From positions 2,294,001-2,358,000 of the forward strand of contig NZ_CP126446.1 in assembly GCF_030166655.1 (NCBI RefSeq): a DNA stretch of 64,000 bases. Direction: 5' to 3'. Shown here one piece after another: positions 1-64,000 of the stretch (its first letter is position 1; each line of letters begins with the position of its first letter). Under the pieces are notes generated by a model. The model was given only the letters and a program-made list of their open reading frames with translations, was not told the DNA's origin and made no database searches. The DNA is from Pontibacillus chungwhensis (GTDB taxonomy: Bacteria; Bacillota; Bacilli; Bacillales; BH030062). The position numbers and the translations under genes are program-made.

Positions 1-277
1 ATTCACTCGCACGGACTTTCTCATTAAGCTTTAGCTTCCCTTCATCAAGAGCTTCCATTACAAGGATCATTGTCATAATCTTCGTCATACTAGCTGGTGG
101 AAGTGACTCCTCAGAGTTCTTCTCATAAAGGATCTCGCCTGTATCTCGCTCCAACAGAATAGCGGACTTCGCACTTTCTACTAACTCAGGACCTGACTCT
201 TCTTTCGCATAAGAGGCAGGTGCAAACATTGTCATTATCATTGTCATCAACATGAACCAGACACCTATTTTTTTCAT
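1..277 (-). CDS. dacF: D-alanyl-D-alanine carboxypeptidase DacF (N-terminal part, cut by window edge)
   Basis: Reading leftward from ATG at 277, the frame is open to base 1, so only about 92 N-terminal residues are visible. Residues 1-24 form a signal peptide (MKKIGVWF, hydrophobic core, then ASYA before KEES). Residues 63-66 are SMTK, the SxxK active-site serine and lysine of penicillin-binding DD-carboxypeptidases. The enzyme trims the terminal D-Ala of peptidoglycan stem peptides outside the membrane. In B. subtilis dacF lies before spoIIA and is forespore-expressed; here it follows pdp, as in that genome. The ribosome site GGAGGGACC sits 4 nt before the ATG. DacF rather than DacA is chosen from gene order. 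Confidence 0.9.
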   Translation of the reverse strand, partial: MKKIGVWFMLMTMIMTMFAPASYAKEESGPELVESAKSAILLERDTGEILYEKNSEESLPPASMTKIMTMILVMEALDEGKLKLNEKVRASE

Positions 278-304
278 AGAGGTCCCTCCAATCTTTATGT
301 TAGC

Positions 305-334
305 TATTTTTTCCAAGGCAAGAAAATATATAAC
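305..334 (-). promoter_or_regulatory. candidate sigma-F promoter of dacF
   Basis: On the minus strand GGAAAAAATA (314-305) matches the sigma-F -10 pattern GGNNANANTW at every fixed position. An AT-rich GTTATA element (334-329) lies 14-15 nt upstream and is a weak match to the -35. It is 28 nt before the dacF start. B. subtilis dacF is sigma-F dependent, which supports the reading, but the weak -35 leaves it tentative. Confidence 0.35.
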
Positions 335-420
335 AAGAAAACCAAAAAAATAAAGCTTTACCCCAGTAAAGAACTAAATGGTGTCAGACACCCTTCTTCT
401 CTTTACTAGAGCAAAGCACA

Positions 421-466
421 AAAAAGCCCACTGCGGAGGGATGACTCCCTCAGCAGTGGGCTTTTC
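421..466 (-). terminator. rho-independent terminator after pdp
   Basis: A 13-bp perfect stem (AAAAGCCCACTGC at 423-435 with 454-466), extended by a GGAGGG/CCCTC inner pairing, is followed on the minus strand by a T run at 426-421. It begins 9 nt after the pdp stop and separates the nucleoside operon from dacF. Confidence 0.85.
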
Positions 467-474
467 ATAATTTT

Positions 475-1782
475 TTACTTCTCTGTTACCATATCGTGGA
501 CAAGAGTGGGAGCGTCAACTTTATTTGATGAGATGGTGATGTTCTCATATAGTTTTTGCTTCACATCTTCAATATCCTCTTGATTAGCATGGATCGTAAG
601 AAGGGATTCACCTGCTTCTACATAGTCTCCGACCTTTTTATTTAAGTAAAGGCCTACCGCAAGATCAATGACAGATTCTTTCGTGGCACGGCCAGCTCCA
701 AGCATCATAGCCGCGGTCCCTAGCTCATCGGCAACAATTTCTTCTACATATCCAGATTCCTTCGCTTCAAGCTCTACTTTATAAGTAGCCTCTTCCATTA
801 CGCTAGGATCTTCTACGACACGAGAATCGCCACCTTGAGATTGAAGGAAAGTAGCAAATTTCTCAAGGGCTTTGCCGTTATTCATATTCTCTTGAAGTTT
901 CTCACGTGCTTCATCTAGAGAATCCGCTTTACCTGCTAATACCACCATTTGGCTACCAAGGGTTAAACAAAGTTCAGTCAGATCTTCCGGACCATGGCCT
1001 TTAAGAGTATCAATAGCTTCTTGAACTTCTAAAGCATTTCCGATTGCACGACCGAGAGGCTGGCTCATATCAGAAATAACTGCCATTGTGTTTCGACCTA
1101 CACGATTTCCGATTGCCACCATCGCTTCAGCTAAGGCTTTTGAGTCTTCAAACGTCTTCATGAAAGCACCGGCGCCCGTTTTAACATCTAATACGATCGC
1201 GTCTGCACCAGCAGCGATCTTCTTACTCATAATGGAACTTGCGATAAGAGGGATCGAGTTAACGGTTGCTGTTACATCGCGAAGACCATAAAGCTTCTTA
1301 TCAGCTGGTGTTAAATTACCTGTTTGTCCGATAACAGATACTTTATTTTTGTTGACAAGTTCAATGAACTCGCTCTTATCAATTTCCACATGAAAACCTG
1401 GCACAGCTTCTAGTTTGTCAATTGTACCGCCGGTATGTCCAAGTCCTCGTCCACTCATCTTAGCTACAGGTACATCTAATGAGGCAACAAGTGGTCCTAG
1501 AATGAGTGTCGTTGTATCACCCACACCACCTGTAGAGTGCTTATCTACTTTAATGCCTTCAATAGCAGATAGATCAATGGTATCTCCACTCTTCACCATT
1601 TCCATCGTTAGGTTGGCACGTTCCTCATCATTCATATCTTGGAAGAAGATAGCCATGCATAAAGCACTTGCCTGGTAGTCCGGAATGTCACCATTGGTAT
1701 ATCCTTCAATAAAAAATGTGATTTCTTCTGGTGTTAACGCTTTTCCATCTCGTTTTTTAGTAATAATATCATACATTCTCAT
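475..1782 (-). CDS. pdp: pyrimidine-nucleoside phosphorylase
   Basis: This 435-residue protein is the usual length for the thymidine/pyrimidine nucleoside phosphorylase family. It converts uridine or thymidine plus phosphate to the free base and (deoxy)ribose-1-phosphate in the cytoplasm. Visible signatures are [12 protein letters not shown] (phosphate/substrate loop, about residues 79-90), the glycine-rich [12 protein letters not shown] segment (about 109-120) and a C-terminal biotinyl-like domain. The start MRMYDII follows AGGGGGAA. It is last of the pupG-pdp pair downstream of deoB; together they feed pentose-1-phosphates to the phosphopentomutase. Confidence 0.95.
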
Positions 1783-1812
1783 GTTTCAATTCCCCCTGTA
1801 TTCATGACACTT

Positions 1813-2628
1813 TTAAAGTGATTTTGTAATTTCTTTTACGAAGTTTAAAAAGTCTTCTCTTACTTGTTGTGTAGTTTCAATAACTTCATCGTGTGTTAGA
1901 GGTTGATCTAAAATGCCCGCTGCCATATTAGAAATACAAGAGATTCCGAGTACATTCATTCCGGCATGATTCGCTACAATGACTTCTGGTACAGTGGACA
2001 TGCCAACAGCATCTCCACCCATAGTACGTAGCATACGAACCTCTGCGCCGGTTTCATAGGATGGACCTGTGTTCCCCACATAGACGCCCTCTTGTACCTT
2101 AAGCCCAAGACGATCAGCACAAGCTTTAGCATGATTCGTAAGCTCTACATCATAGGCTTTCGACATATCAGGGAAACGAGCGCCAAGTTCGTCATCATTC
2201 TTACCAATCAGAGGGTTATCTCCCATATTGTTAATGTGGTCAGTAATAATCATAAGGTCCCCTGGCTTAAAGCTTTCATTAATACCACCAGCAGCATTTG
2301 TTACAAATAAAGACTTAACTCCAAGTTCTTTCATAACGCGAACTGGGAAAGTGACTTGCTTCATATTATAGCCTTCATAGTAATGGAAACGCCCCTGCAT
2401 AGCGATCACTTGTTTACCTTCTAGTTGACCAATCACTAGTTGTCCCTTGTGACCTGCGACAGTCGATTGGGGGAAATGAGGAATCTCACTATAAGGAATT
2501 GTAACGGCATTTTCAATTTCATCTGCTAATACTCCTAGCCCTGAACCTAGGATCATGCCTAAAGTTGGTTGGTTTGATAATTGTTCGTTAATAAATTGTG
2601 CTGCTTCTTTTGTTTGTGCTGCGTTCAT
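1813..2628 (-). CDS. pupG: purine-nucleoside phosphorylase (PNP, trimeric type)
   Basis: A 271-residue protein of the trimeric PNP / MTAP family, which phosphorolyses guanosine and inosine to base plus ribose-1-phosphate. It shows the phosphate-binding GSGLG loop near the N terminus (about residues 28-32), the VAGHKGQ and QGRFHYYEG motifs, and GNTGPSYET near residue 188. The ATG at 2628 is preceded by GGGGAGGAC. It lies 15 nt after deoB and about 30 nt before pdp, an operon for nucleoside salvage conserved in Bacillus. Inosine/guanosine specificity follows from family membership and was not tested. Confidence 0.94.
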
Positions 2629-2643
2629 GCTTATGTCCTCCCC

Positions 2644-3819
2644 TTACTTTAAGTCTTTCAAAAAACTCTTGCCATATTCAGGCATTTTAATATTAAAGTT
2701 CTCTGCAACTGTTGCACCAATATCAGAGAATGTTTCACGAAGTGGTAGCTCTTTTCCTTCATTAAATTGTTTATTGTAAACAAGTAGCGGAACAAGTTCA
2801 CGTGTGTGATCTGTGCCATGGTGAATGGGATCATTTCCGTGGTCTGCTGTAATCATTAATAAATCATCTTCGTTCAGTTTATCTAATACTTCCGGCAGAC
2901 GTTGGTCAAAAGCTTCTAATGCTTCACCATAACCTTGAGGGTCGCGGCGGTGTCCATATTTTGCGTCGAAATCCACAAGATTTAAGAAATTAAGACCTGT
3001 AAAGTCTTTATCCATAGATTGAACGAGTTTGTCCATACCATCCATGTTATCTTTAGTACGAATCTCTTCGGTTACCCCTTCTCCATCATAGATGTCTGAG
3101 ATCTTACCAAGGGCAATGACATCATAGTTCTCATCTTTCAACTCATTCATGACTGTGCGACCAAATGGTTTTAATGCGTAATCATGGCGGTTAGATGTTC
3201 TTTCAAAGTTTCCTTCTTTACCTACAAACGGACGAGCAATGACACGTCCAATCATATACTTTTCGTCTTTCGTTAATTCACGAACCATTTCACAGATTTC
3301 GTACAACTCATCAACTGGTACAACTTCTTCGTGAGCTGCAATCTGAATAACAGAATCAGCAGATGTATAAACAATTAAGGCTCCCGTTTCCAAATGTTCA
3401 GGACCAAGTTCGTCTAAAATAGCAGTTCCAGAAGCCGGTTTATTACCAATGACCTTACGTCCGCTTCTTTCTTCAATCTCATTAATCAATTCTTTCGGAA
3501 ATTCTTCAAATGTACGGAATGGTGTATCAATGTAAAGGCCCATGATTTCCCAATGACCCGTCATCGTATCTTTCCCATTAGATGCTTCCTGCATCTTCGT
3601 GTAATGAGCCATTGGTTTTTCAGCCGGTTCAATACCTTGAAGTGGTCGAATATTACTAAGACCAAGCCCCCCCATATTCGGCATGCTCAGGCCTTTCATA
3701 TGCTCAGCGATATGGCCTAAAGTATCTGCACCTTTGTCATTAAATTGTTCTGCATCAGGTGCTTCTCCAATCCCAACTGAGTCTAATACAATTAAAAATA
3801 CACGTTTATATTGTTCCAT
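2644..3819 (-). CDS. deoB: phosphopentomutase
   Basis: The protein has 391 residues, typical for DeoB of the alkaline phosphatase superfamily. It interconverts (deoxy)ribose-1-phosphate and -5-phosphate using two Mn ions. The N-terminal metal site [12 protein letters not shown] (from residue 12) and the C-terminal TADHGNDP motif (from about 329) carry the expected aspartates and histidines. The ribosome site GGAGGGATCGAAGTT precedes the ATG. It is first of the deoB-pupG-pdp set. In B. subtilis this gene is called drm. The 100-nt gap upstream holds a small palindrome at 3889-3905 but no recognised operator. Confidence 0.95.
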
Positions 3820-3888
3820 AACTTCGATCCCTCCTATAATGTTTACATTCCCTTATTGCACGGATCTATGCAGTACAATAGGGGTGGT

Positions 3889-3905
3889 ATGATGTCAGAC
3901 ATCAT
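3889..3905. repeat. short palindrome with TGTCAGACA core
   Basis: ATGATGTCAGACATCAT is an exact inverted repeat around CAG, followed on the plus strand by seven T residues. It lies between xerD and deoB, where no plus-strand gene exists, so a terminator role is not obvious. The same core recurs in GGTGTCAGACACC at 380-392 in the pdp-dacF gap. They may be copies of a small dispersed palindrome; function is unknown. Confidence 0.4.
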
Positions 3906-3919
3906 TTTTTTGGAAAAAA

Positions 3920-4807
3920 TTACGCTCTTGGGTGATAAGAGCGATAAATGTCTGTTAACCTTGCTTTTGAAACATGTGTGTATATCTGTGTGGTAGAGAT
4001 GTCAGCATGTCCAAGCATTTCTTGTACAGCCCTGAGGTCAGCCCCATTTTCTAATAGGTGTGTCGCGAATGAATGACGCAATGTGTGAGGTGTAATCTCT
4101 TTTTCGACTCCCACTTCCTTCGCAACCGCTTTCAATATCTTCCAAAACCCTTGTCTTGATAATGGTCGCCCATGGTGGTTGACGAACAATTCATCTGTTT
4201 GGTTTTGCTTTACTAGCTCAGACCTTGAACTAGATAGATAGATTTCAATTGACTTTTTAGCCATGTTTCCTAGAGGGATAATGCGCTCTTTTGAACCTTT
4301 ACCAAGACAGCGCACAAACCCCATAGTCAAATGAAGGTCGCTTACTTTTAAGGACACAAGTTCTGTAACTCGTAGACCTGTAGCATAGAGCATCTCTAAC
4401 ATAGCTTTATTTCGAATTGACAGGGCATCATCTGCTCTCATTGACAATAAGGCTTCTACATCTTTCATAGATAAGGTCTTAGGAAGCTTTCTTTCTTTCT
4501 TAGGCGTTTCGATATGTAAGCTCGGATCCGCTTGAGTGATTTGTTCTCGGATAAGAAATTGATGGAAAGCCCTAATCGATGAAAGTGTGCGAGCAATGGT
4601 AGATTGAGAACGATTTAAATCATTTAGATGATGTAAGTATTGCATAATGTGCGTACGAGCAATCTTACGAACATCCGAAAGAGCTGTTTTATTTTTTAAA
4701 AAAGTAACATATTGAGTAAGGTCTCTTTCGTAAGACATAAGGGTGTTACGAGACAGTCCTCGCTCAATTTGTAGATAATGAAGAAAATCTTTCTTTTCGT
4801 TTTCCAT
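3920..4807 (-). CDS. xerD: site-specific tyrosine recombinase XerD
   Basis: This 295-residue tyrosine recombinase has an N-terminal SAM-like core-binding domain (residues 1-90) and a C-terminal catalytic domain. All catalytic residues are present: R146, K170, H241, R244, H267 and nucleophile Y276. XerD acts with a partner (CodV/XerC) at the dif site to resolve chromosome dimers. Position beside fur and yqzK matches ripX/xerD in B. subtilis, which favours XerD over XerC. The ATG at 4807 follows GGAGAG embedded in the end of yqzK, 6 nt away, so the two are probably translated from one message. Confidence 0.93.
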
Positions 4808-4813
4808 GACCCA

Positions 4814-5029
4814 TTACTCTCCTAACCGGAAAAAGATCGATAATCGGTCTATAATTTGTTCTTCTTCCCATTGAAATACTTTAACAGCTTTCCCCTCCGG
4901 TTCATCGTACCGATGAATTTGTTCGTATTCCTCATTCATCATCCGTAAACCAAAATAAAATAACAAGGTACAGGCTGTAAAAATCACAAAGATTTTTATT
5001 GTATCCTTAATTAACTGTACTAAATGCAT
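4814..5029 (-). CDS. yqzK: YqzK-like small membrane protein (DUF4227)
   Basis: A 71-residue protein with one membrane helix at about residues 11-29 and an acidic, aromatic C-terminal tail (KVFQWEEEQIIDRL). It resembles the DUF4227/YqzK family encoded between fur and xerD in bacilli; function is unknown. The frame is open further upstream, but the ATG at 5029 was chosen because AAAGGAG lies 8 nt before it and the upstream residues are not family-like. Confidence 0.8.
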   Translation of the reverse strand: MHLVQLIKDTIKIFVIFTACTLLFYFGLRMMNEEYEQIHRYDEPEGKAVKVFQWEEEQIIDRLSIFFRLGE

Positions 5030-5202
5030 CCGCACATCTCCTTTAGTGCTTATGTCCTTTAGTACAAGATATGCCAGAATTTCTCTAAAATATACGAAAA
5101 AGTTTAAAAGAGAAACACATGATAAAAGTAACCGATTTCTTATCATTTGTAAATAGATATGAACGGATTATCATGGTTTTCTAAAAAAACGGAGCATGTT
5201 CA

Positions 5203-5229
5203 TTCTCAAGCATACATCAAGCTTGAGAA
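5203..5229. other. inverted repeat in the fur-yqzK gap
   Basis: TTCTCAAGC (5203-5211) pairs with GCTTGAGAA (5221-5229) around a 9-nt loop. It has no T run on either strand, so it is not a classical terminator. The rest of the 294-nt gap holds only the fur terminator and AT-rich sequence. Confidence 0.4.
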
Positions 5230-5282
5230 ACCCTCTTTTCTCTTATCCTTAACAAAACTTGGTAATCAAGAAATCTAACAAA

Positions 5283-5313
5283 ATAAAAACCTTTCTTCCG
5301 ACTGGAAAAAAGG
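5283..5313 (-). terminator. terminator after fur
   Basis: On the minus strand CCTTTTTTCC and GGAAGAAAGG form a 10-bp stem with one mismatch around AGTC, followed by TTTTTATTTTG. It starts 11 nt after the fur stop. Confidence 0.65.
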
Positions 5314-5323
5314 CATTTTCGCG

Positions 5324-5776
5324 TTATGATTTTACTGTAACGACCTGGCATTTTTTGCAGATGCCGTGAAATGTAAGCCTGTGATCTTTCACTTGGAAGC
5401 CCCAATCACTTTCCACCTGCTTTTCCACATCAATTAATAGATCTTCTTCAATTTCTTCAACAGCACCACATTCCACACAAACTAAGTGATGATGAAAATG
5501 TTCTGCTCCTTCTTTTCGTAAATCGTAGCGAGACACTCCATCTCCAAAGTTGATTTTATCGACGATCTTTAATTCAGATAGTAATTCTAATGTACGATAA
5601 ACGGTAGCAAGCCCTATTTCAGGTGCTTTTTCTTTTACGAGGAGGTAAACGTCTTCTGCACTCAAATGATCCTCTTCATGTTCGAGCAAAACGCGAACGG
5701 TTGCTTCTCGCTGTGGCGTTAGCTTGTAGCTCTGGGAATGGAGCTGTTTTTTAATTTTCTCTATGCGTTGTTCCAT
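5324..5776 (-). CDS. fur: ferric uptake regulator Fur
   Basis: The 150-residue product is the normal length of a Bacillus Fur repressor. It has an N-terminal winged helix (KLTPQREATVRVLL, then the ATVYRTLELL recognition region) and a dimerisation domain with metal ligands HFHHHLVCVECG and the C-terminal CKKC pair. Iron-loaded Fur represses uptake genes. The frame extends 20 codons upstream, but the ATG at 5776 is used because GGAGGGACC precedes it and the sequence MEQRIEKIKK aligns with known Fur starts. The strong promoter and two Per/Fur-type boxes lie directly upstream. Confidence 0.95.
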   Translation of the reverse strand: MEQRIEKIKKQLHSQSYKLTPQREATVRVLLEHEEDHLSAEDVYLLVKEKAPEIGLATVYRTLELLSELKIVDKINFGDGVSRYDLRKEGAEHFHHHLVCVECGAVEEIEEDLLIDVEKQVESDWGFQVKDHRLTFHGICKKCQVVTVKS

Positions 5777-5807
5777 GACTGGTCCCTCCCTCGTATATCC
5801 ATCTTTC

Positions 5808-5836
5808 ATTATAAGCAGATATAGAGAAAGTGTCAA
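5808..5836 (-). promoter_or_regulatory. consensus sigma-A promoter of fur
   Basis: On the minus strand TTGACA (5836-5831), a 17-nt spacer and TATAAT (5813-5808) give a perfect vegetative promoter 32 nt before the fur ATG. A promoter this strong implies that a repressor normally limits it. Confidence 0.85.
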
Positions 5837-5837
5837 A

Positions 5838-5875
5838 TTATATTCATTACAATCTATTATTTATAATGATTATCA
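5838..5875 (-). promoter_or_regulatory. tandem Per/Fur-box operators upstream of fur
   Basis: TTATAATGATTATCA (5861-5875, plus reading) differs by one base from the Per box TTATAATNATTATAA and by one base from the Fur box TGATAATNATTATCA. A second copy, TTGTAATGAATATAA on the minus strand (5852-5838), matches the Per box at 13 of 15 positions and abuts the -35. B. subtilis fur is PerR-controlled. Which regulator binds here cannot be told from sequence. Confidence 0.65.
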
Positions 5876-5885
5876 CCTAAAAATA

Positions 5886-6527
5886 TTATGATCCATAAAT
5901 AAACTCAACCACAGCTTTTAACGCCCCCGGAGATACGTACGATTCAATAATGGACGCCACACTTAATACAGCAAATAATATGACAAATAAAGCACTATAT
6001 TTCATGAAAGGGGGCAGTAGAGGTTGATGCCCTTTCTTAGCCATTAGTTTTTGAAGTAAAGTAAATGAAAAAATCATCGCTATGCTACCTGCCATGATGT
6101 AAACAGGTATAATTATGAGGTTCTGCGGAGCAATAGAGGCTGCTGCCATAAACAGACCTTTCCAACCCATTTGATTCACCAGAAACCCTACTGAGAAACC
6201 AACGACAATCCCTTTCATAAATAGCAAAATCCATATGATAGGCATTCCAATAACGGACATCCCTAAGATAAAGATTAAAAGTAAATATTTCATATGATAA
6301 AAGAAACTGCTCTTCAACAGACTCACAGCATCACTTACCGTTCCGCCCATCATTTGTTCAAAAAACTGATCTAGATAAAAGAATAAGTCCTGCTTCTGGA
6401 TCACATTCATACTATTAACAATGACAGCTCCAAAAACAATTCCTATTAAAAATAACAAGCTAGTAAAGACATAAATACTAGCATTTTCCCGAAGATGTTG
6501 AGAGGCAGCGTGTCCTTTAGCGTACAT
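5886..6527 (-). CDS. spoIIM: stage II sporulation protein M
   Basis: A 213-residue integral membrane protein with about five hydrophobic segments and no cytosolic domain of note. SpoIIM is part of the SpoIID-SpoIIM-SpoIIP peptidoglycan-degrading machine of the mother cell and is needed for engulfment of the forespore. Placement between fur and yqxK is the same as in B. subtilis. The ATG at 6527 follows GGAGGGTTCTC. A candidate sigma-E promoter is found 42 nt upstream. Length and topology are normal for the family. Confidence 0.92.
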   Translation of the reverse strand: MYAKGHAASQHLRENASIYVFTSLLFLIGIVFGAVIVNSMNVIQKQDLFFYLDQFFEQMMGGTVSDAVSLLKSSFFYHMKYLLLIFILGMSVIGMPIIWILLFMKGIVVGFSVGFLVNQMGWKGLFMAAASIAPQNLIIIPVYIMAGSIAMIFSFTLLQKLMAKKGHQPLLPPFMKYSALFVILFAVLSVASIIESYVSPGALKAVVEFIYGS

Positions 6528-6568
6528 GAGAACCCTCCGTTTCTAGCAATCTGTTCTATTTACTAGAT

Positions 6569-6597
6569 ATTCTATGAAGGGTTCTCTTAAAATAGAC
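6569..6597 (-). promoter_or_regulatory. candidate sigma-E promoter of spoIIM
   Basis: Minus-strand GTCTATT (6597-6591), a 14-nt spacer and CATAGAAT (6576-6569) match the sigma-E pattern KMATATT-N14-CATACAMT at 5/7 and 7/8 positions. B. subtilis spoIIM is transcribed by sigma-E, and the site lies at the right distance from the start codon. Confidence 0.6.
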
Positions 6598-6614
6598 CAC
6601 TCCGTTCGCTTCTT

Positions 6615-7769
6615 TTACTTCCTGACTTTTATACGACCATACATGCCTCCCCCGCCCGCATCAACACTCACGTCTCCAGAACGATTCTTTACGATCATCT
6701 CAGCTACTGACAATGGAACAACATCTTTCAATTGATTTATTGAGGTATGATGAATGATAGTCATTTCTGTACCAAATGCTTCTATTAGCTTACGTAATGT
6801 TTTAGGACCAATTTTCGGCAAATACTCGAGTGGTATTTGATGAATATACGGAGGCCTTTTCCTTCGTCCTTCATATTCGTCCGATAATTCATGTATGCGA
6901 TCAGCTACTCCCTTCACCATTACAGCTTCCTCACAAAGACATTGTTCCGGTGACTTTAAGCACATATGACAAACCGTTGTATAATACTTACCAAGCAGTG
7001 GGTTCATACCGTAGTTGCCAATGATTCTTCTACCATCTTGTTCATGAAGGGCGAAGACCAATTCTTGAAAACAACAATCTTCCATTAAAATTTCCTGGTA
7101 CTCGCGTGCAATCTTTGGTAATGAATGAGCATCTGAATTTGTAACAAATGAATAGGCTGCAAGTTCTGGAATCCCTTCAGCCATGTTCGTATCCGCACTA
7201 AGGCCAAGCTCAACTCCATCAATAAGCTTAGGATCAAACACCTCTTCAAGAGATGTTTTCACCCCTTTTCCATATAGGCTTTTGAAAGGAATAAAGATAT
7301 GGGCCGGAATAAAAATTCCTCCCTCATCCTTTACAAAGCGCTGTAATTCTTGTGCACTCCCATACATCCGCTGAGAACTTAATGTGATATTTGTTACACG
7401 TTCGCTCTGCCATACGGTAAAACGCTGCATAGCTTCGAGTGTTGGGAAATAGCACAACACGTGAAGAGGCCCCTGACAATACTCATCATACACCTCTACT
7501 TCGCAACCTAATATAAGAGTAAGAGGGCCATAACGAATCCCCCCTCCAGAAAGCTCCTCTGCTTTCCCTTCTTCAATCAACTGTAAGATTTCCGATTGTA
7601 CAGCAGGGACGTGGCTATCAATCACGCCAACCATGTCCAGCCCTTTTTGGTAAGCTGCGTGGTCGACAATATTTGTGAGAGTAAGCTCGTCAGATGCCGT
7701 TATTTTGACAGGGTCTCCATGAATCGTTCTTCCGATGTGTATATGAAGATCTGCAAAATAGGCGTTCAT
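6615..7769 (-). CDS. yqxK: EndoQ-family PHP endonuclease (YqxK)
   Basis: A 384-residue protein of the PHP phosphoesterase superfamily. The N-terminal ADLHIHIGR motif (residues 6-14) supplies metal-binding histidines, with further ligands in VIDSH, GCEVEVYD, IPAHIF and TNSDAHSL. A Cys cluster CHMCLKSPEQCLC follows at about residue 268. The C terminus carries a helix-hairpin-helix-like segment (LPKIGPKTLRKLIEAFG) and a basic tail. This architecture matches endonuclease Q, which cuts 5' of deaminated bases such as hypoxanthine and uracil. The start codon overlaps the nudF stop by one base (TAATG), indicating coupling. Activity is inferred; B. subtilis YqxK was long annotated only as a hydrolase. 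Confidence 0.82.
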   Translation of the reverse strand: MNAYFADLHIHIGRTIHGDPVKITASDELTLTNIVDHAAYQKGLDMVGVIDSHVPAVQSEILQLIEEGKAEELSGGGIRYGPLTLILGCEVEVYDEYCQGPLHVLCYFPTLEAMQRFTVWQSERVTNITLSSQRMYGSAQELQRFVKDEGGIFIPAHIFIPFKSLYGKGVKTSLEEVFDPKLIDGVELGLSADTNMAEGIPELAAYSFVTNSDAHSLPKIAREYQEILMEDCCFQELVFALHEQDGRRIIGNYGMNPLLGKYYTTVCHMCLKSPEQCLCEEAVMVKGVADRIHELSDEYEGRRKRPPYIHQIPLEYLPKIGPKTLRKLIEAFGTEMTIIHHTSINQLKDVVPLSVAEMIVKNRSGDVSVDAGGGGMYGRIKVRK

Positions 7770-8317
7770 TACACCATCAATCCTTTTAATTTCACATAAA
7801 GAAGCGCATAAGCTGTTTTTGCATCCCAGATTCTTTGATCTCTTTCCATTTGTTCAGCTTCTTCTAATGAAACTTCTAGCAATTCAACAAATTCATCGTC
7901 ATCTCCGTCTAACTTAGATTCTGCCTTTTTAAGATCTGTCGCTAAATACACATGAACAATTTCATCTGCAAAGCCTGGAGAAGTAGAGAAAGAAGTGACG
8001 AACTCTAGTTTATCTGTTGTGTAACCTGTTTCCTCTTCCAACTCTCGTTTAGCTGTTTCCTCAGGACCTTCTCCTGGTTCAAGCTTTCCTGCTGGGATCT
8101 CAACGAGTGAGCGCTCTAGCGCCTTTCTGTATTGCTCCACCATGACCAATTTCCCTTCTTGTGTAACAGGAATTATAGCAACGGCACCTGGATGTTTAAT
8201 TAATTCCCTTTTTGATGTATTCCCATCAGGTAAAGAAACATCGTCGACTTGAAGAGAGATTACCTTTCCTTTATAAATAGAATCCGTATGTATCGTTTTT
8301 TCTTCGAATTTTTTCAT
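7769..8317 (-). CDS. nudF: ADP-ribose pyrophosphatase (Nudix hydrolase)
   Basis: The 182-residue protein has a complete Nudix box (GKLEPGEGPEETAKRELEEE followed by TGY), with the metal-binding REXXEE helix. The family hydrolyses ADP-ribose to AMP and ribose-5-phosphate. The start at 8317 (MKKFEEKT) is preferred over an upstream TTG/ATG because GGAGG lies 7-8 nt before it. It is translationally coupled to the EndoQ gene downstream, linking nucleotide clean-up with DNA damage repair. In B. subtilis the homologue is yqkG/nudF. Confidence 0.92.
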   Translation of the reverse strand: MKKFEEKTIHTDSIYKGKVISLQVDDVSLPDGNTSKRELIKHPGAVAIIPVTQEGKLVMVEQYRKALERSLVEIPAGKLEPGEGPEETAKRELEEETGYTTDKLEFVTSFSTSPGFADEIVHVYLATDLKKAESKLDGDDDEFVELLEVSLEEAEQMERDQRIWDAKTAYALLYVKLKGLMV

Positions 8318-8389
8318 ATCGATTTCCTCCAATAGTATATAATTCACATTCTCTTTTAACTTACCCTATTTTAGGGAAAAGTGTAACAG

Positions 8390-8418
8390 TTGAGTCTTTC
8401 ATAAGACCATTTTACAAT
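8390..8418 (+). promoter_or_regulatory. sigma-A promoter of yqkF
   Basis: TTGAGT (8390-8395), a 17-nt spacer and TACAAT (8413-8418), 32 nt before the TTG start of the aldo/keto reductase. Confidence 0.6.
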
Positions 8419-8450
8419 GAAAGTACCCTAGCCAGAAAGGATGATAGATT

Positions 8451-9371
8451 TTGAACAAGCGACAACTTGGCTCTTCCGATTTGATGGTATCAGAGATCGG
8501 TTTAGGATGCATGACTCTAGGAACAGATGAAACAAAAGCTACAGAAATTGTAGACCGTGCCCTGGATGCAGGAATTAATTACTTAGATACAGCAGATTTA
8601 TATAACTTCGGCCGCAATGAAGAAATTGTTGGAAAAGCAATTAAAGGTCGACGTGATCAAGTCATACTCGGAACAAAGGGAGGGAATCACTTTAACAAAG
8701 AACAAGAAGACTGGTATTGGGACCCTTCTAAAACCTATATAAAGGAAGCAGTTAAGAATAGCTTACACCGTCTCGGAACAGATTACATTGACCTGTATCA
8801 ACTTCACGGCGGGACAATTGATGACCCTATTGATGAAACCATAGCAGCGTTTGACGAATTAGTCCAAGAAGGGCTAGTCCGTTACTACGGGATCTCCTCT
8901 ATTCGACCAAATGTTATTAAAGAATATGTAAAACGATCTAATATCGTAAGTGTTATGATGCAATATAGTTTACTCGACCGTCGTCCAGAAGAAGAAATAC
9001 TAGAATTGCTTAACGAAAATAGAATCAGCGTACTTGCCAGGGGCCCATTAGCTAAAGGGATGCTAAGTGACAATGGTCTCCAAAAAGTACAGGAGAAAGC
9101 CACTGATGGTTACTTATCCTATTCCCATGATGAAGTTAAGCACATGATTGAACATAGTTTAGGGTATTCTTCTGAAGATCGTTCTCTTCAAGCCCTAGCA
9201 CTGCAATATGTTCTGAAAGACCCAGCTGTTGCAACCGCTGTGTTTGGAGCTAGTTCAGTAGAACAATTGGAAAGAAACCTATCCATGTTAGAAGCTCCCC
9301 CTTTAACAGAAGATGTTTATTCTCAACTACAGCAAATCACACGACCAATTGTTTATCAAAAACATCGCTAA
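8451..9371 (+). CDS. yqkF: aldo/keto reductase (YqkF-like)
   Basis: A 306-residue NADPH-dependent oxidoreductase of the aldo/keto reductase family. It starts with the family signature QLGSSDLMVSEIGLGCM, followed by INYLDTADLYNFGRNEEIVG (catalytic Asp and Tyr), LGTKGG (catalytic Lys) and DLYQLHGG (catalytic His). It begins at TTG, 8 nt after AAAGG. It stands divergent from nudF, as yqkF does in B. subtilis. The physiological substrate is not evident. Confidence 0.85.
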   Translation: MNKRQLGSSDLMVSEIGLGCMTLGTDETKATEIVDRALDAGINYLDTADLYNFGRNEEIVGKAIKGRRDQVILGTKGGNHFNKEQEDWYWDPSKTYIKEAVKNSLHRLGTDYIDLYQLHGGTIDDPIDETIAAFDELVQEGLVRYYGISSIRPNVIKEYVKRSNIVSVMMQYSLLDRRPEEEILELLNENRISVLARGPLAKGMLSDNGLQKVQEKATDGYLSYSHDEVKHMIEHSLGYSSEDRSLQALALQYVLKDPAVATAVFGASSVEQLERNLSMLEAPPLTEDVYSQLQQITRPIVYQKHR

Positions 9372-9377
9372 TCACAA

Positions 9378-9405
9378 AAAGCTCCTCACATGATGTGAGG
9401 AGCTT
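9378..9405. terminator. bidirectional terminator between convergent genes
   Basis: AAAGCTCCTCACAT and its perfect complement form a 14-bp hairpin between yqkF (plus) and the secreted protein gene (minus), with short A/T tracts on both sides. Confidence 0.75.
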
Positions 9406-9418
9406 TCCCTATAATACA

Positions 9419-11116
9419 TTACTTTTTAGGAGCAAAAAGAGTCTCGCCAAAAATTTGCATAAATAAGTTGCTGTAACGCTTCATATTCTTTTGAATATCT
9501 TGACCAATCTTCTGAAGTTCTTCATCAGATACTTCATTTAAATTGACTGCATTGTCCCCCTCAACTACTTCAGGGAACTCAAGGTCATCTGTGAATGTCA
9601 CATCTTGCTCCATATTGAAATCAACAGATGCCATCACACTTCCCATTTGAGTATTGTCAAAGTTAAGGTCTAGTCCTAAGTCAGTATCTTGACTATACTC
9701 ATCTTCGCTTCCCTTAGTTAACGTCGTATTTACATAGCCGCCAATTTCAGGGATTGGTTGTCCTTCAAACATGTCTCCTTCAAGCACCACATCAAATGTA
9801 GAATTTGAAGTTGTTTCCGTGTACTCGCTCTGTACGTTAAGTCCTACCGTCAGATCATTCGCATCTTCTACTGCATCTACAACAAAGCGGAATTCATTAT
9901 CAACAGCTAGTCCATCTGTTTGAGATGTGCCGTCTTCTGTATAACTAAGTGTAAACCCTTCCTCTTGACCAGCTTGTCCGAAGGAAATTTCTCCGCTTGC
10001 TTCGTAATCTTCTCCCTCTTTGTTAAAGCTGCCGATCATATCAACTGTTACGGCTTCTTCAGAACCTTCTGCTTTCAGGTCCATTGTAATCATTTCATGT
10101 TCTACAACGTTATCCTGGATATAAGCTTCGATTGAAATCCCTTCAGGGAGAGATAATTTGTCTACGTTTTCAATGGCTCTCTCAAGATCCGCCATAATCA
10201 TTTCTTCTGAATTCATATCAGATGGCATGCCTTGCATTTCCATTTGTTGCATTACAGCATTCCAGAACGTCTCATCAGATTTTAGTTCTTCTAGCAATGC
10301 TTTAATCATTTCCTGAGCTTTTTCTTCATCAATTTGAACAGAAACTTTGTCATACGTTTCTCCGTCATAATCTACGCCTTCTTCAAGGGAGAATTCCGCC
10401 CCTTCAAGTTCATCCGTAATAACGTTTAAATAATCTTGCCCCATTGTCTTTAGCTCATTGAATGTGAAATTCGTTTCATTCGCTTTAACAATGTTAGGGA
10501 AGGAAGTCATCATTCCTGTCGTATCCATTGCGGGCGCACCAGGTGTTTCCTGAGCAGGCATTCCACTCATTCCATCTAATCGCTCAATCAGTTCCCCATA
10601 CTTGTCATTTTGGAAGCTGAAATACTTCCTATATAGACTTGGAACTTTAAGGGCTGTCTTCTCTTCATTTTGATACATGTAAGCACTGGCAATGTTAAAG
10701 TTATTCAAGTTTACGTCAACATCTCCATATGCCTCGTTTGTCGATGGATCGATTTTTGATTTCGTTTCGAATTCTAGCTTTGAAAGAACATTTTTAGCCA
10801 TTTGTACTTGCGGAAGGAAAGGTTGTACAGCATCCCCTTCTGCGTCAAAGCCCATTGAAAAGCTTGAATTAGACTTGTAAGCCTCACGCAATAAGCGATC
10901 TTGAAGCTCAATCGATGTTTCACTGTATTTAAGCATTTGTTCCCATCGGATATCATTTGTGTTTTGCTGCGCATCTAAATACAAGTCCATAGCTTCTTGA
11001 CTTTGATCAGCCTCTGCAGCGTATGTAGGCGTCGCAAGACCTGCTGTTAATAGAGTAGCTGCTACTGTAGTTCCTCCAACTTTTGCAAACATCTTTTTGG
11101 TTTGTTTTGTCATCAT
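9419..11116 (-). CDS. large secreted protein of unknown function
   Basis: A 565-residue exported protein: a basic N terminus (TKQTKKMFAKVGG), hydrophobic stretch and an ATPTYA-AEA signal peptidase I site near residue 34; no lipobox cysteine. The mature part is acidic, rich in Glu, Asp, Met and beta-prone repeats, with an EGxxYDGETYDKVSVQIDEE-type region (about residues 250-270) suggestive of an extracytoplasmic substrate-binding or carrier fold. No catalytic motif was recognised. The ATG at 11116 was chosen over one seven codons upstream because GAAAGGG lies 5 nt before it. A candidate ECF-sigma promoter lies 45 nt upstream, so an envelope-stress or regulatory role is possible. Confidence 0.75.
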   Translation of the reverse strand: MMTKQTKKMFAKVGGTTVAATLLTAGLATPTYAAEADQSQEAMDLYLDAQQNTNDIRWEQMLKYSETSIELQDRLLREAYKSNSSFSMGFDAEGDAVQPFLPQVQMAKNVLSKLEFETKSKIDPSTNEAYGDVDVNLNNFNIASAYMYQNEEKTALKVPSLYRKYFSFQNDKYGELIERLDGMSGMPAQETPGAPAMDTTGMMTSFPNIVKANETNFTFNELKTMGQDYLNVITDELEGAEFSLEEGVDYDGETYDKVSVQIDEEKAQEMIKALLEELKSDETFWNAVMQQMEMQGMPSDMNSEEMIMADLERAIENVDKLSLPEGISIEAYIQDNVVEHEMITMDLKAEGSEEAVTVDMIGSFNKEGEDYEASGEISFGQAGQEEGFTLSYTEDGTSQTDGLAVDNEFRFVVDAVEDANDLTVGLNVQSEYTETTSNSTFDVVLEGDMFEGQPIPEIGGYVNTTLTKGSEDEYSQDTDLGLDLNFDNTQMGSVMASVDFNMEQDVTFTDDLEFPEVVEGDNAVNLNEVSDEELQKIGQDIQKNMKRYSNLFMQIFGETLFAPKK

Positions 11117-11160
11117 TCCATCCCTTTCCATTTTCATAATGTAATAGATTTCCTATCCCT

Positions 11161-11189
11161 ATTTACGGGACAGGTTGCAAAAAGTTCCG
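11161..11189 (-). promoter_or_regulatory. candidate ECF-sigma-factor promoter
   Basis: On the minus strand GGAAC followed by TTTTT (GGAAC at 11188-11184), a 16-nt spacer and CGTAAAT (11167-11161) match the AAC...CGT layout of ECF (sigma-W/X/M/V-type) promoters. It sits 45 nt before the secreted protein start. The remainder of the 350-nt gap to the aldehyde dehydrogenase holds that gene's terminator and no other gene. Confidence 0.5.
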
Positions 11190-11365
11190 TTTATTTCAAA
11201 AATAAAGAAACTTTTATGTATTTTGCCAATGGGCAATTTACTTCCCATACTACTACAATAAATTGGGATTTCAAGAATTTGTTACCTTAATTCTTTCTTA
11301 ACACTGGACACTCGTTTCACTTCCTTCACCCTAAACCACCGTATATTCATTTAACCCCATTAAAA

Positions 11366-11393
11366 TAAGACCTGCCGATTAGCGGCAGGTCTT
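11366..11393 (-). terminator. terminator after the aldehyde dehydrogenase
   Basis: AAGACCTGCCG (11367-11377) pairs perfectly with 11383-11393; on the minus strand it is followed by ATTTTAATGG. It lies about 75 nt after the dehydrogenase stop. Confidence 0.6.
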
Positions 11394-11466
11394 GAGGAGT
11401 GCTGAACATTTGAAGTTGAACGCAAATTGGAGCGGACACTAACTAGTGTAGTATCCTCAACTTTCG

Positions 11467-12918
11467 TTAAAATGGATATTCTCTATATTCGGATTGGACA
11501 CTGATCCATTTAACGGTTGTGAATTTGTCAATTGCCCATTCGCCGCCAAAGCGACCAATACCTGATTGCTTCTCGCCACCGAAGGCAACATGGGCTTCAT
11601 CGTTTACAGATTGATCATTAATGTGAATCATACCGGTTTCAATCCGCTTCGCAACTTCCATACCGTGATAGCGGTCTGTTGTAAAGATCGACCCGCTTAA
11701 GCCATAAGGAGAATCGTTGGCAATTTGAATAGCTTCTTCTTCATCCTTCACTTTAATAAGAGCCGCCACTGGACCAAATATCTCATTCTTAGCGATTGGC
11801 ATATCGTTTGTTACATGAGATAAGACCACTGGATGCATCAGATTTCCTTCTACCTTTCCTCCAAGCAACTTCTTAGCCCCCTGGCTGACACTCTCATCTA
11901 CATCTTGCTGAATACGCTTGATCGCTTCCTCGTTAATAACAGGACCGACAACTGTATCGTCATCAGCAGGGTTTCCTGCTTTTAGACTCTCCACTTTATT
12001 CTTAAAAGCTTCTGTAAATTTATCATAAATGCTTTCGTGAATGATAATTCGGTTAAGAGACATGCAAATCTGGCCCTGATGCAAGAACTTACCAAAGGCC
12101 GCTGCCTGAACAGCTCGATCAATATCAGCGTCTTTCAACACTAACATGGCATTGTTGCCTCCTAATTCTAAAGCTGTATCTTTCAAATGTTTGCCGGCTA
12201 ATTCTCCGATGTGACTTCCAACCTCAGTTGAGCCTGTGAAAGAAATTAATTTAGCTGCCGGATGTTCCACAAATGCATCCCCTATTTCAGATCCTCGTCC
12301 AACTAATACGTTGATAACGCCTTCTGGGAATCCAGCTTCGTGGAATAAATCTGCTATAAGTAAACCAGAAGTGACAGGTGTATCAGAAGCGGGTTTCACG
12401 ACAACTGTATTCCCTGTGGCAATTGCGGGTGCTATAGATCGAAGCGCTAAATGGAACGGGAAATTCCAAGGGCCAATCACGCCAATGACTCCTTTTGCTG
12501 AACGATGTACATAGTTGTTTTTCCCAGGAACATTTGAAGGTAAGATTGTCCCCTCCATGCGTGTTGGGAAAGAACTCGCTTCCTTCACAATCGCCATGGC
12601 TGCTTGGAATTCTACTTGTGATTTCACCTTTGTACTTCCGGATTCTTTTACAAGCCAGTCGACAATCTCATCTTTTCTTTCATTCATAACCTGAAGCAAA
12701 CGGTCGAAGTAGGCTTGTTTTTCAGCAGGGCTTACGTCAGCCCAGGATGATTGCGCCTTCTCAGCATACTCATATGCTTCATTTAAATCTTTTTCATTTG
12801 CTGACTGAATGGTTTGTAGTAATTCATTTGAATATGGATTATAATTTTCTACCATTTTCTCACTGGAACCTTGTTTCCATGTTCCATTTATATATTGTTG
12901 AGTGAATGATGTCGTCAT
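11467..12918 (-). CDS. NAD(P)-dependent aldehyde dehydrogenase (YfmT-like)
   Basis: A 483-residue class I/II aldehyde dehydrogenase. It has IGPWNFPFHL (catalytic Asn region), KPASDTPVT, FTGSTEVG (cofactor loop), LELGGNNA (general-base Glu) and GQICMS with the nucleophilic Cys. The sequence is most like B. subtilis YfmT, described as a vanillin/benzaldehyde-type dehydrogenase, which suggests aromatic or aliphatic aldehyde detoxification. A strong AGGAGGATAACA precedes the ATG. It stands alone, with its own terminator. Substrate is inferred. Confidence 0.85.
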   Translation of the reverse strand: MTTSFTQQYINGTWKQGSSEKMVENYNPYSNELLQTIQSANEKDLNEAYEYAEKAQSSWADVSPAEKQAYFDRLLQVMNERKDEIVDWLVKESGSTKVKSQVEFQAAMAIVKEASSFPTRMEGTILPSNVPGKNNYVHRSAKGVIGVIGPWNFPFHLALRSIAPAIATGNTVVVKPASDTPVTSGLLIADLFHEAGFPEGVINVLVGRGSEIGDAFVEHPAAKLISFTGSTEVGSHIGELAGKHLKDTALELGGNNAMLVLKDADIDRAVQAAAFGKFLHQGQICMSLNRIIIHESIYDKFTEAFKNKVESLKAGNPADDDTVVGPVINEEAIKRIQQDVDESVSQGAKKLLGGKVEGNLMHPVVLSHVTNDMPIAKNEIFGPVAALIKVKDEEEAIQIANDSPYGLSGSIFTTDRYHGMEVAKRIETGMIHINDQSVNDEAHVAFGGEKQSGIGRFGGEWAIDKFTTVKWISVQSEYREYPF

Positions 12919-13116
12919 TGTTATCCTCCTCAGAAATAGTCTGCTCTCTTGTTTTATCCATTTTCCCTTGAATTCAAACCAATCCTTACCTATTAGGAGA
13001 TCAAACCGACCAGCTCTCCCCTATTCAACTGGATTCCTAGCGAGAATAAGTTCCTTTGACCCATTTAGATGTAAAAGACATGCGTTCTTATGTCCTAACG
13101 ACTACTGACGGATGTA

Positions 13117-13125
13117 TGGTATAAT
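13117..13125 (+). promoter_or_regulatory. extended -10 promoter of the toxin-like gene
   Basis: TGGTATAAT combines a perfect TATAAT with the TGN extension; no good -35 is visible. The predicted transcript would have a 55-60 nt leader. The rest of the 271-nt gap left of the toxin gene shows no other element. Confidence 0.5.
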
Positions 13126-13159
13126 TAGGAAAGATCTTGTCTCTCTACATCAAAAGGGT

Positions 13160-13190
13160 GGTCGGCTAACCCCTATCCGAAAGGGGGTGA
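13160..13190 (+). promoter_or_regulatory. hairpin sequestering the toxin ribosome-binding site
   Basis: ACCCCT at 13169-13174 can pair with AGGGGGT at 13182-13188, which is the Shine-Dalgarno sequence itself (AAAGGGGGTGATG). Ribosome-site masking by the 5' leader is a known feature of type I toxin mRNAs. Confidence 0.45.
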
Positions 13191-13306
13191 TGCCTATCGA
13201 CGCATATCAAGTCATTATGGTAATGTTTTCGTTTGGTATGTTCGTCCTTTCGCTTCTTAGCTTTGTTGTGAAGATTGTGACAGAGCTCTTAAAGCATAAA
13301 AAATAG
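13190..13306 (+). CDS. putative holin-like type I toxin
   Basis: A 38-residue peptide, MPIDAYQVIMVMFSFGMF onward, with a single membrane helix (about residues 8-28) and a basic tail (LLKHKK). It fits the Hol-Tox / TxpA-BsrG-type family of small membrane toxins with the YxxxMxMFxFG pattern. AAAGGGGGTGATG gives a very strong ribosome site. A longer reading from 13112 exists but lacks a ribosome site. Downstream lie two hairpins and a candidate antisense RNA, the usual layout of a type I toxin-antitoxin pair. Toxicity itself cannot be judged from sequence. Confidence 0.75.
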   Translation: MPIDAYQVIMVMFSFGMFVLSLLSFVVKIVTELLKHKK

Positions 13307-13410
13307 ACCTCCCTTCACACGATTATGCAGGAGAGGTCTATTTCATATGGGCCGATCCTCTTAAGTAGAGAGAACGTAGATCACACGACCACAGTTGCAG
13401 CTGTGGTCGT
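13297..13410 (-). ncRNA. candidate antisense (antitoxin) RNA
   Basis: On the minus strand TGGTAT (13444-13439), 17 nt, and a perfect TATAAT (13421-13416) form a promoter although no minus-strand gene follows. A transcript from about 13410 would end at the hairpin 13343-13301, which has a run of six T on the minus strand. It would be complementary to the 3' end of the toxin mRNA for roughly 110 nt. The arrangement parallels txpA/ratA and bsrG/SR4. Confidence 0.4.
13301..13343 (-). terminator. hairpin overlapping toxin stop (terminator of antisense RNA)
   Basis: AAATAGACCTC and GAGGTCTATTT form an 11-bp stem that includes the toxin stop codon; the poly-T tail appears only on the minus strand. 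Confidence 0.55.
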
Positions 13411-13416
13411 TTTTTA
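13385..13416 (+). terminator. terminator of the toxin mRNA
   Basis: ACGACCACAG and CTGTGGTCGT form a perfect 10-bp stem followed by six T residues on the plus strand, about 80 nt after the toxin stop. Confidence 0.8.
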
Positions 13417-13476
13417 TTATATGCTTTCTACGTATAGGATACCACATCTTGACAAATGAAAACACTTATTTACCTT

Positions 13477-13707
13477 TTACTTTTTGAAACTCTTCCAATC
13501 AAGTTCACTTTCATTTAGCAATTCCTCAAAACTTTTGTTTGCTTCCCTTTTTTTACGCTCTTCTATCCGCTTTTGCTTTTCTTCTTCTTTTCGCTGCTCT
13601 TCTTGCTTTTTCAAATCCGCTTTCTTCGATTGAAGTTGTTTTACAAGATCATCTTGTAACAGATCTTTTAACGTGCCTTCTTCCTCTTGTTTACGTTTCT
13701 TACCCAA
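13477..13707 (-). CDS. yqkC: YqkC-like coiled-coil protein (DUF3886)
   Basis: A 76-residue, highly charged protein: GKKRKQ start, a KLQ/E-rich helix and long coiled coil (KKQEEQRKEEEKQKR), ending in the conserved SFEELLNESELDWKSFK motif of DUF3886. Function is unknown. The TTG at 13707 is used because AAGGAG lies 8 nt before it and the following GKKRKQ is the family start; TTG at 13710 is an alternative. It overlaps the end of the upstream HesB-like gene by 8 nt, so the two are coupled as yqkB-yqkC are in B. subtilis. Confidence 0.75.
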   Translation of the reverse strand: MGKKRKQEEEGTLKDLLQDDLVKQLQSKKADLKKQEEQRKEEEKQKRIEERKKREANKSFEELLNESELDWKSFKK

Positions 13708-14038
13708 CAAACTCCACTCCTTTTTGAATAACCCTAGAAGATAATGAAGCATTCAGCATCCCATTTGGACTTTTAAGGCGGAATAAACGCCCTGTCCATT
13801 CTAGCTTCATGTCTGGTTCGAAAAAGGTTTTTTGCTGTTCATCTATTATGATCTTATAATTATCATTTTCCACCACTTCATCGTATTGTGTCACTTCATC
13901 TGTAAAATACAAAATGCGTACGCCGTTCACACCACATCCGCATCCTTCTATGTCATAGTAAAGGCGCAGATAAGGCTTATGGTCCATCTGCAACTGACGC
14001 AATTGATTTAATGCTTCATTCATAATTGTTAATTTCAT
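13700..14038 (-). CDS. yqkB: HesB/IscA-like protein YqkB
   Basis: A 112-residue protein of the HesB-like 'core' family. The DIEGCGCGVNGV segment (about residues 29-40) holds two cysteines in the position of the iron-sulfur or metal-binding loop; the third Cys of true A-type carriers is absent. It is probably a divergent member of unknown role. The ATG at 14038 is used, with AAGGTGG 7 nt before it; an ATG two codons upstream is too close to the ribosome site. Confidence 0.75.
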   Translation of the reverse strand: MKLTIMNEALNQLRQLQMDHKPYLRLYYDIEGCGCGVNGVRILYFTDEVTQYDEVVENDNYKIIIDEQQKTFFEPDMKLEWTGRLFRLKSPNGMLNASLSSRVIQKGVEFVG

Positions 14039-14249
14039 GATCATACCACCTTCTGTCTTATCTATCTTATAAAATCATAACCGCTCGAGCAACCTTTCTG
14101 ACTAATCTGTATAAAGTGCCCACATTCATTGACCAATCATTGTGCGTCTTGTACAAACTCTGAATCATACTCTTTTATAAGAAGGAAATCTCCAGGTAAA
14201 CGCATAAATATGATAATGAAACGATTAAGAATCAAGAGGAGGAATAAAA

Positions 14250-14495
14250 ATGAAACTGCAAGTACAGAAACCGATTTTCGCCGAATCTGCTAGTCTCTTT
14301 GTAAACACAATGAGTGAGTACGAGGATACGGTGCTGTTAAAAAAAGATCACTGGGTCGTGGATGCTAAAAGTCTTTTAGGAGTGTTAGCAGTCTCTCTAC
14401 AGCCTGGACAAACAGTAGAACTCGATGTCCAAGGCGGGAACGAAACCGCCATTAAGCAAACGCTTATTGAAAAACAGCTTTTTATAGAAGCATAA
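14250..14495 (+). CDS. degenerate HPr-like protein lacking the active-site histidine
   Basis: An 81-residue protein that aligns along the whole HPr/Crh fold. The HPr GIHARPAT loop is replaced by PIFAESAS, so His15 (Phe) and Arg17 (Glu) are both lost and PEP-dependent phosphotransfer is impossible. The Ser46 region is kept: AKSLLGV against KSIMGV. That serine is the target of HPr kinase in Firmicutes. It may therefore be a Crh-type signalling paralogue rather than a sugar carrier. The ATG follows AAGAGGAGGAATAAA. It stands alone, convergent with the polymerase gene. Confidence 0.7.
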   Translation: MKLQVQKPIFAESASLFVNTMSEYEDTVLLKKDHWVVDAKSLLGVLAVSLQPGQTVELDVQGGNETAIKQTLIEKQLFIEA

Positions 14496-14552
14496 GTCAT
14501 TGAGGACAAGAATGCGTTTCTTGCTGGAGTATCATCCAGCAAGGAATCGCCT

Positions 14553-15824
14553 CTATTCCGCATAATGCCCGCCAACCAACTTACTTCGATGCTTCGCTGT
14601 ACCAGCCTTCGTATAGGAAACGGCCCTAAGAAGAGCATCGTTCCCGTATTTGTTTCGGATTTCATCCATCACATAACCAAGATCACGCTTTTTATCACGG
14701 TCTTGTTCAAATAAACTAAGTTGCATCGCTTTGTCTTCTGTAATATTAGATAGGCTTATCGAAATCTTCCGAACGGTCTGATGAGAATAAAATTCGTTAA
14801 AAATTTGCATACATACATCGTATAACTCTGTTGTAATATTCGTAGGGGATGCGACGGATCTTGAACGGTGAAACCCACCGCCATTCTCAACTTTACTATA
14901 TCCAATCCCAAGACTAATCGTTCGCCCTGCTTTTTGAGACGCACGTGCACGCTTTGCCACCTCTTCACACATTTCCAAAATGACATAGCGCACTTCTTCC
15001 GGGTTCGGGTAATCCCTCATAAGAATTTGACTCTTCCCAAAGCTGATCTGCCCTTCCATAATGGGAGCACCAAGCTCAGAGAGATCTACCCCATTGGCGT
15101 GATAGTAGAGCTGATTCCCCATCACCCCAAAGCGTTTCTCCAGCTGTTCGAGAGGAAATGTAGCAAGCTGTCCAACGTTTGTAATGCCTAACCGATTTAA
15201 CCGTTTCTCCATCCGCGAACCAATCCCCCACATTTCGCTTAACGGCGAAACAGGCCACAATTTTTTCTTTACATCTTCATACTCCCATTGAGCAATCCCA
15301 TTTTTCTTAGCTTCCAGGTCGAGGCATAATTTAGACAGAAGCATATTTGGCCCGATTCCAATTGCACATTGGAGGTGAAACGTCTCAAACAACTCTTGTT
15401 GGATCATTCGAGCAACCTCTTTAGCGTCTCCCCATAATCTCTCCGTTCCCGTTACATCCAGAAAACTTTCGTCAACACTGTACGTGTGAATCGCTTCTTT
15501 TGGAACATAACGATTAAAAAGGCGGGTAATTTCAGTTGAGATGTGCAGATAAATCCTCATTTGTGCAGACACTAAATGGATTCTCGGATCATCTGGGATC
15601 TCAAATAAACGACTCCCTGTCTTAATACCGAAATCTTTCTTTAACGCTGGCGAAGCTGCCAACACCACACTTCCCGGGCGCTTTAAATCTGCTACCACAG
15701 CAAGATGGGCCCTCATTGGATCTAGCCCTTTCATGATGGCGGCGCAACTAGCATAAAAACTTTTCATATCCACACACAAAATACTACGTTCCGGGAACGA
15801 CTGATAATCAATCACCGCATTCAT
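14553..15824 (-). CDS. yqjW: Y-family DNA polymerase (UvrX/YqjW type)
   Basis: The 423-residue protein is a translesion polymerase of the UmuC/DinB superfamily. It shows CVDMKSFYASC (first catalytic Asp), YSVDESFLDVTG (SVDE catalytic acids), GIGPNMLLSKL, an HhH region (MWGIGSRMEKRLNRLG) and a C-terminal QLSLF sliding-clamp motif. It resembles B. subtilis YqjW and UvrX. The start follows GGGAGGG. Two LexA-type boxes upstream place it under SOS control. It copies damaged DNA with low fidelity, which is inferred from the family. Confidence 0.92.
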   Translation of the reverse strand: MNAVIDYQSFPERSILCVDMKSFYASCAAIMKGLDPMRAHLAVVADLKRPGSVVLAASPALKKDFGIKTGSRLFEIPDDPRIHLVSAQMRIYLHISTEITRLFNRYVPKEAIHTYSVDESFLDVTGTERLWGDAKEVARMIQQELFETFHLQCAIGIGPNMLLSKLCLDLEAKKNGIAQWEYEDVKKKLWPVSPLSEMWGIGSRMEKRLNRLGITNVGQLATFPLEQLEKRFGVMGNQLYYHANGVDLSELGAPIMEGQISFGKSQILMRDYPNPEEVRYVILEMCEEVAKRARASQKAGRTISLGIGYSKVENGGGFHRSRSVASPTNITTELYDVCMQIFNEFYSHQTVRKISISLSNITEDKAMQLSLFEQDRDKKRDLGYVMDEIRNKYGNDALLRAVSYTKAGTAKHRSKLVGGHYAE

Positions 15825-15845
15825 AAGTTACCCTCCCGCGAAATA

Positions 15846-15896
15846 CGAATGTTTGTTCGCATGATCTATTATCCTTATTATGCGAATGTTCGTTCC
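15846..15896 (-). promoter_or_regulatory. two LexA (SOS) boxes upstream of yqjW
   Basis: CGAATGTTTGTTCG (15846-15859) and CGAATGTTCGTTCC (15883-15896) each match the Bacillus LexA pattern CGAAC-N4-GTTCG with one or two differences. They flank a 23-nt segment containing a GATAAT -10-like sequence. Confidence 0.75.
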
Positions 15897-15971
15897 CATT
15901 TTCAAGTGGCGATGTTTTCCTTTTTTCGACATTTACTCTTCATCACATAGTTCCCTTCTTATATAAAACAA

Positions 15972-15996
15972 AAATCCTCACGAGTTGTGAGGATTT
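15972..15996 (-). terminator. terminator at the end of yqjQ
   Basis: AAATCCTCAC and GTGAGGATTT form a 10-bp perfect stem overlapping the yqjQ stop codon; the minus strand continues with TTTTTGTTTT. Confidence 0.75.
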
Positions 15997-16786
15997 ATTT
16001 CTTCTCAAATTGTTTGCGCATCACTTTCTCTGTAAGTCCAGGCATAAGTTGATAAAGCTTTGAACCGGCTTCCATCCAAGAAGGCAAATTAATTTCTCTC
16101 TTAGATGTAAACAAATGCTTGATCACTTTTTGAGCTACAACATCAGGATCTAACATGAAGCGCTCAACGGACTTTTGATAAGCTCCATCAGGATCAGCCT
16201 GATCGAAAAAGTTTGTTCGAACAGGGCCCAGATTCACCCCTGTTACATAAACCCCTTTTGGTTTTACTTCTAAGCGAAGAGCGTTTGTGAAACCTAGAAC
16301 CGCATGCTTCGAAGCCGCATAGCCAGATGCTTTCGGAGTAGACATCTTACCAGCCTGAGAGGCGATGTTCACAATATGCCCCCCTTGTGCAACAAAATCA
16401 GGAAGCACTACTTTCACACATTGAATGAGACCAAACACATTCACTTGAAACATTGCTTCATACTGCTCTATACTCGTCTCTTCTACCGACTCAAATATAC
16501 CAAACCCTGCATTGTTAATTAAGGCATCTACAACTCCGAATCTTTCCTTTATCATTGAAAAAGCCCGTTCAATATCTGAGCGTTTAGCCAAATCACATGA
16601 AGCGGCATAACCCCTCACACCGGTGCTCTTCTCTATACTGTCAATGAGTTCATTCAAACGTTCTCCTCGTCTGGCTAAAAGGATCGGTAGACCACCCTTT
16701 TTAGCTACATGCCAGGCTATGCGTTCTCCAATACCACTCGATGCTCCCGTAATAACCACTTTCTTATTCGTTAATACATGCGTCAA
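15995..16786 (-). CDS. yqjQ: short-chain dehydrogenase YqjQ
   Basis: A 263-residue classical SDR with the TGASSGIGE cofactor motif near the N terminus, NNAGFG, and the catalytic set S...YAASK. It fits B. subtilis YqjQ, next to yqjP in both genomes. The TTG at 16786 was chosen because AGGTGA lies 5 nt before it; the GTG at 16795, directly after the yqjP stop, has no ribosome site. Co-transcribed with yqjP. Substrate unknown; an acyl or ketone reductase role is possible. Confidence 0.85.
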   Translation of the reverse strand: MTHVLTNKKVVITGASSGIGERIAWHVAKKGGLPILLARRGERLNELIDSIEKSTGVRGYAASCDLAKRSDIERAFSMIKERFGVVDALINNAGFGIFESVEETSIEQYEAMFQVNVFGLIQCVKVVLPDFVAQGGHIVNIASQAGKMSTPKASGYAASKHAVLGFTNALRLEVKPKGVYVTGVNLGPVRTNFFDQADPDGAYQKSVERFMLDPDVVAQKVIKHLFTSKREINLPSWMEAGSKLYQLMPGLTEKVMRKQFEKK

Positions 16787-16795
16787 ACTTATCAC

Positions 16796-17758
16796 CTATT
16801 TTGCTTCATAATAATAAACTCCATCTTCTAAGTGTACATGAACGCGCCCTTCCTCTTCCAATACATCAAGTTGCCCGACGGTTTCTGACATCGTTAAACC
16901 AAATTGTTTTTCAATGTGTTTTGGAAATAGCTGTTTACACACTTGAAATGGAGTGAGAGGTCCCTCTTCCAACATGTGATATACCTTATTAGACCGGTAT
17001 TCCTGCTTTTTCATACGTTCTTTAATTAACTCGTTAGGATTCGTGAAAACCGGGCCGTGACCAGGATAAACTTCTCGTATATCCATATGTAAACACTTAT
17101 CCAATGTTTTTTGATAAGTGACAAGCGGCCTAGGACGCGGACCACCAGGTAGGCGAGGTGGCTCTAACAAAGGATTGGAAGAAATGTGGTAAAGCAAATG
17201 ATCCCCCGACAACATCGACTGGTCAAGAGATCTGTAAAACGATAAATGACTCTCGGCATGCCCAGGGGTTTCCATAACCGACCAATCTGGATGCCCTGGA
17301 ATTTGATCTCCTTCTTTTAACGAGCCAGTTAGTGTGCCCTCCGCCACATATTTAAGAGGATCACGCAAATGTTTAAAGAAGGCTTCATGAGTATGATCTA
17401 CCCCAAACTGCTTATATAACGTATAGAAAAACGTTTGAAAACGATTTAAAAACGTCTCATCTCTCTCAAGCCATCTTTTATTGTCCTCATGACCATATAC
17501 TCCTTCTAATTGTTCAAAGCGATCAACTAAACCTATGTGATCAGGATGGTGATGTGTCAGAATCACTTGTTTAATATCGTTAGGACTGTAACCAATCGCG
17601 TGTAATTGGGATTCTAACGCTTTCCAAGCTTCTTCTGTTTTTACGCCCGCATCAATTAGAGATAGCGTTTCTCCCTTTAGTAAATACGTATGCACATCCC
17701 CCACTGCAAATGGCGTTGGAATGGACAGTTGATAGATCTTATCTGTTGTTTGAACCAT
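16796..17758 (-). CDS. yqjP: metallo-beta-lactamase-fold hydrolase YqjP
   Basis: A 320-residue metallo-beta-lactamase superfamily protein. The HHHPDHIG motif (about residues 68-75), TPGHAESH, SGDHLLYH and PGHGP give the full zinc-ligand set. The C-terminal winged-helix-like tail (about 230-320) is typical of LACTB2/YqjP-type enzymes. It is first of a two-gene operon with yqjQ. A strong promoter and an 18-bp palindromic operator lie upstream, so the pair is inducible. Possible thioesterase or RNA-related activity is family inference only. Confidence 0.85.
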   Translation of the reverse strand: MVQTTDKIYQLSIPTPFAVGDVHTYLLKGETLSLIDAGVKTEEAWKALESQLHAIGYSPNDIKQVILTHHHPDHIGLVDRFEQLEGVYGHEDNKRWLERDETFLNRFQTFFYTLYKQFGVDHTHEAFFKHLRDPLKYVAEGTLTGSLKEGDQIPGHPDWSVMETPGHAESHLSFYRSLDQSMLSGDHLLYHISSNPLLEPPRLPGGPRPRPLVTYQKTLDKCLHMDIREVYPGHGPVFTNPNELIKERMKKQEYRSNKVYHMLEEGPLTPFQVCKQLFPKHIEKQFGLTMSETVGQLDVLEEEGRVHVHLEDGVYYYEAK

Positions 17759-17773
17759 AGTGAACCCCCAAAC

Positions 17774-17829
17774 ACTGAATGATCATTCAGTTTTTCTTCT
17801 ATTGTACTCCTTTCTATGGAGTTTGTCAT
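17774..17829 (-). promoter_or_regulatory. promoter and palindromic operator of yqjP-yqjQ
   Basis: On the minus strand ATGACA (17829-17824), a 17-nt spacer and TACAAT (17806-17801) form a good sigma-A promoter. Nine nt after the -10 lies the perfect 18-bp palindrome ACTGAATGATCATTCAGT (17774-17791), covering the expected start site. Such TGAATGA/TCATTCA half-sites are typical of TetR-family repressors. Confidence 0.65.
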
Positions 17830-18238
17830 GAATCAAGAACGAAAAAAGGAATGAACATCTCCTCTTTTTGAAAGACTAGAAGAGGGTTAAAGAAAGAAAA
17901 GATAAAAATATTTTCCCGGTCGTTGCCTTGCCCCTGGTTTTTAATATGTCCATTTGAGTGCGATAAAAATGAAGAAAAGCCATCGCTGAAAAACTCTAAC
18001 ACACCAACACGTTGGCGTGTTAAAGTACATATCTTTTCTTTTCTTTGTACACCTGGTGTGGAATATTTCATTTCCATAAATATGAAAAATCTTTTTTAAC
18101 ACTATTTATAATATTCGACAAATTGCGCATTTTACAATAAACCTTTAAATCTTGTCGAAGTTTTTCTATAATTCTGTAGTACTCTTAACGATGCAAATTG
18201 TTTGAAAAATCATAAGAAAAAGAAAGGGAGATCCAACT
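17830..18238. other. non-coding interval before the AbgT gene
   Basis: The 409-nt stretch has no convincing gene. It holds an imperfect 26-bp palindrome at 17997-18022 (TAACACACCAACA with CGTTGGCGTGTTA, 22 of 26 positions symmetric), which may be an operator. A TATAAT-like sequence near 18169 is a possible -10 for the transporter, but no clear -35 precedes it. Confidence 0.4.
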
Positions 18239-19777
18239 ATGGAGGATACTCAAAAGCGCGGTTGGGTTACGAAGGCGCTTGACGTCATCGAGCGCGTCGG
18301 GAATAAGCTTCCCCACCCAGCAACCCTTTTTGCCATACTAGCAGGATTGATCATCATCCTCTCAGGGATTATGGCAGCCCTTGGAGTTACGGTTGAAGAC
18401 CCCATTAAGGGAGAGACGGTTTCTGTCTTTAACTTAATGTCGTCTGAGGGTATAAAATATATCTTTGAAAACTTCGTTACAAACTTCACAGGCTTCGCCC
18501 CACTCGGAACGGTACTTGTAACAATGCTAGGAATTGGCGTAGCAGAGCGCTCTGGCTTAATTAGCGCTATGCTTCGTGGACTTGTTACCTCTGTTCCTAG
18601 TTCAATGATTACAGCAGCCCTTGTGTTTGCTGGTATTATGTCAAGTATGGCAGCTGATGCAGGTTACGTTGTACTTGTGCCTTTAGGTGCAGTTCTATAT
18701 GCAGGACTTGGACGACACCCATTAGCAGGTTTAGCAGCCGCCTTCGCGGGTGTATCTGCAGGTTTTAGTGCGAACTTATCATTAACAGCTCTAGATCCTT
18801 TACTTGCTGATTTAACCATTGAAGCAGTAAAGAACTCTGCTTTTCCTGAATATGCAGGGGAAATTCAATACACTATGAACTACTTCTTTATGCTAGCCTC
18901 TGTTGCTTTATTAACAGTAGTAGGTACATGGGTAACGAATCGATTCGTTGAACCTCGTCTTGGTGATTATAAAGGCGAAGTGGAAGAAGAAATTAACTAC
19001 TTAACAAAGGCCGAGAAAAAAGGACTTCTTCTTTCATTCCTTTCTCTTCTTGTTACATTAGGTTTACTATCTTTACTTATCGCATTTGAGTGGTCTCCAC
19101 TACGAAATAATGAAGATGTATTGATGTCTCCATTCTTCTTTAACCTAGTACCAAGTATCTTCCTGGCTTTCTTTATTCCAGGACTTGTATACGGGATTGT
19201 TACAAAGAACATTAAGAACGATAAAGATGTAGCCAACCAACTAAATGAAACGATGGAAACAATGGGTTCCTTTATTGTCCTATCGTTCTTCGCTGCACAG
19301 TTTGTTGGATTCTTTGCCAAAACAAACCTTGGACGCATCTTAGCTATTAAAGGTGCCGAATTCCTAGATAGTACAGGCATTAACGATTTCCGTGTTGTGA
19401 TTCTGTTCATTATTGTCGCTTCTCTTATCAACTTAGTAATGGGTAGCGCATCAGCCAAGTGGGCTATTATGGCTCCTGTATTCGTACCTATTATGATGCG
19501 TATCGGCTACAGCCCGGAATTTACAACTTTGATCTATCGTATTGCAGATTCAACGACAAACGTTATTTCACCACTTATGACGTATTTCGCCATTGTAATT
19601 GCCTTTGCCCAAAAATATGATAAACGAGTTGGAATCGGAACTTTAATTTCCACTATGCTTCCATACTCGATTGCATTCTTCATTGCATGGCTGATCATGC
19701 TTATCATTTGGGTCGTTGCCGGTATCCCAATCGGTCCAGACACAGGCATCTACTTTGATGGAAACCTATGGAAATAA
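18239..19777 (+). CDS. AbgT-family transporter
   Basis: A 512-residue polytopic membrane protein with about 11-12 hydrophobic segments, of normal AbgT length. N-terminal RVGNKLPHPATLFAILAG and the internal SLTALDPLLADLT and SASAKWAIMAPVFVP regions are typical of this family. AbgT proteins import p-aminobenzoyl-glutamate in E. coli; other members export sulfonamides. It follows AAAGGGAG and ends at a strong terminator. The facing gene encodes an M20 peptidase, suggesting a link between uptake and hydrolysis of aminoacyl or acyl-glutamate compounds. Confidence 0.88.
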   Translation: MEDTQKRGWVTKALDVIERVGNKLPHPATLFAILAGLIIILSGIMAALGVTVEDPIKGETVSVFNLMSSEGIKYIFENFVTNFTGFAPLGTVLVTMLGIGVAERSGLISAMLRGLVTSVPSSMITAALVFAGIMSSMAADAGYVVLVPLGAVLYAGLGRHPLAGLAAAFAGVSAGFSANLSLTALDPLLADLTIEAVKNSAFPEYAGEIQYTMNYFFMLASVALLTVVGTWVTNRFVEPRLGDYKGEVEEEINYLTKAEKKGLLLSFLSLLVTLGLLSLLIAFEWSPLRNNEDVLMSPFFFNLVPSIFLAFFIPGLVYGIVTKNIKNDKDVANQLNETMETMGSFIVLSFFAAQFVGFFAKTNLGRILAIKGAEFLDSTGINDFRVVILFIIVASLINLVMGSASAKWAIMAPVFVPIMMRIGYSPEFTTLIYRIADSTTNVISPLMTYFAIVIAFAQKYDKRVGIGTLISTMLPYSIAFFIAWLIMLIIWVVAGIPIGPDTGIYFDGNLWK

Positions 19778-19781
19778 ACTT

Positions 19782-19813
19782 AAAGTCCAGCTCGCTTGAG
19801 CTGGACTTTTTTT
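19782..19813 (+). terminator. terminator after the AbgT gene
   Basis: AAAGTCCAGCTC and GAGCTGGACTTT form a 12-bp stem with a CGCTT loop portion, followed by a T7 run. Confidence 0.88.
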
Positions 19814-19871
19814 ATGCTTCTTTAAAGCTTAGATCGTTATCCGTAAGAGCCCCATCCCTCACAAAATTGTT

Positions 19872-21497
19872 TTAACTTCGCGTTTTCAATAAAGTATGAA
19901 TGGTTTCAGAAATGATTTCTGGTAGCTGTTCGAAGCTATAAGAGAGTTCTAGTCGTTCAGACCACTGATGGGGGTCTTTCCCTCTTGGCCCGACGTTTAA
20001 AATGGGCATTTGAAACATTGACAGTCGTTCATCTGATAATTCAAATCCATTGCCATAAAGCGGCATATTCTCTAACAACGTATTTAATTTAGTCTCTGAG
20101 GTTGGCGGACCAATAAAGCTAAGATCTGATAGACCAGGGAAAAATTCTACTTCCTCAAGAGTAATCTGGAACTGATCTTTCGTGTAATCTTTAACGTGTT
20201 GCAGCGTATCCTTAACATAGTCATCTTCTTTAGACGAGACAGATGGATAGAACGGTGGACTGTAAAATAGAACAATCATAGGCGCAAGGTCTTTACATAG
20301 CGATGCAAGCTCTTGTACAAGAAGGGTTGAAAACTCTCGGTCTCCTTTCTCTCTTTGACTTATGAGAAGATTCCTCCTCCTCTCAACCTCTTCTCCCCCG
20401 TATCGCTCCACTGCTTCATTATATAATTCATCATAAGTAAAGACACGTACAGGAAATTCTGGTATATGAATGCCCGGCTTTTCATTCAGAAAGGCACGCG
20501 CCTTCGCATTGAAGTGTTTTGTCGTCTGGCTACTTGCTCGATTCGCTGCTTCAAGAAGCTTCTTATGAATCTCTTTCGTGGACTGCTTCAAGTAAAGAAC
20601 ATTATACATGGCTACAGCCGCTTGAGGTGTCTGAACGGAGTACTCCTCCTTCAAGTCTCTCTGCATTAAAGAGATCGGCGGTGGTGTGGTTTCTTCCCCC
20701 ACTGTTTCGATGAAAGCTTCATTTAACTCCAGTTCTTGTGATAAGTAACTTACCATTAAATTAGCGTTTAGTCCTGCAAACGGTTCTCCCACATGGGTCT
20801 CTTTTCCATAACATAAGAAACCAGGGAGCAATTTCCCGATTGAGCCTGAATATACATATTGTCCTGGGTCACCAGGATACTGGCTAAACATCGGTTCTCC
20901 GTTTAAACATGCCCTATAGTTGAGGTTCTCCTGCTTTTTGATTTCTTGAAGGGCTGGGAGAGCTTGAAGCATACCAAGGGAGTTAACCTCTTCGTCAGGT
21001 ACCGTTAAGAGAAGTAAATTCCCTTTAAATTCACCTTCCATAGCACGCTCTAGCATGGACATATGAACCGTAAGTCCTGCTTTCATATCCATAATTCCTC
21101 GCCCAAACAGCCATTCCCCGCTTTTCATATCTTGTTGAATAGCATCGGGGAGTTCTTCTCGTATTCGCTCATATTCTTCAGTTAATCCCCTCGGATAAAA
21201 AGCAAGAGGCTTTTTAGAACCGAAATCATCAACCCCTACCACATCAAAGTGACTTAATAAGATTACCGTATCTTGAGCTTCATCTTGTTTTACAAGTGCT
21301 GTCACGAGCTGCCTACCATCAGGTAACGGATGAAGCTTAACGTGGTCGGGATGGTTTTTAAAATAATCTTTTTCCATAAATCGTTGGTGAATATGTTCAG
21401 CTAGCGCAATTTCTGCTTCGCTTCCTGTAATACTTGGGTATTCAACTAATTGGCAGAGCAGATCGACAAGCTGTTTCTTAGTTTTCCAATCTGACAT
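19872..21497 (-). CDS. M20-family peptidase, RocB-like
   Basis: A 541-residue zinc peptidase/deacylase. It has the M20 motifs LLSHFDVVG (zinc His and catalytic Asp), GRGIMDMKAG (bridging Asp) and PDEEVNSLG (general-base Glu). Overall length and the GSIGKLLPGFLCYG region match RocB-type proteins, which in B. subtilis lie in an arginine-use operon but have no firmly assigned reaction. It is convergent with the AbgT transporter. The ATG follows GGAGTGGGATC. Confidence 0.82.
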   Translation of the reverse strand: MSDWKTKKQLVDLLCQLVEYPSITGSEAEIALAEHIHQRFMEKDYFKNHPDHVKLHPLPDGRQLVTALVKQDEAQDTVILLSHFDVVGVDDFGSKKPLAFYPRGLTEEYERIREELPDAIQQDMKSGEWLFGRGIMDMKAGLTVHMSMLERAMEGEFKGNLLLLTVPDEEVNSLGMLQALPALQEIKKQENLNYRACLNGEPMFSQYPGDPGQYVYSGSIGKLLPGFLCYGKETHVGEPFAGLNANLMVSYLSQELELNEAFIETVGEETTPPPISLMQRDLKEEYSVQTPQAAVAMYNVLYLKQSTKEIHKKLLEAANRASSQTTKHFNAKARAFLNEKPGIHIPEFPVRVFTYDELYNEAVERYGGEEVERRRNLLISQREKGDREFSTLLVQELASLCKDLAPMIVLFYSPPFYPSVSSKEDDYVKDTLQHVKDYTKDQFQITLEEVEFFPGLSDLSFIGPPTSETKLNTLLENMPLYGNGFELSDERLSMFQMPILNVGPRGKDPHQWSERLELSYSFEQLPEIISETIHTLLKTRS

Positions 21498-21650
21498 GAT
21501 CCCACTCCTATTCCTGCTTGGGTTATAATTGATGTATTATTCAGATATTTACGCTATCTTATCACAATACATTCTTTTACAGAAACTAAATTGACTTTTA
21601 TATCGGGATGGAACACAATCAAGATGGACTCTATTTCAGGAGGTGCTAAT

Positions 21651-22397
21651 GTGAAGACGTTTATATTCGCTCACAGGGGTGCAAGCAGATTGGCTCCGGA
21701 AAATACGATGGCTGCTTTTATACTGGCACAAAAGATGGGAGCAGACGGGGTTGAAACAGATGTACAGCTAACGAAAGATCATATCCCCGTCCTCATTCAT
21801 GACGAGACCCTTCACCGCACAACAGATGGTACTGGATATGTAAAAGATTACACGTTTGAAGAATTAAAAAGACTTGATGCCGGAAGTTGGTTTAGTGAAA
21901 AATATAAAGGAGAACAGCTTCTTAGCTTAGAGGAATTTCTTCAATGGATCGCATCAACCAACCTTGTAATGAATATTGAGTTAAAGAACAACCTCATTGA
22001 TTATAAAGATATTGAACAAAAGGTTTTCAACTTGATTACCCATTATAAACTCGAGCACAGAACGATTATCTCAAGCTTTAACCCAAAAAGCATCAGACGG
22101 TTTAGACGGATCTCAAAAGAGATAGAATGTGCTTGTCTAACAAGCAGACGCCCTAAAGATCTACAGCAACTCATACAAGACTCCAAAGCTAATGCTTTAC
22201 ACATTAAATACACCGCCCTAACAAAAGGTTTATTAAAAGAAGCCGATCGTTTACAGCTTCCAGTCAGAACCTATACAATCAATCGCCCCTCCAGATTGAT
22301 GCGTTCTTACAAACTTAACCTTGATGGCATTTTTACAGATGTTCCCCATTCTGCTATAGAATACAAAGAATTATATCTACATAAACACAAATCCTAA
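21651..22397 (+). CDS. glycerophosphodiester phosphodiesterase
   Basis: A 248-residue cytoplasmic GDPD of the GlpQ/UgpQ family. It contains FAHRGASRLAPENT (catalytic His and Arg-Gly), GVETDVQLTKDHIPVLIHDE (metal-binding Glu/Asp and second His), the IELKN motif and a C-terminal VRTYTIN. It releases glycerol-3-phosphate from deacylated phospholipids. The GTG at 21651 was chosen because AGGAGGTGCTAAT directly precedes it; an upstream in-frame ATG lacks one. It resembles B. subtilis YqiK/YhdW. Confidence 0.88.
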   Translation: MKTFIFAHRGASRLAPENTMAAFILAQKMGADGVETDVQLTKDHIPVLIHDETLHRTTDGTGYVKDYTFEELKRLDAGSWFSEKYKGEQLLSLEEFLQWIASTNLVMNIELKNNLIDYKDIEQKVFNLITHYKLEHRTIISSFNPKSIRRFRRISKEIECACLTSRRPKDLQQLIQDSKANALHIKYTALTKGLLKEADRLQLPVRTYTINRPSRLMRSYKLNLDGIFTDVPHSAIEYKELYLHKHKS

Positions 22398-22432
22398 TGA
22401 GTGAGTCCTTTTTTGGGCTTACTCATTTTTAT
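22396..22432 (+). terminator. terminator after the phosphodiesterase
   Basis: AATGAGTGAGTCC and GGGCTTACTCATT pair (two G-T pairs) around a T-rich loop, with a trailing T run. The remaining AT-rich gap up to 22718 contains the gapN promoter and nothing else recognised. Confidence 0.75.
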
Positions 22433-22604
22433 ATTTCATTCATTCTCTCCGTATAAAATCTCTACAACCATTTTGTTAATTATTTTTAATTTTTTATAAA
22501 ATCCACAGAAAACGCATTCAATACATTTATTAGAATGATGTTACATATTTTACTAACAAAAACCCAAAAGAAAGCATTTTCATTGATATATCAGTGTATA
22601 TGTT

Positions 22605-22633
22605 TTGCAATATTCCTTAATCAATTATAAAAT
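22605..22633 (+). promoter_or_regulatory. sigma-A promoter of gapN
   Basis: TTGCAA (22605-22610), a 17-nt spacer and TAAAAT (22628-22633); start codon 86 nt downstream. Confidence 0.5.
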
Positions 22634-22718
22634 GACTTACAGTGAAGCATCTTAATAAAGATTTATTAATTTTTTTAACTATTTGAAGTAAACACTGAAC
22701 CATAAAGGAGTTTTACAC

Positions 22719-24161
22719 GTGAGTACAACAACAAATGAAATGATTAAAACACTTCTAAACGGAGAATGGAATGTAAGCGAGTCAAAAGCGACAGTAGATA
22801 TTTATTCTCCTTCTAATAAAGAACTTGTCGGGAGCGTACCTTCCTTATCTCAGGAAGAATTAAATACTTCGATTGAAACAACAGCTAAGGCTCAAACTGA
22901 ATGGGCTGAACGTTCTGTGCAAGAACGTGGAGAAATCCTTAATAAATGGGCTGATCTTCTAGAAGAACGAAAAGAAGAAATTGGTACAGCAATTATGAAA
23001 GAAGTTGCAAAAAACAAAAAATCTTCTGTTTCTGAAGTAGAGCGTACTGTAGACTATATCCGTCACACAGTCGAAGATGCTTATCGATTAAATGGTGAAG
23101 TGAAGCGCGGAGATGGCTTCAAAGGAGGCTCACGCTCTAAAGTTGGTTTAGCTGAAAAAGCACCGCTTGGAACAATCTTAGCTATTGGACCATTCAATTA
23201 CCCAGTTAACCTTTCAGCTTCTAAAATTGCACCAGCCCTTGTTCAAGGTAATAGCGTTGTGTTTAAACCAGCCACTCAAGGTGCGATTAGCGGTATAAAA
23301 ATGGTAGAAGCTCTAATTGATGCTGGCCTTCCTAAAGAACTTATAACCGTAGCAACAGGACGTGGCTCTGTGATCGGTGACTTCCTTGTTCAACACCCTA
23401 AAGTAGATATGATTTCTTTCACAGGTGGAACAGCTACAGGTCGTCACATCGCTCAACTATCCTCAATGGTACCTTTAGTACTTGAACTAGGCGGTAAGGA
23501 CCCTGCGATTGTCCTTGAAGATGCAGACCTAGATAAAGCTGCAAAAGAGATTGTAGCCGGAGCATACAGTTACTCTGGTCAACGTTGTACAGCGATTAAA
23601 CGTGTACTTGTTCAAGATGAAGTAGCTGATGAGCTAGTAGATCGTATCGCTCATAAAGTGAAGAGCCTGTCTGTAGGTATGCCAGAAGATAATAAAGATG
23701 TGACCCCTTTAATCGATGATAAGAGCGCTGATTACGTACAAAGTCTTATTGATGATGCGAAAGATCAAGGTGCGACAGTTATTTCTGGTGACACACGTGA
23801 AGGTAATCTTCTTCACCCAACTCTTCTTGATCATGTATCAACAGATATGCGTGTAGCATGGGAGGAACCATTTGGTCCTGTTCTTCCAATTATCCGCGTT
23901 TCTAGTCAGTCTGAAGCTATTCAAATCGCTAATGAATCTGAGTATGGTTTACAGGCGAGTATCTTTACGAAGAATATCGACAACGCGATGAGCATCGCTG
24001 ATAAACTAGAAGTTGGAACAGTTCAGCTAAACGGTAAAACATCCCGTGGACCAGACCACTTCCCATTCTTAGGTGTGAAAGCCTCTGGTCTTGGTGTACA
24101 AGGCATCCGTGAGAGCCTTCTTTCCGTTGTACGTGACAAAGTTACTGTTATCAACATGTAA
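22719..24161 (+). CDS. gapN: NADP-dependent non-phosphorylating glyceraldehyde-3-phosphate dehydrogenase
   Basis: A 480-residue aldehyde dehydrogenase superfamily member that aligns over its length with streptococcal GapN. Key residues are N160 (GPFNYP), E256 (LELGGK) and C290 (SGQRCTAIKR). VRTVDY-like and NKTSRGPDHFPF regions are GapN-specific. It oxidises glyceraldehyde-3-phosphate to 3-phosphoglycerate, making NADPH while bypassing an ATP step. It has its own promoter and terminator. GapN is sporadic among bacilli and could supply reducing power for osmolyte synthesis such as proline (inference). Confidence 0.92.
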   Translation: MSTTTNEMIKTLLNGEWNVSESKATVDIYSPSNKELVGSVPSLSQEELNTSIETTAKAQTEWAERSVQERGEILNKWADLLEERKEEIGTAIMKEVAKNKKSSVSEVERTVDYIRHTVEDAYRLNGEVKRGDGFKGGSRSKVGLAEKAPLGTILAIGPFNYPVNLSASKIAPALVQGNSVVFKPATQGAISGIKMVEALIDAGLPKELITVATGRGSVIGDFLVQHPKVDMISFTGGTATGRHIAQLSSMVPLVLELGGKDPAIVLEDADLDKAAKEIVAGAYSYSGQRCTAIKRVLVQDEVADELVDRIAHKVKSLSVGMPEDNKDVTPLIDDKSADYVQSLIDDAKDQGATVISGDTREGNLLHPTLLDHVSTDMRVAWEEPFGPVLPIIRVSSQSEAIQIANESEYGLQASIFTKNIDNAMSIADKLEVGTVQLNGKTSRGPDHFPFLGVKASGLGVQGIRESLLSVVRDKVTVINM

Positions 24162-24187
24162 TTCCATACTCCAAATGATGATAAATA

Positions 24188-24224
24188 AAAGCTCAGAGTT
24201 ACCCTGTAACTCTGAGCTTTCTTT
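24188..24224. terminator. bidirectional terminator after gapN
   Basis: AAAGCTCAGAGTTAC (24188-24202) and its exact complement (24206-24220) form a 15-bp hairpin between convergent genes, with T-rich tails on both strands. Confidence 0.85.
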
Positions 24225-24408
24225 ATATCCCTTTCTTACTTTCTTCTTTTTTCATTAACCTCAGAACATGATCTTTCGGGGTCCAGCAATCAAACTTCCA
24301 CCTCGGATCTGTTTCGTAACCTAGACGCTTACAAAAACGTTTAACTCTCCCCTTTTCCTTAGCTACAGTAAAATGCACACATGTAGCACAACAATGAAAG
24401 TCTCTCAC
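24223..24408 (-). CDS. small cysteine-rich conserved protein
   Basis: A 61-residue basic protein with cysteines in HCCATC near the N terminus, FCKRLGY and FDCW. The C-x2-C plus two further Cys suggest a structural zinc site. The GTG at 24408 is used: GGAGGTGG lies 7 nt before it. A longer frame to 24594 lacks a ribosome site and overlaps the divergent gene. The family was not recognised. Confidence 0.6.
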   Translation of the reverse strand: MRDFHCCATCVHFTVAKEKGRVKRFCKRLGYETDPRWKFDCWTPKDHVLRLMKKEESKKGI

Positions 24409-24546
24409 CGCTTCCACCTCCACTCGAATGTCTCCAGTGTAACACATAGACATCTGCCTATTTTCAGGTTTCCCATTAGAATAAAGACCCAAAAATCTCA
24501 TCAGGCGCATATCATAATCAGGAAATAACAAGGAGGAGGAAGTAGT

Positions 24547-24843
24547 ATGCATCATAACGGATATGCTTATCCTGTGCTTCCACAAGGGAACCACAATTTA
24601 TACAGATCAGATGAAAGAATTTTTGTCGGAAGACGACCATTTGGATTCGGTCGCCCATTTTTTGGAGGACCTTTTGTCGGGGGACTTGTCGGAGGTCTCG
24701 TAGGTAGTGCGCTCTTTTCCCCATTTTATCGTCCATACCCATACTATCCACCGTATTACGGATATGGTTATGGCCCTGGCCCTTATTACGGGGGATATGG
24801 GGGATATGGAGGATATGGAGGATACGGTTACGGAGGTTACTAA
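24547..24843 (+). CDS. Gly/Tyr/Pro-rich low-complexity protein (spore-coat-like)
   Basis: A 98-residue protein that starts MHHNGYAYPVLP, continues through a RRPFGFGRPFFGGPF segment and a small hydrophobic Gly stretch (GGLVGGLVGSALF), and ends in PYYPPYY and five GGY repeats. AAGGAGGAGGAA gives a strong ribosome site, and a terminator follows. Such composition is seen in spore coat and surface proteins of bacilli; no family was assigned. The opposite strand also has an open frame, but that is a by-product of the repeats. Confidence 0.7.
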   Translation: MHHNGYAYPVLPQGNHNLYRSDERIFVGRRPFGFGRPFFGGPFVGGLVGGLVGSALFSPFYRPYPYYPPYYGYGYGPGPYYGGYGGYGGYGGYGYGGY

Positions 24844-24872
24844 ACAGGGCACCACGGGTTAAGAATTAATTG

Positions 24873-24911
24873 AAGAAGGCTAAATCATGATAGATTTAGC
24901 CTTCTTTTTTC
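24873..24911 (+). terminator. terminator after the Gly/Tyr-rich gene
   Basis: AAGAAGGCTAAATC and GATTTAGCCTTCTT form a 14-bp stem followed by T6. Confidence 0.85.
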
Positions 24912-24963
24912 TATGACGGTCCACCCTCATACATATTCATAAAAAATGATACCGTTATCAGAG

Positions 24964-24988
24964 TTTGAATCTGGATACATGTGGAATA
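24964..24988 (+). promoter_or_regulatory. candidate sigma-B promoter
   Basis: GTTTGA, a 13-nt spacer and TGGAAT match the general-stress pattern GTTTAA-N13-GGGWAW at 5/6 and 5/6 positions, 49 nt before the SDR start. Related SDRs in B. subtilis (YdaD, YhxC) are general-stress genes. Confidence 0.5.
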
Positions 24989-25037
24989 GTACCTCCGAAC
25001 CTAAAAAAGTTTAGCAACATAATAAGGAGGAACCGAT

Positions 25038-25907
25038 ATGAATCGCGATAATTTAATGCAAGATGGCCCTCGCAAACAAGAACAACAACGCCAGCCAGGG
25101 TTTGAATCACAAATGAATCCTTCCCCCCTTCAAGCTGATGAAGACTATCAGAGTGGAAATAAATTAAAAGGTAAAGTGGCTCTCATAACAGGCGGAGATA
25201 GCGGGATTGGTCGATCTGTAGCTATTGGTTATGCAAAAGAAGGCGCCCATGTTGCTATTTCTTACTTAGATGAGCACGAGGATGCGGAAGAAACGAAGAA
25301 GAAAGTAGAAGCAGAAGGTACTAAAGCTTTGCTACTACCTGGAGATGTTGGGGATGATGCTACATGTCGTGATATTGTAGCCAAAACGGTCGATACTTTT
25401 GGTCAACTTGATATTTTAGTAAATAATGCAGCTGAACAACATCCAAAAGATAACATTGAAGATATTTCAGTAGAACAATTAGAAAGTACATTTAAGACCA
25501 ATATCTTTTCTATGTTCCATATGGTAAAAGCAGCTCTGCCACACTTAAAACAAGGGAGCGCTATTATTAATACTGCTTCTATAAATCCGTATACAGGGAA
25601 CGCTGAGCTTGTTGATTATACAGCCACAAAAGGAGCTGTTGTAGCATTTACTCGCTCCATGGCTCAACAACTTGTCAACCGTGGCATACGCGTTAATGGA
25701 GTTGCACCAGGTCCAATTTGGACGCCTCTTATACCAGCCACTTTCCCTGAAGAAGAAGTAGATCAGTTTGGCACCAATACCTTAATGGGCCGTCCCGGGC
25801 AACCTGTTGAGCATGTAGGAAGCTACGTCCTTCTAGCTTCTGATGACTCATCTTATATGACTGGTCAATTTATTCATGTTAACGGAGGTTTGTTTACCTC
25901 AAGCTAA
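25038..25907 (+). CDS. general-stress-type short-chain dehydrogenase
   Basis: A 289-residue SDR with an extra polar N-terminal extension (about 45 residues, rich in Gln) typical of the YdaD/YhxC/YghA group. It has TGGDSGIGR (cofactor loop), NNAAEQ, the catalytic S and YTATKGA, and APGPIWTPL. The reaction is NAD(P)-dependent alcohol/aldehyde interconversion with unknown substrate. AAGGAGGAACC precedes the ATG. A candidate sigma-B promoter upstream suggests induction by salt, ethanol or heat. Confidence 0.85.
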   Translation: MNRDNLMQDGPRKQEQQRQPGFESQMNPSPLQADEDYQSGNKLKGKVALITGGDSGIGRSVAIGYAKEGAHVAISYLDEHEDAEETKKKVEAEGTKALLLPGDVGDDATCRDIVAKTVDTFGQLDILVNNAAEQHPKDNIEDISVEQLESTFKTNIFSMFHMVKAALPHLKQGSAIINTASINPYTGNAELVDYTATKGAVVAFTRSMAQQLVNRGIRVNGVAPGPIWTPLIPATFPEEEVDQFGTNTLMGRPGQPVEHVGSYVLLASDDSSYMTGQFIHVNGGLFTSS

Positions 25908-25910
25908 TAT

Positions 25911-25960
25911 AATATAAAAAATCCTCACCTCTTTAGTTAGGAGGGAGGATTTTTTATATT
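25911..25960. terminator. long perfect hairpin terminator
   Basis: AATATAAAAAATCCTC and GAGGATTTTTTATATT are 16-bp exact complements with a short inner CTC/GAG extension. It lies between the SDR and the convergent DUF456 gene and can stop both. Confidence 0.85.
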
Positions 25961-25999
25961 ATAGGTTAACGACACTTAATTCAAATGAGATAAGTTCCT

Positions 26000-26485
26000 T
26001 TAGAACAGGGTGACATTTAAGACGAACCACCCAATAATAAACGTTTGAATGATAAACTTCGCCAAAGTACCTCCGAGAAATCCAATAATAGCTCCCTTAG
26101 AGGATTGAAGCGCTTCTTGTAAATCTTCTTTTTGAATATACTCAGTAATAAAAACGAATACAAATGGCACAAGAATGACGCCAAACGGAGGGAATATAAA
26201 GGAACCGATAATCACACCAATAGCTGCCATTCGTTCTCCCCATTTTGTCCCTCCGTAATGTTTGACCGCTTTACTGTTAATGATAATATCTGAAATGAGG
26301 AGCACCACGGTTAATACCCCCATCGTTATCCAATACCAGATACCTAGTTCATTGCTATTTATTGCAAATTGATAAACCAGCACACTAATCCATAAAAATA
26401 GTGGACTCGGCAATACAGGGTAAAGTAACCCCACATAACTAAAAATAAAACTAATGACAATAATAAGCCACCAAATAATATCCAT
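26000..26485 (-). CDS. DUF456 membrane protein (YqgC-like)
   Basis: A 161-residue membrane protein with four to five hydrophobic segments and the glycine-rich IGFLGGTLAKFI segment near the C terminus. Family DUF456 has no known function. The ATG at 26485 was chosen because AGGAG lies 5 nt before it; a GTG two codons earlier overlaps the ribosome site. Confidence 0.78.
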   Translation of the reverse strand: MDIIWWLIIVISFIFSYVGLLYPVLPSPLFLWISVLVYQFAINSNELGIWYWITMGVLTVVLLISDIIINSKAVKHYGGTKWGERMAAIGVIIGSFIFPPFGVILVPFVFVFITEYIQKEDLQEALQSSKGAIIGFLGGTLAKFIIQTFIIGWFVLNVTLF

Positions 26486-26545
26486 ATGCACACTCCTGTC
26501 TATTAGAAATCTTGTTCCATAAAAACATAAAGAATCTCTTAGATT

Positions 26546-28273
26546 TTATCGAACAAGTTCCACTTGTACCCATTTTTTCAAACCATTAATCATCCAGACC
26601 TCATCTGCACGTTTCAAATCTTCCATATAGAGAGTCTGGGTACCAATCATGCCTTCTTCTAATAAATATTCCCGATAAGTACCAGCTAGTAATCCACTTT
26701 CAACAGGGGGAGTGACGTATTCACCATCTATAAAGAGCACGAGATTGCCGATTAGAAATTCAGTCAACTCCCCTTTTGTGTTCCATAGAAGAACAGAGAA
26801 AAAGTCTTGATCCTTATGCTTATTGTACATACTTCTGTGAGTTGTTTTATGATAAAGGAACGGATCTTCCTCATTAATAGACGAGCTAGCTAGCTTACAC
26901 TTCATCACCGCTTCAATAACCTCTTCCTGAACAGCCTCTGCTGTTATATCCCCAGCATCACTGACTAAAAGCCTTACCTTATAAAGCCCCCGCCCATTAA
27001 ACTCCTTAATTTCTGCAAGTTTTTCAGAGACCTCTCTTTCGGGCCAAGGGTATTGAAAATAGATCGCACTATCTTTCATTCGCTTCAGATGGTGGTCCAT
27101 CAAAAAATACTCTCCCTCTTCTAACCGAATGGTTTCGAGCAGTTGAAAGGAAGGCCGCTTCTCTGTTAACAATTTTGCTTTCACCCAGAGTTCGTCAAAT
27201 TCCCCTTTTGAAGTAGACTCCCAAGTAATTCCGCCACCAGCGCCATATGTAGCTGTCCCCTCTTCACGATCGATCCAAACCGTGCGGATTGGGACGTTAA
27301 AAATGGCTTCCCGTTCAGGCGTGAACATTCCAATAGCTCCGCAATATACGTCTCTTGGTGATTGTTCTAGAGCTGAGATGTAATCCATCGTACGAATCTT
27401 AGGGGCTCCTGTAATGGAACCACACGGAAACAGAGCACGGAATATTTCAAAGAAAGGTAAATCGCGAGGCACCTCCCCTTGAATAGTAGAGGTCATTTGA
27501 TGGACTGTCGGATAGGTTTCTACATCAAACAAACGAGGTACTTTGACAGTACCAGGTGTGGCAATCCGCCCCAGGTCGTTTCGTAGCAAGTCCACAATCA
27601 TTACATTTTCAGATCGGTCTTTCTCTGATTGAGATAGTGTCCTCTTAAGCTGATGATCTTCAGCCATTGTCTTTCCTCTTTTAATAGTTCCTTTCATGGG
27701 CTTGGTGGTTATATGTTCATTGTCTTTTCTGAAGAATAGCTCCGGAGAGGCAGAAAGAATCGAATAACGGTCAAATTGCAAATAAGCACTATAGGAGGAT
27801 TGTTGATTCTTAGCAAGCACATGGTAAAGTGCGAGATCATCTCCATTAAATTGTGATTTCAACCGAGCCGTATAGTTCACCTGATAGGTATCTCCCTTTT
27901 CAATCGCTTCATGAATGGTTCGGATACCACGTTGGTATTCCTCGTAATCCGATTGGAGTTTCCACTCAGCTACATTATATTGAAGGCTTCCACTCTCAAG
28001 AGGAACTTCGCTTTTTTTTGAGAATACTCCCATCATTAGAAGTGGCATCTCAGAATTAAGGGAAACCTTAAATCGCTTGTCAAAAGCTGGCGCTGCTTCA
28101 TAAGACATATATCCCGCCACATATTTACCTTTTTCAATTGCCTCTTCAATTCTACAGAAGGCTGCTTCAATTTCTTCAATGGTGTGTGCCTCAATGACAG
28201 ATTCAGGCTCCGTAAACACAGATGGGGTGACGACACCTTCTTTATTCTCAAAGTCGAATTGTAAATTAATCAT
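26546..28273 (-). CDS. pabB: aminodeoxychorismate synthase I / aminodeoxychorismate lyase fusion
   Basis: A 575-residue bifunctional protein. Residues 1 to about 360 form the chorismate-binding PabB domain (SASPELFF, KPMKGTIKRG, DRSENVMIVDLLRNDLGRI, PCGSITGAPK). About 370-575 form a class IV aminotransferase-fold PabC domain (LFIDGEYVTPP, GLLAGTYREYLL). Together they convert chorismate plus ammonia to p-aminobenzoate for folate. It overlaps the upstream pabA by 4 nt (ATGA), so glutamine amidotransferase and synthase are made together. Fusions of this type are known in other Firmicutes. Confidence 0.92.
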   Translation of the reverse strand: MINLQFDFENKEGVVTPSVFTEPESVIEAHTIEEIEAAFCRIEEAIEKGKYVAGYMSYEAAPAFDKRFKVSLNSEMPLLMMGVFSKKSEVPLESGSLQYNVAEWKLQSDYEEYQRGIRTIHEAIEKGDTYQVNYTARLKSQFNGDDLALYHVLAKNQQSSYSAYLQFDRYSILSASPELFFRKDNEHITTKPMKGTIKRGKTMAEDHQLKRTLSQSEKDRSENVMIVDLLRNDLGRIATPGTVKVPRLFDVETYPTVHQMTSTIQGEVPRDLPFFEIFRALFPCGSITGAPKIRTMDYISALEQSPRDVYCGAIGMFTPEREAIFNVPIRTVWIDREEGTATYGAGGGITWESTSKGEFDELWVKAKLLTEKRPSFQLLETIRLEEGEYFLMDHHLKRMKDSAIYFQYPWPEREVSEKLAEIKEFNGRGLYKVRLLVSDAGDITAEAVQEEVIEAVMKCKLASSSINEEDPFLYHKTTHRSMYNKHKDQDFFSVLLWNTKGELTEFLIGNLVLFIDGEYVTPPVESGLLAGTYREYLLEEGMIGTQTLYMEDLKRADEVWMINGLKKWVQVELVR

Positions 28274-28851
28274 GAAGGAGCTACCTCCTTTACATCAAAA
28301 AAGTTCTGTAACATTTCGTACCCATTCTTTGTTAAGATCGCTTCAGGATGGAATTGAATTCCTTCAACCGGATAAACGTTGTGTCGCACTCCCATAATAG
28401 CTCCGTCTTTTGAGCGCGAGGTCACTACTAATTCTTTAGGGAGCCTGTCCTCAAGAGCTACTAAAGAGTGATACCTTGTAACAGTAGTAGGAGACGAAAT
28501 GCCATCATAGATGCCATTTCCATCATGAAATACAAGAGAGACTTTACCATGCATTGGACGTTCTCCTTTTTTTACTTCCCCTCCGAAAGCTTCTACGATC
28601 ACCTGGTGCCCAAGGCAGATCCCAAGAATAGGAACCACTCTAAAGAAATGTTTAACAACATCTGTACAAATCCCGGCTTCTTGAGGAGAACCAGGGCCTG
28701 GTGACAATACGATTGCTTCTGGTTCTAAAGCTTCGATTTCTTCAATAGAGATCTGGTCGTTTCGATAGACCACTACCTCATACCCTCCCATCTGTATATA
28801 TTGGAATAAATTATATGTAAATGAATCATAGTTATCGATCATTACGATCAT
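28270..28851 (-). CDS. pabA: glutamine amidotransferase (PabA/TrpG)
   Basis: A 193-residue class I glutamine amidotransferase: IDNYDSFTYNL start, LSPGPGSP, the nucleophile elbow GICLGHQ and the catalytic His-Glu in QFHPEA. It supplies ammonia to PabB and possibly also to anthranilate synthase. The ATG at 28851 is preceded by GGTGG; a GTG three codons earlier is less well placed. First gene of the pabA-pabBC pair. Confidence 0.9.
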   Translation of the reverse strand: MIVMIDNYDSFTYNLFQYIQMGGYEVVVYRNDQISIEEIEALEPEAIVLSPGPGSPQEAGICTDVVKHFFRVVPILGICLGHQVIVEAFGGEVKKGERPMHGKVSLVFHDGNGIYDGISSPTTVTRYHSLVALEDRLPKELVVTSRSKDGAIMGVRHNVYPVEGIQFHPEAILTKNGYEMLQNFFDVKEVAPS

Positions 28852-29029
28852 TCTTACCACCGCTTTTAAGTAATTGTATTGACGATCTTATTATAGCTTG
28901 TTTTACCTCTTGGATACAAAAGGGGATATTTTGGGAAAAGTAATGCCAATACGCTCTAAGAGAGGATCCAGGCATCGTGATTGTCCAAGAAGTATGATAG
29001 ATTTTAATCTATAGATCGGAGGCTGGCAC

Positions 29030-30121
29030 ATGACAATTCTTTTAATCATGACGATCGCTTTTTGGACGTATGCCCTAATCGATGGATGGAGAGGCTTGAA
29101 ATCTATAAAAGCTCTTAAAGAGGTCCAGGATCATCATTCAAATCAGTTTGTCTCCATCATTCTGGCTGCTAAAGATGAAGAAAAGGCGATTGATCAAACA
29201 TTACAATCCTTGATAAATCAAACTCATGAGCCCTTTGAAATCATAGCGGTAAATGATCGTTCTCAAGATCAAACAGGTTCTATCATAAACAAATGGGCAA
29301 AAAGCAATCCTTCCCGCATAAAAGCTATTCATATTGAGGTACTGCCTGCAGACTGGTTAGGGAAAAACCACGCTCTATACCAGGGTACAGGCACGCAAAA
29401 GGAGATGTTCTACTATTCACGGATGGAGACATTTACTTTTCTAACAACGCTATTAACCAGGCCCTTTCATTCTTTGAAGCGGATCAAGTGGACCACGTTT
29501 GGGTTTGGCTTCTTTAAAAGGCCGTGGACAGCAAACAAGGATTATTCTAATAAAGGAGGTATGGGCATCGGAGCATTCAATATGCTGAACCGCTCCACTT
29601 ACGAGGCAATTGGAACTCATAAGTCTTTTTCACTCAGGCCGGACGATGACCTTTATCTCGGACAACTGGTGAAATCCTCAGGATACAGACAACGGCTTGT
29701 GACTGGAATGGATGAACTATCTGTTGAATGGTATCCTTCTTTAAGTACTGCGATAAAAGGACTTGAAAAGAATACATTTGCCGGATTGAATTATTCTTAC
29801 TCCTTAAGCTTTATTGCTGTTTCAGGAACGTTTATTTCTCAAGTTCTCCCTTTCGTTATATTCATTGTAGGATCCAACGATCACAGAAGCTTAAGTGCAA
29901 TAGCCATCTTTTTAATGCTTGCATTAATGGTGATGACAACAAGGAAACTAACCCATTACCATTCCTTATACGCACTCACCCTTCCCTACTCTGCTTTATT
30001 GTTTATATACACGATCGTACGCGCGCTCACTATTACGATTAAGAACGGTGGAATTGAATGGAGGGGAACGTTCTACTCTTTAAAAGATTTAAGAGGAAAA
30101 AGGAAAAGCACGAAGCAATAA
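29030..30121 (+). CDS. glycosyltransferase family 2 membrane protein, damaged by compensating indels
   Basis: The 363-residue open frame begins like a GT2 enzyme (VSIILAAKDEE, IAVNDRSQDQTG, LPADWLGKNHALYQG) and ends like one (GIGAFNML, SLRPDDDLYLGQ, three C-terminal membrane helices). Between about 29384 and 29508 the frame reads TGTQKEMFYYSR and on, which fits no GT2. The next frame there encodes YRHAKGDVLLFTDGDIYF and on, the missing catalytic segment with its acidic motif. A one-base loss near 29384 and a longer deletion near 29500 restore the frame overall. The encoded protein lacks its acidic metal site and is probably inactive, unless the sequence contains errors. Confidence 0.75.
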   Translation: MTILLIMTIAFWTYALIDGWRGLKSIKALKEVQDHHSNQFVSIILAAKDEEKAIDQTLQSLINQTHEPFEIIAVNDRSQDQTGSIINKWAKSNPSRIKAIHIEVLPADWLGKNHALYQGTGTQKEMFYYSRMETFTFLTTLLTRPFHSLKRIKWTTFGFGFFKRPWTANKDYSNKGGMGIGAFNMLNRSTYEAIGTHKSFSLRPDDDLYLGQLVKSSGYRQRLVTGMDELSVEWYPSLSTAIKGLEKNTFAGLNYSYSLSFIAVSGTFISQVLPFVIFIVGSNDHRSLSAIAIFLMLALMVMTTRKLTHYHSLYALTLPYSALLFIYTIVRALTITIKNGGIEWRGTFYSLKDLRGKRKSTKQ

Positions 30122-30188
30122 AAATGTAAAAATCATTTGATTATGAAATAATGAACTCGTTCTGTATTTTCAAAAAGGAGGATTACCT

Positions 30189-31208
30189 ATGGAATCCAGT
30201 TTATTTTCCCCCATAACATTCGGAAAAGTTACATTAAAAAACCGGATTGCTATGTCCCCTATGTGTATGTACTCTTCTCATACTGAAGATGGGGTTGTAG
30301 CACCGTTTCATTTAGCCCACTACGAGAGCCGCGCTGCTGGTCAGGCCGGGCTCATTATGATTGAAGCGACCGCCATACTCCCTGAAGGACGGATCTCCCC
30401 TCAGGATTTAGGAATTTGGAGTGATGACCATGTTTCAGGTTTGCAACAAATTAATGAAGGGATCCATCGTCACGGAGCCAGATCAGCGATTCAATTAGGG
30501 CACGCAGGAAGAAAAGCGATCTTGGATGAAGACATATATGCTCCAAGTCCGATTCCTTTCAAAGAAGACATGGAAACCCCAAATGAAATGACCACCTCTG
30601 ATATTAAACGTACAATACAGGCATTTAAAGAAGCAGCGAGACGTTCTAAAGAAGCGCATTTCGATATTATTGAGCTTCACGGAGCGCACGGCTATTTAAT
30701 TAGTCAGTTTCTTTCCCCTCTCACAAATAAACGTACAGATGAGTATGGTGGAGATCGAGCGTCTCGTTTTCGATTCTTAGAAGAAGTGATCGAAGAAGTC
30801 AAAACCACTTGGGATGGACCCATATTTGTTCGGATTTCTGCGAATGAGCACGATGTAAATGGGAATCAAATGGAAGATTTCCTTTATTATGCTGAACGTA
30901 TGAAAGTACTTGGAGTTGAATTAATTGACTGTAGTTCTGGCGGTGTAGTACCTGTTCGACCTGAGGTCTACCCTGGATATCAGTTGCAATATGCAGACCA
31001 AATCCGGAATCAGGCGGATATCGCAACAGGCGCAGTCGGCATGATTACTTCTGGCCTTCAAGCAGAGGAAGCAATCCGGAACAAAAGAGCTGATTTAATC
31101 TTCGTAGCTCGCGCCATGCTTCGCAACCCATACTGGCCAAAAGCCGCTGCTGATGAACTTGGTGTGGAGTTAGAAGGTCCTGAGCAATACAAAAGAGGAT
31201 GGCTGTAA
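30189..31208 (+). CDS. namA: NADPH dehydrogenase NamA (old yellow enzyme, YqjM)
   Basis: A 339-residue FMN-dependent ene-reductase. It shows [13 protein letters not shown] (active-site Cys of the YqjM class), [10 protein letters not shown], the [15 protein letters not shown] substrate loop (His pair), DEYGGD and [12 protein letters not shown]. It reduces alpha,beta-unsaturated carbonyls and nitro compounds and responds to oxidative or xenobiotic stress in B. subtilis. AAAGGAGGATTACCT precedes the ATG. Confidence 0.94.
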
Positions 31209-31230
31209 TCACCACTCTCACGTTTACGTA

Positions 31231-31267
31231 AAAAAGGAGTATGAAACTTAGTTTCATACTCCTTTTT
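31231..31267. terminator. bidirectional terminator after namA
   Basis: AAAAAGGAGTATGAAAC and GTTTCATACTCCTTTTT are a 17-bp perfect hairpin with a TTA loop, between convergent genes. Confidence 0.88.
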
Positions 31268-31276
31268 CTTTCAAAC

Positions 31277-31783
31277 CTACATTTTATACATTGAATTAGC
31301 AATTTTAATTACATCTTCTTTCGTGAATTGCTGTGGCTGACTCGGAGGATATGCCATCAACTTCACGATATAAGCTCTGCTCTCACTCTCTTTACTCCAT
31401 TGCAATTCGTTTCCAAACTCATTCATTTTGAATTTTGCATGGGCGCCATTCTGAAGGTCAATTCCCGTATCACTTGTATACAATTCACCTTGGTGACTCA
31501 TTGTCATCACATGTAAATTTAGTTGACCATTTGTGAAGATAATTTCAATATGAGAAGGATTTTCAGAGCTTGTGATTGCTTGTACATCTGTCACTTCAAA
31601 AGGAATATAATCAGGTACTTTAATTTGCTCCAACTGCTCTTGTGACAGTTCATTCAATTGATTCTTTAAAGTAGGATAGTGTTCTTTTAATTGTGCGAGA
31701 TTTTCAGAAGACGTTTGATCCCCACACGCAGATAAAAGCAACAATAAACCGATTAAAACCCCTATAGACCACCACTTCTTCAC
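31277..31783 (-). CDS. small lipoprotein
   Basis: A 168-residue lipoprotein: KKWW, a hydrophobic segment and lipobox LLSAC near residue 20, then a linker and a beta-rich domain with a VPDYIPFEV motif. The pattern resembles DUF4367-type proteins, but this is uncertain. The GTG at 31783 is used, since AAGGGTG lies 6 nt before it; an ATG two codons upstream is possible. Confidence 0.65.
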   Translation of the reverse strand: MKKWWSIGVLIGLLLLLSACGDQTSSENLAQLKEHYPTLKNQLNELSQEQLEQIKVPDYIPFEVTDVQAITSSENPSHIEIIFTNGQLNLHVMTMSHQGELYTSDTGIDLQNGAHAKFKMNEFGNELQWSKESESRAYIVKLMAYPPSQPQQFTKEDVIKIANSMYKM

Positions 31784-31923
31784 TTCCATCACCCTTACTA
31801 CATTTTCCTCTATAGATTAGACGAACTTCCCCATAGAAACGATTCAACATTTTTGAATTCTTTTTTTAAATGTGATAGCGATTCTCCACAACCGGATCGG
31901 GCTAATCCTAACCTCCAAAAAAC

Positions 31924-31971
31924 TTGCTTCTGTATTCTGTTTCGTTTAAACTTTTAAACTAACGAACAGAA
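31924..31971 (+). promoter_or_regulatory. promoter and inverted-repeat operator of the arsR-rnz-ywdH operon
   Basis: TTGCTT (31924-31929), a 17-nt spacer and TAAACT (31947-31952) give a promoter. An inverted repeat (TTCTGTTTCGTTTAAAC at 31935-31951 against AACTAACGAACAGAA to 31971, one base offset) covers the -10 and start region. This is the expected site for autoregulation by the ArsR-type repressor. Confidence 0.6.
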
Positions 31972-31986
31972 AGAAGGAATCGAAAT

Positions 31987-32292
31987 ATGTCTACCCACTT
32001 TGAACAGCTGTTTCGCCTGAATACCCTAACCTTTCATGCGTTAGGAGATACGGCCAGACAAGATATTATTTTACTGCTGGATCAATTTAAACGATTAAGC
32101 GTCAATGAAATTGCGGAAAAGTCTCCTCTTTCACGCCCCGCTGTCTCCCATCATTTAAAGATCTTGCGAGATGCGGGCATTGTATCCATAGAGAAAGAAG
32201 GAACAAAGCGCTATTATTTCCTGACTATCGAGGACAGAATTGATCTATTAAAACAACTCATAACAGAGGTTGAGAAGCATTGTATAGAGTAG
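31987..32292 (+). CDS. ArsR-family transcriptional regulator
   Basis: A 101-residue winged-helix protein with the ArsR signature [16 protein letters not shown] as recognition helix and YYFLT wing. The metal-binding ELCVCDL motif is absent, so it probably senses something other than arsenic. It heads an operon with rnz 10 nt downstream and an aldehyde dehydrogenase after it. Autoregulation is likely because of the inverted repeat upstream. Confidence 0.85.
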
Positions 32293-32302
32293 GAGGAAGA
32301 TC

Positions 32303-33223
32303 ATGGAATTTATATTTTTAGGAACAGGTGCTGGTGTACCCTCTAAGAAACGAAATGTTACAAGTATCGCTTTACAATTGTTGCAAGAAAGAGGCGCAAC
32401 CTGGTTAATAGATTGCGGAGAAGCTACTCAACACCAAATCTTAAATACTTCCATACGACCGAGAAGGATCGAAAAAATATTTATTACCCATTTACACGGA
32501 GACCATATATTCGGTTTACCAGGTCTATTGGGGAGCCGGTCTTTTCAAGGGGGAACAACTCCTTTAGAAATATACGGACCTCGGGGTATCAAAGCATTCA
32601 TAGAAACCGCCCTTTCTATTAGTTCAACTCGCTTAACCTATGACTTGCAGATTCATGAAATAGATGAAGGTAAAATTTATGAAGATGATCAATTTACGAT
32701 TACCTGTAAAAAATTAGATCACGGCATTTTAAGCTATGGGTACTCTTTTGAAGAGAAGGACAAACCTGGAGAACTGCTAGTTAAACAATTACAAAAATCA
32801 GGCATTCAACCAGGCCCCATTTATCAGCAGATCAAAGACAATCCTAGAGTCATGTTAGAGGATGGAACCATGATCGAGCGAGAAGACTATGTAGGCCCTC
32901 CTAAAAAAGGCAGGAAAGTGTGCGTCTTTGGCGACACACGCTTTCATGAGCGGTTTATTCCATTTGTAAAAGATGCTGATGTGTTAGTACATGAAGCGAC
33001 ATTCTCTGAAAACGAGGAAACACTAGCTTATAATTACTATCATTCCACAACTGCTCAAGCTGCTCGCATTGCTCAAGAAGGTGGGGTCAAACAACTCATC
33101 ATGACCCACATTTCATCTCGCTACCAAGATGAAGACGTGAACTCGTTATTAAATGAAGCCAGAACCTATTTTTCTAATACAGACATCGCTGCAGATTTAA
33201 AACAATTTAAAGTACGTGATTAA
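32303..33223 (+). CDS. rnz: ribonuclease Z
   Basis: A 306-residue metallo-beta-lactamase-fold endonuclease, usual length for bacterial short RNase Z. Motifs: [19 protein letters not shown], the zinc motif [24 protein letters not shown] and the C-terminal MTHISSRY. It cleaves tRNA precursors at the 3' end of the discriminator. It lies between arsR and ywdH; homologue of B. subtilis yqjK/rnz. AGGAGGAAGATC precedes the ATG. Confidence 0.93.
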
Positions 33224-33234
33224 GGAGGGAAAAG

Positions 33235-34602
33235 ATGAATACCGAAGAACTGGTTCATCACCAACGAACATTTTATTACACAGAATCTACGAAGCCTTTT
33301 TCATTTCGGAAAGAACAGTTAACAAACCTTAGAAACATGATTGCAGAAAATGAAGAAGCTATTATCGGGGCGCTCTATAAAGACCTTCACAAGTCAGAGT
33401 TTGAAAGTTATACGACAGAAATTGGGTTTTTATATAGTGAAATCACCTCTACCATAAAAAATTTAAAAGACTGGATGAAACCTCAAAAGGTCAAAACACC
33501 TCTTACACATGCAGGATCCAAAAGCTACTTATATAAAGAACCATACGGTGTTACCCTTATCATCGCTCCATGGAACTATCCATTTCAATTGGCTCTTGCT
33601 CCTGTTATTGGAGCCCTTGCAGGTGGAAATACGGTTATCCTGAAACCTTCTGAGCTTACCCCTGAAACGTCTATCCTTCTAAAGAAAATGGTAAGCAAAT
33701 GGTTTGATGCATCTATCTTTACAGTAGTAGAAGGTGACGCGGAGGTAAGTCAGGAACTACTCGAGCAGCGTTTCGACCTTATATTCTTTACGGGAAGTGT
33801 TCCTGTTGGAAAGATTGTTATGGAAAAAGCAAGCCAGCACTTAACTCCTGTACTGTTGGAGCTTGGAGGGAAGAGCCCAACTATTGTTGATGAGGATGCG
33901 AATTTAGATCTTGCTGCGAAACGAATCGCCTGGGGGAAATATACAAACGCAGGACAAACGTGTATAGCACCCGATTACCTATACGTTCATCGCTCTGTAA
34001 AACCTGAATTAATGAGTAAATTAAAAGCTGCAATTAAGGATCTATACGGTGAGGACCCTCTTTATAATGAAGAATATAGCCATATTGTAAACCGACGTCA
34101 CTACGAGAGATTATGTAACTATCTACACGACGGCGAGCTTTTAACAGGCGGTGAACATGACGCAGATTTAAATGCCATTGAACCGACCATCTTAGATCAT
34201 ATTTCATGGGATGATTCCATTATGCAGGAAGAGATTTTTGGTCCTATTTTACCTGTCTTAACCTTTGATCAGTTAGATGAAGTGATTGACGAAGTGAGAA
34301 ATCATGAAAAGCCATTGGCTCTTTATTATTTTTCTAAGAATGAACAAAAACAAGAAGAGATTTTAGAGAAGCTATCGTTTGGCGGAGGTTGTATCAATGA
34401 CACTCTTTTCCATGTTGCTAACCCCCACCTACCATTTGGTGGTGTTGGTCAAAGCGGCGTTGGTACCTATCATGGCAAAGCAAGCTTTGATGCCTTTACT
34501 CATTCGAAAGGAATTGTCAAGCAAACGACTAAATTTGACCTTTCCATTCGCTATCCTGGACGTAAGCATGGGTTAAAACTCATTAAGAAACTTCTTAAAT
34601 AA
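33235..34602 (+). CDS. aldehyde dehydrogenase (YwdH-like)
   Basis: A 455-residue class 3-type aldehyde dehydrogenase. It has APWNYPFQL (Asn), KPSELTPETS, FTGSVPVGK, LELGGKSPTIV and the catalytic Cys in NAGQTCIAPDY; the C-terminal RYPGRKHGLKLIKK tail suggests membrane association. It is 11 nt after rnz and probably in the same transcript. It resembles B. subtilis YwdH, a fatty/medium-chain aldehyde enzyme of unproven substrate. Confidence 0.85.
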   Translation: MNTEELVHHQRTFYYTESTKPFSFRKEQLTNLRNMIAENEEAIIGALYKDLHKSEFESYTTEIGFLYSEITSTIKNLKDWMKPQKVKTPLTHAGSKSYLYKEPYGVTLIIAPWNYPFQLALAPVIGALAGGNTVILKPSELTPETSILLKKMVSKWFDASIFTVVEGDAEVSQELLEQRFDLIFFTGSVPVGKIVMEKASQHLTPVLLELGGKSPTIVDEDANLDLAAKRIAWGKYTNAGQTCIAPDYLYVHRSVKPELMSKLKAAIKDLYGEDPLYNEEYSHIVNRRHYERLCNYLHDGELLTGGEHDADLNAIEPTILDHISWDDSIMQEEIFGPILPVLTFDQLDEVIDEVRNHEKPLALYYFSKNEQKQEEILEKLSFGGGCINDTLFHVANPHLPFGGVGQSGVGTYHGKASFDAFTHSKGIVKQTTKFDLSIRYPGRKHGLKLIKKLLK

Positions 34603-34608
34603 GTCCGA

Positions 34609-34629
34609 GCCCCCCCTTATGTGGGGGGC
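34609..34629 (+). terminator. weak GC-rich hairpin after the aldehyde dehydrogenase
   Basis: GCCCCCC and GGGGGGC pair around a short TATG-containing loop 7 nt after the stop; the T tail is poor. Confidence 0.45.
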
Positions 34630-34653
34630 GTTATTCAAATTAAGTAATATCTT

Positions 34654-35142
34654 CTATAGAATATACCTATGCATACAGTCAAGACCATGAGTCGTATCAA
34701 TAATCCCATAGGAGGTATAGGGAAGTTTACGTTTGTCCATTAAAGATCCTGGATTGAACAATAAAGTCTTCTTAACCCATCTTGTTAGAGGTAAATGGGA
34801 GTGACCAAATATAATAAGATCCACTTCTTCTCCTTCAAATGCCTCGACAACCCTTTTCTCGGTTGTCTTCTTATCTCCGTGTCCATGTACAACTCCAATT
34901 TTATAACCATCGAGCTCCAAAACTAATTTCTCCGGCAGTCGATCTCGTACCTCCTCTTCTTCAATATTTCCCTGGACCCCTTGTACCTTTCCATACGAAG
35001 CTAGCTGATCGTATACTTCCAAACTACTCCAATCACCAGCATGGATAATAAGGTCTGAATTACTTAACTCTTCTTTTATGGATTCGGGGAATGCGTTCCC
35101 TTTTTTCGGCATATGTGTATCTGAGACAACAATTATTCTCAT
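34654..35142 (-). CDS. metallophosphoesterase, YfcE/MJ0936 type
   Basis: A 162-residue calcineurin-like phosphoesterase with VVSDTHMPKKG (first Asp and His), HAGDWSS, QGNIE, VVHGHGDK and FGHSHLPL metal ligands. This small family acts on phosphodiesters or as a phosphatase in the cytosol. It is divergent from the neighbouring deoxyribosyltransferase-like gene. Confidence 0.82.
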   Translation of the reverse strand: MRIIVVSDTHMPKKGNAFPESIKEELSNSDLIIHAGDWSSLEVYDQLASYGKVQGVQGNIEEEEVRDRLPEKLVLELDGYKIGVVHGHGDKKTTEKRVVEAFEGEEVDLIIFGHSHLPLTRWVKKTLLFNPGSLMDKRKLPYTSYGIIDTTHGLDCMHRYIL

Positions 35143-35174
35143 GTCTTCAATCCTCTCTTAAAGGTGGTTATATT

Positions 35175-35612
35175 ATGAAAGTTTTTCTCGCAGGCCCATT
35201 CTTTAATAAGGAAGAACGTAAACGAGTTCGTGATATTGCTGCAGTGCTACAAGATGTAAAAGGCTTAGAAGTTTTTATTCCCATGAAAAATCAATTCAAA
35301 CCACTCGAATTTGGAGAACCCCTATGGAAAAAGGCTGTGTTTTCAAATGATGTCATTCATATATTGGAATCCGACGTCATGGTTGCGATCCATGATAGCG
35401 GGAATAAACCCTACCCAGACTCTGGAACAATGTGGGAAATAGGATTTGCCTACGCAAACAGAATTCCAATCATCGTCTATACAGAAAAAGATACAATAAT
35501 GAATCTTATGATTGCAGAATCAGGTAGAGCCTTTGTATACTCATTAGAAGACTTAATCGCCTATGATTTCCAAACACTTCCTTCAAATACTTATAAGGGA
35601 GAAATTATCTGA
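35175..35612 (+). CDS. nucleoside 2-deoxyribosyltransferase-like protein
   Basis: A 145-residue protein that begins MKVFLAGPFFNKEE and contains DVMVAIHDSG and the motif DSGTMWEIGFAYA with the catalytic Glu. It matches the nucleoside deoxyribosyltransferase / YtoQ-type fold, which transfers deoxyribose between bases or acts as a hydrolase on nucleotides. The ATG at 35175 is chosen; AAAGGTGG lies 7 nt before it. Confidence 0.75.
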   Translation: MKVFLAGPFFNKEERKRVRDIAAVLQDVKGLEVFIPMKNQFKPLEFGEPLWKKAVFSNDVIHILESDVMVAIHDSGNKPYPDSGTMWEIGFAYANRIPIIVYTEKDTIMNLMIAESGRAFVYSLEDLIAYDFQTLPSNTYKGEII

Positions 35613-35727
35613 CCTTCTTTACAAGAGTGTTTTCCATTGCTACTAAAGGAGCGCTTCTGTACAATAAGAGTGACTCTATTAAACGAAGCAATGAAAGCAG
35701 TTTTATTATAGAAGGGACTTAGATATA

Positions 35728-36303
35728 TTGACTACAGTATGCCTTGTTCGACACGGTGAAACAGATTGGAATAAAGAATCTCGCCTCCAGGGCCAAGAGG
35801 ATATCCCATTAAACGACACAGGACGTAAACAGGCGAAAGAAGCTGGTTTGCACCTTAAAGGAATGGAATGGGATGTGTTCATAACAAGCCCTCTTTCAAG
35901 AGCCAAAGAAACGGCCACTATTATTTCAGAACAAATGGATGAGTCCATTCGCCTTGTGGAGATGGATCATTTTAAGGAACGTGCATTTGGAGAAGGATCA
36001 GGATTGACGTTTGAGGAAATTCGCACTCTCTACCCCAACCGGGACTACAAAGGTCAAGAAGAGTGGAATCCATTTCAGAAGAGAATTTTTGATGGCTTAC
36101 ATGACATTCAGAAACACTATAAAGATCAAAAAGTTCTTTTAGTTGCACATGGAGCTGTAATCAATGCAATTCTATCCGTCCTATCAGAGGGAGAAATCGG
36201 TTCAGGCAAAACGAAATTAATGAACGCATGTATTAGCAATATTGAACATCTGAATGAGATGTGGCAAATAAACACCTATAACGATATCAGCCACCTTTCT
36301 TAA
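35728..36303 (+). CDS. histidine phosphatase family protein
   Basis: A 191-residue phosphoglycerate-mutase-like phosphatase: LVRHGETDWN (nucleophilic His), SPLSRAKETA (second Arg), and VAHGAVINA (second His). It starts at TTG with AAGGGAC upstream. It resembles B. subtilis PhoE/YhfR. Substrate unknown. It lies just upstream of the cation antiporter gene. Confidence 0.85.
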   Translation: MTTVCLVRHGETDWNKESRLQGQEDIPLNDTGRKQAKEAGLHLKGMEWDVFITSPLSRAKETATIISEQMDESIRLVEMDHFKERAFGEGSGLTFEEIRTLYPNRDYKGQEEWNPFQKRIFDGLHDIQKHYKDQKVLLVAHGAVINAILSVLSEGEIGSGKTKLMNACISNIEHLNEMWQINTYNDISHLS

Positions 36304-36341
36304 TTTGAATTTAGATCATCAATACGGGAGTGTACTCTACA

Positions 36342-37340
36342 TTGACCTATATTTTATTTACAATAGCAGCCCTAGTAACATTTTTGCTAGCTGTTAACTT
36401 ATCGACTTATGCAGACATCATTGAAAAGAAATCGGCTGCAACAGGTGCTATGATCGGTCTCTTGCTCGGTGCGGCAACATCCTTGCCAGAAATTACAACA
36501 AGTATCACAGCTGTCACGATTGATAATCCTGACCTTGCTCTTGGTAACCTATTGGGGAGTAACCTTTTTAATGTGCTTATATTAGCCCTATTCGATCTAT
36601 ATTATCGTAGGTCTCGTCTACTCGGTTACTCTACAAACGAGCACGCAGCTACAGCAGGCCTTGGTCTGTTGATGTCGATGGTCATCTTATTATCTTTCGT
36701 CATCTCTCTCCCCTACTCTTTCTTTGGCGTTGGTCTTGATTCTTTAATCATCATTGTCTTTTACCTTGTTGGTATTAGAATTATCTCTCAGTTCACCTCT
36801 AATGAAGCCAATCAGCCGGTTGAAGAAGCAAATGCAAGACACGTACAAAGGATTCAAACTACTAGTTTACAGCAAGCGATCTTATATTTTGCACTAGCGG
36901 CTATTGGTACAATCCTTGCAGGTAGTCTTCTCACTGTAACAGGTGATCAAATTGCAAAGATTAGTGGACTCGGTTCTACATTTGTCGGTTCCTTGCTTAT
37001 TGCAGCAAGTACATCTCTGCCTGAGGCAGTTTCATCCTTTATCGCAATTCGGTTACGCAACTATTCATTAATGATGAACGGAATCCTTGGTAGTAATCTA
37101 TTCAATTTACTCATCCTTGCTGGTACAGACTTATTCTTCCGTAACGGCCCCCTTCTTCAAGCTGGGAATGAAGCGCATGTATACTCAATTATCGGTTCAA
37201 TGCTTTTAATCGCTTTAACGCTCTATGCCATTTTAAGAAAAAAACCTTTGAATACCTTTTCGTATATGTTCCCTTCCGTTTTGATTGTAATTATTTATTT
37301 AGCTTCGAGCTACTTAATTTATACGCATTCCACTGTTTAA
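36342..37340 (+). CDS. sodium/calcium exchanger family membrane protein
   Basis: A roughly 332-residue membrane protein with two homologous halves, each carrying the CaCA alpha repeat: GAATSLPEITTS with GNLLGSNLFN in the first, and ASTSLPEAVSS with GILGSNLFN in the second. Ten or so helices are evident. It exchanges cations such as Ca2+ for Na+ or H+. The TTG at 36342 is preferred, as CGGGAG precedes it by 11 nt; a GTG at 36330 coincides with that site. Confidence 0.85.
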   Translation: MTYILFTIAALVTFLLAVNLSTYADIIEKKSAATGAMIGLLLGAATSLPEITTSITAVTIDNPDLALGNLLGSNLFNVLILALFDLYYRRSRLLGYSTNEHAATAGLGLLMSMVILLSFVISLPYSFFGVGLDSLIIIVFYLVGIRIISQFTSNEANQPVEEANARHVQRIQTTSLQQAILYFALAAIGTILAGSLLTVTGDQIAKISGLGSTFVGSLLIAASTSLPEAVSSFIAIRLRNYSLMMNGILGSNLFNLLILAGTDLFFRNGPLLQAGNEAHVYSIIGSMLLIALTLYAILRKKPLNTFSYMFPSVLIVIIYLASSYLIYTHSTV

Positions 37341-37341
37341 C

Positions 37342-37369
37342 AGCCGAGCGGTATACCGCTCGGCTTTTT
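37342..37369 (+). terminator. terminator after the exchanger gene
   Basis: AGCCGAGCGGTA and TACCGCTCGGCT are a 12-bp perfect palindrome followed by T5. Confidence 0.88.
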
Positions 37370-37466
37370 CATATTCCATTCAGCCAGATCGCATAAAAGT
37401 AAGATTGACCACAAAGAAGCTCGTATGTGCTAAAATGAAATTAATAGCAAGAAAGGAGCGATAATT

Positions 37467-37826
37467 ATGAATCAACTTGTGTTTATAGAAACGGGCATGG
37501 GTGTTGATGTTCATGGCCAAAACGTAACAAAAGCATCTGTACGCGCTGTTAAAAACGCCATACATACGAACTCTATGCCGGGCATTAAAAATATTCTACC
37601 AGAACAATCTTTAGACAATATGGTGGTCAATATAAAGTTAGCTGTCCCTTGTGATAAGGAAAAGCTAGACCTTGAACAGATTCGCAACGCTATCCCTTAT
37701 GGAACTGTCACCGTTGAGGTAATGGACGGTGGAATGCTTACAACAAGTGGTATACATTTAGAAGAAAAAGAGGACAAAAACGACCTCATGTATATCGTAA
37801 ATGCTTCTGTTGAAGTAGGCTACTAA
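37467..37826 (+). CDS. Lin0512-family conserved protein
   Basis: A 119-residue protein with FIETGMGVDVHGQNVTKAS near the N terminus and GTVTVEVMDGGMLTTSG later, hallmarks of the Lin0512 family (unknown function). Its fold is probably similar to small alpha/beta tautomerase-like proteins, but that is not certain. AGAAAGGAGCG precedes the ATG. It stands 31 nt before the PH-domain gene. Confidence 0.78.
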   Translation: MNQLVFIETGMGVDVHGQNVTKASVRAVKNAIHTNSMPGIKNILPEQSLDNMVVNIKLAVPCDKEKLDLEQIRNAIPYGTVTVEVMDGGMLTTSGIHLEEKEDKNDLMYIVNASVEVGY

Positions 37827-37857
37827 AGCAAGAGACATAAGAAAGAGGAGTGAAACG

Positions 37858-38472
37858 ATGTTTAAAAAAGTAGCATCTGATGCCTTAGGTTTAAGTGATG
37901 TCGGAAAGGTCATTACCCCTGAAGATTATGACAAAGTAGATGCAGACGATTATGTCATGCATGAAGACGATGAAAAAATATTTTTCCTAATTAAATCTGC
38001 GGCTGACGAATACTGCTTTACAAACAAAGCTCTCATTCATTTAGATGGCACTAGTGCGACCAGCAAGAAACGAATGCTTCATCGGTATGATTATTATAAA
38101 CATGCCATTTCAAATGTAGCACTAGAAACCGCAGGAACAGTAGATTTAGATGTTGAGATTAAGTTTTCAATGGGGAATCAATCCTTTTCTATTGATGTGC
38201 ACAAGAAGAACATTGAAGAACTAAAAGACCTATATAAGGCTCTCCTTAAAATCAGTGAAGTGATGAGTGAGAACGAAACTTATTATGAGTTTACCAAGCA
38301 AAGCCTAGATTACGCATCTAACACGTTGAACCGAACAGACATTAAAGATAACCGCGTATTCGAAGAATTCAAATCCATCAATCAGCTTGCTTTTAACTGG
38401 TTAGTAGAGAGTAAACAAAAATATACAGTTAAAGATTTCGGAAACATCTTCGAGCGATACATCCATAACTAG
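37858..38472 (+). CDS. bacterial PH-domain protein (YvbH-like)
   Basis: A 204-residue protein: a PH-like beta domain at about residues 1-125 (FFLIKSAADEYCFTNKALIH) followed by a helical oligomerisation segment (DIKDNRVFEEFKS). It matches YvbH/DUF-type PH proteins of unknown function. It follows the Lin0512 gene closely and ends at a strong terminator. Confidence 0.78.
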   Translation: MFKKVASDALGLSDVGKVITPEDYDKVDADDYVMHEDDEKIFFLIKSAADEYCFTNKALIHLDGTSATSKKRMLHRYDYYKHAISNVALETAGTVDLDVEIKFSMGNQSFSIDVHKKNIEELKDLYKALLKISEVMSENETYYEFTKQSLDYASNTLNRTDIKDNRVFEEFKSINQLAFNWLVESKQKYTVKDFGNIFERYIHN

Positions 38473-38477
38473 TACAT

Positions 38478-38512
38478 AAAGCAGCCACCATGATAATGAT
38501 GGCTGCTTTTTT
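38478..38512 (+). terminator. terminator after the PH-domain gene
   Basis: AAAGCAGCCA and TGGCTGCTTT (with inner pairing) form a hairpin followed by T6. Confidence 0.85.
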
Positions 38513-38588
38513 GTATGAATACCTAGCATATTTCCTCCCTTCTCCCTCATACACTAAAGGGACAACCTTGAAGTGAGGTGATGTGAGT

Positions 38589-38777
38589 ATGGGAGATGTT
38601 ATCCCTTTCCCGAAGCCTAAAATCAAATTAACACATGAAGAATCAATCGAGTATAGGAAGCTCCGTGACCTTTTAGACAGAGCAGAGACTTGGAAAGAAC
38701 TGAGAATATGTCAAAAGAAAGTAGAACAGTTCAAAAAACGAGTTAAAAAACGCCACTCCCGAAACCCCTTACCGTAA
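38589..38777 (+). CDS. small basic conserved protein, unknown function
   Basis: A 62-residue protein with N-terminal MGDVIPFPKPKIK and a charged helical body ending in KKRVKKRHSRNP. The ATG at 38589 has GAGGTGA 7 nt before it; a GTG two codons upstream is less likely. Its end overlaps its own terminator (38762-38792). No family was recognised; small DNA- or RNA-binding proteins have similar composition. Confidence 0.6.
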   Translation: MGDVIPFPKPKIKLTHEESIEYRKLRDLLDRAETWKELRICQKKVEQFKKRVKKRHSRNPLP

Positions 38778-38792
38778 AGAGGGTTTTTCTTT
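38762..38792 (+). terminator. terminator overlapping the small gene's stop
   Basis: AAACCC pairs with GGGTTT across an imperfect stem, followed by TTTTTC and TTTTT. Confidence 0.55.
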
Positions 38793-38849
38793 TTGTGGTT
38801 ATTTAACTTTCGGAGTTGCTACTAAGTTTCTAAAAGATCAACTAGCCAT

Positions 38850-38883
38850 AAACATGCTCACACAAATGGGTGTGAGCATGTTT
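38850..38883 (-). terminator. hairpin after the aminotransferase gene
   Basis: AAACATGCTCACAC (38850-38863) and its exact complement (38870-38883) form a 14-bp stem three bases after the stop; the T tail on the minus strand is short. Confidence 0.65.
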
Positions 38884-38885
38884 CA

Positions 38886-40067
38886 TCAATCATTATTTGT
38901 AAATGGGAGAGTATTGAGGCGTTTAACAGCTTCTTTTAAGCGGTCTTCAGTTTCTAACAACCCTATTCGTACAAAACCTTCTCCCTTCTCTCCAAACCCT
39001 ATCCCTGGAGCTACAACGATTCCAACTTGATCGATAAGGTAATCTGCAAAAGATTCAGAAGTAAATTCACTTGGCACCTCTAGCCACATAAAGAATGAGC
39101 CCTCTGGTGCTGTAACTCGCCATCCAATATCCCGCAGTCCTTTAACAAGATAATCCCTTCTACTTTCATATAGCTTTACTAATTGCTCTACTGATTCTTG
39201 ACCGTTTTCTAGTGCTTCTGCAGCAGCCTCTTGCACCGCACCAAATAAACTCACATAATAGTGATCCTGGACAAGTTCAAGTGCTCTAATCACACTTTGA
39301 TTCCCAACAGCGAATGCCACACGCCAGCCTGCCATATTAAATGTCTTACTCATCGTATACATTTCTACACCCACGTCTTTAGCACCAGGTACCTGCAAGA
39401 AACTGAGTGGTTTCTCTCCATCAAATCCAATCGCGCCATAGGCGAAATCGTGTACGACACATATATCATGCTTGTTCGCTATTTCAATTGTATCTTCAAA
39501 GAACGATTCTGTTGCGGTAGCTGATGTAGGATTGTTAGGGTAATTCAAAAACATCAACTTCGCTTTATGAAACGTATCCTCCCCAATCTGATCATATCGA
39601 GGAAGAAAATCATTTTCCTTTAAGAGCGGCATCCTCTCAGTGTGTGCATTGGCCATCGCCACCCCTGACAAATAATCAGGGTAACCAGGATCAGGAACGA
39701 GCGCGGTATCCCCTTCATCAAGGAAACATTGACTGATCTCCACAAGTCCTGTTTTGCTACCAAACAGAACCGCTACCTCTTTCTCAGGATCAAGGTCTAC
39801 ATCATACTCGCGTTTATAAAAATTGGCTACCGATTCCTTTAAAAATGAAAACCCTCTAAAGGGAGAATATTTATGGTAGGTCTCATTATCCGCCGCACGT
39901 TTCAAAGCCTCTGTCACAAATGAAGGAGTCGGCTGATCAGGATTTCCCTGGCCTAAATTGATCATTTCCTGACCACCTTCTTCTGCTCTTTTCACTTTAT
40001 CTACTAGCTTAGCAAAGAACTGTTCAGGCAGACGTTCGAGCGTTTTAGAATATGTAAATTGCTTCAT
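38886..40067 (-). CDS. mtnE: PLP-dependent aminotransferase, MtnE-like
   Basis: A 393-residue fold-type I aminotransferase. It has INLGQGNPDQPTP, the SPFRG and DPGYPDYLSGV motifs, LNYPNNPTSA, DFAYG and the PLP-binding Lys in MSKTFNMAGWR. It is closest to MtnE-type enzymes (ketomethiobutyrate to methionine) but may act on LL-diaminopimelate or other amino acids. It has its own promoter and lies outside any mtn operon; no S-box riboswitch was found upstream. Confidence 0.75.
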   Translation of the reverse strand: MKQFTYSKTLERLPEQFFAKLVDKVKRAEEGGQEMINLGQGNPDQPTPSFVTEALKRAADNETYHKYSPFRGFSFLKESVANFYKREYDVDLDPEKEVAVLFGSKTGLVEISQCFLDEGDTALVPDPGYPDYLSGVAMANAHTERMPLLKENDFLPRYDQIGEDTFHKAKLMFLNYPNNPTSATATESFFEDTIEIANKHDICVVHDFAYGAIGFDGEKPLSFLQVPGAKDVGVEMYTMSKTFNMAGWRVAFAVGNQSVIRALELVQDHYYVSLFGAVQEAAAEALENGQESVEQLVKLYESRRDYLVKGLRDIGWRVTAPEGSFFMWLEVPSEFTSESFADYLIDQVGIVVAPGIGFGEKGEGFVRIGLLETEDRLKEAVKRLNTLPFTNND

Positions 40068-40099
40068 GTCGTTCCTCCTTTAAACGGTCTTAATAAGAA

Positions 40100-40128
40100 A
40101 GAATAGACCCATTCTCGCTTTTTGTAAA
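40100..40128 (-). promoter_or_regulatory. sigma-A promoter of the aminotransferase gene
   Basis: On the minus strand TTTACA (40128-40123), a 17-nt spacer and TATTCT (40105-40100); start codon 33 nt downstream. Confidence 0.55.
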
Positions 40129-40213
40129 GGCTGAATTTTCTTACATCTATTTTATGAATACGTTTTCTTTGATCGATCTTTCTTACAGTCATGGTGGACC
40201 CCACAGGTAAAAT

Positions 40214-40246
40214 AAAAAAAAGCTAACCTAATGGCTAGCTTTTTTT
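40214..40246 (-). terminator. terminator of the small ORF
   Basis: AAAAAAAGCTA and TAGCTTTTTTT form an 11-bp stem around CC/GG; the small ORF stop codon lies in its base. It has a T run on both strands. Confidence 0.7.
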
Positions 40247-40403
40247 ACGACTTATAATGAAATTTGGAAAGGTCTGTCTGAAAAATTGGGTTCTCATTCG
40301 TGAACCTGGCAGATGAAATCAGTCTTTTATTTTTCTTTCGAATTTTATACCCACCTGTACAAATATCATGCCATGGTGCTTGGTACATCAATCGTCCATT
40401 CAA
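40245..40403 (-). CDS. small uncharacterised protein (52 residues)
   Basis: This short frame starts at TTG 40403 with GGAGGG 7 nt before it and encodes a basic peptide with MYQAPWHDICTGGYKIRKKN in the first half and FTNENPIFQTDLSKFHYKS at the end. Coding is supported by the strong ribosome site and by a terminator at the stop codon. It occupies what otherwise looks like a 500-nt gap between the aminotransferase and proA. No family was recognised. Confidence 0.6.
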   Translation of the reverse strand: MNGRLMYQAPWHDICTGGYKIRKKNKRLISSARFTNENPIFQTDLSKFHYKS

Positions 40404-40555
40404 CACCTATCCCTCCATACGTTTGTCTTAAGGATAGTGTTAACGGAAAACATTTATCTTATAAATGAATAGGACATATAGAATTAGTTATTTACAAAAA
40501 GGGAATACAATTGCGGTCAATGGATCCCCTTCCTCAAACTTAAGGCTAACAGTAT

Positions 40556-41815
40556 TTAACGAATCTGCCCCGTACCTTTCATTTGGTACTTAATAGTCGT
40601 TAAGGCAGGAAGCCCCATTGGACCACGAGCATGGAGTTTCTGAGTAGAAATACCAATCTCTGCTCCAAATCCAAGTGCGCCTCCATCTGTGAAGCGAGTT
40701 GATGCATTGTGATAAAGCGCGCTTGCGTCTACTAGCTTCATAAATAGATCCACATTTTGAAGATCTTCAGAAATGATCGCTTCAGAGTGTTTCGTGCCGT
40801 AAATCTCAATGTGCTCAATGGCTTCTGTAACATCACGAACGACTTTCATCGCTATGTGCTTACTCAAATATTCTTCAGCCCAGTCCTTTTCGACAGCTTC
40901 TGAAGCACCAGGAATCGCTTCAACAGCTAATTTATCTCCATGAACCACAATGCCATGCTCTTCTAATGAGGCTACAAGTGCCTCTTTATGATTGTTAAGC
41001 CAGTTCTCATGAATAATAACGGTTTCGGCAGCATTACACACAGCAGGTCGATCCGTTTTAGCATTAATAAGAATGGAAATGGCTTTTTCAACATCTGCTG
41101 TTTCATCAATATAAATATGACAATTCCCAACCCCAGTTTCTAAGACAGGAACAGTAGCATTGTTCACAACAGCTTGAATTAAAGAGCCCCCACCGCGAGG
41201 AATTAATACATCAATATATTCTTTCATTGTAAATAAAGCATTCGTCGCCTTGCGGTCTGTACTTGCAATAAATTGAATAGCGTCCCTAGGAATTCTTGTA
41301 TCTTGAAGGCCTTCTTGCATCACTTCAACAATCTTTTTGTTCGATTCAAGGGCTGAAGAGCCTCCTTTAAGGACAATGGCATTTCCAGATTTTAAAGCAA
41401 GGCCGGTAGCATCCACGGTCACATTTGGACGGGCTTCATAAATCATTCCGATAACGCCAAGGGGAACGGTCACTTTCTGTACCTGAAGACCGTTATCAAG
41501 TGTCCAGTCCGATTGAACAATGCCAGTTGGGTCCTCAAGCTCAGCAACTTCACGTAGGCCATTAGCGAAATCTGTAATGCGCTCTTTTGTGAGAGTAAGA
41601 CGATCCATAAAAGCATCTTCATACCCTTTCTCCCGACCCTTGATAAGATCACGTTCGTTTGCTTTTAATATCTCTTGCCATTCTGTTTCTAATTGTTCAG
41701 CAATCGCGTACAAAGCTTTATTTTTTTCCTCTGTAGTTAATACAGAGAGCGTTTTAGACGCTTTCTTGGCTTGAATCGCCTGAGCTTCCACATTCGTTTG
41801 TTCTTTGGTAATCAT
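40556..41815 (-). CDS. proA: gamma-glutamyl phosphate reductase
   Basis: A 419-residue protein of the aldehyde dehydrogenase superfamily, ProA type. It shows IYEARPNVTVDA, LKGGSSA, IPRGGGSLI, and the catalytic Cys in RPAVCNAAET. It reduces gamma-glutamyl phosphate to glutamate semialdehyde. AGGAGGAAT precedes the ATG. It is third of a proC-proB-proA operon. Confidence 0.95.
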   Translation of the reverse strand: MITKEQTNVEAQAIQAKKASKTLSVLTTEEKNKALYAIAEQLETEWQEILKANERDLIKGREKGYEDAFMDRLTLTKERITDFANGLREVAELEDPTGIVQSDWTLDNGLQVQKVTVPLGVIGMIYEARPNVTVDATGLALKSGNAIVLKGGSSALESNKKIVEVMQEGLQDTRIPRDAIQFIASTDRKATNALFTMKEYIDVLIPRGGGSLIQAVVNNATVPVLETGVGNCHIYIDETADVEKAISILINAKTDRPAVCNAAETVIIHENWLNNHKEALVASLEEHGIVVHGDKLAVEAIPGASEAVEKDWAEEYLSKHIAMKVVRDVTEAIEHIEIYGTKHSEAIISEDLQNVDLFMKLVDASALYHNASTRFTDGGALGFGAEIGISTQKLHARGPMGLPALTTIKYQMKGTGQIR

Positions 41816-41836
41816 AGATCCATTCCTCCTCGCTTA

Positions 41837-42970
41837 TTAGACACTTACTGGTAAGGCAAAATCAAGATGACATACGAAGTCTTCACGTTCAACGGCTGGT
41901 TGTTTATATTTAGAAAGCTGATCAATAGGCTGGCCAATGAAAGATTTGAATGTTGCCGAAGAATAATTTACAACCCCAAGGCCTACTTCCTCTCCGTCAC
42001 TATCCATAACTCGAACGACAGCGCCTTTATCAAAATCACCTTGTACGTTCGTAATGTGAGCGGGATGTAAACTATCCTTTTGCTGCACAATGGTATCCTT
42101 CGTCACCATATCTATGATAACTTCACCTTCTGGTCCTGAATTAAAAGCAATCCATTGTTTCTTTTGATCCAGATTTGTTGTATCTGGTTTAGAGGTGAAG
42201 TACGTTCCTTTTGCTTGTTGGTGAACCGCGTCATAAACAATATTTTGCGTTGACGCTTTACCTAGGAATGAAGAGATCCCAGAAGCCATCGCAATCTTAA
42301 AGGCATCTATTTTAGATTTCATACCTCCTGTTCCAACTGAACTTCCTGACCCTCCAGCAGAGGCTTCAATTTCATCTGTTATTTCCTGAACTTGTGATAC
42401 AAGTTTTGCATGTGGGTTATCATTCGGATTTTCATCATAAAGTCCATCAATATCTGAAAGAATAATAAGTTGATCAGCATCAACTAAACCAGCTACTTTG
42501 GCAGATAATGTGTCGTTATCTCCGAATTTAAGAAAATCCATCGTAATCGTATCGTTTTCATTAACAATTGGTATAATCCCTCGATCAAGCAGGACATTAA
42601 TTGTACTTCTTGCGTTATTATAACGGTCCTCATCAGAGAAGTCGCTTCTAGTAATTAGAATTTGACTTCCCACATAACCGTGTGAAAGAAATAAGTCAGA
42701 ATAAGATTCAATGAGAAGTCCCTGACCAATGGATGCTGCAGCCTGCTTCTCAGCAAGATCTGTCGGACGCTCTAAGCAGCCAAGTTTCCGATAACCAGCA
42801 GCAACTGCGCCAGATGATACTAGTAACACTTCATGGCCTTCATCTTTCAAACGGACGACTTCATCCACGATTTTCTCTAGTTTTCGGCGACTAATCTCTC
42901 CGTGCATACTTGTTAAAGAACTGCTTCCAATTTTAATGACAATACGTTTCGATTCGGTGTCGGTGATCAT
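41837..42970 (-). CDS. proJ: glutamate 5-kinase (ProJ/ProB)
   Basis: A 377-residue protein: an amino-acid kinase domain (VIKIGSSSLTS, LVSSGAVAAG, IVNENDTI, GTGGMKSKIDA) and a C-terminal PUA domain (about 275-377). It phosphorylates glutamate as the first step to proline. The ATG at 42970 is preceded by AGGAGGAACTT; an in-frame TTG five codons upstream is not. The order reductase-kinase-semialdehyde dehydrogenase matches the salt-inducible proHJA operon of Halobacillus. Confidence 0.93.
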   Translation of the reverse strand: MITDTESKRIVIKIGSSSLTSMHGEISRRKLEKIVDEVVRLKDEGHEVLLVSSGAVAAGYRKLGCLERPTDLAEKQAAASIGQGLLIESYSDLFLSHGYVGSQILITRSDFSDEDRYNNARSTINVLLDRGIIPIVNENDTITMDFLKFGDNDTLSAKVAGLVDADQLIILSDIDGLYDENPNDNPHAKLVSQVQEITDEIEASAGGSGSSVGTGGMKSKIDAFKIAMASGISSFLGKASTQNIVYDAVHQQAKGTYFTSKPDTTNLDQKKQWIAFNSGPEGEVIIDMVTKDTIVQQKDSLHPAHITNVQGDFDKGAVVRVMDSDGEEVGLGVVNYSSATFKSFIGQPIDQLSKYKQPAVEREDFVCHLDFALPVSV

Positions 42971-43002
42971 AAGTTCCTCCTGCAATTTAGTTTGTTTCAG
43001 TT

Positions 43003-43842
43003 TTAGTGGGTTGCGAGCGGGGGCTTTTCCATTTGTTTCGCCATCTCTTTAGAACGAGTTGCCGCTCCTTTAATGGCAGCCGTAATCGCTTCTCCCCCTC
43101 TGTGCTTGTCGAGCGCTTTCAATCCAGCAGCCGTTGTTCCATTTGGAGATGTGACGTTTTCTCTTAATTCAGTTGGGGATTCATCTCTTTCCTGAATCAT
43201 CTTGGCAGCTCCGAGAATGGTTTGAGCACCAATAGACCTCGCTATTTCACTATCTAATCCAGCTTCTAGGCCCGCCTGTTCAATGTGTTCCATGAGATTA
43301 TAGAAGTACGCAGGGCCACTGCCTGCAATTCCAGTGAAAATATCCATTTGATCCTCATCAATGACGTAAGCTTCGCCAAAGGATTCCATTAATGTCTTAG
43401 TGAAGGTTATTCGATCTTTAGGGGCATAGGCACCAGGTGCGATAGCCGTGGCTGATTCCCCGATCATGCTAGAAGTGTTTGGCATGACTCGAATCACTTG
43501 TTGTTTCTCTGGTAAGTGATCCTCCATGTATGAAGTTGAAATTCCTGCTAATACAGAAATGATGGTTTGTTGTGGGTTTAAATGAGGCTTTAATGATTCT
43601 AGTACAGAATCAATATCTTTTGGTTTCATCGCTAATATAAATAGGTCAATCTTTTCAAAATCTAACTGTTCACGTTTCTTGGCTTGAATGCCATATTTAT
43701 ACTTCAACTCGTTTAAACGGTTGGTATTACTACGGTTTGATACGATAATTTGATTCGGAGTGACCTGCTTAGACTGAACCATTCCTGAGATCATAGCTTC
43801 AGCCATAGATCCTGCTCCTAAAAAAGCAATCGTTTGTGCCAC
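43003..43842 (-). CDS. proH: pyrroline-5-carboxylate reductase (ProH/ProC)
   Basis: A 279-residue NADPH-dependent reductase: N-terminal Rossmann motif FLGAGSMAEAMISG, VSNRSNTNRL, VIRVMPNTSSMIGE, and the conserved GSGPAYFYNLMEH and TSPNGTTAAGL segments. It makes proline from pyrroline-5-carboxylate. The GTG start at 43842 has GGGAG 12 nt upstream, a long spacing. As first gene in the operon it supports osmolyte rather than anabolic proline production. Confidence 0.92.
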   Translation of the reverse strand: MAQTIAFLGAGSMAEAMISGMVQSKQVTPNQIIVSNRSNTNRLNELKYKYGIQAKKREQLDFEKIDLFILAMKPKDIDSVLESLKPHLNPQQTIISVLAGISTSYMEDHLPEKQQVIRVMPNTSSMIGESATAIAPGAYAPKDRITFTKTLMESFGEAYVIDEDQMDIFTGIAGSGPAYFYNLMEHIEQAGLEAGLDSEIARSIGAQTILGAAKMIQERDESPTELRENVTSPNGTTAAGLKALDKHRGGEAITAAIKGAATRSKEMAKQMEKPPLATH

Positions 43843-43885
43843 TACTTTAACACGCTCCCTTTTGGCTTTTGTAACAACGATGATT

Positions 43886-43913
43886 ATCGTAACATTCCAA
43901 AAAATATATGCAA
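43886..43913 (-). promoter_or_regulatory. candidate osmoregulated promoter of proHJA
   Basis: TTGCAT (43913-43908) is followed on the minus strand by TACGAT at 16-nt spacing (43891-43886) or GATAAT at 19-nt spacing (43888-43883). Such suboptimal elements are common in salt-inducible sigma-A promoters. Confidence 0.35.
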
Positions 43914-44265
43914 GGGCTTTCGGATAAGTGGGGCGTAAAGAGGCGAAATAGTTTATGTAAACGGTTCCATTCGTCCTTATTCACTCAATGTGGCGTCTCA
44001 AGGCTGCTGATTTCTTCTCAAGAGGTTTTATGAAGATTATGGAAAGGTCTTGTTTTTCAATACCCTAATTGTTTGATTATTCAATAATTTAGAAGATATT
44101 CAGATGTCCATCATTTGTACTGCGACATTTGATGGATTCTGTAACCTAGTGGTTCCCTCCACCTTTTCCATAATTATAATATTTTAAGACAAACATAAAT
44201 TTTTTAGATTAACTGGGCAGAAATAAAGGAAAGAATACATATAACCATTAAAGGAGTTTAAATTT
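43914..44265. other. non-coding interval between proH and DUF2254 gene
   Basis: This 352-nt AT-rich stretch separates divergent genes. It contains a TATAAT at about 44175-44180 but no matching -35, and no ORF with a ribosome site. Nothing else was recognised. Confidence 0.3.
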
Positions 44266-45627
44266 ATGTTCTATCAAATAAAACGTTATGCAACGATGTC
44301 TAAACGCGAAAGAAAGAATGAACTACAGTCTACCCTCTGGTTTATGCCAATGTGGTATATTATCGCATCAATCTGCCTATCCGCTTTAACCTTTTTCCTG
44401 GACTATAAACTAGACTTAGCTGCTTACTTTCCTAAGCTTATAGCATTTAGCGCAAGTACAACTCAGACACTTTTAGGATCATTAGTCGGAGGGGTGTTAA
44501 CACTTAGTGCCTTTACCATTAACTCTATTCTGGTAGCTCTGACTACGTTCAGCGGACAATTCTCGTCTAAAATGCTATTGAATTACATAAGTGACAGAAA
44601 CACTCAACATGTAATGGGAATCTTTAACGGAAGCTTCATATACGTCTTATTAAACTTCCTCTATGTCTCAAACGATGATGTAGAGTATCTCTTAGCTATA
44701 CCTTTCCTTTCGATTGCAACCGTTTTTCTTGCAGCTATTACGTTCGTTTATTTCATTAATCACACTACAACTTGGCTGCAGGTGCATAACATCACCTCAC
44801 GGATGAAAGAGAATTCTAAGAAGATTATTCAAAGTTCGCTAATGAAAGAAATTGAACCTTTTCGGAAAACAACAGACGAAACATTAGCTCAAAAACCTAC
44901 TGAAGAAGGAAATGTAATTCTTGCCGAAAGTTCTGGTTACCTGCAATTAGCCGATTTTCAAAAACTTATATACCAAGCGAAAGAAGATGATTTAGTTATA
45001 TCACTTCAACCTCGTATCGGAGAGTTTGTGCTGTGCAATACCCCTCTGTTCACCTATTGGGGAGATGAAGAAAAGTTTAATAAGAAAACCTATTTAAAGT
45101 TAGTCGAATTAGGTAAAAAACAAACGGAAATTCAAGATCTTGAATACGGCGTAAATAAACTTGCTGAAGTTGCTATACGCGCTCTTGGGAATGATGATCC
45201 TTTAACGGTCACCAATACCCTTCACCAGATAACAGAATTATTGCAAGAAGTAGGAAGCGTCACAGATTTCTCTCCTTATCTATACGATAAGGATGGGCAT
45301 TTACGTCTGATGCTTTGCCAGGAAGATTTCAAATTTTACTTACACAAAGGCTTCGCTAATATAAGAGAATATAGTCATCACAACGTCACGATTATTACTG
45401 AAATCTTATCCATGCTATCCTTATTAGCTAAAGGAATGGACGAAAGATTCCTTCCGGATATTTGGGAGTTTGCCTACCAAACCGTAAAAGGTCTGAATGG
45501 ATGTAGCTTATTTGAGAATGATTGCTATTATCTTATTAACAACCTAGAATCTGTATCAAGAAATACTCATAAAGAGAATGAATTTGACCCACTAAAAGAA
45601 GAACTTTTAAAAACGATCTATCAATAA
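44266..45627 (+). CDS. DUF2254 membrane protein
   Basis: A 453-residue protein with four N-terminal membrane helices (residues 28-170; the second pair includes TQTLLGSLVGGVLTLSAFT) and a cytoplasmic C-terminal domain of about 270 residues. The pattern fits DUF2254, whose function is unknown; some members are linked to cation or envelope stress. AAAGGAGTTTAAATTT precedes the ATG. Confidence 0.8.
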   Translation: MFYQIKRYATMSKRERKNELQSTLWFMPMWYIIASICLSALTFFLDYKLDLAAYFPKLIAFSASTTQTLLGSLVGGVLTLSAFTINSILVALTTFSGQFSSKMLLNYISDRNTQHVMGIFNGSFIYVLLNFLYVSNDDVEYLLAIPFLSIATVFLAAITFVYFINHTTTWLQVHNITSRMKENSKKIIQSSLMKEIEPFRKTTDETLAQKPTEEGNVILAESSGYLQLADFQKLIYQAKEDDLVISLQPRIGEFVLCNTPLFTYWGDEEKFNKKTYLKLVELGKKQTEIQDLEYGVNKLAEVAIRALGNDDPLTVTNTLHQITELLQEVGSVTDFSPYLYDKDGHLRLMLCQEDFKFYLHKGFANIREYSHHNVTIITEILSMLSLLAKGMDERFLPDIWEFAYQTVKGLNGCSLFENDCYYLINNLESVSRNTHKENEFDPLKEELLKTIYQ

Positions 45628-45636
45628 AACGAAAAC

Positions 45637-45671
45637 GAGCGCTCTGATAGGAATCAGAGCGCTCATTTTTT
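45637..45671 (+). terminator. terminator after the DUF2254 gene
   Basis: GAGCGCTCTGA and TCAGAGCGCTC form an 11-bp perfect stem followed by T6. Confidence 0.88.
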
Positions 45672-45718
45672 CGTTTATTCAATTTTTTTCTTCAGGCTTT
45701 TGTTCACTAGCTCCATAT

Positions 45719-47380
45719 TTAATTAGAGAGAATATAAACTCGAGCTTCATATGGCGATAAGTTCAAGAGGTTTTGATCTGTATGTTGAACGGATTTATAA
45801 TTACTAAGAATCAAAGCTTCTTCATTAACTGCTATAGGAGGAATAAAAGAGACTTCGGCTTCTGTTAGATTTGCAATAACTAACGCGTAGTCATCCCCTA
45901 GCGTTCTTGTGTAGGCATAAATTTGAGGGTCTTCCTCATTGACTAAATCATATGTGCCATACGTAAACAAGTCATACTTCTTCTTCAATTGGATCATCTT
46001 TTTATAATAATTCAGAATTGAGTCCGGATCTTTCCTTTGGGTATCCACATTAACCAATTCATAGTTTGGATTAATCTTCATCCATGGACTCCCACTCGTG
46101 AAACCTGCATTTAATTCAGAGCTCCACTGCATCGGCGTCCGGCTATTATCACGTGAGGTATTCCACAGGATATCCATCACTTCCTGTTCGGTTTTACCTT
46201 CTTCGATCATATTGTGATACATATTTTTAGCGGCTACATCATCAAAGTCTTCAATAGAAGGAAACTGGAAATTAGTCATACCAATCTCTTGTCCTTGATA
46301 AATGAACGGTGTGCCTTGCATAAAGAAATACATGGTCGCTAAGGAAGTAGCACTTTCTCGCCAATAACGACTATCATTTCCCCAGGTAGAAACACTTCGG
46401 GCCTTATCATGGTTTTCAATGAAGAGAGCATTCCATCCATCTCCCTCAAGACCTTTTTGCCAACGGGTTAAGGCATCTTTTAACGCAAGTACATCCAACT
46501 TTTCTTCAGCGTCTTGATCCCAAAGGTCTAAATGTTCGAACTGAAAGACCATGTCCATCTTTCCTTCATCCCCAACCCATAAATGAGCTTCATCGGCACT
46601 GACACCATTTGCTTCGCCTACCGTCATGACATCATAATTTCTATAAGTGCGATCTTTGAACTCTTGAAGAAATTCATGAATGCCGTCCTGATTCATATGC
46701 ATATCAAAGGAAGAGACATACTTTTCATGATCTGGGTTCGGAAGATCAGGAAGACCTGTACGCTTCTTAATGTGACTAATCGCATCAATGCGGAACCCAT
46801 CAATCCCTTTATCAAGCCACCAATTGACCGTATCATATAAGACTTCACGCACTTCTTCATTCTCCCAGTTAAGGTCCGGTTGTTTCTTTGAGAACAAATG
46901 CATATAGTATTGACCCGTTGCTTCGTCGAACTCCCATGCAGAACCACCAAAGATACTCTCCCAATTATTAGGCTCGGCACCGTCTTTTGGATCTCTCCAT
47001 ATATACCAGTCACGTTTTGGGTGATCTTTGGAGGACTTCGATTCAATAAACCATGGGTGTTCGTCACTTGTATGATTCAGCACCAGGTCTATAATTAACT
47101 TCATATCACGTTTATGGACTTCTTGTAATAGCTGATCAAAGTCTTCCATTGTCCCGAATTCTTCCAATATGTCCTGGTAGTCTGATATATCATAACCGTT
47201 ATCATCTTTAGGAGATTTATACATTGGACAAATCCAAATGAAATCAATACCTAATTCCTTTAAATAATCGAGACGACTCATCATCCCTTTTAAGTCTCCG
47301 ATACCATCGCCGTTTGAATCTTGAAAACTCCTTGGATAAACCTGATATCCTACAGCTTCTTTCCACCATACTCGTTCCAT
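45719..47380 (-). CDS. malL: oligo-1,6-glucosidase / alpha-glucosidase (GH13)
   Basis: A 553-residue GH13 subfamily 31 glucosidase. It has DFIWICPMYKSP, DLVLNHTSDEHPWF, the catalytic Asp in DGFRIDAI, acid/base Glu in VGEANG and the third Asp in FIENHDKAR. It hydrolyses isomaltose, maltose or sucrose isomers inside the cell. It overlaps the upstream EEP gene by one base (TAATG), so it is last of a PTS-EEP-glucosidase operon. The absence of a signal peptide supports a cytoplasmic enzyme fed by the PTS. Confidence 0.93.
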   Translation of the reverse strand: MERVWWKEAVGYQVYPRSFQDSNGDGIGDLKGMMSRLDYLKELGIDFIWICPMYKSPKDDNGYDISDYQDILEEFGTMEDFDQLLQEVHKRDMKLIIDLVLNHTSDEHPWFIESKSSKDHPKRDWYIWRDPKDGAEPNNWESIFGGSAWEFDEATGQYYMHLFSKKQPDLNWENEEVREVLYDTVNWWLDKGIDGFRIDAISHIKKRTGLPDLPNPDHEKYVSSFDMHMNQDGIHEFLQEFKDRTYRNYDVMTVGEANGVSADEAHLWVGDEGKMDMVFQFEHLDLWDQDAEEKLDVLALKDALTRWQKGLEGDGWNALFIENHDKARSVSTWGNDSRYWRESATSLATMYFFMQGTPFIYQGQEIGMTNFQFPSIEDFDDVAAKNMYHNMIEEGKTEQEVMDILWNTSRDNSRTPMQWSSELNAGFTSGSPWMKINPNYELVNVDTQRKDPDSILNYYKKMIQLKKKYDLFTYGTYDLVNEEDPQIYAYTRTLGDDYALVIANLTEAEVSFIPPIAVNEEALILSNYKSVQHTDQNLLNLSPYEARVYILSN

Positions 47381-48192
47381 TATTTATCCCTCTTTCCCTT
47401 ACCAATCGTACATGTGATCTCCAAACCAAAGTGATCAGACACGACCGGGCTTTTGCCTCCATCTAGCACAATCTCAGACCTTAGTACTTCAATAGGTTGA
47501 TTACAGAAGATATGGTCAATCTTAATACCTTCTTTATTGTGGTCCCAGCCGGCAATATTTCCTTCAACTGTGGCATTCCCAAGTTGATCCACGGCCTCTT
47601 CATGTGTATCGATCCACCCATATTTCTTTATGTAGTCATATCCCTCGCCACGTTTCATATCTGACGCATTAAAATCCCCCAGTAAAAAGGTTAAGCGGTC
47701 ACCTTGGACATAACTTAATAGTGAATCTACTTGTGAAACATAGGACTCTTCTTCATCGCCCCACCAACCAAGATGACAAGAAAATAACGTCATTGGCACG
47801 CCTTCTATTGTGCATGATACAGAAACAATCTTTCGCGATTTCCAATAGTCAATCGATTCCGATTCAGTAACGTAAAAAGAGTCGGAATAATTGATAGGAT
47901 GTCTCAGAAGAAGGGCAATCCCTTCTTCATACACATCATACCCATAATGAGAAACATCCCACACGAGCTCATAATCCTTACTCCCTAATTTATGGAGCTC
48001 TTGTTGAAGTAAATATCCATAATTGTCGCTCCGTATATCATTGTAAAGATACGGGGCCTCTTTATGCTGACTCACTTCCTGCAGGGCAATCGCATCATAC
48101 CTACTGTTATGGATTTTTGATGCAAGTTGTTTTATCTTCATGTGAGGGTTCTCTTCTTGCCATGCGTGAACATTAATGGTCAGTAATTTCAT
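47380..48192 (-). CDS. endonuclease/exonuclease/phosphatase family hydrolase
   Basis: A 270-residue EEP-fold protein with TINVHAWQEENP, ALQEVSQH (catalytic Glu), CHLGWWGDEEES, LGDFNAS and SDHFGLEI (terminal Asp-His). No signal peptide. It is placed inside an alpha-glucoside PTS operon, 3 nt after the PTS gene, so it probably acts on a phosphorylated sugar or related ester rather than DNA. That role is an inference from context. Confidence 0.8.
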   Translation of the reverse strand: MKLLTINVHAWQEENPHMKIKQLASKIHNSRYDAIALQEVSQHKEAPYLYNDIRSDNYGYLLQQELHKLGSKDYELVWDVSHYGYDVYEEGIALLLRHPINYSDSFYVTESESIDYWKSRKIVSVSCTIEGVPMTLFSCHLGWWGDEEESYVSQVDSLLSYVQGDRLTFLLGDFNASDMKRGEGYDYIKKYGWIDTHEEAVDQLGNATVEGNIAGWDHNKEGIKIDHIFCNQPIEVLRSEIVLDGGKSPVVSDHFGLEITCTIGKGKRDK

Positions 48193-48195
48193 AGA

Positions 48196-49863
48196 TTAAG
48201 CTCCTAATTTTGTTTGAATCTCAGATTTTAATACGTCCGCTTTAGGACCGTAAATGGCCTGTACACCTCTATCTTTTACAACGAGGCCCATTGCTCCGTT
48301 TCGTTTCCATTGATCCTCTTCTGCCACTTTCTCTAAATCATTAACAGTTACACGTAAACGAGTCATACACGCATCTACTTCATAAATATTTTCTTTTCCA
48401 CCGAGTAAAGCAATGACTTGACCTGATTGAGAAAGATCTTCTCCTTCTTCCCCTTCAGCTGAGCTAGCGCTGCTTTCTTCTGGGTTGTCATCAATATAAT
48501 TTCCTTTACGTCCAGGAGTTGGTAATTTCATCTTTTTAATCATAACATTTGCAATCGTGAAATTCAGTCCGAAGAAGACAAGACACGTCACAGCAAAGTT
48601 AATAAGGTCTCTCCCAATTCCTGCATTAATCATTAGTGGTGTACGGGTAATCAATTCCACCATACCAAATGCGTGAACACGCAAGTCCACAAGATCCACT
48701 ACAGCAAAAGCCAATCCTGTCATAATCGCGTACACAACATATAATAGAGGTGCAGCGAACATGAACATAAATTCAATCGGTTCCGTTACGCCTGTTAAAA
48801 AGACGGCGAGACCTGCTGAGAGGAAGACGGATTTATACTTACTTTTCTTATCCTGATCGACGTTTTTGTACATCGCAAGAGCAATTCCGATAAGTGCTGC
48901 AGTTGATGTAACAACCTGCCCTGCTTTAAACCTCGCAGGAGTCACATTCTCCTTCAATTCGTTATAAGCTTCCATATTTCCTTGAGACATGTAGTTGTAT
49001 AAATCAGTTGCCCAAGCTAACCATAACGGGTCCTGACCTGCTACAGCCTGTCCAATATTTTTACCCGTTTGAATAATGTAAGTTCCACCTAATTCGGTGT
49101 AATTTATAGGAACCGTCAACATGTGATGCAAACCAAACGGTAGCATAAGACGCTCCATGGCTCCATAAACAAATGGAGCTAATATTGGTGCTGAATCTCT
49201 CGATGTTGCGATCCATTCACCAAAGTTATTAAGAACCGTTTGAATGGGAGGCCACACGAGCGCCATTGCTAATGAAACAAAAACTGACCCTAACATAACC
49301 ACAAACGGTACAAACCGTTTCCCATTAAAGAATCCTAACGCATCAGGCAATTTATCAAATGCATAATACTTATTAAAAAGACTAGCCCCTAAGAAACCTG
49401 AAATGATCCCTACAAATACTCCCATATTGAGTGCAGGAGCACCTAATACATTAATAAAATAATCCCCAACAGGCATTTCTGTACCTAAAAATGATGTTAC
49501 AGTTTGCTCCCCATCAATTAACATAGCGGAGTTAACACCAAATATAGCTCCTGTAATTCTGTTTATAAAGATAAAAGCAAGAAGGGCTGCGAACGCTCCA
49601 CCTGCCCGTTCCTTAGCCCAGGACCCACCTATTGCAACTGCAAATAAGATATGCAGGTTGCCAATAATGGACCAACCGATATCTTCCATAATTCGCGCAA
49701 ACGCTTGCATAAAAGCAAGGTCATCTACCACCATATCAAGTGCTTTCCCTAATGAGATCATAATACCAGCTGCTGGCATTACAGCCACTACAACCATTAA
49801 TGCTTTCCCAAACTTTTGCCAGAAATCAAATGAAAAGATCGGCAATTGCTTTATTTTTGACAT
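48196..49863 (-). CDS. PTS system EIICB, alpha-glucoside/glucose family
   Basis: A 555-residue sugar permease. Residues 10 to about 430 are the multi-helix EIIC domain (VVAVMPAAGIMISLGKA, PFGLHHMLTVPINY, GVTEPIEFMF). A Ser/Glu-rich linker follows, then an EIIB domain with the phospho-Cys in EVDACMTRLRV (about residue 497). No EIIA is attached. The family is glucose/maltose/N-acetylglucosamine; the co-transcribed malL argues for an alpha-glucoside. The ATG at 49863 follows AAGGGGAGTGGG; the frame starts 14 codons earlier without a ribosome site. Confidence 0.88.
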   Translation of the reverse strand: MSKIKQLPIFSFDFWQKFGKALMVVVAVMPAAGIMISLGKALDMVVDDLAFMQAFARIMEDIGWSIIGNLHILFAVAIGGSWAKERAGGAFAALLAFIFINRITGAIFGVNSAMLIDGEQTVTSFLGTEMPVGDYFINVLGAPALNMGVFVGIISGFLGASLFNKYYAFDKLPDALGFFNGKRFVPFVVMLGSVFVSLAMALVWPPIQTVLNNFGEWIATSRDSAPILAPFVYGAMERLMLPFGLHHMLTVPINYTELGGTYIIQTGKNIGQAVAGQDPLWLAWATDLYNYMSQGNMEAYNELKENVTPARFKAGQVVTSTAALIGIALAMYKNVDQDKKSKYKSVFLSAGLAVFLTGVTEPIEFMFMFAAPLLYVVYAIMTGLAFAVVDLVDLRVHAFGMVELITRTPLMINAGIGRDLINFAVTCLVFFGLNFTIANVMIKKMKLPTPGRKGNYIDDNPEESSASSAEGEEGEDLSQSGQVIALLGGKENIYEVDACMTRLRVTVNDLEKVAEEDQWKRNGAMGLVVKDRGVQAIYGPKADVLKSEIQTKLGA

Positions 49864-49890
49864 ATTCCCACTCCCCTTAGTTCTACTATC

Positions 49891-49948
49891 TGGAATCGTT
49901 TTCACAATTATGTAAAAAATGAAAACGTTTTGTGCAAACGTTTTCGCA
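49891..49948 (-). promoter_or_regulatory. promoter with three cre/LacI-type operators of the PTS-malL operon
   Basis: TGGAATCGTTTTCA (49891-49904) fits the cre pattern TGNAANCGNTNNCA exactly. Two further AAACGTTT-centred sites lie at 49920-49933 and 49933-49948. On the minus strand TTGCAC (49937-49932), 17 nt and TACATA (49914-49909) form the promoter, so the sites cover the -35, spacer and early transcript. CcpA and a LacI/MalR-type repressor are both plausible. Confidence 0.65.
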
Positions 49949-50006
49949 ACTTATGAATCAAATAGTATCGTAAATTCTTCCATTTAGCAATAGTTATCTA
50001 CTCTTT

Positions 50007-51356
50007 TCACAAAAAAATTTTATCATACTTTCTAATGTAATAAATTAATGAATCTAAATCATGAGCTTGCACACCTGCTACAACATCTTCAAACAAAAGG
50101 ATCATTACTTTCTTAAGTAGCCTAAAAGAGGTAAGAAGTGATAGCCAAAGATCTTGTTCCAAAATTCCATGATCAAGGTCCCCTCCCATATGCCCCCTAA
50201 TGACAGTAAGACTTTCATTCCATTGTTTGTATTCCTCTACCGTTAAATAGTTATTACTCATCAGAAGTCGAAGGAAAGTAGGAGCATGCTCCCAAACTCT
50301 ACTTAACAAAGTTGTAAATAATGGTAAACGATTGTATAATTCATCCATACTTCCAAATAAATGAGTGTAAATCTTCCACCATTCTTTTAGTAGCCCTGGA
50401 TGAAATCCATCTTCCCTGTAATCAACAATGGAGCGAAATATAGCTTCGATGGTCTTAGCATCTAGACCCGTAATCTCTTCCCATAAAGCGTCGAACCCTT
50501 CCGTTTCGTAAAGGAGGCTATATGTGGCAAGACCTTCTCTGATGGTTCTGAAAAAAGTTGGAGGGATATCTTCTAAAACTTCCCTTAAACGCTGCCCCTT
50601 CCTCACCCTCAATAGACACTCATGTCCAACATCCATAAACCCAGGTACTATATGAAAAGCGTACAAAAGATCGCTGTTTACGTTTAGTTTATAAATGAAT
50701 TCTTTTTCGGTTGGATATATCCGATGGGCTAGTTTCTCAAGGCCCTCTATAGGAATTTGGTAAATGAGCGAAAAAGGGTCTAAAACTTGATTCGTATGAA
50801 GTTCGATTTCATGTTGAAAGGTAGTATCAATATAGGCTAATTGATACACACTTGGCTTCGCGTCATTATAAGTAAAAACGATCTCAAATGGCGCTTCAAT
50901 GAGTTGAAGAGTCTGAACAAGATTTCCTCCTAAAGAGAATCCCATCCCGATTTTTCTTAGAGGTGGGATTGTTTGGTTTAGGATATGATTGGTCACCTCT
51001 TCATTAAAGGCTCTTGCTGCCTCATATTGGGTCTTTCCTAGCCCTGTAAAGATCCCAAGTAAGTTATACACCCAATCTTTTGGCCTCCAATCTGACACTT
51101 CCCTATGTTCACTGCCTCTAAAGATCGTATACAACTCATTTATACTAGCAGACGGACTGTAGAAATGAATGGCTGTTCCATCAAAACCAGTATCCCGTTC
51201 CTTTATGAATGACTCAGAAGAATAGATCGTTACTTCGATATCACGCTGTGATAAAAGGTCCTGATTTAGCAACCAATCTTTAATAGCTCCACTATTTAAT
51301 AAATGAAATTCTTGATTTAACACTTCAGCTCGTATAAGGTCACTATTTAAAATCAA
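50007..51356 (-). CDS. lipase-fold protein of DUF6792 / reverse-LXG type
   Basis: A 449-residue protein without signal peptide. An alpha/beta-hydrolase-like N-terminal half contains the nucleophile elbow GMGFSLGGNL (about residues 147-156), with candidate Asp/His farther on. The C-terminal half (about 250-449) is helical and lacks recognised motifs. The layout resembles secreted lipase toxins with a reversed LXG domain such as TslA of S. aureus, but no type VII genes or immunity lipoproteins lie nearby. It begins at TTG after GGGAGAA. Function is unproven. Confidence 0.55.
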   Translation of the reverse strand: MILNSDLIRAEVLNQEFHLLNSGAIKDWLLNQDLLSQRDIEVTIYSSESFIKERDTGFDGTAIHFYSPSASINELYTIFRGSEHREVSDWRPKDWVYNLLGIFTGLGKTQYEAARAFNEEVTNHILNQTIPPLRKIGMGFSLGGNLVQTLQLIEAPFEIVFTYNDAKPSVYQLAYIDTTFQHEIELHTNQVLDPFSLIYQIPIEGLEKLAHRIYPTEKEFIYKLNVNSDLLYAFHIVPGFMDVGHECLLRVRKGQRLREVLEDIPPTFFRTIREGLATYSLLYETEGFDALWEEITGLDAKTIEAIFRSIVDYREDGFHPGLLKEWWKIYTHLFGSMDELYNRLPLFTTLLSRVWEHAPTFLRLLMSNNYLTVEEYKQWNESLTVIRGHMGGDLDHGILEQDLWLSLLTSFRLLKKVMILLFEDVVAGVQAHDLDSLIYYIRKYDKIFL

Positions 51357-51515
51357 TTCTCCCGCCCCCCTTATGTTCTACATTAAGTGTAGCAAATCTC
51401 AGATACATTCACGTCCCCTATTAGATGCATATTCCCTTCTCAGGTCTTTCCTACCTTTAAGAGAAATAGTCGTAAAGATCCATTCACTTATCATAAAAAA
51501 TAGCAAAGAGGATAT

Positions 51516-51552
51516 AAAAAAAGGTGAAATCAGATCTGATTTCACCTTTTTC
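51516..51552 (-). terminator. terminator after the symporter gene
   Basis: AAAAAGGTGAAATCAGA and its complement form a 17-bp palindrome; on the minus strand it is followed by a T tract. Confidence 0.85.
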
Positions 51553-51563
51553 TTCTATAATAA

Positions 51564-52757
51564 TTAAGCTGATTTTTGTTCGTTTGTTTGAGTGTCTTCA
51601 ACTTGATTGCCCATCAATTTATCAACAATAATTGATATAGCCCCATCACCTGTTACATTTGTAGCAGTACCGAAGCTGTCTTGAGTCAAGTAAAGTGCAA
51701 TCATAAGAGAAAGCATAGCATCATTGAACCCAAGCATAGACTGAAGAAGACCAATCGCTGACATGACTGCCCCGCCTGGAACACCTGGAGCGGCGATCAT
51801 AGTAAGTCCAAGTGCCAGAATGAATGGGAAGATCTCTGCGAAGGTCACTTCCATCCCGTTCAGAAACATGACAGCCATAGCAGCACTTACAATGGTAATC
51901 GTACTACCAGAGAGATGGATATTCGCACATAGCGGAACAACAAATTCTGCAATCTTGTCTTTTACATTGTTTTTCTTCGTTTGACGAAGTGTTACTGGAA
52001 TGGTTGATGCAGATGATTGTGTTCCAAGAGCTGTGAAGTAAGCAGGCACCATATTTTTAATTGAAGTAACAACATTTTTCTTCGAAATCGCCGATGCTGC
52101 TGTATATTGTAATGTAAGCATGACAAGGTGTAAGACAATAATAATAGCAAATACTTTAATAAATGTAGACATAATTGTTGCTACTTGCCCACCATAGGTC
52201 ATATTCGCAAAGATCCCGAAGATGTGAACCGGCAATAATGGAATGATCACATATTGAATGACCTTTTCAATAATACTTCTCAGATCTTCAAACCCTTTTT
52301 GAAGCGTATCTCCCTTAATAGAAGCAAGTCCTATACCAATTACGAACGCAAGTATTAAAGCCGTCATTACACTCATAACAGGTGGCATATCAACAGTGAA
52401 AAATCCTTCTACTAAAAATTCTTCCGGGTTTTCAAAGTTCCCGTCCAGGCTTCCAACTGTTAAAATGTTAGGAAAAACGTTACTGCCTACAACAAAGGCT
52501 AATAAACCAGCAATAATCGTAGAACCATACGCAACGCCTGCTGTCAAACCAACAAGCTTCCCGGCTCCCTTCCCTAACTCACCAATTCCAGGTGCGATAA
52601 AGGATAAGATAATAAGCGGGATAATAAAGTTTAGAAAGTTCCCAAACAAACCATTAAACGTAGCGAACAATTCTATTCCCGTTTGAGGAAGTACTAATCC
52701 ACTAATAATTCCTAGTGCAATGCCAATTAAAAGTCGTGGTAATAATCCTATTTTCAT
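51564..52757 (-). CDS. dicarboxylate/amino acid:cation symporter (SDF family)
   Basis: A 397-residue transporter of the glutamate/aspartate (DAACS/SDF) family with eight membrane helices and two hairpins. The serine-rich hairpin ALGTQSSASTIPVT and the NVTGDGAIS motif correspond to substrate and sodium sites. It imports glutamate, aspartate, serine or succinate with Na+ or H+. AGGAGGACAAAAC precedes the ATG. Confidence 0.88.
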   Translation of the reverse strand: MKIGLLPRLLIGIALGIISGLVLPQTGIELFATFNGLFGNFLNFIIPLIILSFIAPGIGELGKGAGKLVGLTAGVAYGSTIIAGLLAFVVGSNVFPNILTVGSLDGNFENPEEFLVEGFFTVDMPPVMSVMTALILAFVIGIGLASIKGDTLQKGFEDLRSIIEKVIQYVIIPLLPVHIFGIFANMTYGGQVATIMSTFIKVFAIIIVLHLVMLTLQYTAASAISKKNVVTSIKNMVPAYFTALGTQSSASTIPVTLRQTKKNNVKDKIAEFVVPLCANIHLSGSTITIVSAAMAVMFLNGMEVTFAEIFPFILALGLTMIAAPGVPGGAVMSAIGLLQSMLGFNDAMLSLMIALYLTQDSFGTATNVTGDGAISIIVDKLMGNQVEDTQTNEQKSA

Positions 52758-52976
52758 GTTTTGTCCTCCTCAGGTGAACAACCGTTTTCTCTTGATGGAT
52801 ACAAGTATAGACCTTGAACCCTTATTTGTTAAGGAAAAAACATAAATTCGGAATTTTCAGTTTATAGACCGCTTTCATATATACCGTAGCGTTCTTCTAA
52901 TCCCCACATATATACAGCATGATTTCTTATCGAGGCGTAAATACTAAACCTCATAACGCTTGTTAGGAGGGATCGT

Positions 52977-53726
52977 ATGCTTTCATCAGAAGATCAACAT
53001 ACATTTCAGAAAAGATTGATGAAACAACGAGAAGAGTTAGAAACGCATTTAGAACACAATGATCATTACGATCTAGAATCAGAGTCGGATCATGAATCCG
53101 TCTCCGAACTCTCCAACTATGATAACCACCCTGGAGATACAGCTACGTTTCTTTATGAACGAGAGAAGGATATTGCTTTAAATGAGCATGCAGAACAAGA
53201 GCTTAAAGATATTGACCATGCTCTAGAGAGAATAGAGGAAGGGCGTTATGGGCAATGCGAGGCCTGTGGAAAGGATATACCACAAGCACGTTTGGATGCT
53301 TTACCTACCACAACATTTTGCATTGAACACAGCCCTAGTCAACAAGAACATGAAGAAAGACCCGTGGAAGAAGAAATTCTTCAACCTGGCTTTAGAAGGC
53401 ATTCTGATGAAGCTGCCGTGACTAACTTTTATGACTCTGAAGATTCATGGCAAGATGTGGCCCGTTATGGAACTTCAGATACCCCGTCCGATTTTTCCGG
53501 ACAGGACATTTCTGATTATGATGATACGTTCATTAATTCAGATGAACCTATCAGTTATGTAGAGGATTACGAAAACTTCACAGGAAATGATCTATATGGC
53601 AAAAATATCAAAGTCTATCCAAATGAAGCACATGAAGAGTATGAAGAAGACTTAGATGAAGACGGAATGATGTCCATTCTAGGGGACATTCCTTATCATG
53701 AAGGAGATACCTATACAGAGGAATAA
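52977..53726 (+). CDS. yteA: TraR/DksA-type zinc-finger protein (YteA-like)
   Basis: A 249-residue acidic protein. The N-terminal coiled coil (residues 7-110) leads to a DksA-like zinc finger YGQCEACGKDIPQARL...CIEH with three Cys and a His as the fourth ligand. The rest (about 120-249) is disordered and acidic (HEEYEEDLDEDG). YteA proteins are common in spore formers; role unknown. AGGAGGGATCGT precedes the ATG. Confidence 0.85.
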   Translation: MLSSEDQHTFQKRLMKQREELETHLEHNDHYDLESESDHESVSELSNYDNHPGDTATFLYEREKDIALNEHAEQELKDIDHALERIEEGRYGQCEACGKDIPQARLDALPTTTFCIEHSPSQQEHEERPVEEEILQPGFRRHSDEAAVTNFYDSEDSWQDVARYGTSDTPSDFSGQDISDYDDTFINSDEPISYVEDYENFTGNDLYGKNIKVYPNEAHEEYEEDLDEDGMMSILGDIPYHEGDTYTEE

Positions 53727-53755
53727 AAAAAGCCTTGCCATTGGGCGAGGCTTTT
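53725..53755. terminator. bidirectional terminator after yteA
   Basis: AAAAGCCTTGCC and GGGCGAGGCTTTT (one G-T pair) form a hairpin between convergent genes with A/T tails. Confidence 0.8.
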
Positions 53756-53978
53756 ACTCTTTATTCTTAACCTGATCTTCTGTATCGTGGTCTCTATCCT
53801 CTAGAGGATCAATATCAATGGCAGGTGTATTGTTGTTCATATAATATTGGGAAAGATTCTCCCCTTCCATCCCTCTATCTTCGTGATCTTCACCATTGAA
53901 TGCTTGACTTAACTTACTATTCGCTGTAAAAGCTTCTGACATTTGATGATCTTCACTATTTCGCTTTTTATCACTCAT
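53754..53978 (-). CDS. small acidic hydrophilic protein, unknown
   Basis: A 74-residue acidic protein with many Asp, Glu and Asn (MSEAFTANSKLSQAF; PAIDIDPLEDRDHD). It is similar in character to YozQ-type small spore or stress proteins, but identity is not clear. AGGAGGTTAGATCAT precedes the ATG. It is convergent with yteA. Confidence 0.6.
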   Translation of the reverse strand: MSDKKRNSEDHQMSEAFTANSKLSQAFNGEDHEDRGMEGENLSQYYMNNNTPAIDIDPLEDRDHDTEDQVKNKE

Positions 53979-54138
53979 ATGATCTAACCTCCTGTTGTAT
54001 AATGCTTCTATTAAACGTTTCCCTGATTAGGGAGATCTTAACCACAAATATTGTTCGGAACAAAATCTCCCCTATTCATTATATAAATTGAAATATTCAA
54101 TCGCCAACTCGCTTCTAATAGTAAAGGAGGGATTCTCT

Positions 54139-54366
54139 ATGGAATTCGAACTGCATACCTATGAAGGTGCTTTTCCCAACCAAGTTACAGTGGACCCAGA
54201 TAACGGAGTATATACGATAAGGACAGCAGACACTAGTGGGCAAGTATTTAATTCTCAGCAAGAGTTAGTGTCATGGGTGGAGCAAAATTGGAATAAAGAG
54301 GTTTTTGTCCATCCTGAACAATACGAACAAATGATGAAAAAGATTCGTTCTGAAATCAATGAATGA
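54139..54366 (+). CDS. small conserved protein, unknown
   Basis: A 75-residue protein with FELHTYEGAFPNQVTVDPDN and QQELVSWVEQNW. GTAAAGGAGGGATTCTCT precedes the ATG, making the longer upstream reading unlikely. No domain was recognised. A second small gene follows 49 nt downstream. Confidence 0.65.
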   Translation: MEFELHTYEGAFPNQVTVDPDNGVYTIRTADTSGQVFNSQQELVSWVEQNWNKEVFVHPEQYEQMMKKIRSEINE

Positions 54367-54415
54367 TCTATAAGGAAACGTAAAAACTATAAAGACAGGA
54401 AGGGAGGGTACACTG

Positions 54416-54583
54416 ATGACGAAACGAAAAGTAGCTAGAGATGCAGCTTTAAAAAACAATTCCACACCTACAGAAAGTATGACAAATGTGGAATTAACAG
54501 ATGAAACGAAGAGTCAGGAAGATATGCAACGAGGTGCAAATCGAAATTCAAAACACGGCTTACAAGGCGGACATAAAAAATAA
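54416..54583 (+). CDS. small basic protein (55 residues), unknown
   Basis: MTKRKVARDAALKNNS is the start of a short polar protein ending HGLQGGHKK. GGGAGGG lies 7 nt before the ATG, and a perfect terminator overlaps its stop. Lys/Asn-rich composition is seen in small spore proteins. No family was recognised. Confidence 0.6.
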   Translation: MTKRKVARDAALKNNSTPTESMTNVELTDETKSQEDMQRGANRNSKHGLQGGHKK

Positions 54584-54608
54584 GAGGAAGATCTTCCTCT
54601 TATTTTTT
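54576..54608. terminator. bidirectional terminator
   Basis: AAAAATAAGAGGAAGA and its complement form a perfect 32-bp palindrome between the 55-residue gene and the end of the Tad locus. Confidence 0.88.
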
Positions 54609-55898
54609 TCATGATTGAAGGTTTTCAATTTGTTGATTGATCCTTGAAAGTTGTTCCTCTTTCTCTTCTTCACTTAAACCTTCATCGGACTCTACCTGGT
54701 CCTTTTTAGCTTTTAAAACCCTAATAGCAAAGTCCGCTTCATTTACTTCTTTCGCTAATGATACAGCTTGATCATACTCATTCAATTGGAAATGGCTATT
54801 GGCAGCGAGCCAAGTTGAGCGCGTCCCATTAACTTTTTTATGAAGCTCTAACACCTTTTCATAATCGTCATTGATCCATGCCTTTTCCATCATAACTCTA
54901 GGGGATTTGGACTCTATTTGAAGAATAACCTGATTGGCCTCTTGTGTTTGAAGCGAAACTAAATTCTCTACGACAGCTTCTTTTAAAGAATCTTTTAATG
55001 TATTTGCTTCCCTCAATGACTTAATGGTTCCGTCTAGAAGAGCCTCTGTTTCCCCGTTCACATTCTGCAAGCCTTCTAATAATCGGATAGCCTTTTCATG
55101 GTCATTCTGCAAGGAAGCTTGATAAGCAGCGGCACGTGCTTGTTGTGAAGCAAGCTGTCCCTTCAGCTCTTCCACCTCTTCTCTATATTCTAGTGATTTG
55201 CTATCGTCTTGATCTGCAGAAGTGCCTCCGCTGAATCCGATCCCTAATCCTAGCACAAGCATAGAGCCAGCAAGAATAAACGGATTTATCTTTGAAGATC
55301 GTTTAGGATCATCTTTAGAGTTAGGTGGTGGGCTAATAAGCTCTTCTAATTCATCGAGGCGTTTTGCTTGAGCCATTCTTTGGGCGAGTCTAGATTCATC
55401 CCAAGTAAGATGTGAGCTCCCTTTTCTTAAAATATGATGAAACGAATAAGAGGAAAACATGGATAAAAGGCAGGCTTGAAAAGCTTTAAATAGCTCTCCT
55501 TCCTCGTCGTTTGAAGGGGGAAGAACTTCTCTTAATCCTCTGTGACCAATCTTTAGACCATGTTCAGGATGGACAAAAAGATTATCTGGGTCCATGTAAG
55601 GGATGTAAGGCGATCCCTCTAACCTTCGTAATTGAAAAAGGTGGGCTAATGATGCCTTTTTCTCTTCTGTTGATGACGAGTGCTTAGAGCTCAGTGGGAC
55701 AAAAGCTGGATCGGTCTCATACGCTATCTTTAGCCTGTCCTCTTCCATATAGATCTCACCCACTCGCAGAAATAGTGGAAGGCCTCGTTTAAGTTCTTCT
55801 AACTGTTCTGTTTCTACAATATGTGTATCTTCTTTCAACACGATTGCGGTTAAGAATCGATTCTTTTCGTCTTGTTGAAGCTGAATAGGCTCTTCCAC
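54609..55898 (-). CDS. EssB/YukC-family pseudokinase membrane protein
   Basis: A 429-residue protein that follows the EssB plan: N-terminal pseudokinase domain (residues 1-190, with YIPYMDPDNLFVHPEHGLKI and GLREVLPP), one membrane helix (205-224) and a helical C-terminal domain. The C terminus LAKEVNEADFAIRVLKAKKD then EEEKEEQLSRINQQIENL aligns with B. subtilis YukC. EssB is a core part of type VIIb secretion, yet here it ends a Tad pilus cluster. It starts at GTG 55898 and overlaps the kinase gene by 49 nt. Confidence 0.85.
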   Translation of the reverse strand: MEEPIQLQQDEKNRFLTAIVLKEDTHIVETEQLEELKRGLPLFLRVGEIYMEEDRLKIAYETDPAFVPLSSKHSSSTEEKKASLAHLFQLRRLEGSPYIPYMDPDNLFVHPEHGLKIGHRGLREVLPPSNDEEGELFKAFQACLLSMFSSYSFHHILRKGSSHLTWDESRLAQRMAQAKRLDELEELISPPPNSKDDPKRSSKINPFILAGSMLVLGLGIGFSGGTSADQDDSKSLEYREEVEELKGQLASQQARAAAYQASLQNDHEKAIRLLEGLQNVNGETEALLDGTIKSLREANTLKDSLKEAVVENLVSLQTQEANQVILQIESKSPRVMMEKAWINDDYEKVLELHKKVNGTRSTWLAANSHFQLNEYDQAVSLAKEVNEADFAIRVLKAKKDQVESDEGLSEEEKEEQLSRINQQIENLQS

Positions 55899-56614
55899 AG
55901 GCCCTCCCCTCCTTTCTTTTGAATACGGTGAAGGTCAGCCTCAATCTCACATAGAGAAACCGACCGTGCTTCTATTGGACTTGTTAATCTCTTGCTCCAT
56001 GCATGAATTTCTGGATTCTTTAGCCTTTTGTCATTCAAATAACAAAGAAGCGCACCAAATCCATATAAGTCGGTTCTAACGTCTCCTTGAGATCTTACAT
56101 ATTGCTCCGGGGCCGCGAAACCTTCCGTCCCAATAGGGAAAGCGTCCTCTTCCTCAAATACACTAATCCCAAAATCAATAAGCGATACCTCTTTTGGTGA
56201 GTAAACAATAATATTTGAAGGAGAAAGATCTCTATGCACAATAGGGCGATCGCGACAATGGAGATCATGAAGAATCTTACATAAAGTCCTGCAAATCTGA
56301 AGTAGTTCATCACTGGAAGCATCTTTCATAAATGATGAAAGGGTGCTTCCCTCTTTGTATTCCTGAAGGGTTTCAACCCACCCTGTACTCTTATCAATAT
56401 CAATATGGTAAAAAGAAGGAATAGCTGGAGTATCCATGGTGATAAGTTTCTCAGCTTCGTTTATAAGCTGCTTAGAGAGAGGGTGATTTTTTTTCATTAT
56501 TTTCAGGATGAAGCGCCCTGGCCGATTAGGGGTGTGGACTAATGAGACAGAGGCTGAGCTTTCATTCTTAAATTCCTTGATTCGTTTATAAGAACCCACT
56601 TGATTGTCATACAT
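55850..56614 (-). CDS. soluble Ser/Thr protein kinase
   Basis: A 254-residue Hanks-type kinase with all core motifs: K38 (RFILKIM), E53 or E55 of helix C, H127-R128-D129 and N134 (HRDLSPSN), D147-F148-G149 and A168-P169-E170. The Gly-rich loop is poor, and no transmembrane or PASTA region is present. It overlaps the FHA gene by 8 nt and the EssB gene by 49 nt, so all three are translated together. Its likely product is a phosphothreonine mark read by the adjacent FHA domain (inference). Confidence 0.88.
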   Translation of the reverse strand: MYDNQVGSYKRIKEFKNESSASVSLVHTPNRPGRFILKIMKKNHPLSKQLINEAEKLITMDTPAIPSFYHIDIDKSTGWVETLQEYKEGSTLSSFMKDASSDELLQICRTLCKILHDLHCRDRPIVHRDLSPSNIIVYSPKEVSLIDFGISVFEEEDAFPIGTEGFAAPEQYVRSQGDVRTDLYGFGALLCYLNDKRLKNPEIHAWSKRLTSPIEARSVSLCEIEADLHRIQKKGGEGLWKSLFSFNKTKRIDS

Positions 56615-58016
56615 GCGCAGGTTCCGGATGATGGAAGGTCAACGTGCTATTTCCAATGATCACTTTGTCGTTATCTTTTAATTCATATACCTTATAAGGA
56701 ATTAATGGATTCTCATTCACATAGGTTCCATTCTTAGATCCTAAGTCTTTCACCCCGTAGTGATCTCCTACCTTTGTAAATTCAGCGTGGACACGCGAAA
56801 CACCCTCAACATCTTCTACGTGATGAACCATTTCATGATGTCTCCCGATCACGAAATGATCACGATTGATATTGACTGATTCTGTTTCATTGTTACGACG
56901 GACGGTTAAGAATGGAACGATGTCGCCTTTAATAGATTGGTAAGCGTATGATCCCCCATTCTCTTCTCCTAATGGATTTGTCTGAAATTCTTCTTCCACT
57001 CTTTCATCCGAAACAGACTTTGTTTCTCTGATAGAAGGAACCGAGAGCTCCTCTTCATTCTGAAGTTCTGAAGGCTTCTTAGGATTCTTTGTTTTTTTAG
57101 ATCTTTGAAAAATTCCTTTTCGCCATGCGAGATAACTACCATCAAGTATTGGAATGAGAATCGTAGAAATTGTGCTTATATAAAACCAAAGGGAAGTACC
57201 AGTAGATTGATAAACCTTCCAAAATAACGCAATAGCTAAAGCAGAACCAGCAAACAAGTACACCTTCTCACGGTCAGAAACGTTGGATGCTTCTTTCTTC
57301 CCCTTCTCCTTTTTATCTCGATCGGTATGAACCTCATTCATATCTTCAGGTTTCATTGGTTCTCCATCTTTCATGGAAGCATCTTGTAATGGATGATTAG
57401 ATTCTTGAGCTCTCGCTTCATCAAATGCATGATAGACAGACATAGACATCAGGAGTTCTTTTAAACCCTGTAAGTTATAGGAGGGACTTGCCACATACTG
57501 GCTTACTTCTTCTTGTTTTTCACCCTGAAGATGCTCATATTCTTCAAGCAGTTCATTTAATAAGGAACGAAGATCATCCGAAATATCTCCTTCCCTATCT
57601 AACTCTTTCATAGGAAGATAAGTCAGATAAACGTCTCCTACATCCCTTCCGATAAAGATGAAGTCTCGTTCAAGAACAAACTGGTTGTGATTAAGCATAT
57701 ATAAAGAACTCGCTTCGATCGCTTCAATAATATGAATAAAAAGATGGGCGAAATCATTCCATGATAACCGTTTCTCACGTAGATAGGGGGTGAGCATCCG
57801 TTTTGAGGAAAGGTCATAGTGAAGACGTAACTGCAGATCCATTTCATCTACCTTGACCGGCAATAAACGAGGGACAGTGTTGGACTGCATCATTTTCATC
57901 TGCAGGGCATTCAGGTCCTCCTCCTTCAAATGACGACCCTCTTTCCCCAAGCACACTAACTGGAGACCATTTTGTTGTCTAAAATCAAACGAGTATCCAA
58001 AAATCGTAGAATTCAA
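56607..58016 (-). CDS. FHA-domain membrane protein (DUF6382-FHA)
   Basis: A 469-residue protein: N-terminal DUF6382-like domain (residues 1-200), charged linker, two membrane helices at about 250-300, and a C-terminal FHA domain (about 385-460) with VIGRHHEMVHHV, GVSRVHAEF and DLGSKNGTYVN. FHA binds phosphothreonine. It begins at TTG after GGAGGGAA and precedes the kinase with overlap. The N-terminal part itself resembles the EssB pseudokinase region. Confidence 0.88.
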   Translation of the reverse strand: MNSTIFGYSFDFRQQNGLQLVCLGKEGRHLKEEDLNALQMKMMQSNTVPRLLPVKVDEMDLQLRLHYDLSSKRMLTPYLREKRLSWNDFAHLFIHIIEAIEASSLYMLNHNQFVLERDFIFIGRDVGDVYLTYLPMKELDREGDISDDLRSLLNELLEEYEHLQGEKQEEVSQYVASPSYNLQGLKELLMSMSVYHAFDEARAQESNHPLQDASMKDGEPMKPEDMNEVHTDRDKKEKGKKEASNVSDREKVYLFAGSALAIALFWKVYQSTGTSLWFYISTISTILIPILDGSYLAWRKGIFQRSKKTKNPKKPSELQNEEELSVPSIRETKSVSDERVEEEFQTNPLGEENGGSYAYQSIKGDIVPFLTVRRNNETESVNINRDHFVIGRHHEMVHHVEDVEGVSRVHAEFTKVGDHYGVKDLGSKNGTYVNENPLIPYKVYELKDNDKVIIGNSTLTFHHPEPAHV

Positions 58017-58048
58017 CCTATTCCCTCCGTTCTCTCTTTTAATTAGCT

Positions 58049-58561
58049 TTATAAAAAATAATAATAGGTAGTTAAAACAGCTGGTAATACTGCATACATA
58101 AAGGGAAACCTTGTTCTTTTGTTTTGCTTAAAGGCATCTAACTGAGAAGGATTTCTTTGTAGTACTCGCATCGTTCTTTCATATAAACGTATAAAAACCC
58201 TTTGCATTGGGGTCCTGACCACGAGCAAGATCACAATTCCAATGACACCTGCGTAAACGACAGAATACATCATCAAATAAAGCGTAAATTCAATTCCCAT
58301 AATCGCCCCAATCGCAGCAAATAGCTTTACATCACCTGCCCCGATCGCTTTAAACATATAAAGTAGCAAAAAGATGCCCCCAGATACCAACAGCCCAAGA
58401 CCTGAGAAAAGAAATCCGTTAATCCCTCCTGTCAGAAGGTGATACATTAAACCAGTCACCATTCCTATAGCCGTTAGCCAGTTGGGTAGTTTGTGATAGT
58501 TCACATCCCATATAAACGCTACAATAATAAATGCTATAAACAGTGCATCATACATCCCCAC
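58049..58561 (-). CDS. A24 prepilin peptidase (TadV/CpaA-like)
   Basis: A 170-residue membrane protease with aspartate D19 (FIWDVNYHKLPN) and the GAGDVK motif with D77, the two catalytic residues of the family. Four or five membrane helices follow. It cleaves the Flp prepilin and TadE-type leaders at the inner face of the membrane. A GTG start at 58561 has GGGGTGAG 7 nt upstream. Confidence 0.85.
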   Translation of the reverse strand: MGMYDALFIAFIIVAFIWDVNYHKLPNWLTAIGMVTGLMYHLLTGGINGFLFSGLGLLVSGGIFLLLYMFKAIGAGDVKLFAAIGAIMGIEFTLYLMMYSVVYAGVIGIVILLVVRTPMQRVFIRLYERTMRVLQRNPSQLDAFKQNKRTRFPFMYAVLPAVLTTYYYFL

Positions 58562-58633
58562 TAATCATCTCACCCCAGCTTGTATGCTCTTTCCTTATTT
58601 GAATAGATGGGTAGGAAACGAGTTCACCTACAA

Positions 58634-59194
58634 TTACTTTTCTTTTTCAACGTTTGTAAATTCCCATCCTACTCTTCTATTCTTCATATCTGATGTAATG
58701 TAATCCGATTGTAAGGTATAGGAATCACCTTTAATAACATAATAAATTCTGCCAGTTTCTGTCTCACCAGACTCGATGTTACCGGCCAATAATTGCTCAT
58801 TTCCAACCTGAATAGTTGAGCTTTTCTTACTAACTTTCGTTAACAGATCAAATGTTGAAAATGCATCTTCTACAGTAATAGTTGAATCTCCAGTATTTTC
58901 AATCGTAAAAGTAGGAATAACAAAGCGACCCGTTTCAGCTTTTTCACCATTTACTTGATCGGTGATCTCTACCTCATCTAGGGTCATTTTATAATTTCCA
59001 ATCGGCGTCTTAAAATGATGGGTTTCCCCCACCGAATAGTAAACGTCTTCACTTGAGGAGACTTTTTCTGAGTTATCTTGTTGTTGGTTCGCTTGACTGC
59101 TATTGTCGTTCTCTTTTTTTGACGTATCACTACAACCAGAAGCTAGAATAGCTAGAACCATACTAAAAATTAAGGTTTTGACAACGGTTCGCAT
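58634..59194 (-). CDS. Tad-locus lipoprotein A (DUF4352-like)
   Basis: A 186-residue lipoprotein: signal peptide with lipobox LASGC (Cys about residue 21), Ser/Asn/Gln-rich linker and a beta-sandwich region (VGETHHFKTPIGNYKMTL, FTIENTGDSTITVED, SGETETGRIYYVIK). This is the DUF4352/immunoglobulin-like pattern. It is paralogous to the lipoprotein at 59865 and lies among pilus genes. It may stabilise the pilus base outside the membrane (inference). Confidence 0.75.
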   Translation of the reverse strand: MRTVVKTLIFSMVLAILASGCSDTSKKENDNSSQANQQQDNSEKVSSSEDVYYSVGETHHFKTPIGNYKMTLDEVEITDQVNGEKAETGRFVIPTFTIENTGDSTITVEDAFSTFDLLTKVSKKSSTIQVGNEQLLAGNIESGETETGRIYYVIKGDSYTLQSDYITSDMKNRRVGWEFTNVEKEK

Positions 59195-59265
59195 GAACTC
59201 CCACCTTTCTTTATTTTCCTTCTTTATTCGAAAACTTCCAATCTATGTATTAGTTCCTTAAGGTA

Positions 59266-59820
59266 TTAGCCTCCAGTCCAGAGCCTTTCTGTTGCTCTCT
59301 TCTTTAGAATAATCGTCCGATCGACAAATGGCAGAACAATATCCAACTTGTATTCTGCTGTAATACTTACCATACCTTTTATATCAGCAGGAAGTTCTAC
59401 AGTAGCTTTTATATCATCTGGATTAAAAAATGAACCTGGCACATTCTCTCTAAAACTCTCTTGAACCGAAGATTCAATAGCTCCTTGTGAAAGCTGTTCA
59501 ATAACATTCAAGCCCGTTTCCCCAACACCAAAATCACTTAAAGACTTTCCTGACCATTTTTCAACATTCTCAAGAGAAATTAAGTCCATAGTAGCTCCTT
59601 TAATACGGTCATCTATGATAGAAGCTGGTGTTTCAGTAACATACGTCGCCGGGTAAGCATGAGTTGCTATCGTTTGGGTAGTGGAGGATACTGATTCTTC
59701 GAGTCCAATTTCTGCAATAGAAATACGTATAAGGGTGGCTAAAAAAACGACAAACAAGAGAAAAAAGGGTAAGATCATTGCAGCTTCTAACGTAATACTT
59801 CCTTTCACATTTCGAAACAT
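59266..59820 (-). CDS. TadE-like minor pseudopilin (second copy)
   Basis: A 184-residue protein with the class III-type leader VKGSITLEAAMILPFF (processing after Gly7, Glu at +5 or so) and one hydrophobic helix; the rest is periplasmic-side soluble domain. TadE/TadF proteins are minor pilins of Tad systems. AGGGGGGAGGTC precedes the ATG. Confidence 0.8.
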   Translation of the reverse strand: MFRNVKGSITLEAAMILPFFLLFVVFLATLIRISIAEIGLEESVSSTTQTIATHAYPATYVTETPASIIDDRIKGATMDLISLENVEKWSGKSLSDFGVGETGLNVIEQLSQGAIESSVQESFRENVPGSFFNPDDIKATVELPADIKGMVSITAEYKLDIVLPFVDRTIILKKRATERLWTGG

Positions 59821-59864
59821 TAGACCTCCCCCCTCCTTTGCTTAGATAAGTACATTAATAAGAA

Positions 59865-60443
59865 CTATTCCGCATCCTTTTCTACTTCCTCATTGGAAAA
59901 TTTCCAACCTAGCGTTTTAGTACCTTCCATATCCGCTGTCACATATCTGGATTTTATTTCATAGGTTTTTCCAGCTTTCATATCATAATAAACTTTCCCG
60001 TTCAAAGTTTCGCCAGGTTGAATTTCCTTAGTCCACCAATCCTTTTGATCTCCAATAACTCTTGTCTGGCTGATCATTATTAAAGGTGTTTTTATATCAA
60101 AAGTAGAGAATATAGATTCTACTTTTACTGCCTTATCCCCGGTGTTCTCAATACTAAATTCAGGAATAATAAACTCACCATTCATAGATTCTTCACTATC
60201 CACTACTTTTTTTTCGACGACATTTTTAAGATTCATTTTGTAGCTACCAAGTGTGGTTTCAAAATTATGGGTTTCTCCAATCTCGATTAATTGATTGCTT
60301 TCTTCATTATCAGGTTGTGTGGTTGTTTGATCAGAAGAATCTTTTGCGTCACTTGTAGTTTCATTTTCAGATTGATTATTACATGCAGAAAGAACTGCTA
60401 TTAATACCAGTAGTACGATTATTTTTATAGTCTTTTTCATCAT
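59865..60443 (-). CDS. Tad-locus lipoprotein B (paralogue of A)
   Basis: A 192-residue lipoprotein with lipobox LSAC (near residue 21), acidic Ser/Thr-rich linker and the same domain as lipoprotein A: IGETHNFETTLGSYKMNL, FSIENTGDKAVKVES, PGETLNGKVYYDMK. The pair points to a local gene duplication. The first or second ATG (60443 or 60440) may be used; GGAGGG lies 4 or 7 nt before them. Confidence 0.75.
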   Translation of the reverse strand: MMKKTIKIIVLLVLIAVLSACNNQSENETTSDAKDSSDQTTTQPDNEESNQLIEIGETHNFETTLGSYKMNLKNVVEKKVVDSEESMNGEFIIPEFSIENTGDKAVKVESIFSTFDIKTPLIMISQTRVIGDQKDWWTKEIQPGETLNGKVYYDMKAGKTYEIKSRYVTADMEGTKTLGWKFSNEEVEKDAE

Positions 60444-60462
60444 TTAACCCTCCATTAGTCAT

Positions 60463-62613
60463 TTAATACGAGTAAACAATTTTTGTTTCAATATAATACC
60501 TACCGTTTGAAACATCTCCGTTTACAATATTAGCTCTACCCAATAATTTGGTAATCCCAGGCAAGAACCATAAATCAACAGAAGATTCAACATTAGCCTT
60601 TATATAGGTAGGTAATTTAGACATATCTGAATTTGTAGACTTATCTACTGATGCCTGTATTCTTGCAATTTTCTTACCTTCTGGATGTAAGAAAAGAAAC
60701 ATCCTCAAATAAAATTTGTAATCAGTAAGCATAGAATAATCAGGTTTATAACCGTTTAGATCCACAAAAGAAACTTCTCCTCCAGAGGTTAAAACTTCCA
60801 TATTGTCCAGAGTTTTTTCCAACGCCACGCTTAATGCATACCAAAATTTCGCCCATGGATGAGGGATTAATTTTACTGTTTCATTATTTGAAAATTCCCC
60901 CGCCAAGTTCAAAGCGAGACGCGTTAAAAATAGTTCCGTCAAAGCATAACCATAATTAATCCCAGGTTGGTGGGATCCATAAATGATGTATTCTACTTCT
61001 CTATTGGAATAAAGGTATGCTTCTGGTAAACATTTGTACATTGGTGTTTGGTTACCACAACTAGATAATTCACTTGGATTTTGAACACTTTTAAATCTAG
61101 TCATAATGTATTCATTTATATATGCCTCATCCCTCACACCTGTAAGGATTTCACTCAAGTTACCAAATAGATCATCCATTTGATTTACCGCAGCCTTTGA
61201 AGTCCCCTCAGCGCTAGTCATTTCATCAACGCTAATTGCATTAGACCCTGTGTAATTCCCTAATAAAGTTTGTAATTCATCATATTCTCCTTTATCCTTA
61301 TACGTTGCTTTCCCTTGTTCAAAGATATCTTTTGCTAGCTTAAATTTATCCTTAGCTTTCTCTTTTTTACCAGCAGCAATATCATTTTCTGTAAAATACT
61401 CTTTTGGAATATAGGTAGTAAAGTCTTGATTAATAGTATTAACTGTCTTTCTCCATTTTCCATAAGGATCTCTAATACTTTTTATAAGAGAAGCAAGGTT
61501 TGGTGGTTTGCTCTCTGATTGAAATGCTTCCTTCATAACATCTTCAAGATGGCGGATGCGGTCTAGTGCTGAAGAGGAAGTCTTATCTCCTATATACTGG
61601 TGTGCATCTTTGATCTTGCCTTCTAAGGTCGTTAAAGGAGCCTTCTTTATCACATATTGATCCACACTGTTACTTGCCTCTTGCATACCTTGTGTATCCG
61701 CACTAGCACATTTCGATCTCATCCGTTCGTACTTGGCGTCATTCTTCTCTTTAAATCCATCAATCTCTTTTTCTATTTTTTCATTCAACTTTATAACTTC
61801 TTCTAAATCGTCCTGTGCCTTCTTTAACGATTTAGTCGCTATATTCAGTTGTTTCTCAATTGTATTGACAGTACTTTTTGAGTTTGACTCAAAATCTGGT
61901 CGATCTTCCCCTTCAGTATCATCCTCATAGTCATCAAAATTCACAAGGATATCTTGAAGGTCTGATGCAGAAGGATAACTCCTTTTATTTCCGTTTACTT
62001 TGTCTTTGATGCGGAAAAGTGCTTCGTTCGCCTTACGTAGTTCTTCTTTTAAGTCATTAATTGCTGTACTTCTCTTTGTGAATTCCGGATCAACTTCACT
62101 AGCGATATTCACAAATTCTGATGTTTTCTCCATCGCACATGCTACGGGGTTAAGCTGTTCTGTTATAAGTTTTCCGTATTCCACAGGGGCCGTGTATTTC
62201 ATATCTTCCAAGATCTGATGCTTAAATACATCGACGTTTCTAAGCGTTCTATCGGGGTCACTTTCCAATGTATATTCTTCTAATTGATTATCTATAAAGT
62301 GAAAATAGTCCCCTTCAGCGTTTAAATTACTTTTAAATACTTCTTCAAAAATATCTTCTTCTGAAACACTCTCTTCATGAAAGGCGTACATCCCCATCTT
62401 CTGTAATTCAGTATCATAAGCTGAAAATGTAGAGCGCAATGATTTTTTTGCAGCTACCTCTGTTTGGTGCTCCGCAACCATTATTCGAGCAAAGTCGATA
62501 AAAACTGCATTGAAAATAAATAACAGCAGGACTACTATGATTAAGTAGATGGAGACAGCTCCGCTTTCATCTCTTATGAACTTTCGTTTTAAATGAAGCA
62601 ATGTTCTTCTCAC
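60463..62613 (-). CDS. large TadG/DUF5702-like component
   Basis: A 716-residue protein. The N-terminal segment (residues 15-45, DESGAVSIYLIIVVLLLF) resembles a pseudopilin leader and membrane anchor of TadG-type proteins. The remainder is a long helical, coiled-coil-rich region (about 180-420) and a C-terminal domain ending in NGRYYIETKIVYSY. It fits DUF5702, found in Firmicute Tad loci. It starts at GTG after GAGGTGAGAAGACA. It could form the pilus tip or anchor (inference). Confidence 0.75.
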   Translation of the reverse strand: MRRTLLHLKRKFIRDESGAVSIYLIIVVLLLFIFNAVFIDFARIMVAEHQTEVAAKKSLRSTFSAYDTELQKMGMYAFHEESVSEEDIFEEVFKSNLNAEGDYFHFIDNQLEEYTLESDPDRTLRNVDVFKHQILEDMKYTAPVEYGKLITEQLNPVACAMEKTSEFVNIASEVDPEFTKRSTAINDLKEELRKANEALFRIKDKVNGNKRSYPSASDLQDILVNFDDYEDDTEGEDRPDFESNSKSTVNTIEKQLNIATKSLKKAQDDLEEVIKLNEKIEKEIDGFKEKNDAKYERMRSKCASADTQGMQEASNSVDQYVIKKAPLTTLEGKIKDAHQYIGDKTSSSALDRIRHLEDVMKEAFQSESKPPNLASLIKSIRDPYGKWRKTVNTINQDFTTYIPKEYFTENDIAAGKKEKAKDKFKLAKDIFEQGKATYKDKGEYDELQTLLGNYTGSNAISVDEMTSAEGTSKAAVNQMDDLFGNLSEILTGVRDEAYINEYIMTRFKSVQNPSELSSCGNQTPMYKCLPEAYLYSNREVEYIIYGSHQPGINYGYALTELFLTRLALNLAGEFSNNETVKLIPHPWAKFWYALSVALEKTLDNMEVLTSGGEVSFVDLNGYKPDYSMLTDYKFYLRMFLFLHPEGKKIARIQASVDKSTNSDMSKLPTYIKANVESSVDLWFLPGITKLLGRANIVNGDVSNGRYYIETKIVYSY

Positions 62614-62631
62614 TGTCTTCTCACCTCTTTA

Positions 62632-63288
62632 TTACCGACTAGATTGATTTCTAAAGTTACTGAATAACGATCTAAAGTTTGGAGTATTTTTAATTTGGTT
62701 AACTGCATAAACTGCAAAATCCACATTCCTCATAAATTCCACCGGCTCATTCACTCGCCGCTTGGCGGTTACATCAAGCTGATCAATACCAAATAAATCC
62801 TTCGTGAAAGAGGGAATATTAAGAGGACTAATCAGCCTCACTTTGACAAAGTTACCAGTTAAGCCATTTTCGTAAGTGATTGAAGGACGATCTCCAAAGG
62901 GCACGGTTCCGATACGAGCTGGGTCAATTTTTTTAGCCTTTACCCCACCATCCCCTATTTCAAGAGAAATTCCAAATTGTTCTAAGAAGTCATTTCCCGT
63001 AAAGCGCCAATATAGCCCATCATCCCCTGGATCATAAGTCGTGTAATCACTCGCTTTAAATTCACCCGTCACCCAATCCTTCTTACTGTTATCCCACGTA
63101 TAAGCAATTCGCTCAGCTATTGTAGTAGCGCTGTAATGCATCATTGCCTTCTGGTAGATCACTAGACTGAAAAAAATTAGGCAAAGGGTTAGGATAAGAA
63201 GCGTCGGGAAGATAATAGATGCTTCTATCGTGAAACTTCCCGACCTGTCTTTCTTAAAGGTTTGGATCTGTTTCATAACTTTCTTCAT
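62632..63288 (-). CDS. TadE-like minor pseudopilin (first copy)
   Basis: A 218-residue protein with the leader DRSGSFTIEASIIFPTLLIL (Gly cleavage, Glu +5) and a single membrane helix. The soluble domain is about 170 residues. GGAGGGATGGT precedes the ATG. It is downstream of the Flp pilin and upstream of the DUF5702 gene. Confidence 0.82.
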   Translation of the reverse strand: MKKVMKQIQTFKKDRSGSFTIEASIIFPTLLILTLCLIFFSLVIYQKAMMHYSATTIAERIAYTWDNSKKDWVTGEFKASDYTTYDPGDDGLYWRFTGNDFLEQFGISLEIGDGGVKAKKIDPARIGTVPFGDRPSITYENGLTGNFVKVRLISPLNIPSFTKDLFGIDQLDVTAKRRVNEPVEFMRNVDFAVYAVNQIKNTPNFRSLFSNFRNQSSR

Positions 63289-63314
63289 ACCATCCCTCCA
63301 AGATAAGCAGGTTA

Positions 63315-63503
63315 TTATTCTTGTTGGAAATCACTGATGTTCTCATCACCGAAGTTGATTAGGTCATTGACCCATCCCATAATGCTATCCCTGAATAAGA
63401 GAGCGATCACGACAATAACAGCGATAATCAACATAATCTCAAGCGTCTGTAGCCCTTCTTCATCATCTTTAAATTGCGTTACCCATTTCATTAAAGTTTC
63501 CAT
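63315..63503 (-). CDS. Flp-type major pilin
   Basis: A 62-residue prepilin with the class IVb signature DDEEGLQTLEIMLIIAVIVV: cleavage after Gly17 and the conserved Glu at +5 of the mature chain (E22). A short hydrophobic core and an acidic tail follow. This is the structural subunit of the Tad pilus. The ribosome site GGAGGTATATAC is strong, as expected for an abundant protein. Confidence 0.88.
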   Translation of the reverse strand: METLMKWVTQFKDDEEGLQTLEIMLIIAVIVVIALLFRDSIMGWVNDLINFGDENISDFQQE

Positions 63504-63541
63504 GTATATACCTCCTAAATGTTTTCAAATAATTTAACTGT

Positions 63542-64000
63542 CTACAAGATTGTAATCGCCGGATAGCCGACTATAATCATGACAGCGATAAATATAAGAA
63601 TTAGGGGAAAGACTAATTTAGAAGAAGCTTCCTCCCCTTTTGTTTTTGAGATGTTTTTCCTTTTCTCCCACAGGTCTTGAGAGAGTTCACGCAGCGCTAG
63701 AATTAAATCTTGTCCACCTTTTCGGTAGTTTAATAGAATCGTTGTCGTGAATATAGAAACCTCCTGGATCCCGACCTTCTTACTCAAATCATTCATCACC
63801 TGATGAAATGGTTCATTACTCGTTAACTTGTTTACGGTGTCTCTTAATTCTTTATAGAGAGGTGAGTTTTTATCTTTGGTGCTTGAGACACAATGAACGA
63901 GCGCTCGCTGAACCGTTTCACCGGCATTTACGAGGAGGATAATTTTGTTCACCACTTCCGGGAGTTCGGTTAAAATTTGATCCTTCCGTTCTTTCTCTTC
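63542..64000 (-). CDS. tadC: TadC-like type II secretion F-domain protein (C-terminal part)
   Basis: The frame is open to base 64000, so the N terminus is outside the window; 152 residues are visible. ELPEVVNKIILLVNAGETVQ and YRKGGQDLILALRELSQ are typical of the T2SSF domain of TadB/TadC, followed by a terminal membrane helix. TadB/TadC form the inner-membrane platform driven by the TadA ATPase, which presumably lies just to the right. Confidence 0.85.
   Translation of the reverse strand, partial: EEKERKDQILTELPEVVNKIILLVNAGETVQRALVHCVSSTKDKNSPLYKELRDTVNKLTSNEPFHQVMNDLSKKVGIQEVSIFTTTILLNYRKGGQDLILALRELSQDLWEKRKNISKTKGEEASSKLVFPLILIFIAVMIIVGYPAITIL

Follow-up and report, generated by a model that had tools for sequence, protein, structure and literature searches.

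An EssB/YukC-family pseudokinase gene at the distal end of a Tad pilus locus of Pontibacillus chungwhensis

Introduction

EssB is a core part of type VII secretion and counts as a hallmark of the type VIIb system.

The pseudokinase domain of YukC copurifies with the FHA region of YukB (PMC9600267), and the consulted parts of two papers describe this contact in type VIIb systems (T7SSb) as thought to be independent of phosphorylation, the FHA domains there being without a phospho-threonine (pThr) pocket (PMC9600267, PMC11217815). Published work identifies TraF, from the type IV secretion system (T4SS) of pIP501, as a structural homologue of EssB/YukC, in a text that makes no mention of "Tad" (PMC13037476). 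Garrett et al. (2024) described T7SSe, with the kinase TseD, the phosphatase TseF, the DUF6382-FHA protein TseJ, and TseK, and in the same source T7SSg and T7SSh adjoin Tad pilus genes, a published case of type VII and Tad co-location (PMC11217815).

Here we analyzed a 64,000-nucleotide stretch of the P. chungwhensis genome, referred to as the window, in which a Tad/Flp pilus locus ends in an EssB-family gene. A first-pass annotation had proposed that an EssB scaffold was taken over from type VIIb secretion to couple a phospho-signalling pair to Tad pilus assembly, an interpretation that our data partly support. It had not recognized the combination as described; likewise, searches of an open-access library, preprints aside, turned up no account of a Tad-linked EssB.

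Results

On the minus strand of the window, positions 54609 to 64000 hold the distal part of a complete Tad gene set of the monoderm kind. The C-terminal part of TadC (63542-64000; the remainder lies beyond the window) is followed by a 62-aa Flp1-like pilin (63315-63503; PF16982, 45.7 bits, cut-off 33.5), a TadE-like protein (62632-63288; PF07811, 25.7 bits, cut-off 22.9), a 716-aa DUF5702 protein (60463-62613; PF18960, 34 bits, cut-off 26), a second TadE-like protein (59266-59820) and an A24 prepilin peptidase (58049-58561; PF01478, 58.5 bits, cut-off 26.5), all on the minus strand. The second TadE-like protein scored 17.8 bits with PF07811, below the cut-off of 22.9, and has homologues at the same position in relatives. 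Two minus-strand genes for DUF4352 lipoproteins, which the first-pass annotation does not name, flank it (59865-60443, PF11611, 37 bits; 58634-59194, PF11611, 38.8 bits). The last three genes of the set, also on the minus strand, encode a 469-aa DUF6382-FHA protein (56607-58016; PF19909, 89.9 bits, cut-off 26.7; PF00498, 56.7 bits, cut-off 20.7), a 254-aa Hanks-type Ser/Thr kinase (55850-56614; PF00069, 64.1 bits, cut-off 31.7) and a 429-aa EssB/YukC-family pseudokinase (54609-55898; PF10140, 87.5 bits, gathering cut-off 27.4). All Tad, FHA, kinase and EssB genes named in the first-pass annotation were present, and the head-to-tail overlaps that it had seen measure 8 nt between the FHA and kinase genes and 49 nt between the kinase and EssB genes. 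EssB starts with GTG, directly downstream of a GGAGG stretch. Promoter and terminator scans showed no excess over shuffled sequences (23 vs 26.3 and 7 vs 6.6, respectively).

The remainder of TadC and the TadB, TadA and TadZ-like genes are encoded on the same strand just outside the window (11542-15722 of L008, the window locus), so the gene set is complete. TadC and TadB matched T2SSF at 35.1 and 45.5 bits and TadA matched T2SSE at 192.7 bits, while the TadZ-like protein matched AAA_31 at 31.9 bits, above the cut-off, and a TadZ-like receiver domain at 22 bits, below the cut-off of 27.4. With TadA, TadB/TadC, a TadZ-like protein, a Flp prepilin, TadE-like proteins and an A24 peptidase, the locus is of the Tad/Flp type by its genes.

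EssB of the window consists of an N-terminal pseudokinase-like domain, a hydrophobic segment near residue 204 and a C-terminal domain; this segment is the single one between the two domains, as in a family with one transmembrane segment (TM). Alignments read by eye showed that HRG replaces the kinase DFG and that there is no HRD aspartate before PDN, which marks the domain as a pseudokinase; for S. aureus EssB, the consulted part of a published account gives TRG at that motif (PMC12599244). With TIGR03926, the NCBIfam equivalog for T7SSb EssB, the protein scored 108 bits, below the cut-off of 229.75. A profile built from three Tad EssBs matched the EssB structures 4ann, 4ano and 2ynq and the TraF structure 8cba (5.7e-7).

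The gene order A24 peptidase, DUF6382-FHA, optional PP2C, kinase, EssB was found in all seven loci of the Tad EssB clade, so that the linkage to Tad genes on which the first-pass reading depended holds in relatives. In two of the seven, a zinc-ribbon membrane protein of 266-269 aa is encoded between kinase and EssB. Six of the seven (L008, L206-L210) showed TadZ, TadA, TadB and TadC genes, the seventh, L103, being covered without its upstream region. Distances among the EssBs tracked those among the FHA proteins (r 0.86, a value reached in 6 of 5040 permutations) and the kinases (r 0.74, reached in 7 of 5040), a co-inheritance that may equally reflect shared species history. EssB remnants occur in G560 and G584, where the match is confined to the final 97 and 55 residues; the genes after EssB are kept there, being 98% and 83% identical to the next gene of G056, and TadA matches were absent apart from ATPases at 34 bits or less. 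The joint absence of TadA and of most of EssB in these two genomes counts for behaviour as a unit.

The clade is rare. In the order, 6 of 397 genomes have it, by a search that gave matches in 103 genomes, the stronger of which were followed into 20 new neighbourhoods; in the phylum, 1 of 299 genomes has it, namely the window genome. A scan of genome contigs returned two loci. Among 150 relatives, three of the eight DUF6382 loci with TadA-TadC genes contained EssB, and the Tad-EssB profile had no match in 20 opened loci of the class with DUF6382 (of 51 genomes above the cut-off). Tad loci in general do without EssB. A protein of G743 (L176) reached 215 bits with the Tad-EssB profile; it has no Tad-family gene within 20 kb and falls in the other group of the tree, not with the Tad EssBs.

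In an alignment of seven kinases, the window kinase keeps the catalytic K/E/D/N/D residues and has a degenerate glycine-rich loop. The window FHA domain retains the pThr-pocket residues, and alignments showed these and the kinase catalytic residues to be kept in all seven EssB-positive loci. A crude hydrophobicity scan found no TM in the window DUF6382-FHA protein, whereas most relatives gave one or two. Six of the seven DUF6382-FHA proteins from EssB-positive loci carry a DDTVLL-like motif immediately ahead of the FHA domain, vs 0 of 31 others, with the pattern written after the alignment was seen and the compared rows related to one another. The window copy has no such motif, and no PP2C hit was found in L008. 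From these residues and genes, the relatives look phospho-switchable, whereas the switch of the window genome looks reduced because the PP2C and the threonine motif are gone and the glycine loop of the kinase is degenerate. The phospho-signalling pair of the first-pass annotation is thus present and linked to EssB as genes, but its signalling part looks incomplete in the window, and DUF6382-FHA, PP2C and kinase genes also turned up in T7SSe-like loci and in Tad loci that have no EssB. They are a shared module, not one peculiar to EssB-positive Tad loci. In the FHA tree, the EssB-positive loci did not form a single clade (3 changes; four of the seven in one branch at 99).

A profile comparison of DUF6382 with the full EssB set gave 65%, and with four subsets 0.4-1.9%. 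With more rows the value was 82.6% at a score of 43.6, vs at most 18.2 for 30 column shuffles and 12.1 for the reversed profile; two subsets gave 42-43% and the Tad EssBs alone less than 1%. For comparison, EssB scored 41.4 against active kinases, its accepted relatives, whereas DUF6382 reached only 20.3 against the same kinases. When the DUF6382-FHA profile was run against the PDB, matches were confined to its C-terminal, FHA-bearing part. We keep it as a suggestion that DUF6382 may be an EssB-like domain.

Discussion

Does the Tad-linked EssB belong to another machine? The window genome has EssC, YukD-like and two WXG100 genes 1.33 Mb from the Tad locus, and none of these was recognized in L008; the first-pass statement that such genes are missing stands for the locus, not for the genome. 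It had named a full type VIIb locus just outside the window as a threat to its reading, and there is none, the distant EssC (C1:3679408-3684015) being the only full-length one. That EssC has no EssB nearby and the Tad-linked EssB is the sole PF10140 match of the genome, as would suit an EssB that works in trans for type VII secretion and sits among Tad genes by accident. However, the search for EssC in the six other clade genomes (G056, G143, G492, G529, G712 and that of L103; L104 is a stretch of G056 and so not an extra genome) returned only FtsK/SpoIIIE-like proteins at 83 bits or less, and six other genomes carrying an EssC 52-61% identical to that of the window had no PF10140 match. We rejected this very improbable reading because six of the seven clade genomes have no EssC match. 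Nor do the trees show an EssB acquired from type VIIb: they place the Tad-linked EssBs on a branch by themselves (94/96), outside that of T7SSb EssB (100/100). A 24-row tree joined this clade to EssBs of which several adjoin VirB4/VirD4-like genes (100/100), profile comparison gave E 5e-44 to the VirB4/VirD4-associated group vs 7e-32 to T7SSb, and in a congener, G004, VirB4- and VirD4-like genes lie on either side of an EssB-family gene (L069). It is quite unlikely, though, that EssB goes back to a TraF-like part of a conjugation machine that ended up in an ancestral Tad locus by chance and does little there. The seven copies, at 26-50% pairwise identity, have retained open frame and place; VirB4/VirD4-like genes were not found in seven EssB-positive stretches (L008, L037, L038, L103 and L105 at E 1e-10, L175 and L177 at E 1e-3); and the grouping with T4SS-type relatives was weak (33/5) in a 35-row tree, which leaves out L118 (a very long branch in the first tree), the broken L117 gene and the T7SSb-type L182, L183, L185, L186, L187, L189 and L191. 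Because relatives adjoin VirB4/VirD4-like genes and TraF is a published homologue, the EssB family spans three machines: type VIIb secretion, T4SS-type systems and the Tad pilus. Our data suggest that several machines of the envelope share a scaffold of the same kind.

EssB could instead be an anchor for the kinase rather than a pilus scaffold, replacing the membrane and helical half of the long kinases, or the TseK-like protein, found in other Tad and T7SSe-like loci. The kinases of the seven EssB-positive loci are short (254-313 aa), whereas 8 of the 13 from EssB-negative Tad-type loci have 494-780 aa, and the one of these that was scanned, from L057, has TPR repeats. TseK-like proteins, matched by description and not by sequence, occur in eight loci, three of them Tad loci without EssB and none EssB-positive, and the TseK-like profile had no match in EssB-positive loci. 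The split of a long kinase-TPR protein into a short kinase and EssB is too weak to be put first because the remaining 5 of those 13 kinases, at 267-342 aa, are short as well. Moreover, four of the seven kinases in EssB-positive loci carry a hydrophobic C-terminal segment of their own; in the window kinase, a hydrophobic segment scan found none. We consider the anchor unlikely.

Our preferred reading, to which we give a probability of roughly 0.6, is that EssB belongs to Tad loci of this type as a dedicated component and most likely serves as a membrane scaffold acting on the FHA protein. By analogy with the docking of YukC on YukB, the presumably cytoplasmic pseudokinase domain of EssB would probably bind the FHA domain of the DUF6382-FHA protein encoded nearby, and the C-terminal domain of EssB would point towards the wall or the pilus. 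In relatives, the adjacent kinase and PP2C may set a phospho-threonine state, with the acidic DDTVLL motif before the FHA domain as candidate site; that state would decide whether the FHA domain binds the motif or a partner, and this choice could gate pilus assembly or report surface contact. In the window genome, the scaffold may act without the full switch. Points that weigh against this reading are the rarity of the clade, the Tad loci that manage without EssB, the G743 match away from Tad genes, the switch parts missing from the window copy and the phosphorylation-independent contact proposed for T7SSb.

A wider proposal is tentative, and we would not bet on it at even odds: EssB-type pseudokinases may be a general plug-in scaffold read by FHA domains in monoderm envelope machines of the type VIIb, conjugative type IV and Tad kinds, with DUF6382 a worn EssB-like pseudokinase in Tad and T7SSe loci, phospho-threonine TxLL motifs, either in cis ahead of the FHA domain or as arrays on TseK-like proteins, switching the machine, and Tad and type VII having exchanged this control module.

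The separate, conserved Tad EssB branch, with no EssC match in six of its seven genomes, shows that type VII secretion should not be deduced from an EssB gene by itself. For the Tad pilus in some bacilli it provides a candidate scaffold and phospho-control unit, and the Tad-linked EssB offers a simpler setting for the pairing of pseudokinase and FHA domains, free of the EssC ATPase.

Among the known systems, T7SSg and T7SSh, as described in the consulted part of their source, have a TsxC (EssC-type) ATPase system next to Tad, whereas the window locus has an EssB relative only. T7SSe shares the module of kinase, PP2C and DUF6382-FHA, of which the window has the DUF6382-FHA protein and the kinase; L008 had no PP2C, TseK-like, EssC or WXG100 matches. 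T7SSe differs in having EssC and WXG100, and EssB is not among its components in the consulted description (PMC11217815). TraF shares the profile match to its structure but belongs to a conjugation machine, and according to the consulted text none of the Tra proteins of pIP501 was found to have an FHA fold (PMC13037476). Compared with T7SSb, the Tad EssBs lie on a separate branch, with the window EssB below the equivalog cut-off, in a locus without recognized EssC, YukD or WXG100 and with the FHA domain on a separate protein that keeps its pThr pocket. EssB/YukC of type VIIb and the Tad EssB nevertheless have in common PF10140, the match to the EssB structures, a pseudokinase domain, one TM, a C-terminal domain and a partner with an FHA domain.

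Linkage of EssB to Tad pilus loci

As the first-pass annotation had observed, the final 9.4 kb of the window carries Tad parts followed by FHA, kinase and EssB-family genes. On the minus strand, the run starts with TadC (part), a Flp1-like pilin, a TadE-like protein and DUF5702, continues with a DUF4352 lipoprotein, a second TadE-like protein, a second DUF4352 lipoprotein and an A24 prepilin peptidase, and ends with a DUF6382-FHA protein, a Ser/Thr kinase and an EssB/YukC-family protein. Past the window edge (stretch L008), TadC, TadB, TadA and a TadZ-like gene complete the run. DUF4352 lipoprotein genes are multiplied, with two in the window (58634-60443), six in stretch L037 and five in L038; PP2C plus lipoprotein units are repeated in L061.

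Linkage of EssB to Tad-locus neighbours in relatives, which the same annotation had named as a point to check, was seen in seven loci (EssB+ loci): the window, G056, G143, L103 (Cytobacillus massiliigabonensis), G492, G529 and G712; L104 (Alkalicoccobacillus gibsonii) and G056 represent one and the same contig stretch and were counted once. The order A24, DUF6382-FHA, PP2C, kinase, EssB is common to the six loci outside the window, and TadZ, TadA, TadB and TadC genes lie upstream in the window genome and in G056, G143, G492, G529 and G712. The gap from kinase to EssB was -49, 8, 31, 945, 438, 842 and 15 nt in the seven loci. A zinc-ribbon membrane protein lies between the two genes in L103 and G529 (L103 9069-9869; L175 10623-11432), and a relative of it occurs in a distant Tad-like locus (L062 827-1621).

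The arrangement is rare. An order search found this EssB in this setting in 6 of 397 genomes; the next best match (G743, 215 bits) fell in another group of the tree than the Tad EssBs and had no Tad-family gene in the 20 kb opened. Among 299 genomes of the phylum, the window genome alone scored above 65 bits.

Family identity and tree

The window EssB matched PF10140 at 87.5 bits (cut-off 27.4) and stayed below the equivalog cut-off for T7SSb EssB. A profile built from three Tad-linked EssBs matched the EssB structures 4ann (9e-10), 4ano (3.7e-7) and 2ynq (1.9e-4), and also 8cba, TraF of pIP501 (5.7e-7). PF10140 scores in 150 relatives were at least 362 bits in 29 genomes and 64-87 bits in G056, G143 and the window genome; G004 reached 41 bits, and G015 has a broken trace. 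The DUF6382 domain (window 56607-58016) weakly matched the EssB pseudokinase domain by profile; the match stood at 82.6% when every row was included and fell far below this for subsets.

A 24-row tree placed the T7SSb EssBs on one side of a branch (100/100), the Tad EssBs on another (93/94) and the remaining EssBs on a third (89/83); a split at 100/100 set T7SSb apart from the Tad and third groups taken together. The T7SSb branch (100/100) and the Tad branch (94/96) both persisted with 35 rows, where L188, L069 and L193 lay outside the third group and the link from Tad to third group was weak (33/5). The separate T7SSb and Tad branches in both trees argue that the Tad EssBs are no late offshoot of T7SSb EssB.

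Independence from type VII secretion

We used EssC of the window genome as query in 23 genomes and then in 8 further genomes or stretches. G056, G143, G492, G529, G712 and the genomes of L103 and L104 gave FtsK/SpoIIIE-like matches only (at most 83 bits) in the contigs searched, from assemblies that may be incomplete. The EssC locus of the window genome itself (C1:3679408-3684015, in L010, G000:C1:3671001-3691000) has two WXG100 genes, a YukD-like gene (24.6 bits, cut-off 27), and FHA, PP2C and kinase genes; it has no EssB match, and its FHA protein has no DUF6382 match. We read this locus as T7SSe-like. EssCs 52-61% identical to this one occur in G058, G147, G120, G091, G095 and G029, none of which has a PF10140 match in its genome. 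Because the EssB carriers other than the window genome lack an EssC match and these EssC carriers lack a PF10140 match, Tad-type EssB and this type VII system can each occur without the other.

EssB remnants point to joint loss. G560 and G056 share 98% identity in the gene after EssB, and the EssB match in G560 covers the last 97 residues only (L178 9983-10273); among the other Tad-locus proteins searched, one lipoprotein alone matched in the 20 kb. The corresponding gene in G584 is 83% identical, with 55 matching EssB residues (L180 9959-10123), and a T7SSb-type EssC match is present (573 bits). A TadA query returned ATPase matches only, at most 34 bits, in both genomes. The Tad locus is lost in both, and EssB went with it and was not retained.

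EssB pairwise distances among the loci track those of FHA (r 0.86, 6/5040 permutations), kinase (r 0.74, 7/5040), A24 (r 0.68, 48/5040) and TadE2 (r 0.64, 98/5040), correlations that shared species history alone could explain.

Tad loci in general do not require EssB. The Tad-EssB profile matched 0 of 20 opened class loci (in L131 the DUF6382 gene stands at a contig end); 11 of these loci, all from family f50, had no kinase and no PP2C in the stretch. Four of seven congeners (G001, G002, G003, G005) have TadA genes 44-47% identical; the opened Tad loci of G001, G003 and G005 (L203, L204, L205) showed no DUF6382-FHA, kinase, PP2C or EssB profile match and are different Tad loci. PF19909 (DUF6382) matched in 0/7 congeners.

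A putative phospho-switch

In the alignments, the FHA domains of all seven EssB+ loci keep GR, SR.H and NG[TS], and the lysine, glutamate, catalytic aspartate, asparagine and DFG aspartate are retained in every one of the seven kinases. An acidic TVLL/TMLL motif stands directly before the FHA domain in 6/7 EssB+ proteins and 0/31 other DUF6382-FHA proteins, a lead rather than a test, since the pattern was drawn up after the alignment was viewed and the rows are related. PP2C is likewise present in six of seven loci. The window copy is the odd one, with neither PP2C nor motif and with a kinase glycine loop without glycines; it may have a reduced switch, or its partner site may be at another position.

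FHA domains often prefer a phospho-threonine that is followed by leucine or isoleucine at position +3. Near its start, the 818-aa kinase by the type VII locus of the window genome has three TxLL motifs; EssC there has one. By eye, TxLL-like repeats (ETTLL, PTALL, TELL and the like) also occur in proteins that we call TseK-like by description, not by sequence, in Tad loci without EssB (L057 4688-5164; L058 14496-14897; L060 3492-4100) and in T7SSe-like loci (L063-L066, L068). A strict pattern gave at least three repeats in 4/8 of these proteins, a number never reached in shuffled proteins. These repeats may form arrays of sites at which FHA domains bind phospho-threonine. The TseK-like profile had no match in the EssB+ loci.

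Comparison with known systems

VirB4-like or VirD4-like genes share a stretch with EssB relatives in L069, L106, L109, L110, L113, L123, L188 and L193, as with the broken relative of L117; no such match was found in the stretches searched of L107, L108, L111, L112, L118, L176, L179 and L192. Because EssB-family genes share stretches with these genes, conjugation-type loci with TraF/EssB-like proteins may be more numerous than stated in the TraF paper (PMC13037476).

DUF6382-FHA, PP2C and kinase genes share a contig stretch with type VII genes in five genomes with related EssCs (G147, G120, G091, G095 and G029, the five of the six that were opened at this locus; EssC of G029 lies just beyond the opened stretch), which fits T7SSe as described by Garrett et al. 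2024 (PMC11217815). In B. subtilis, YukC spans the membrane once and has a helical domain outside the cell; its pseudokinase domain attaches to the FHA region of YukB in a contact that apparently needs no phosphorylation (PMC9600267). This pairing offers a possible model for how the Tad-linked EssB works. Unlike in YukB, the FHA domain of the Tad loci sits on a protein of its own.
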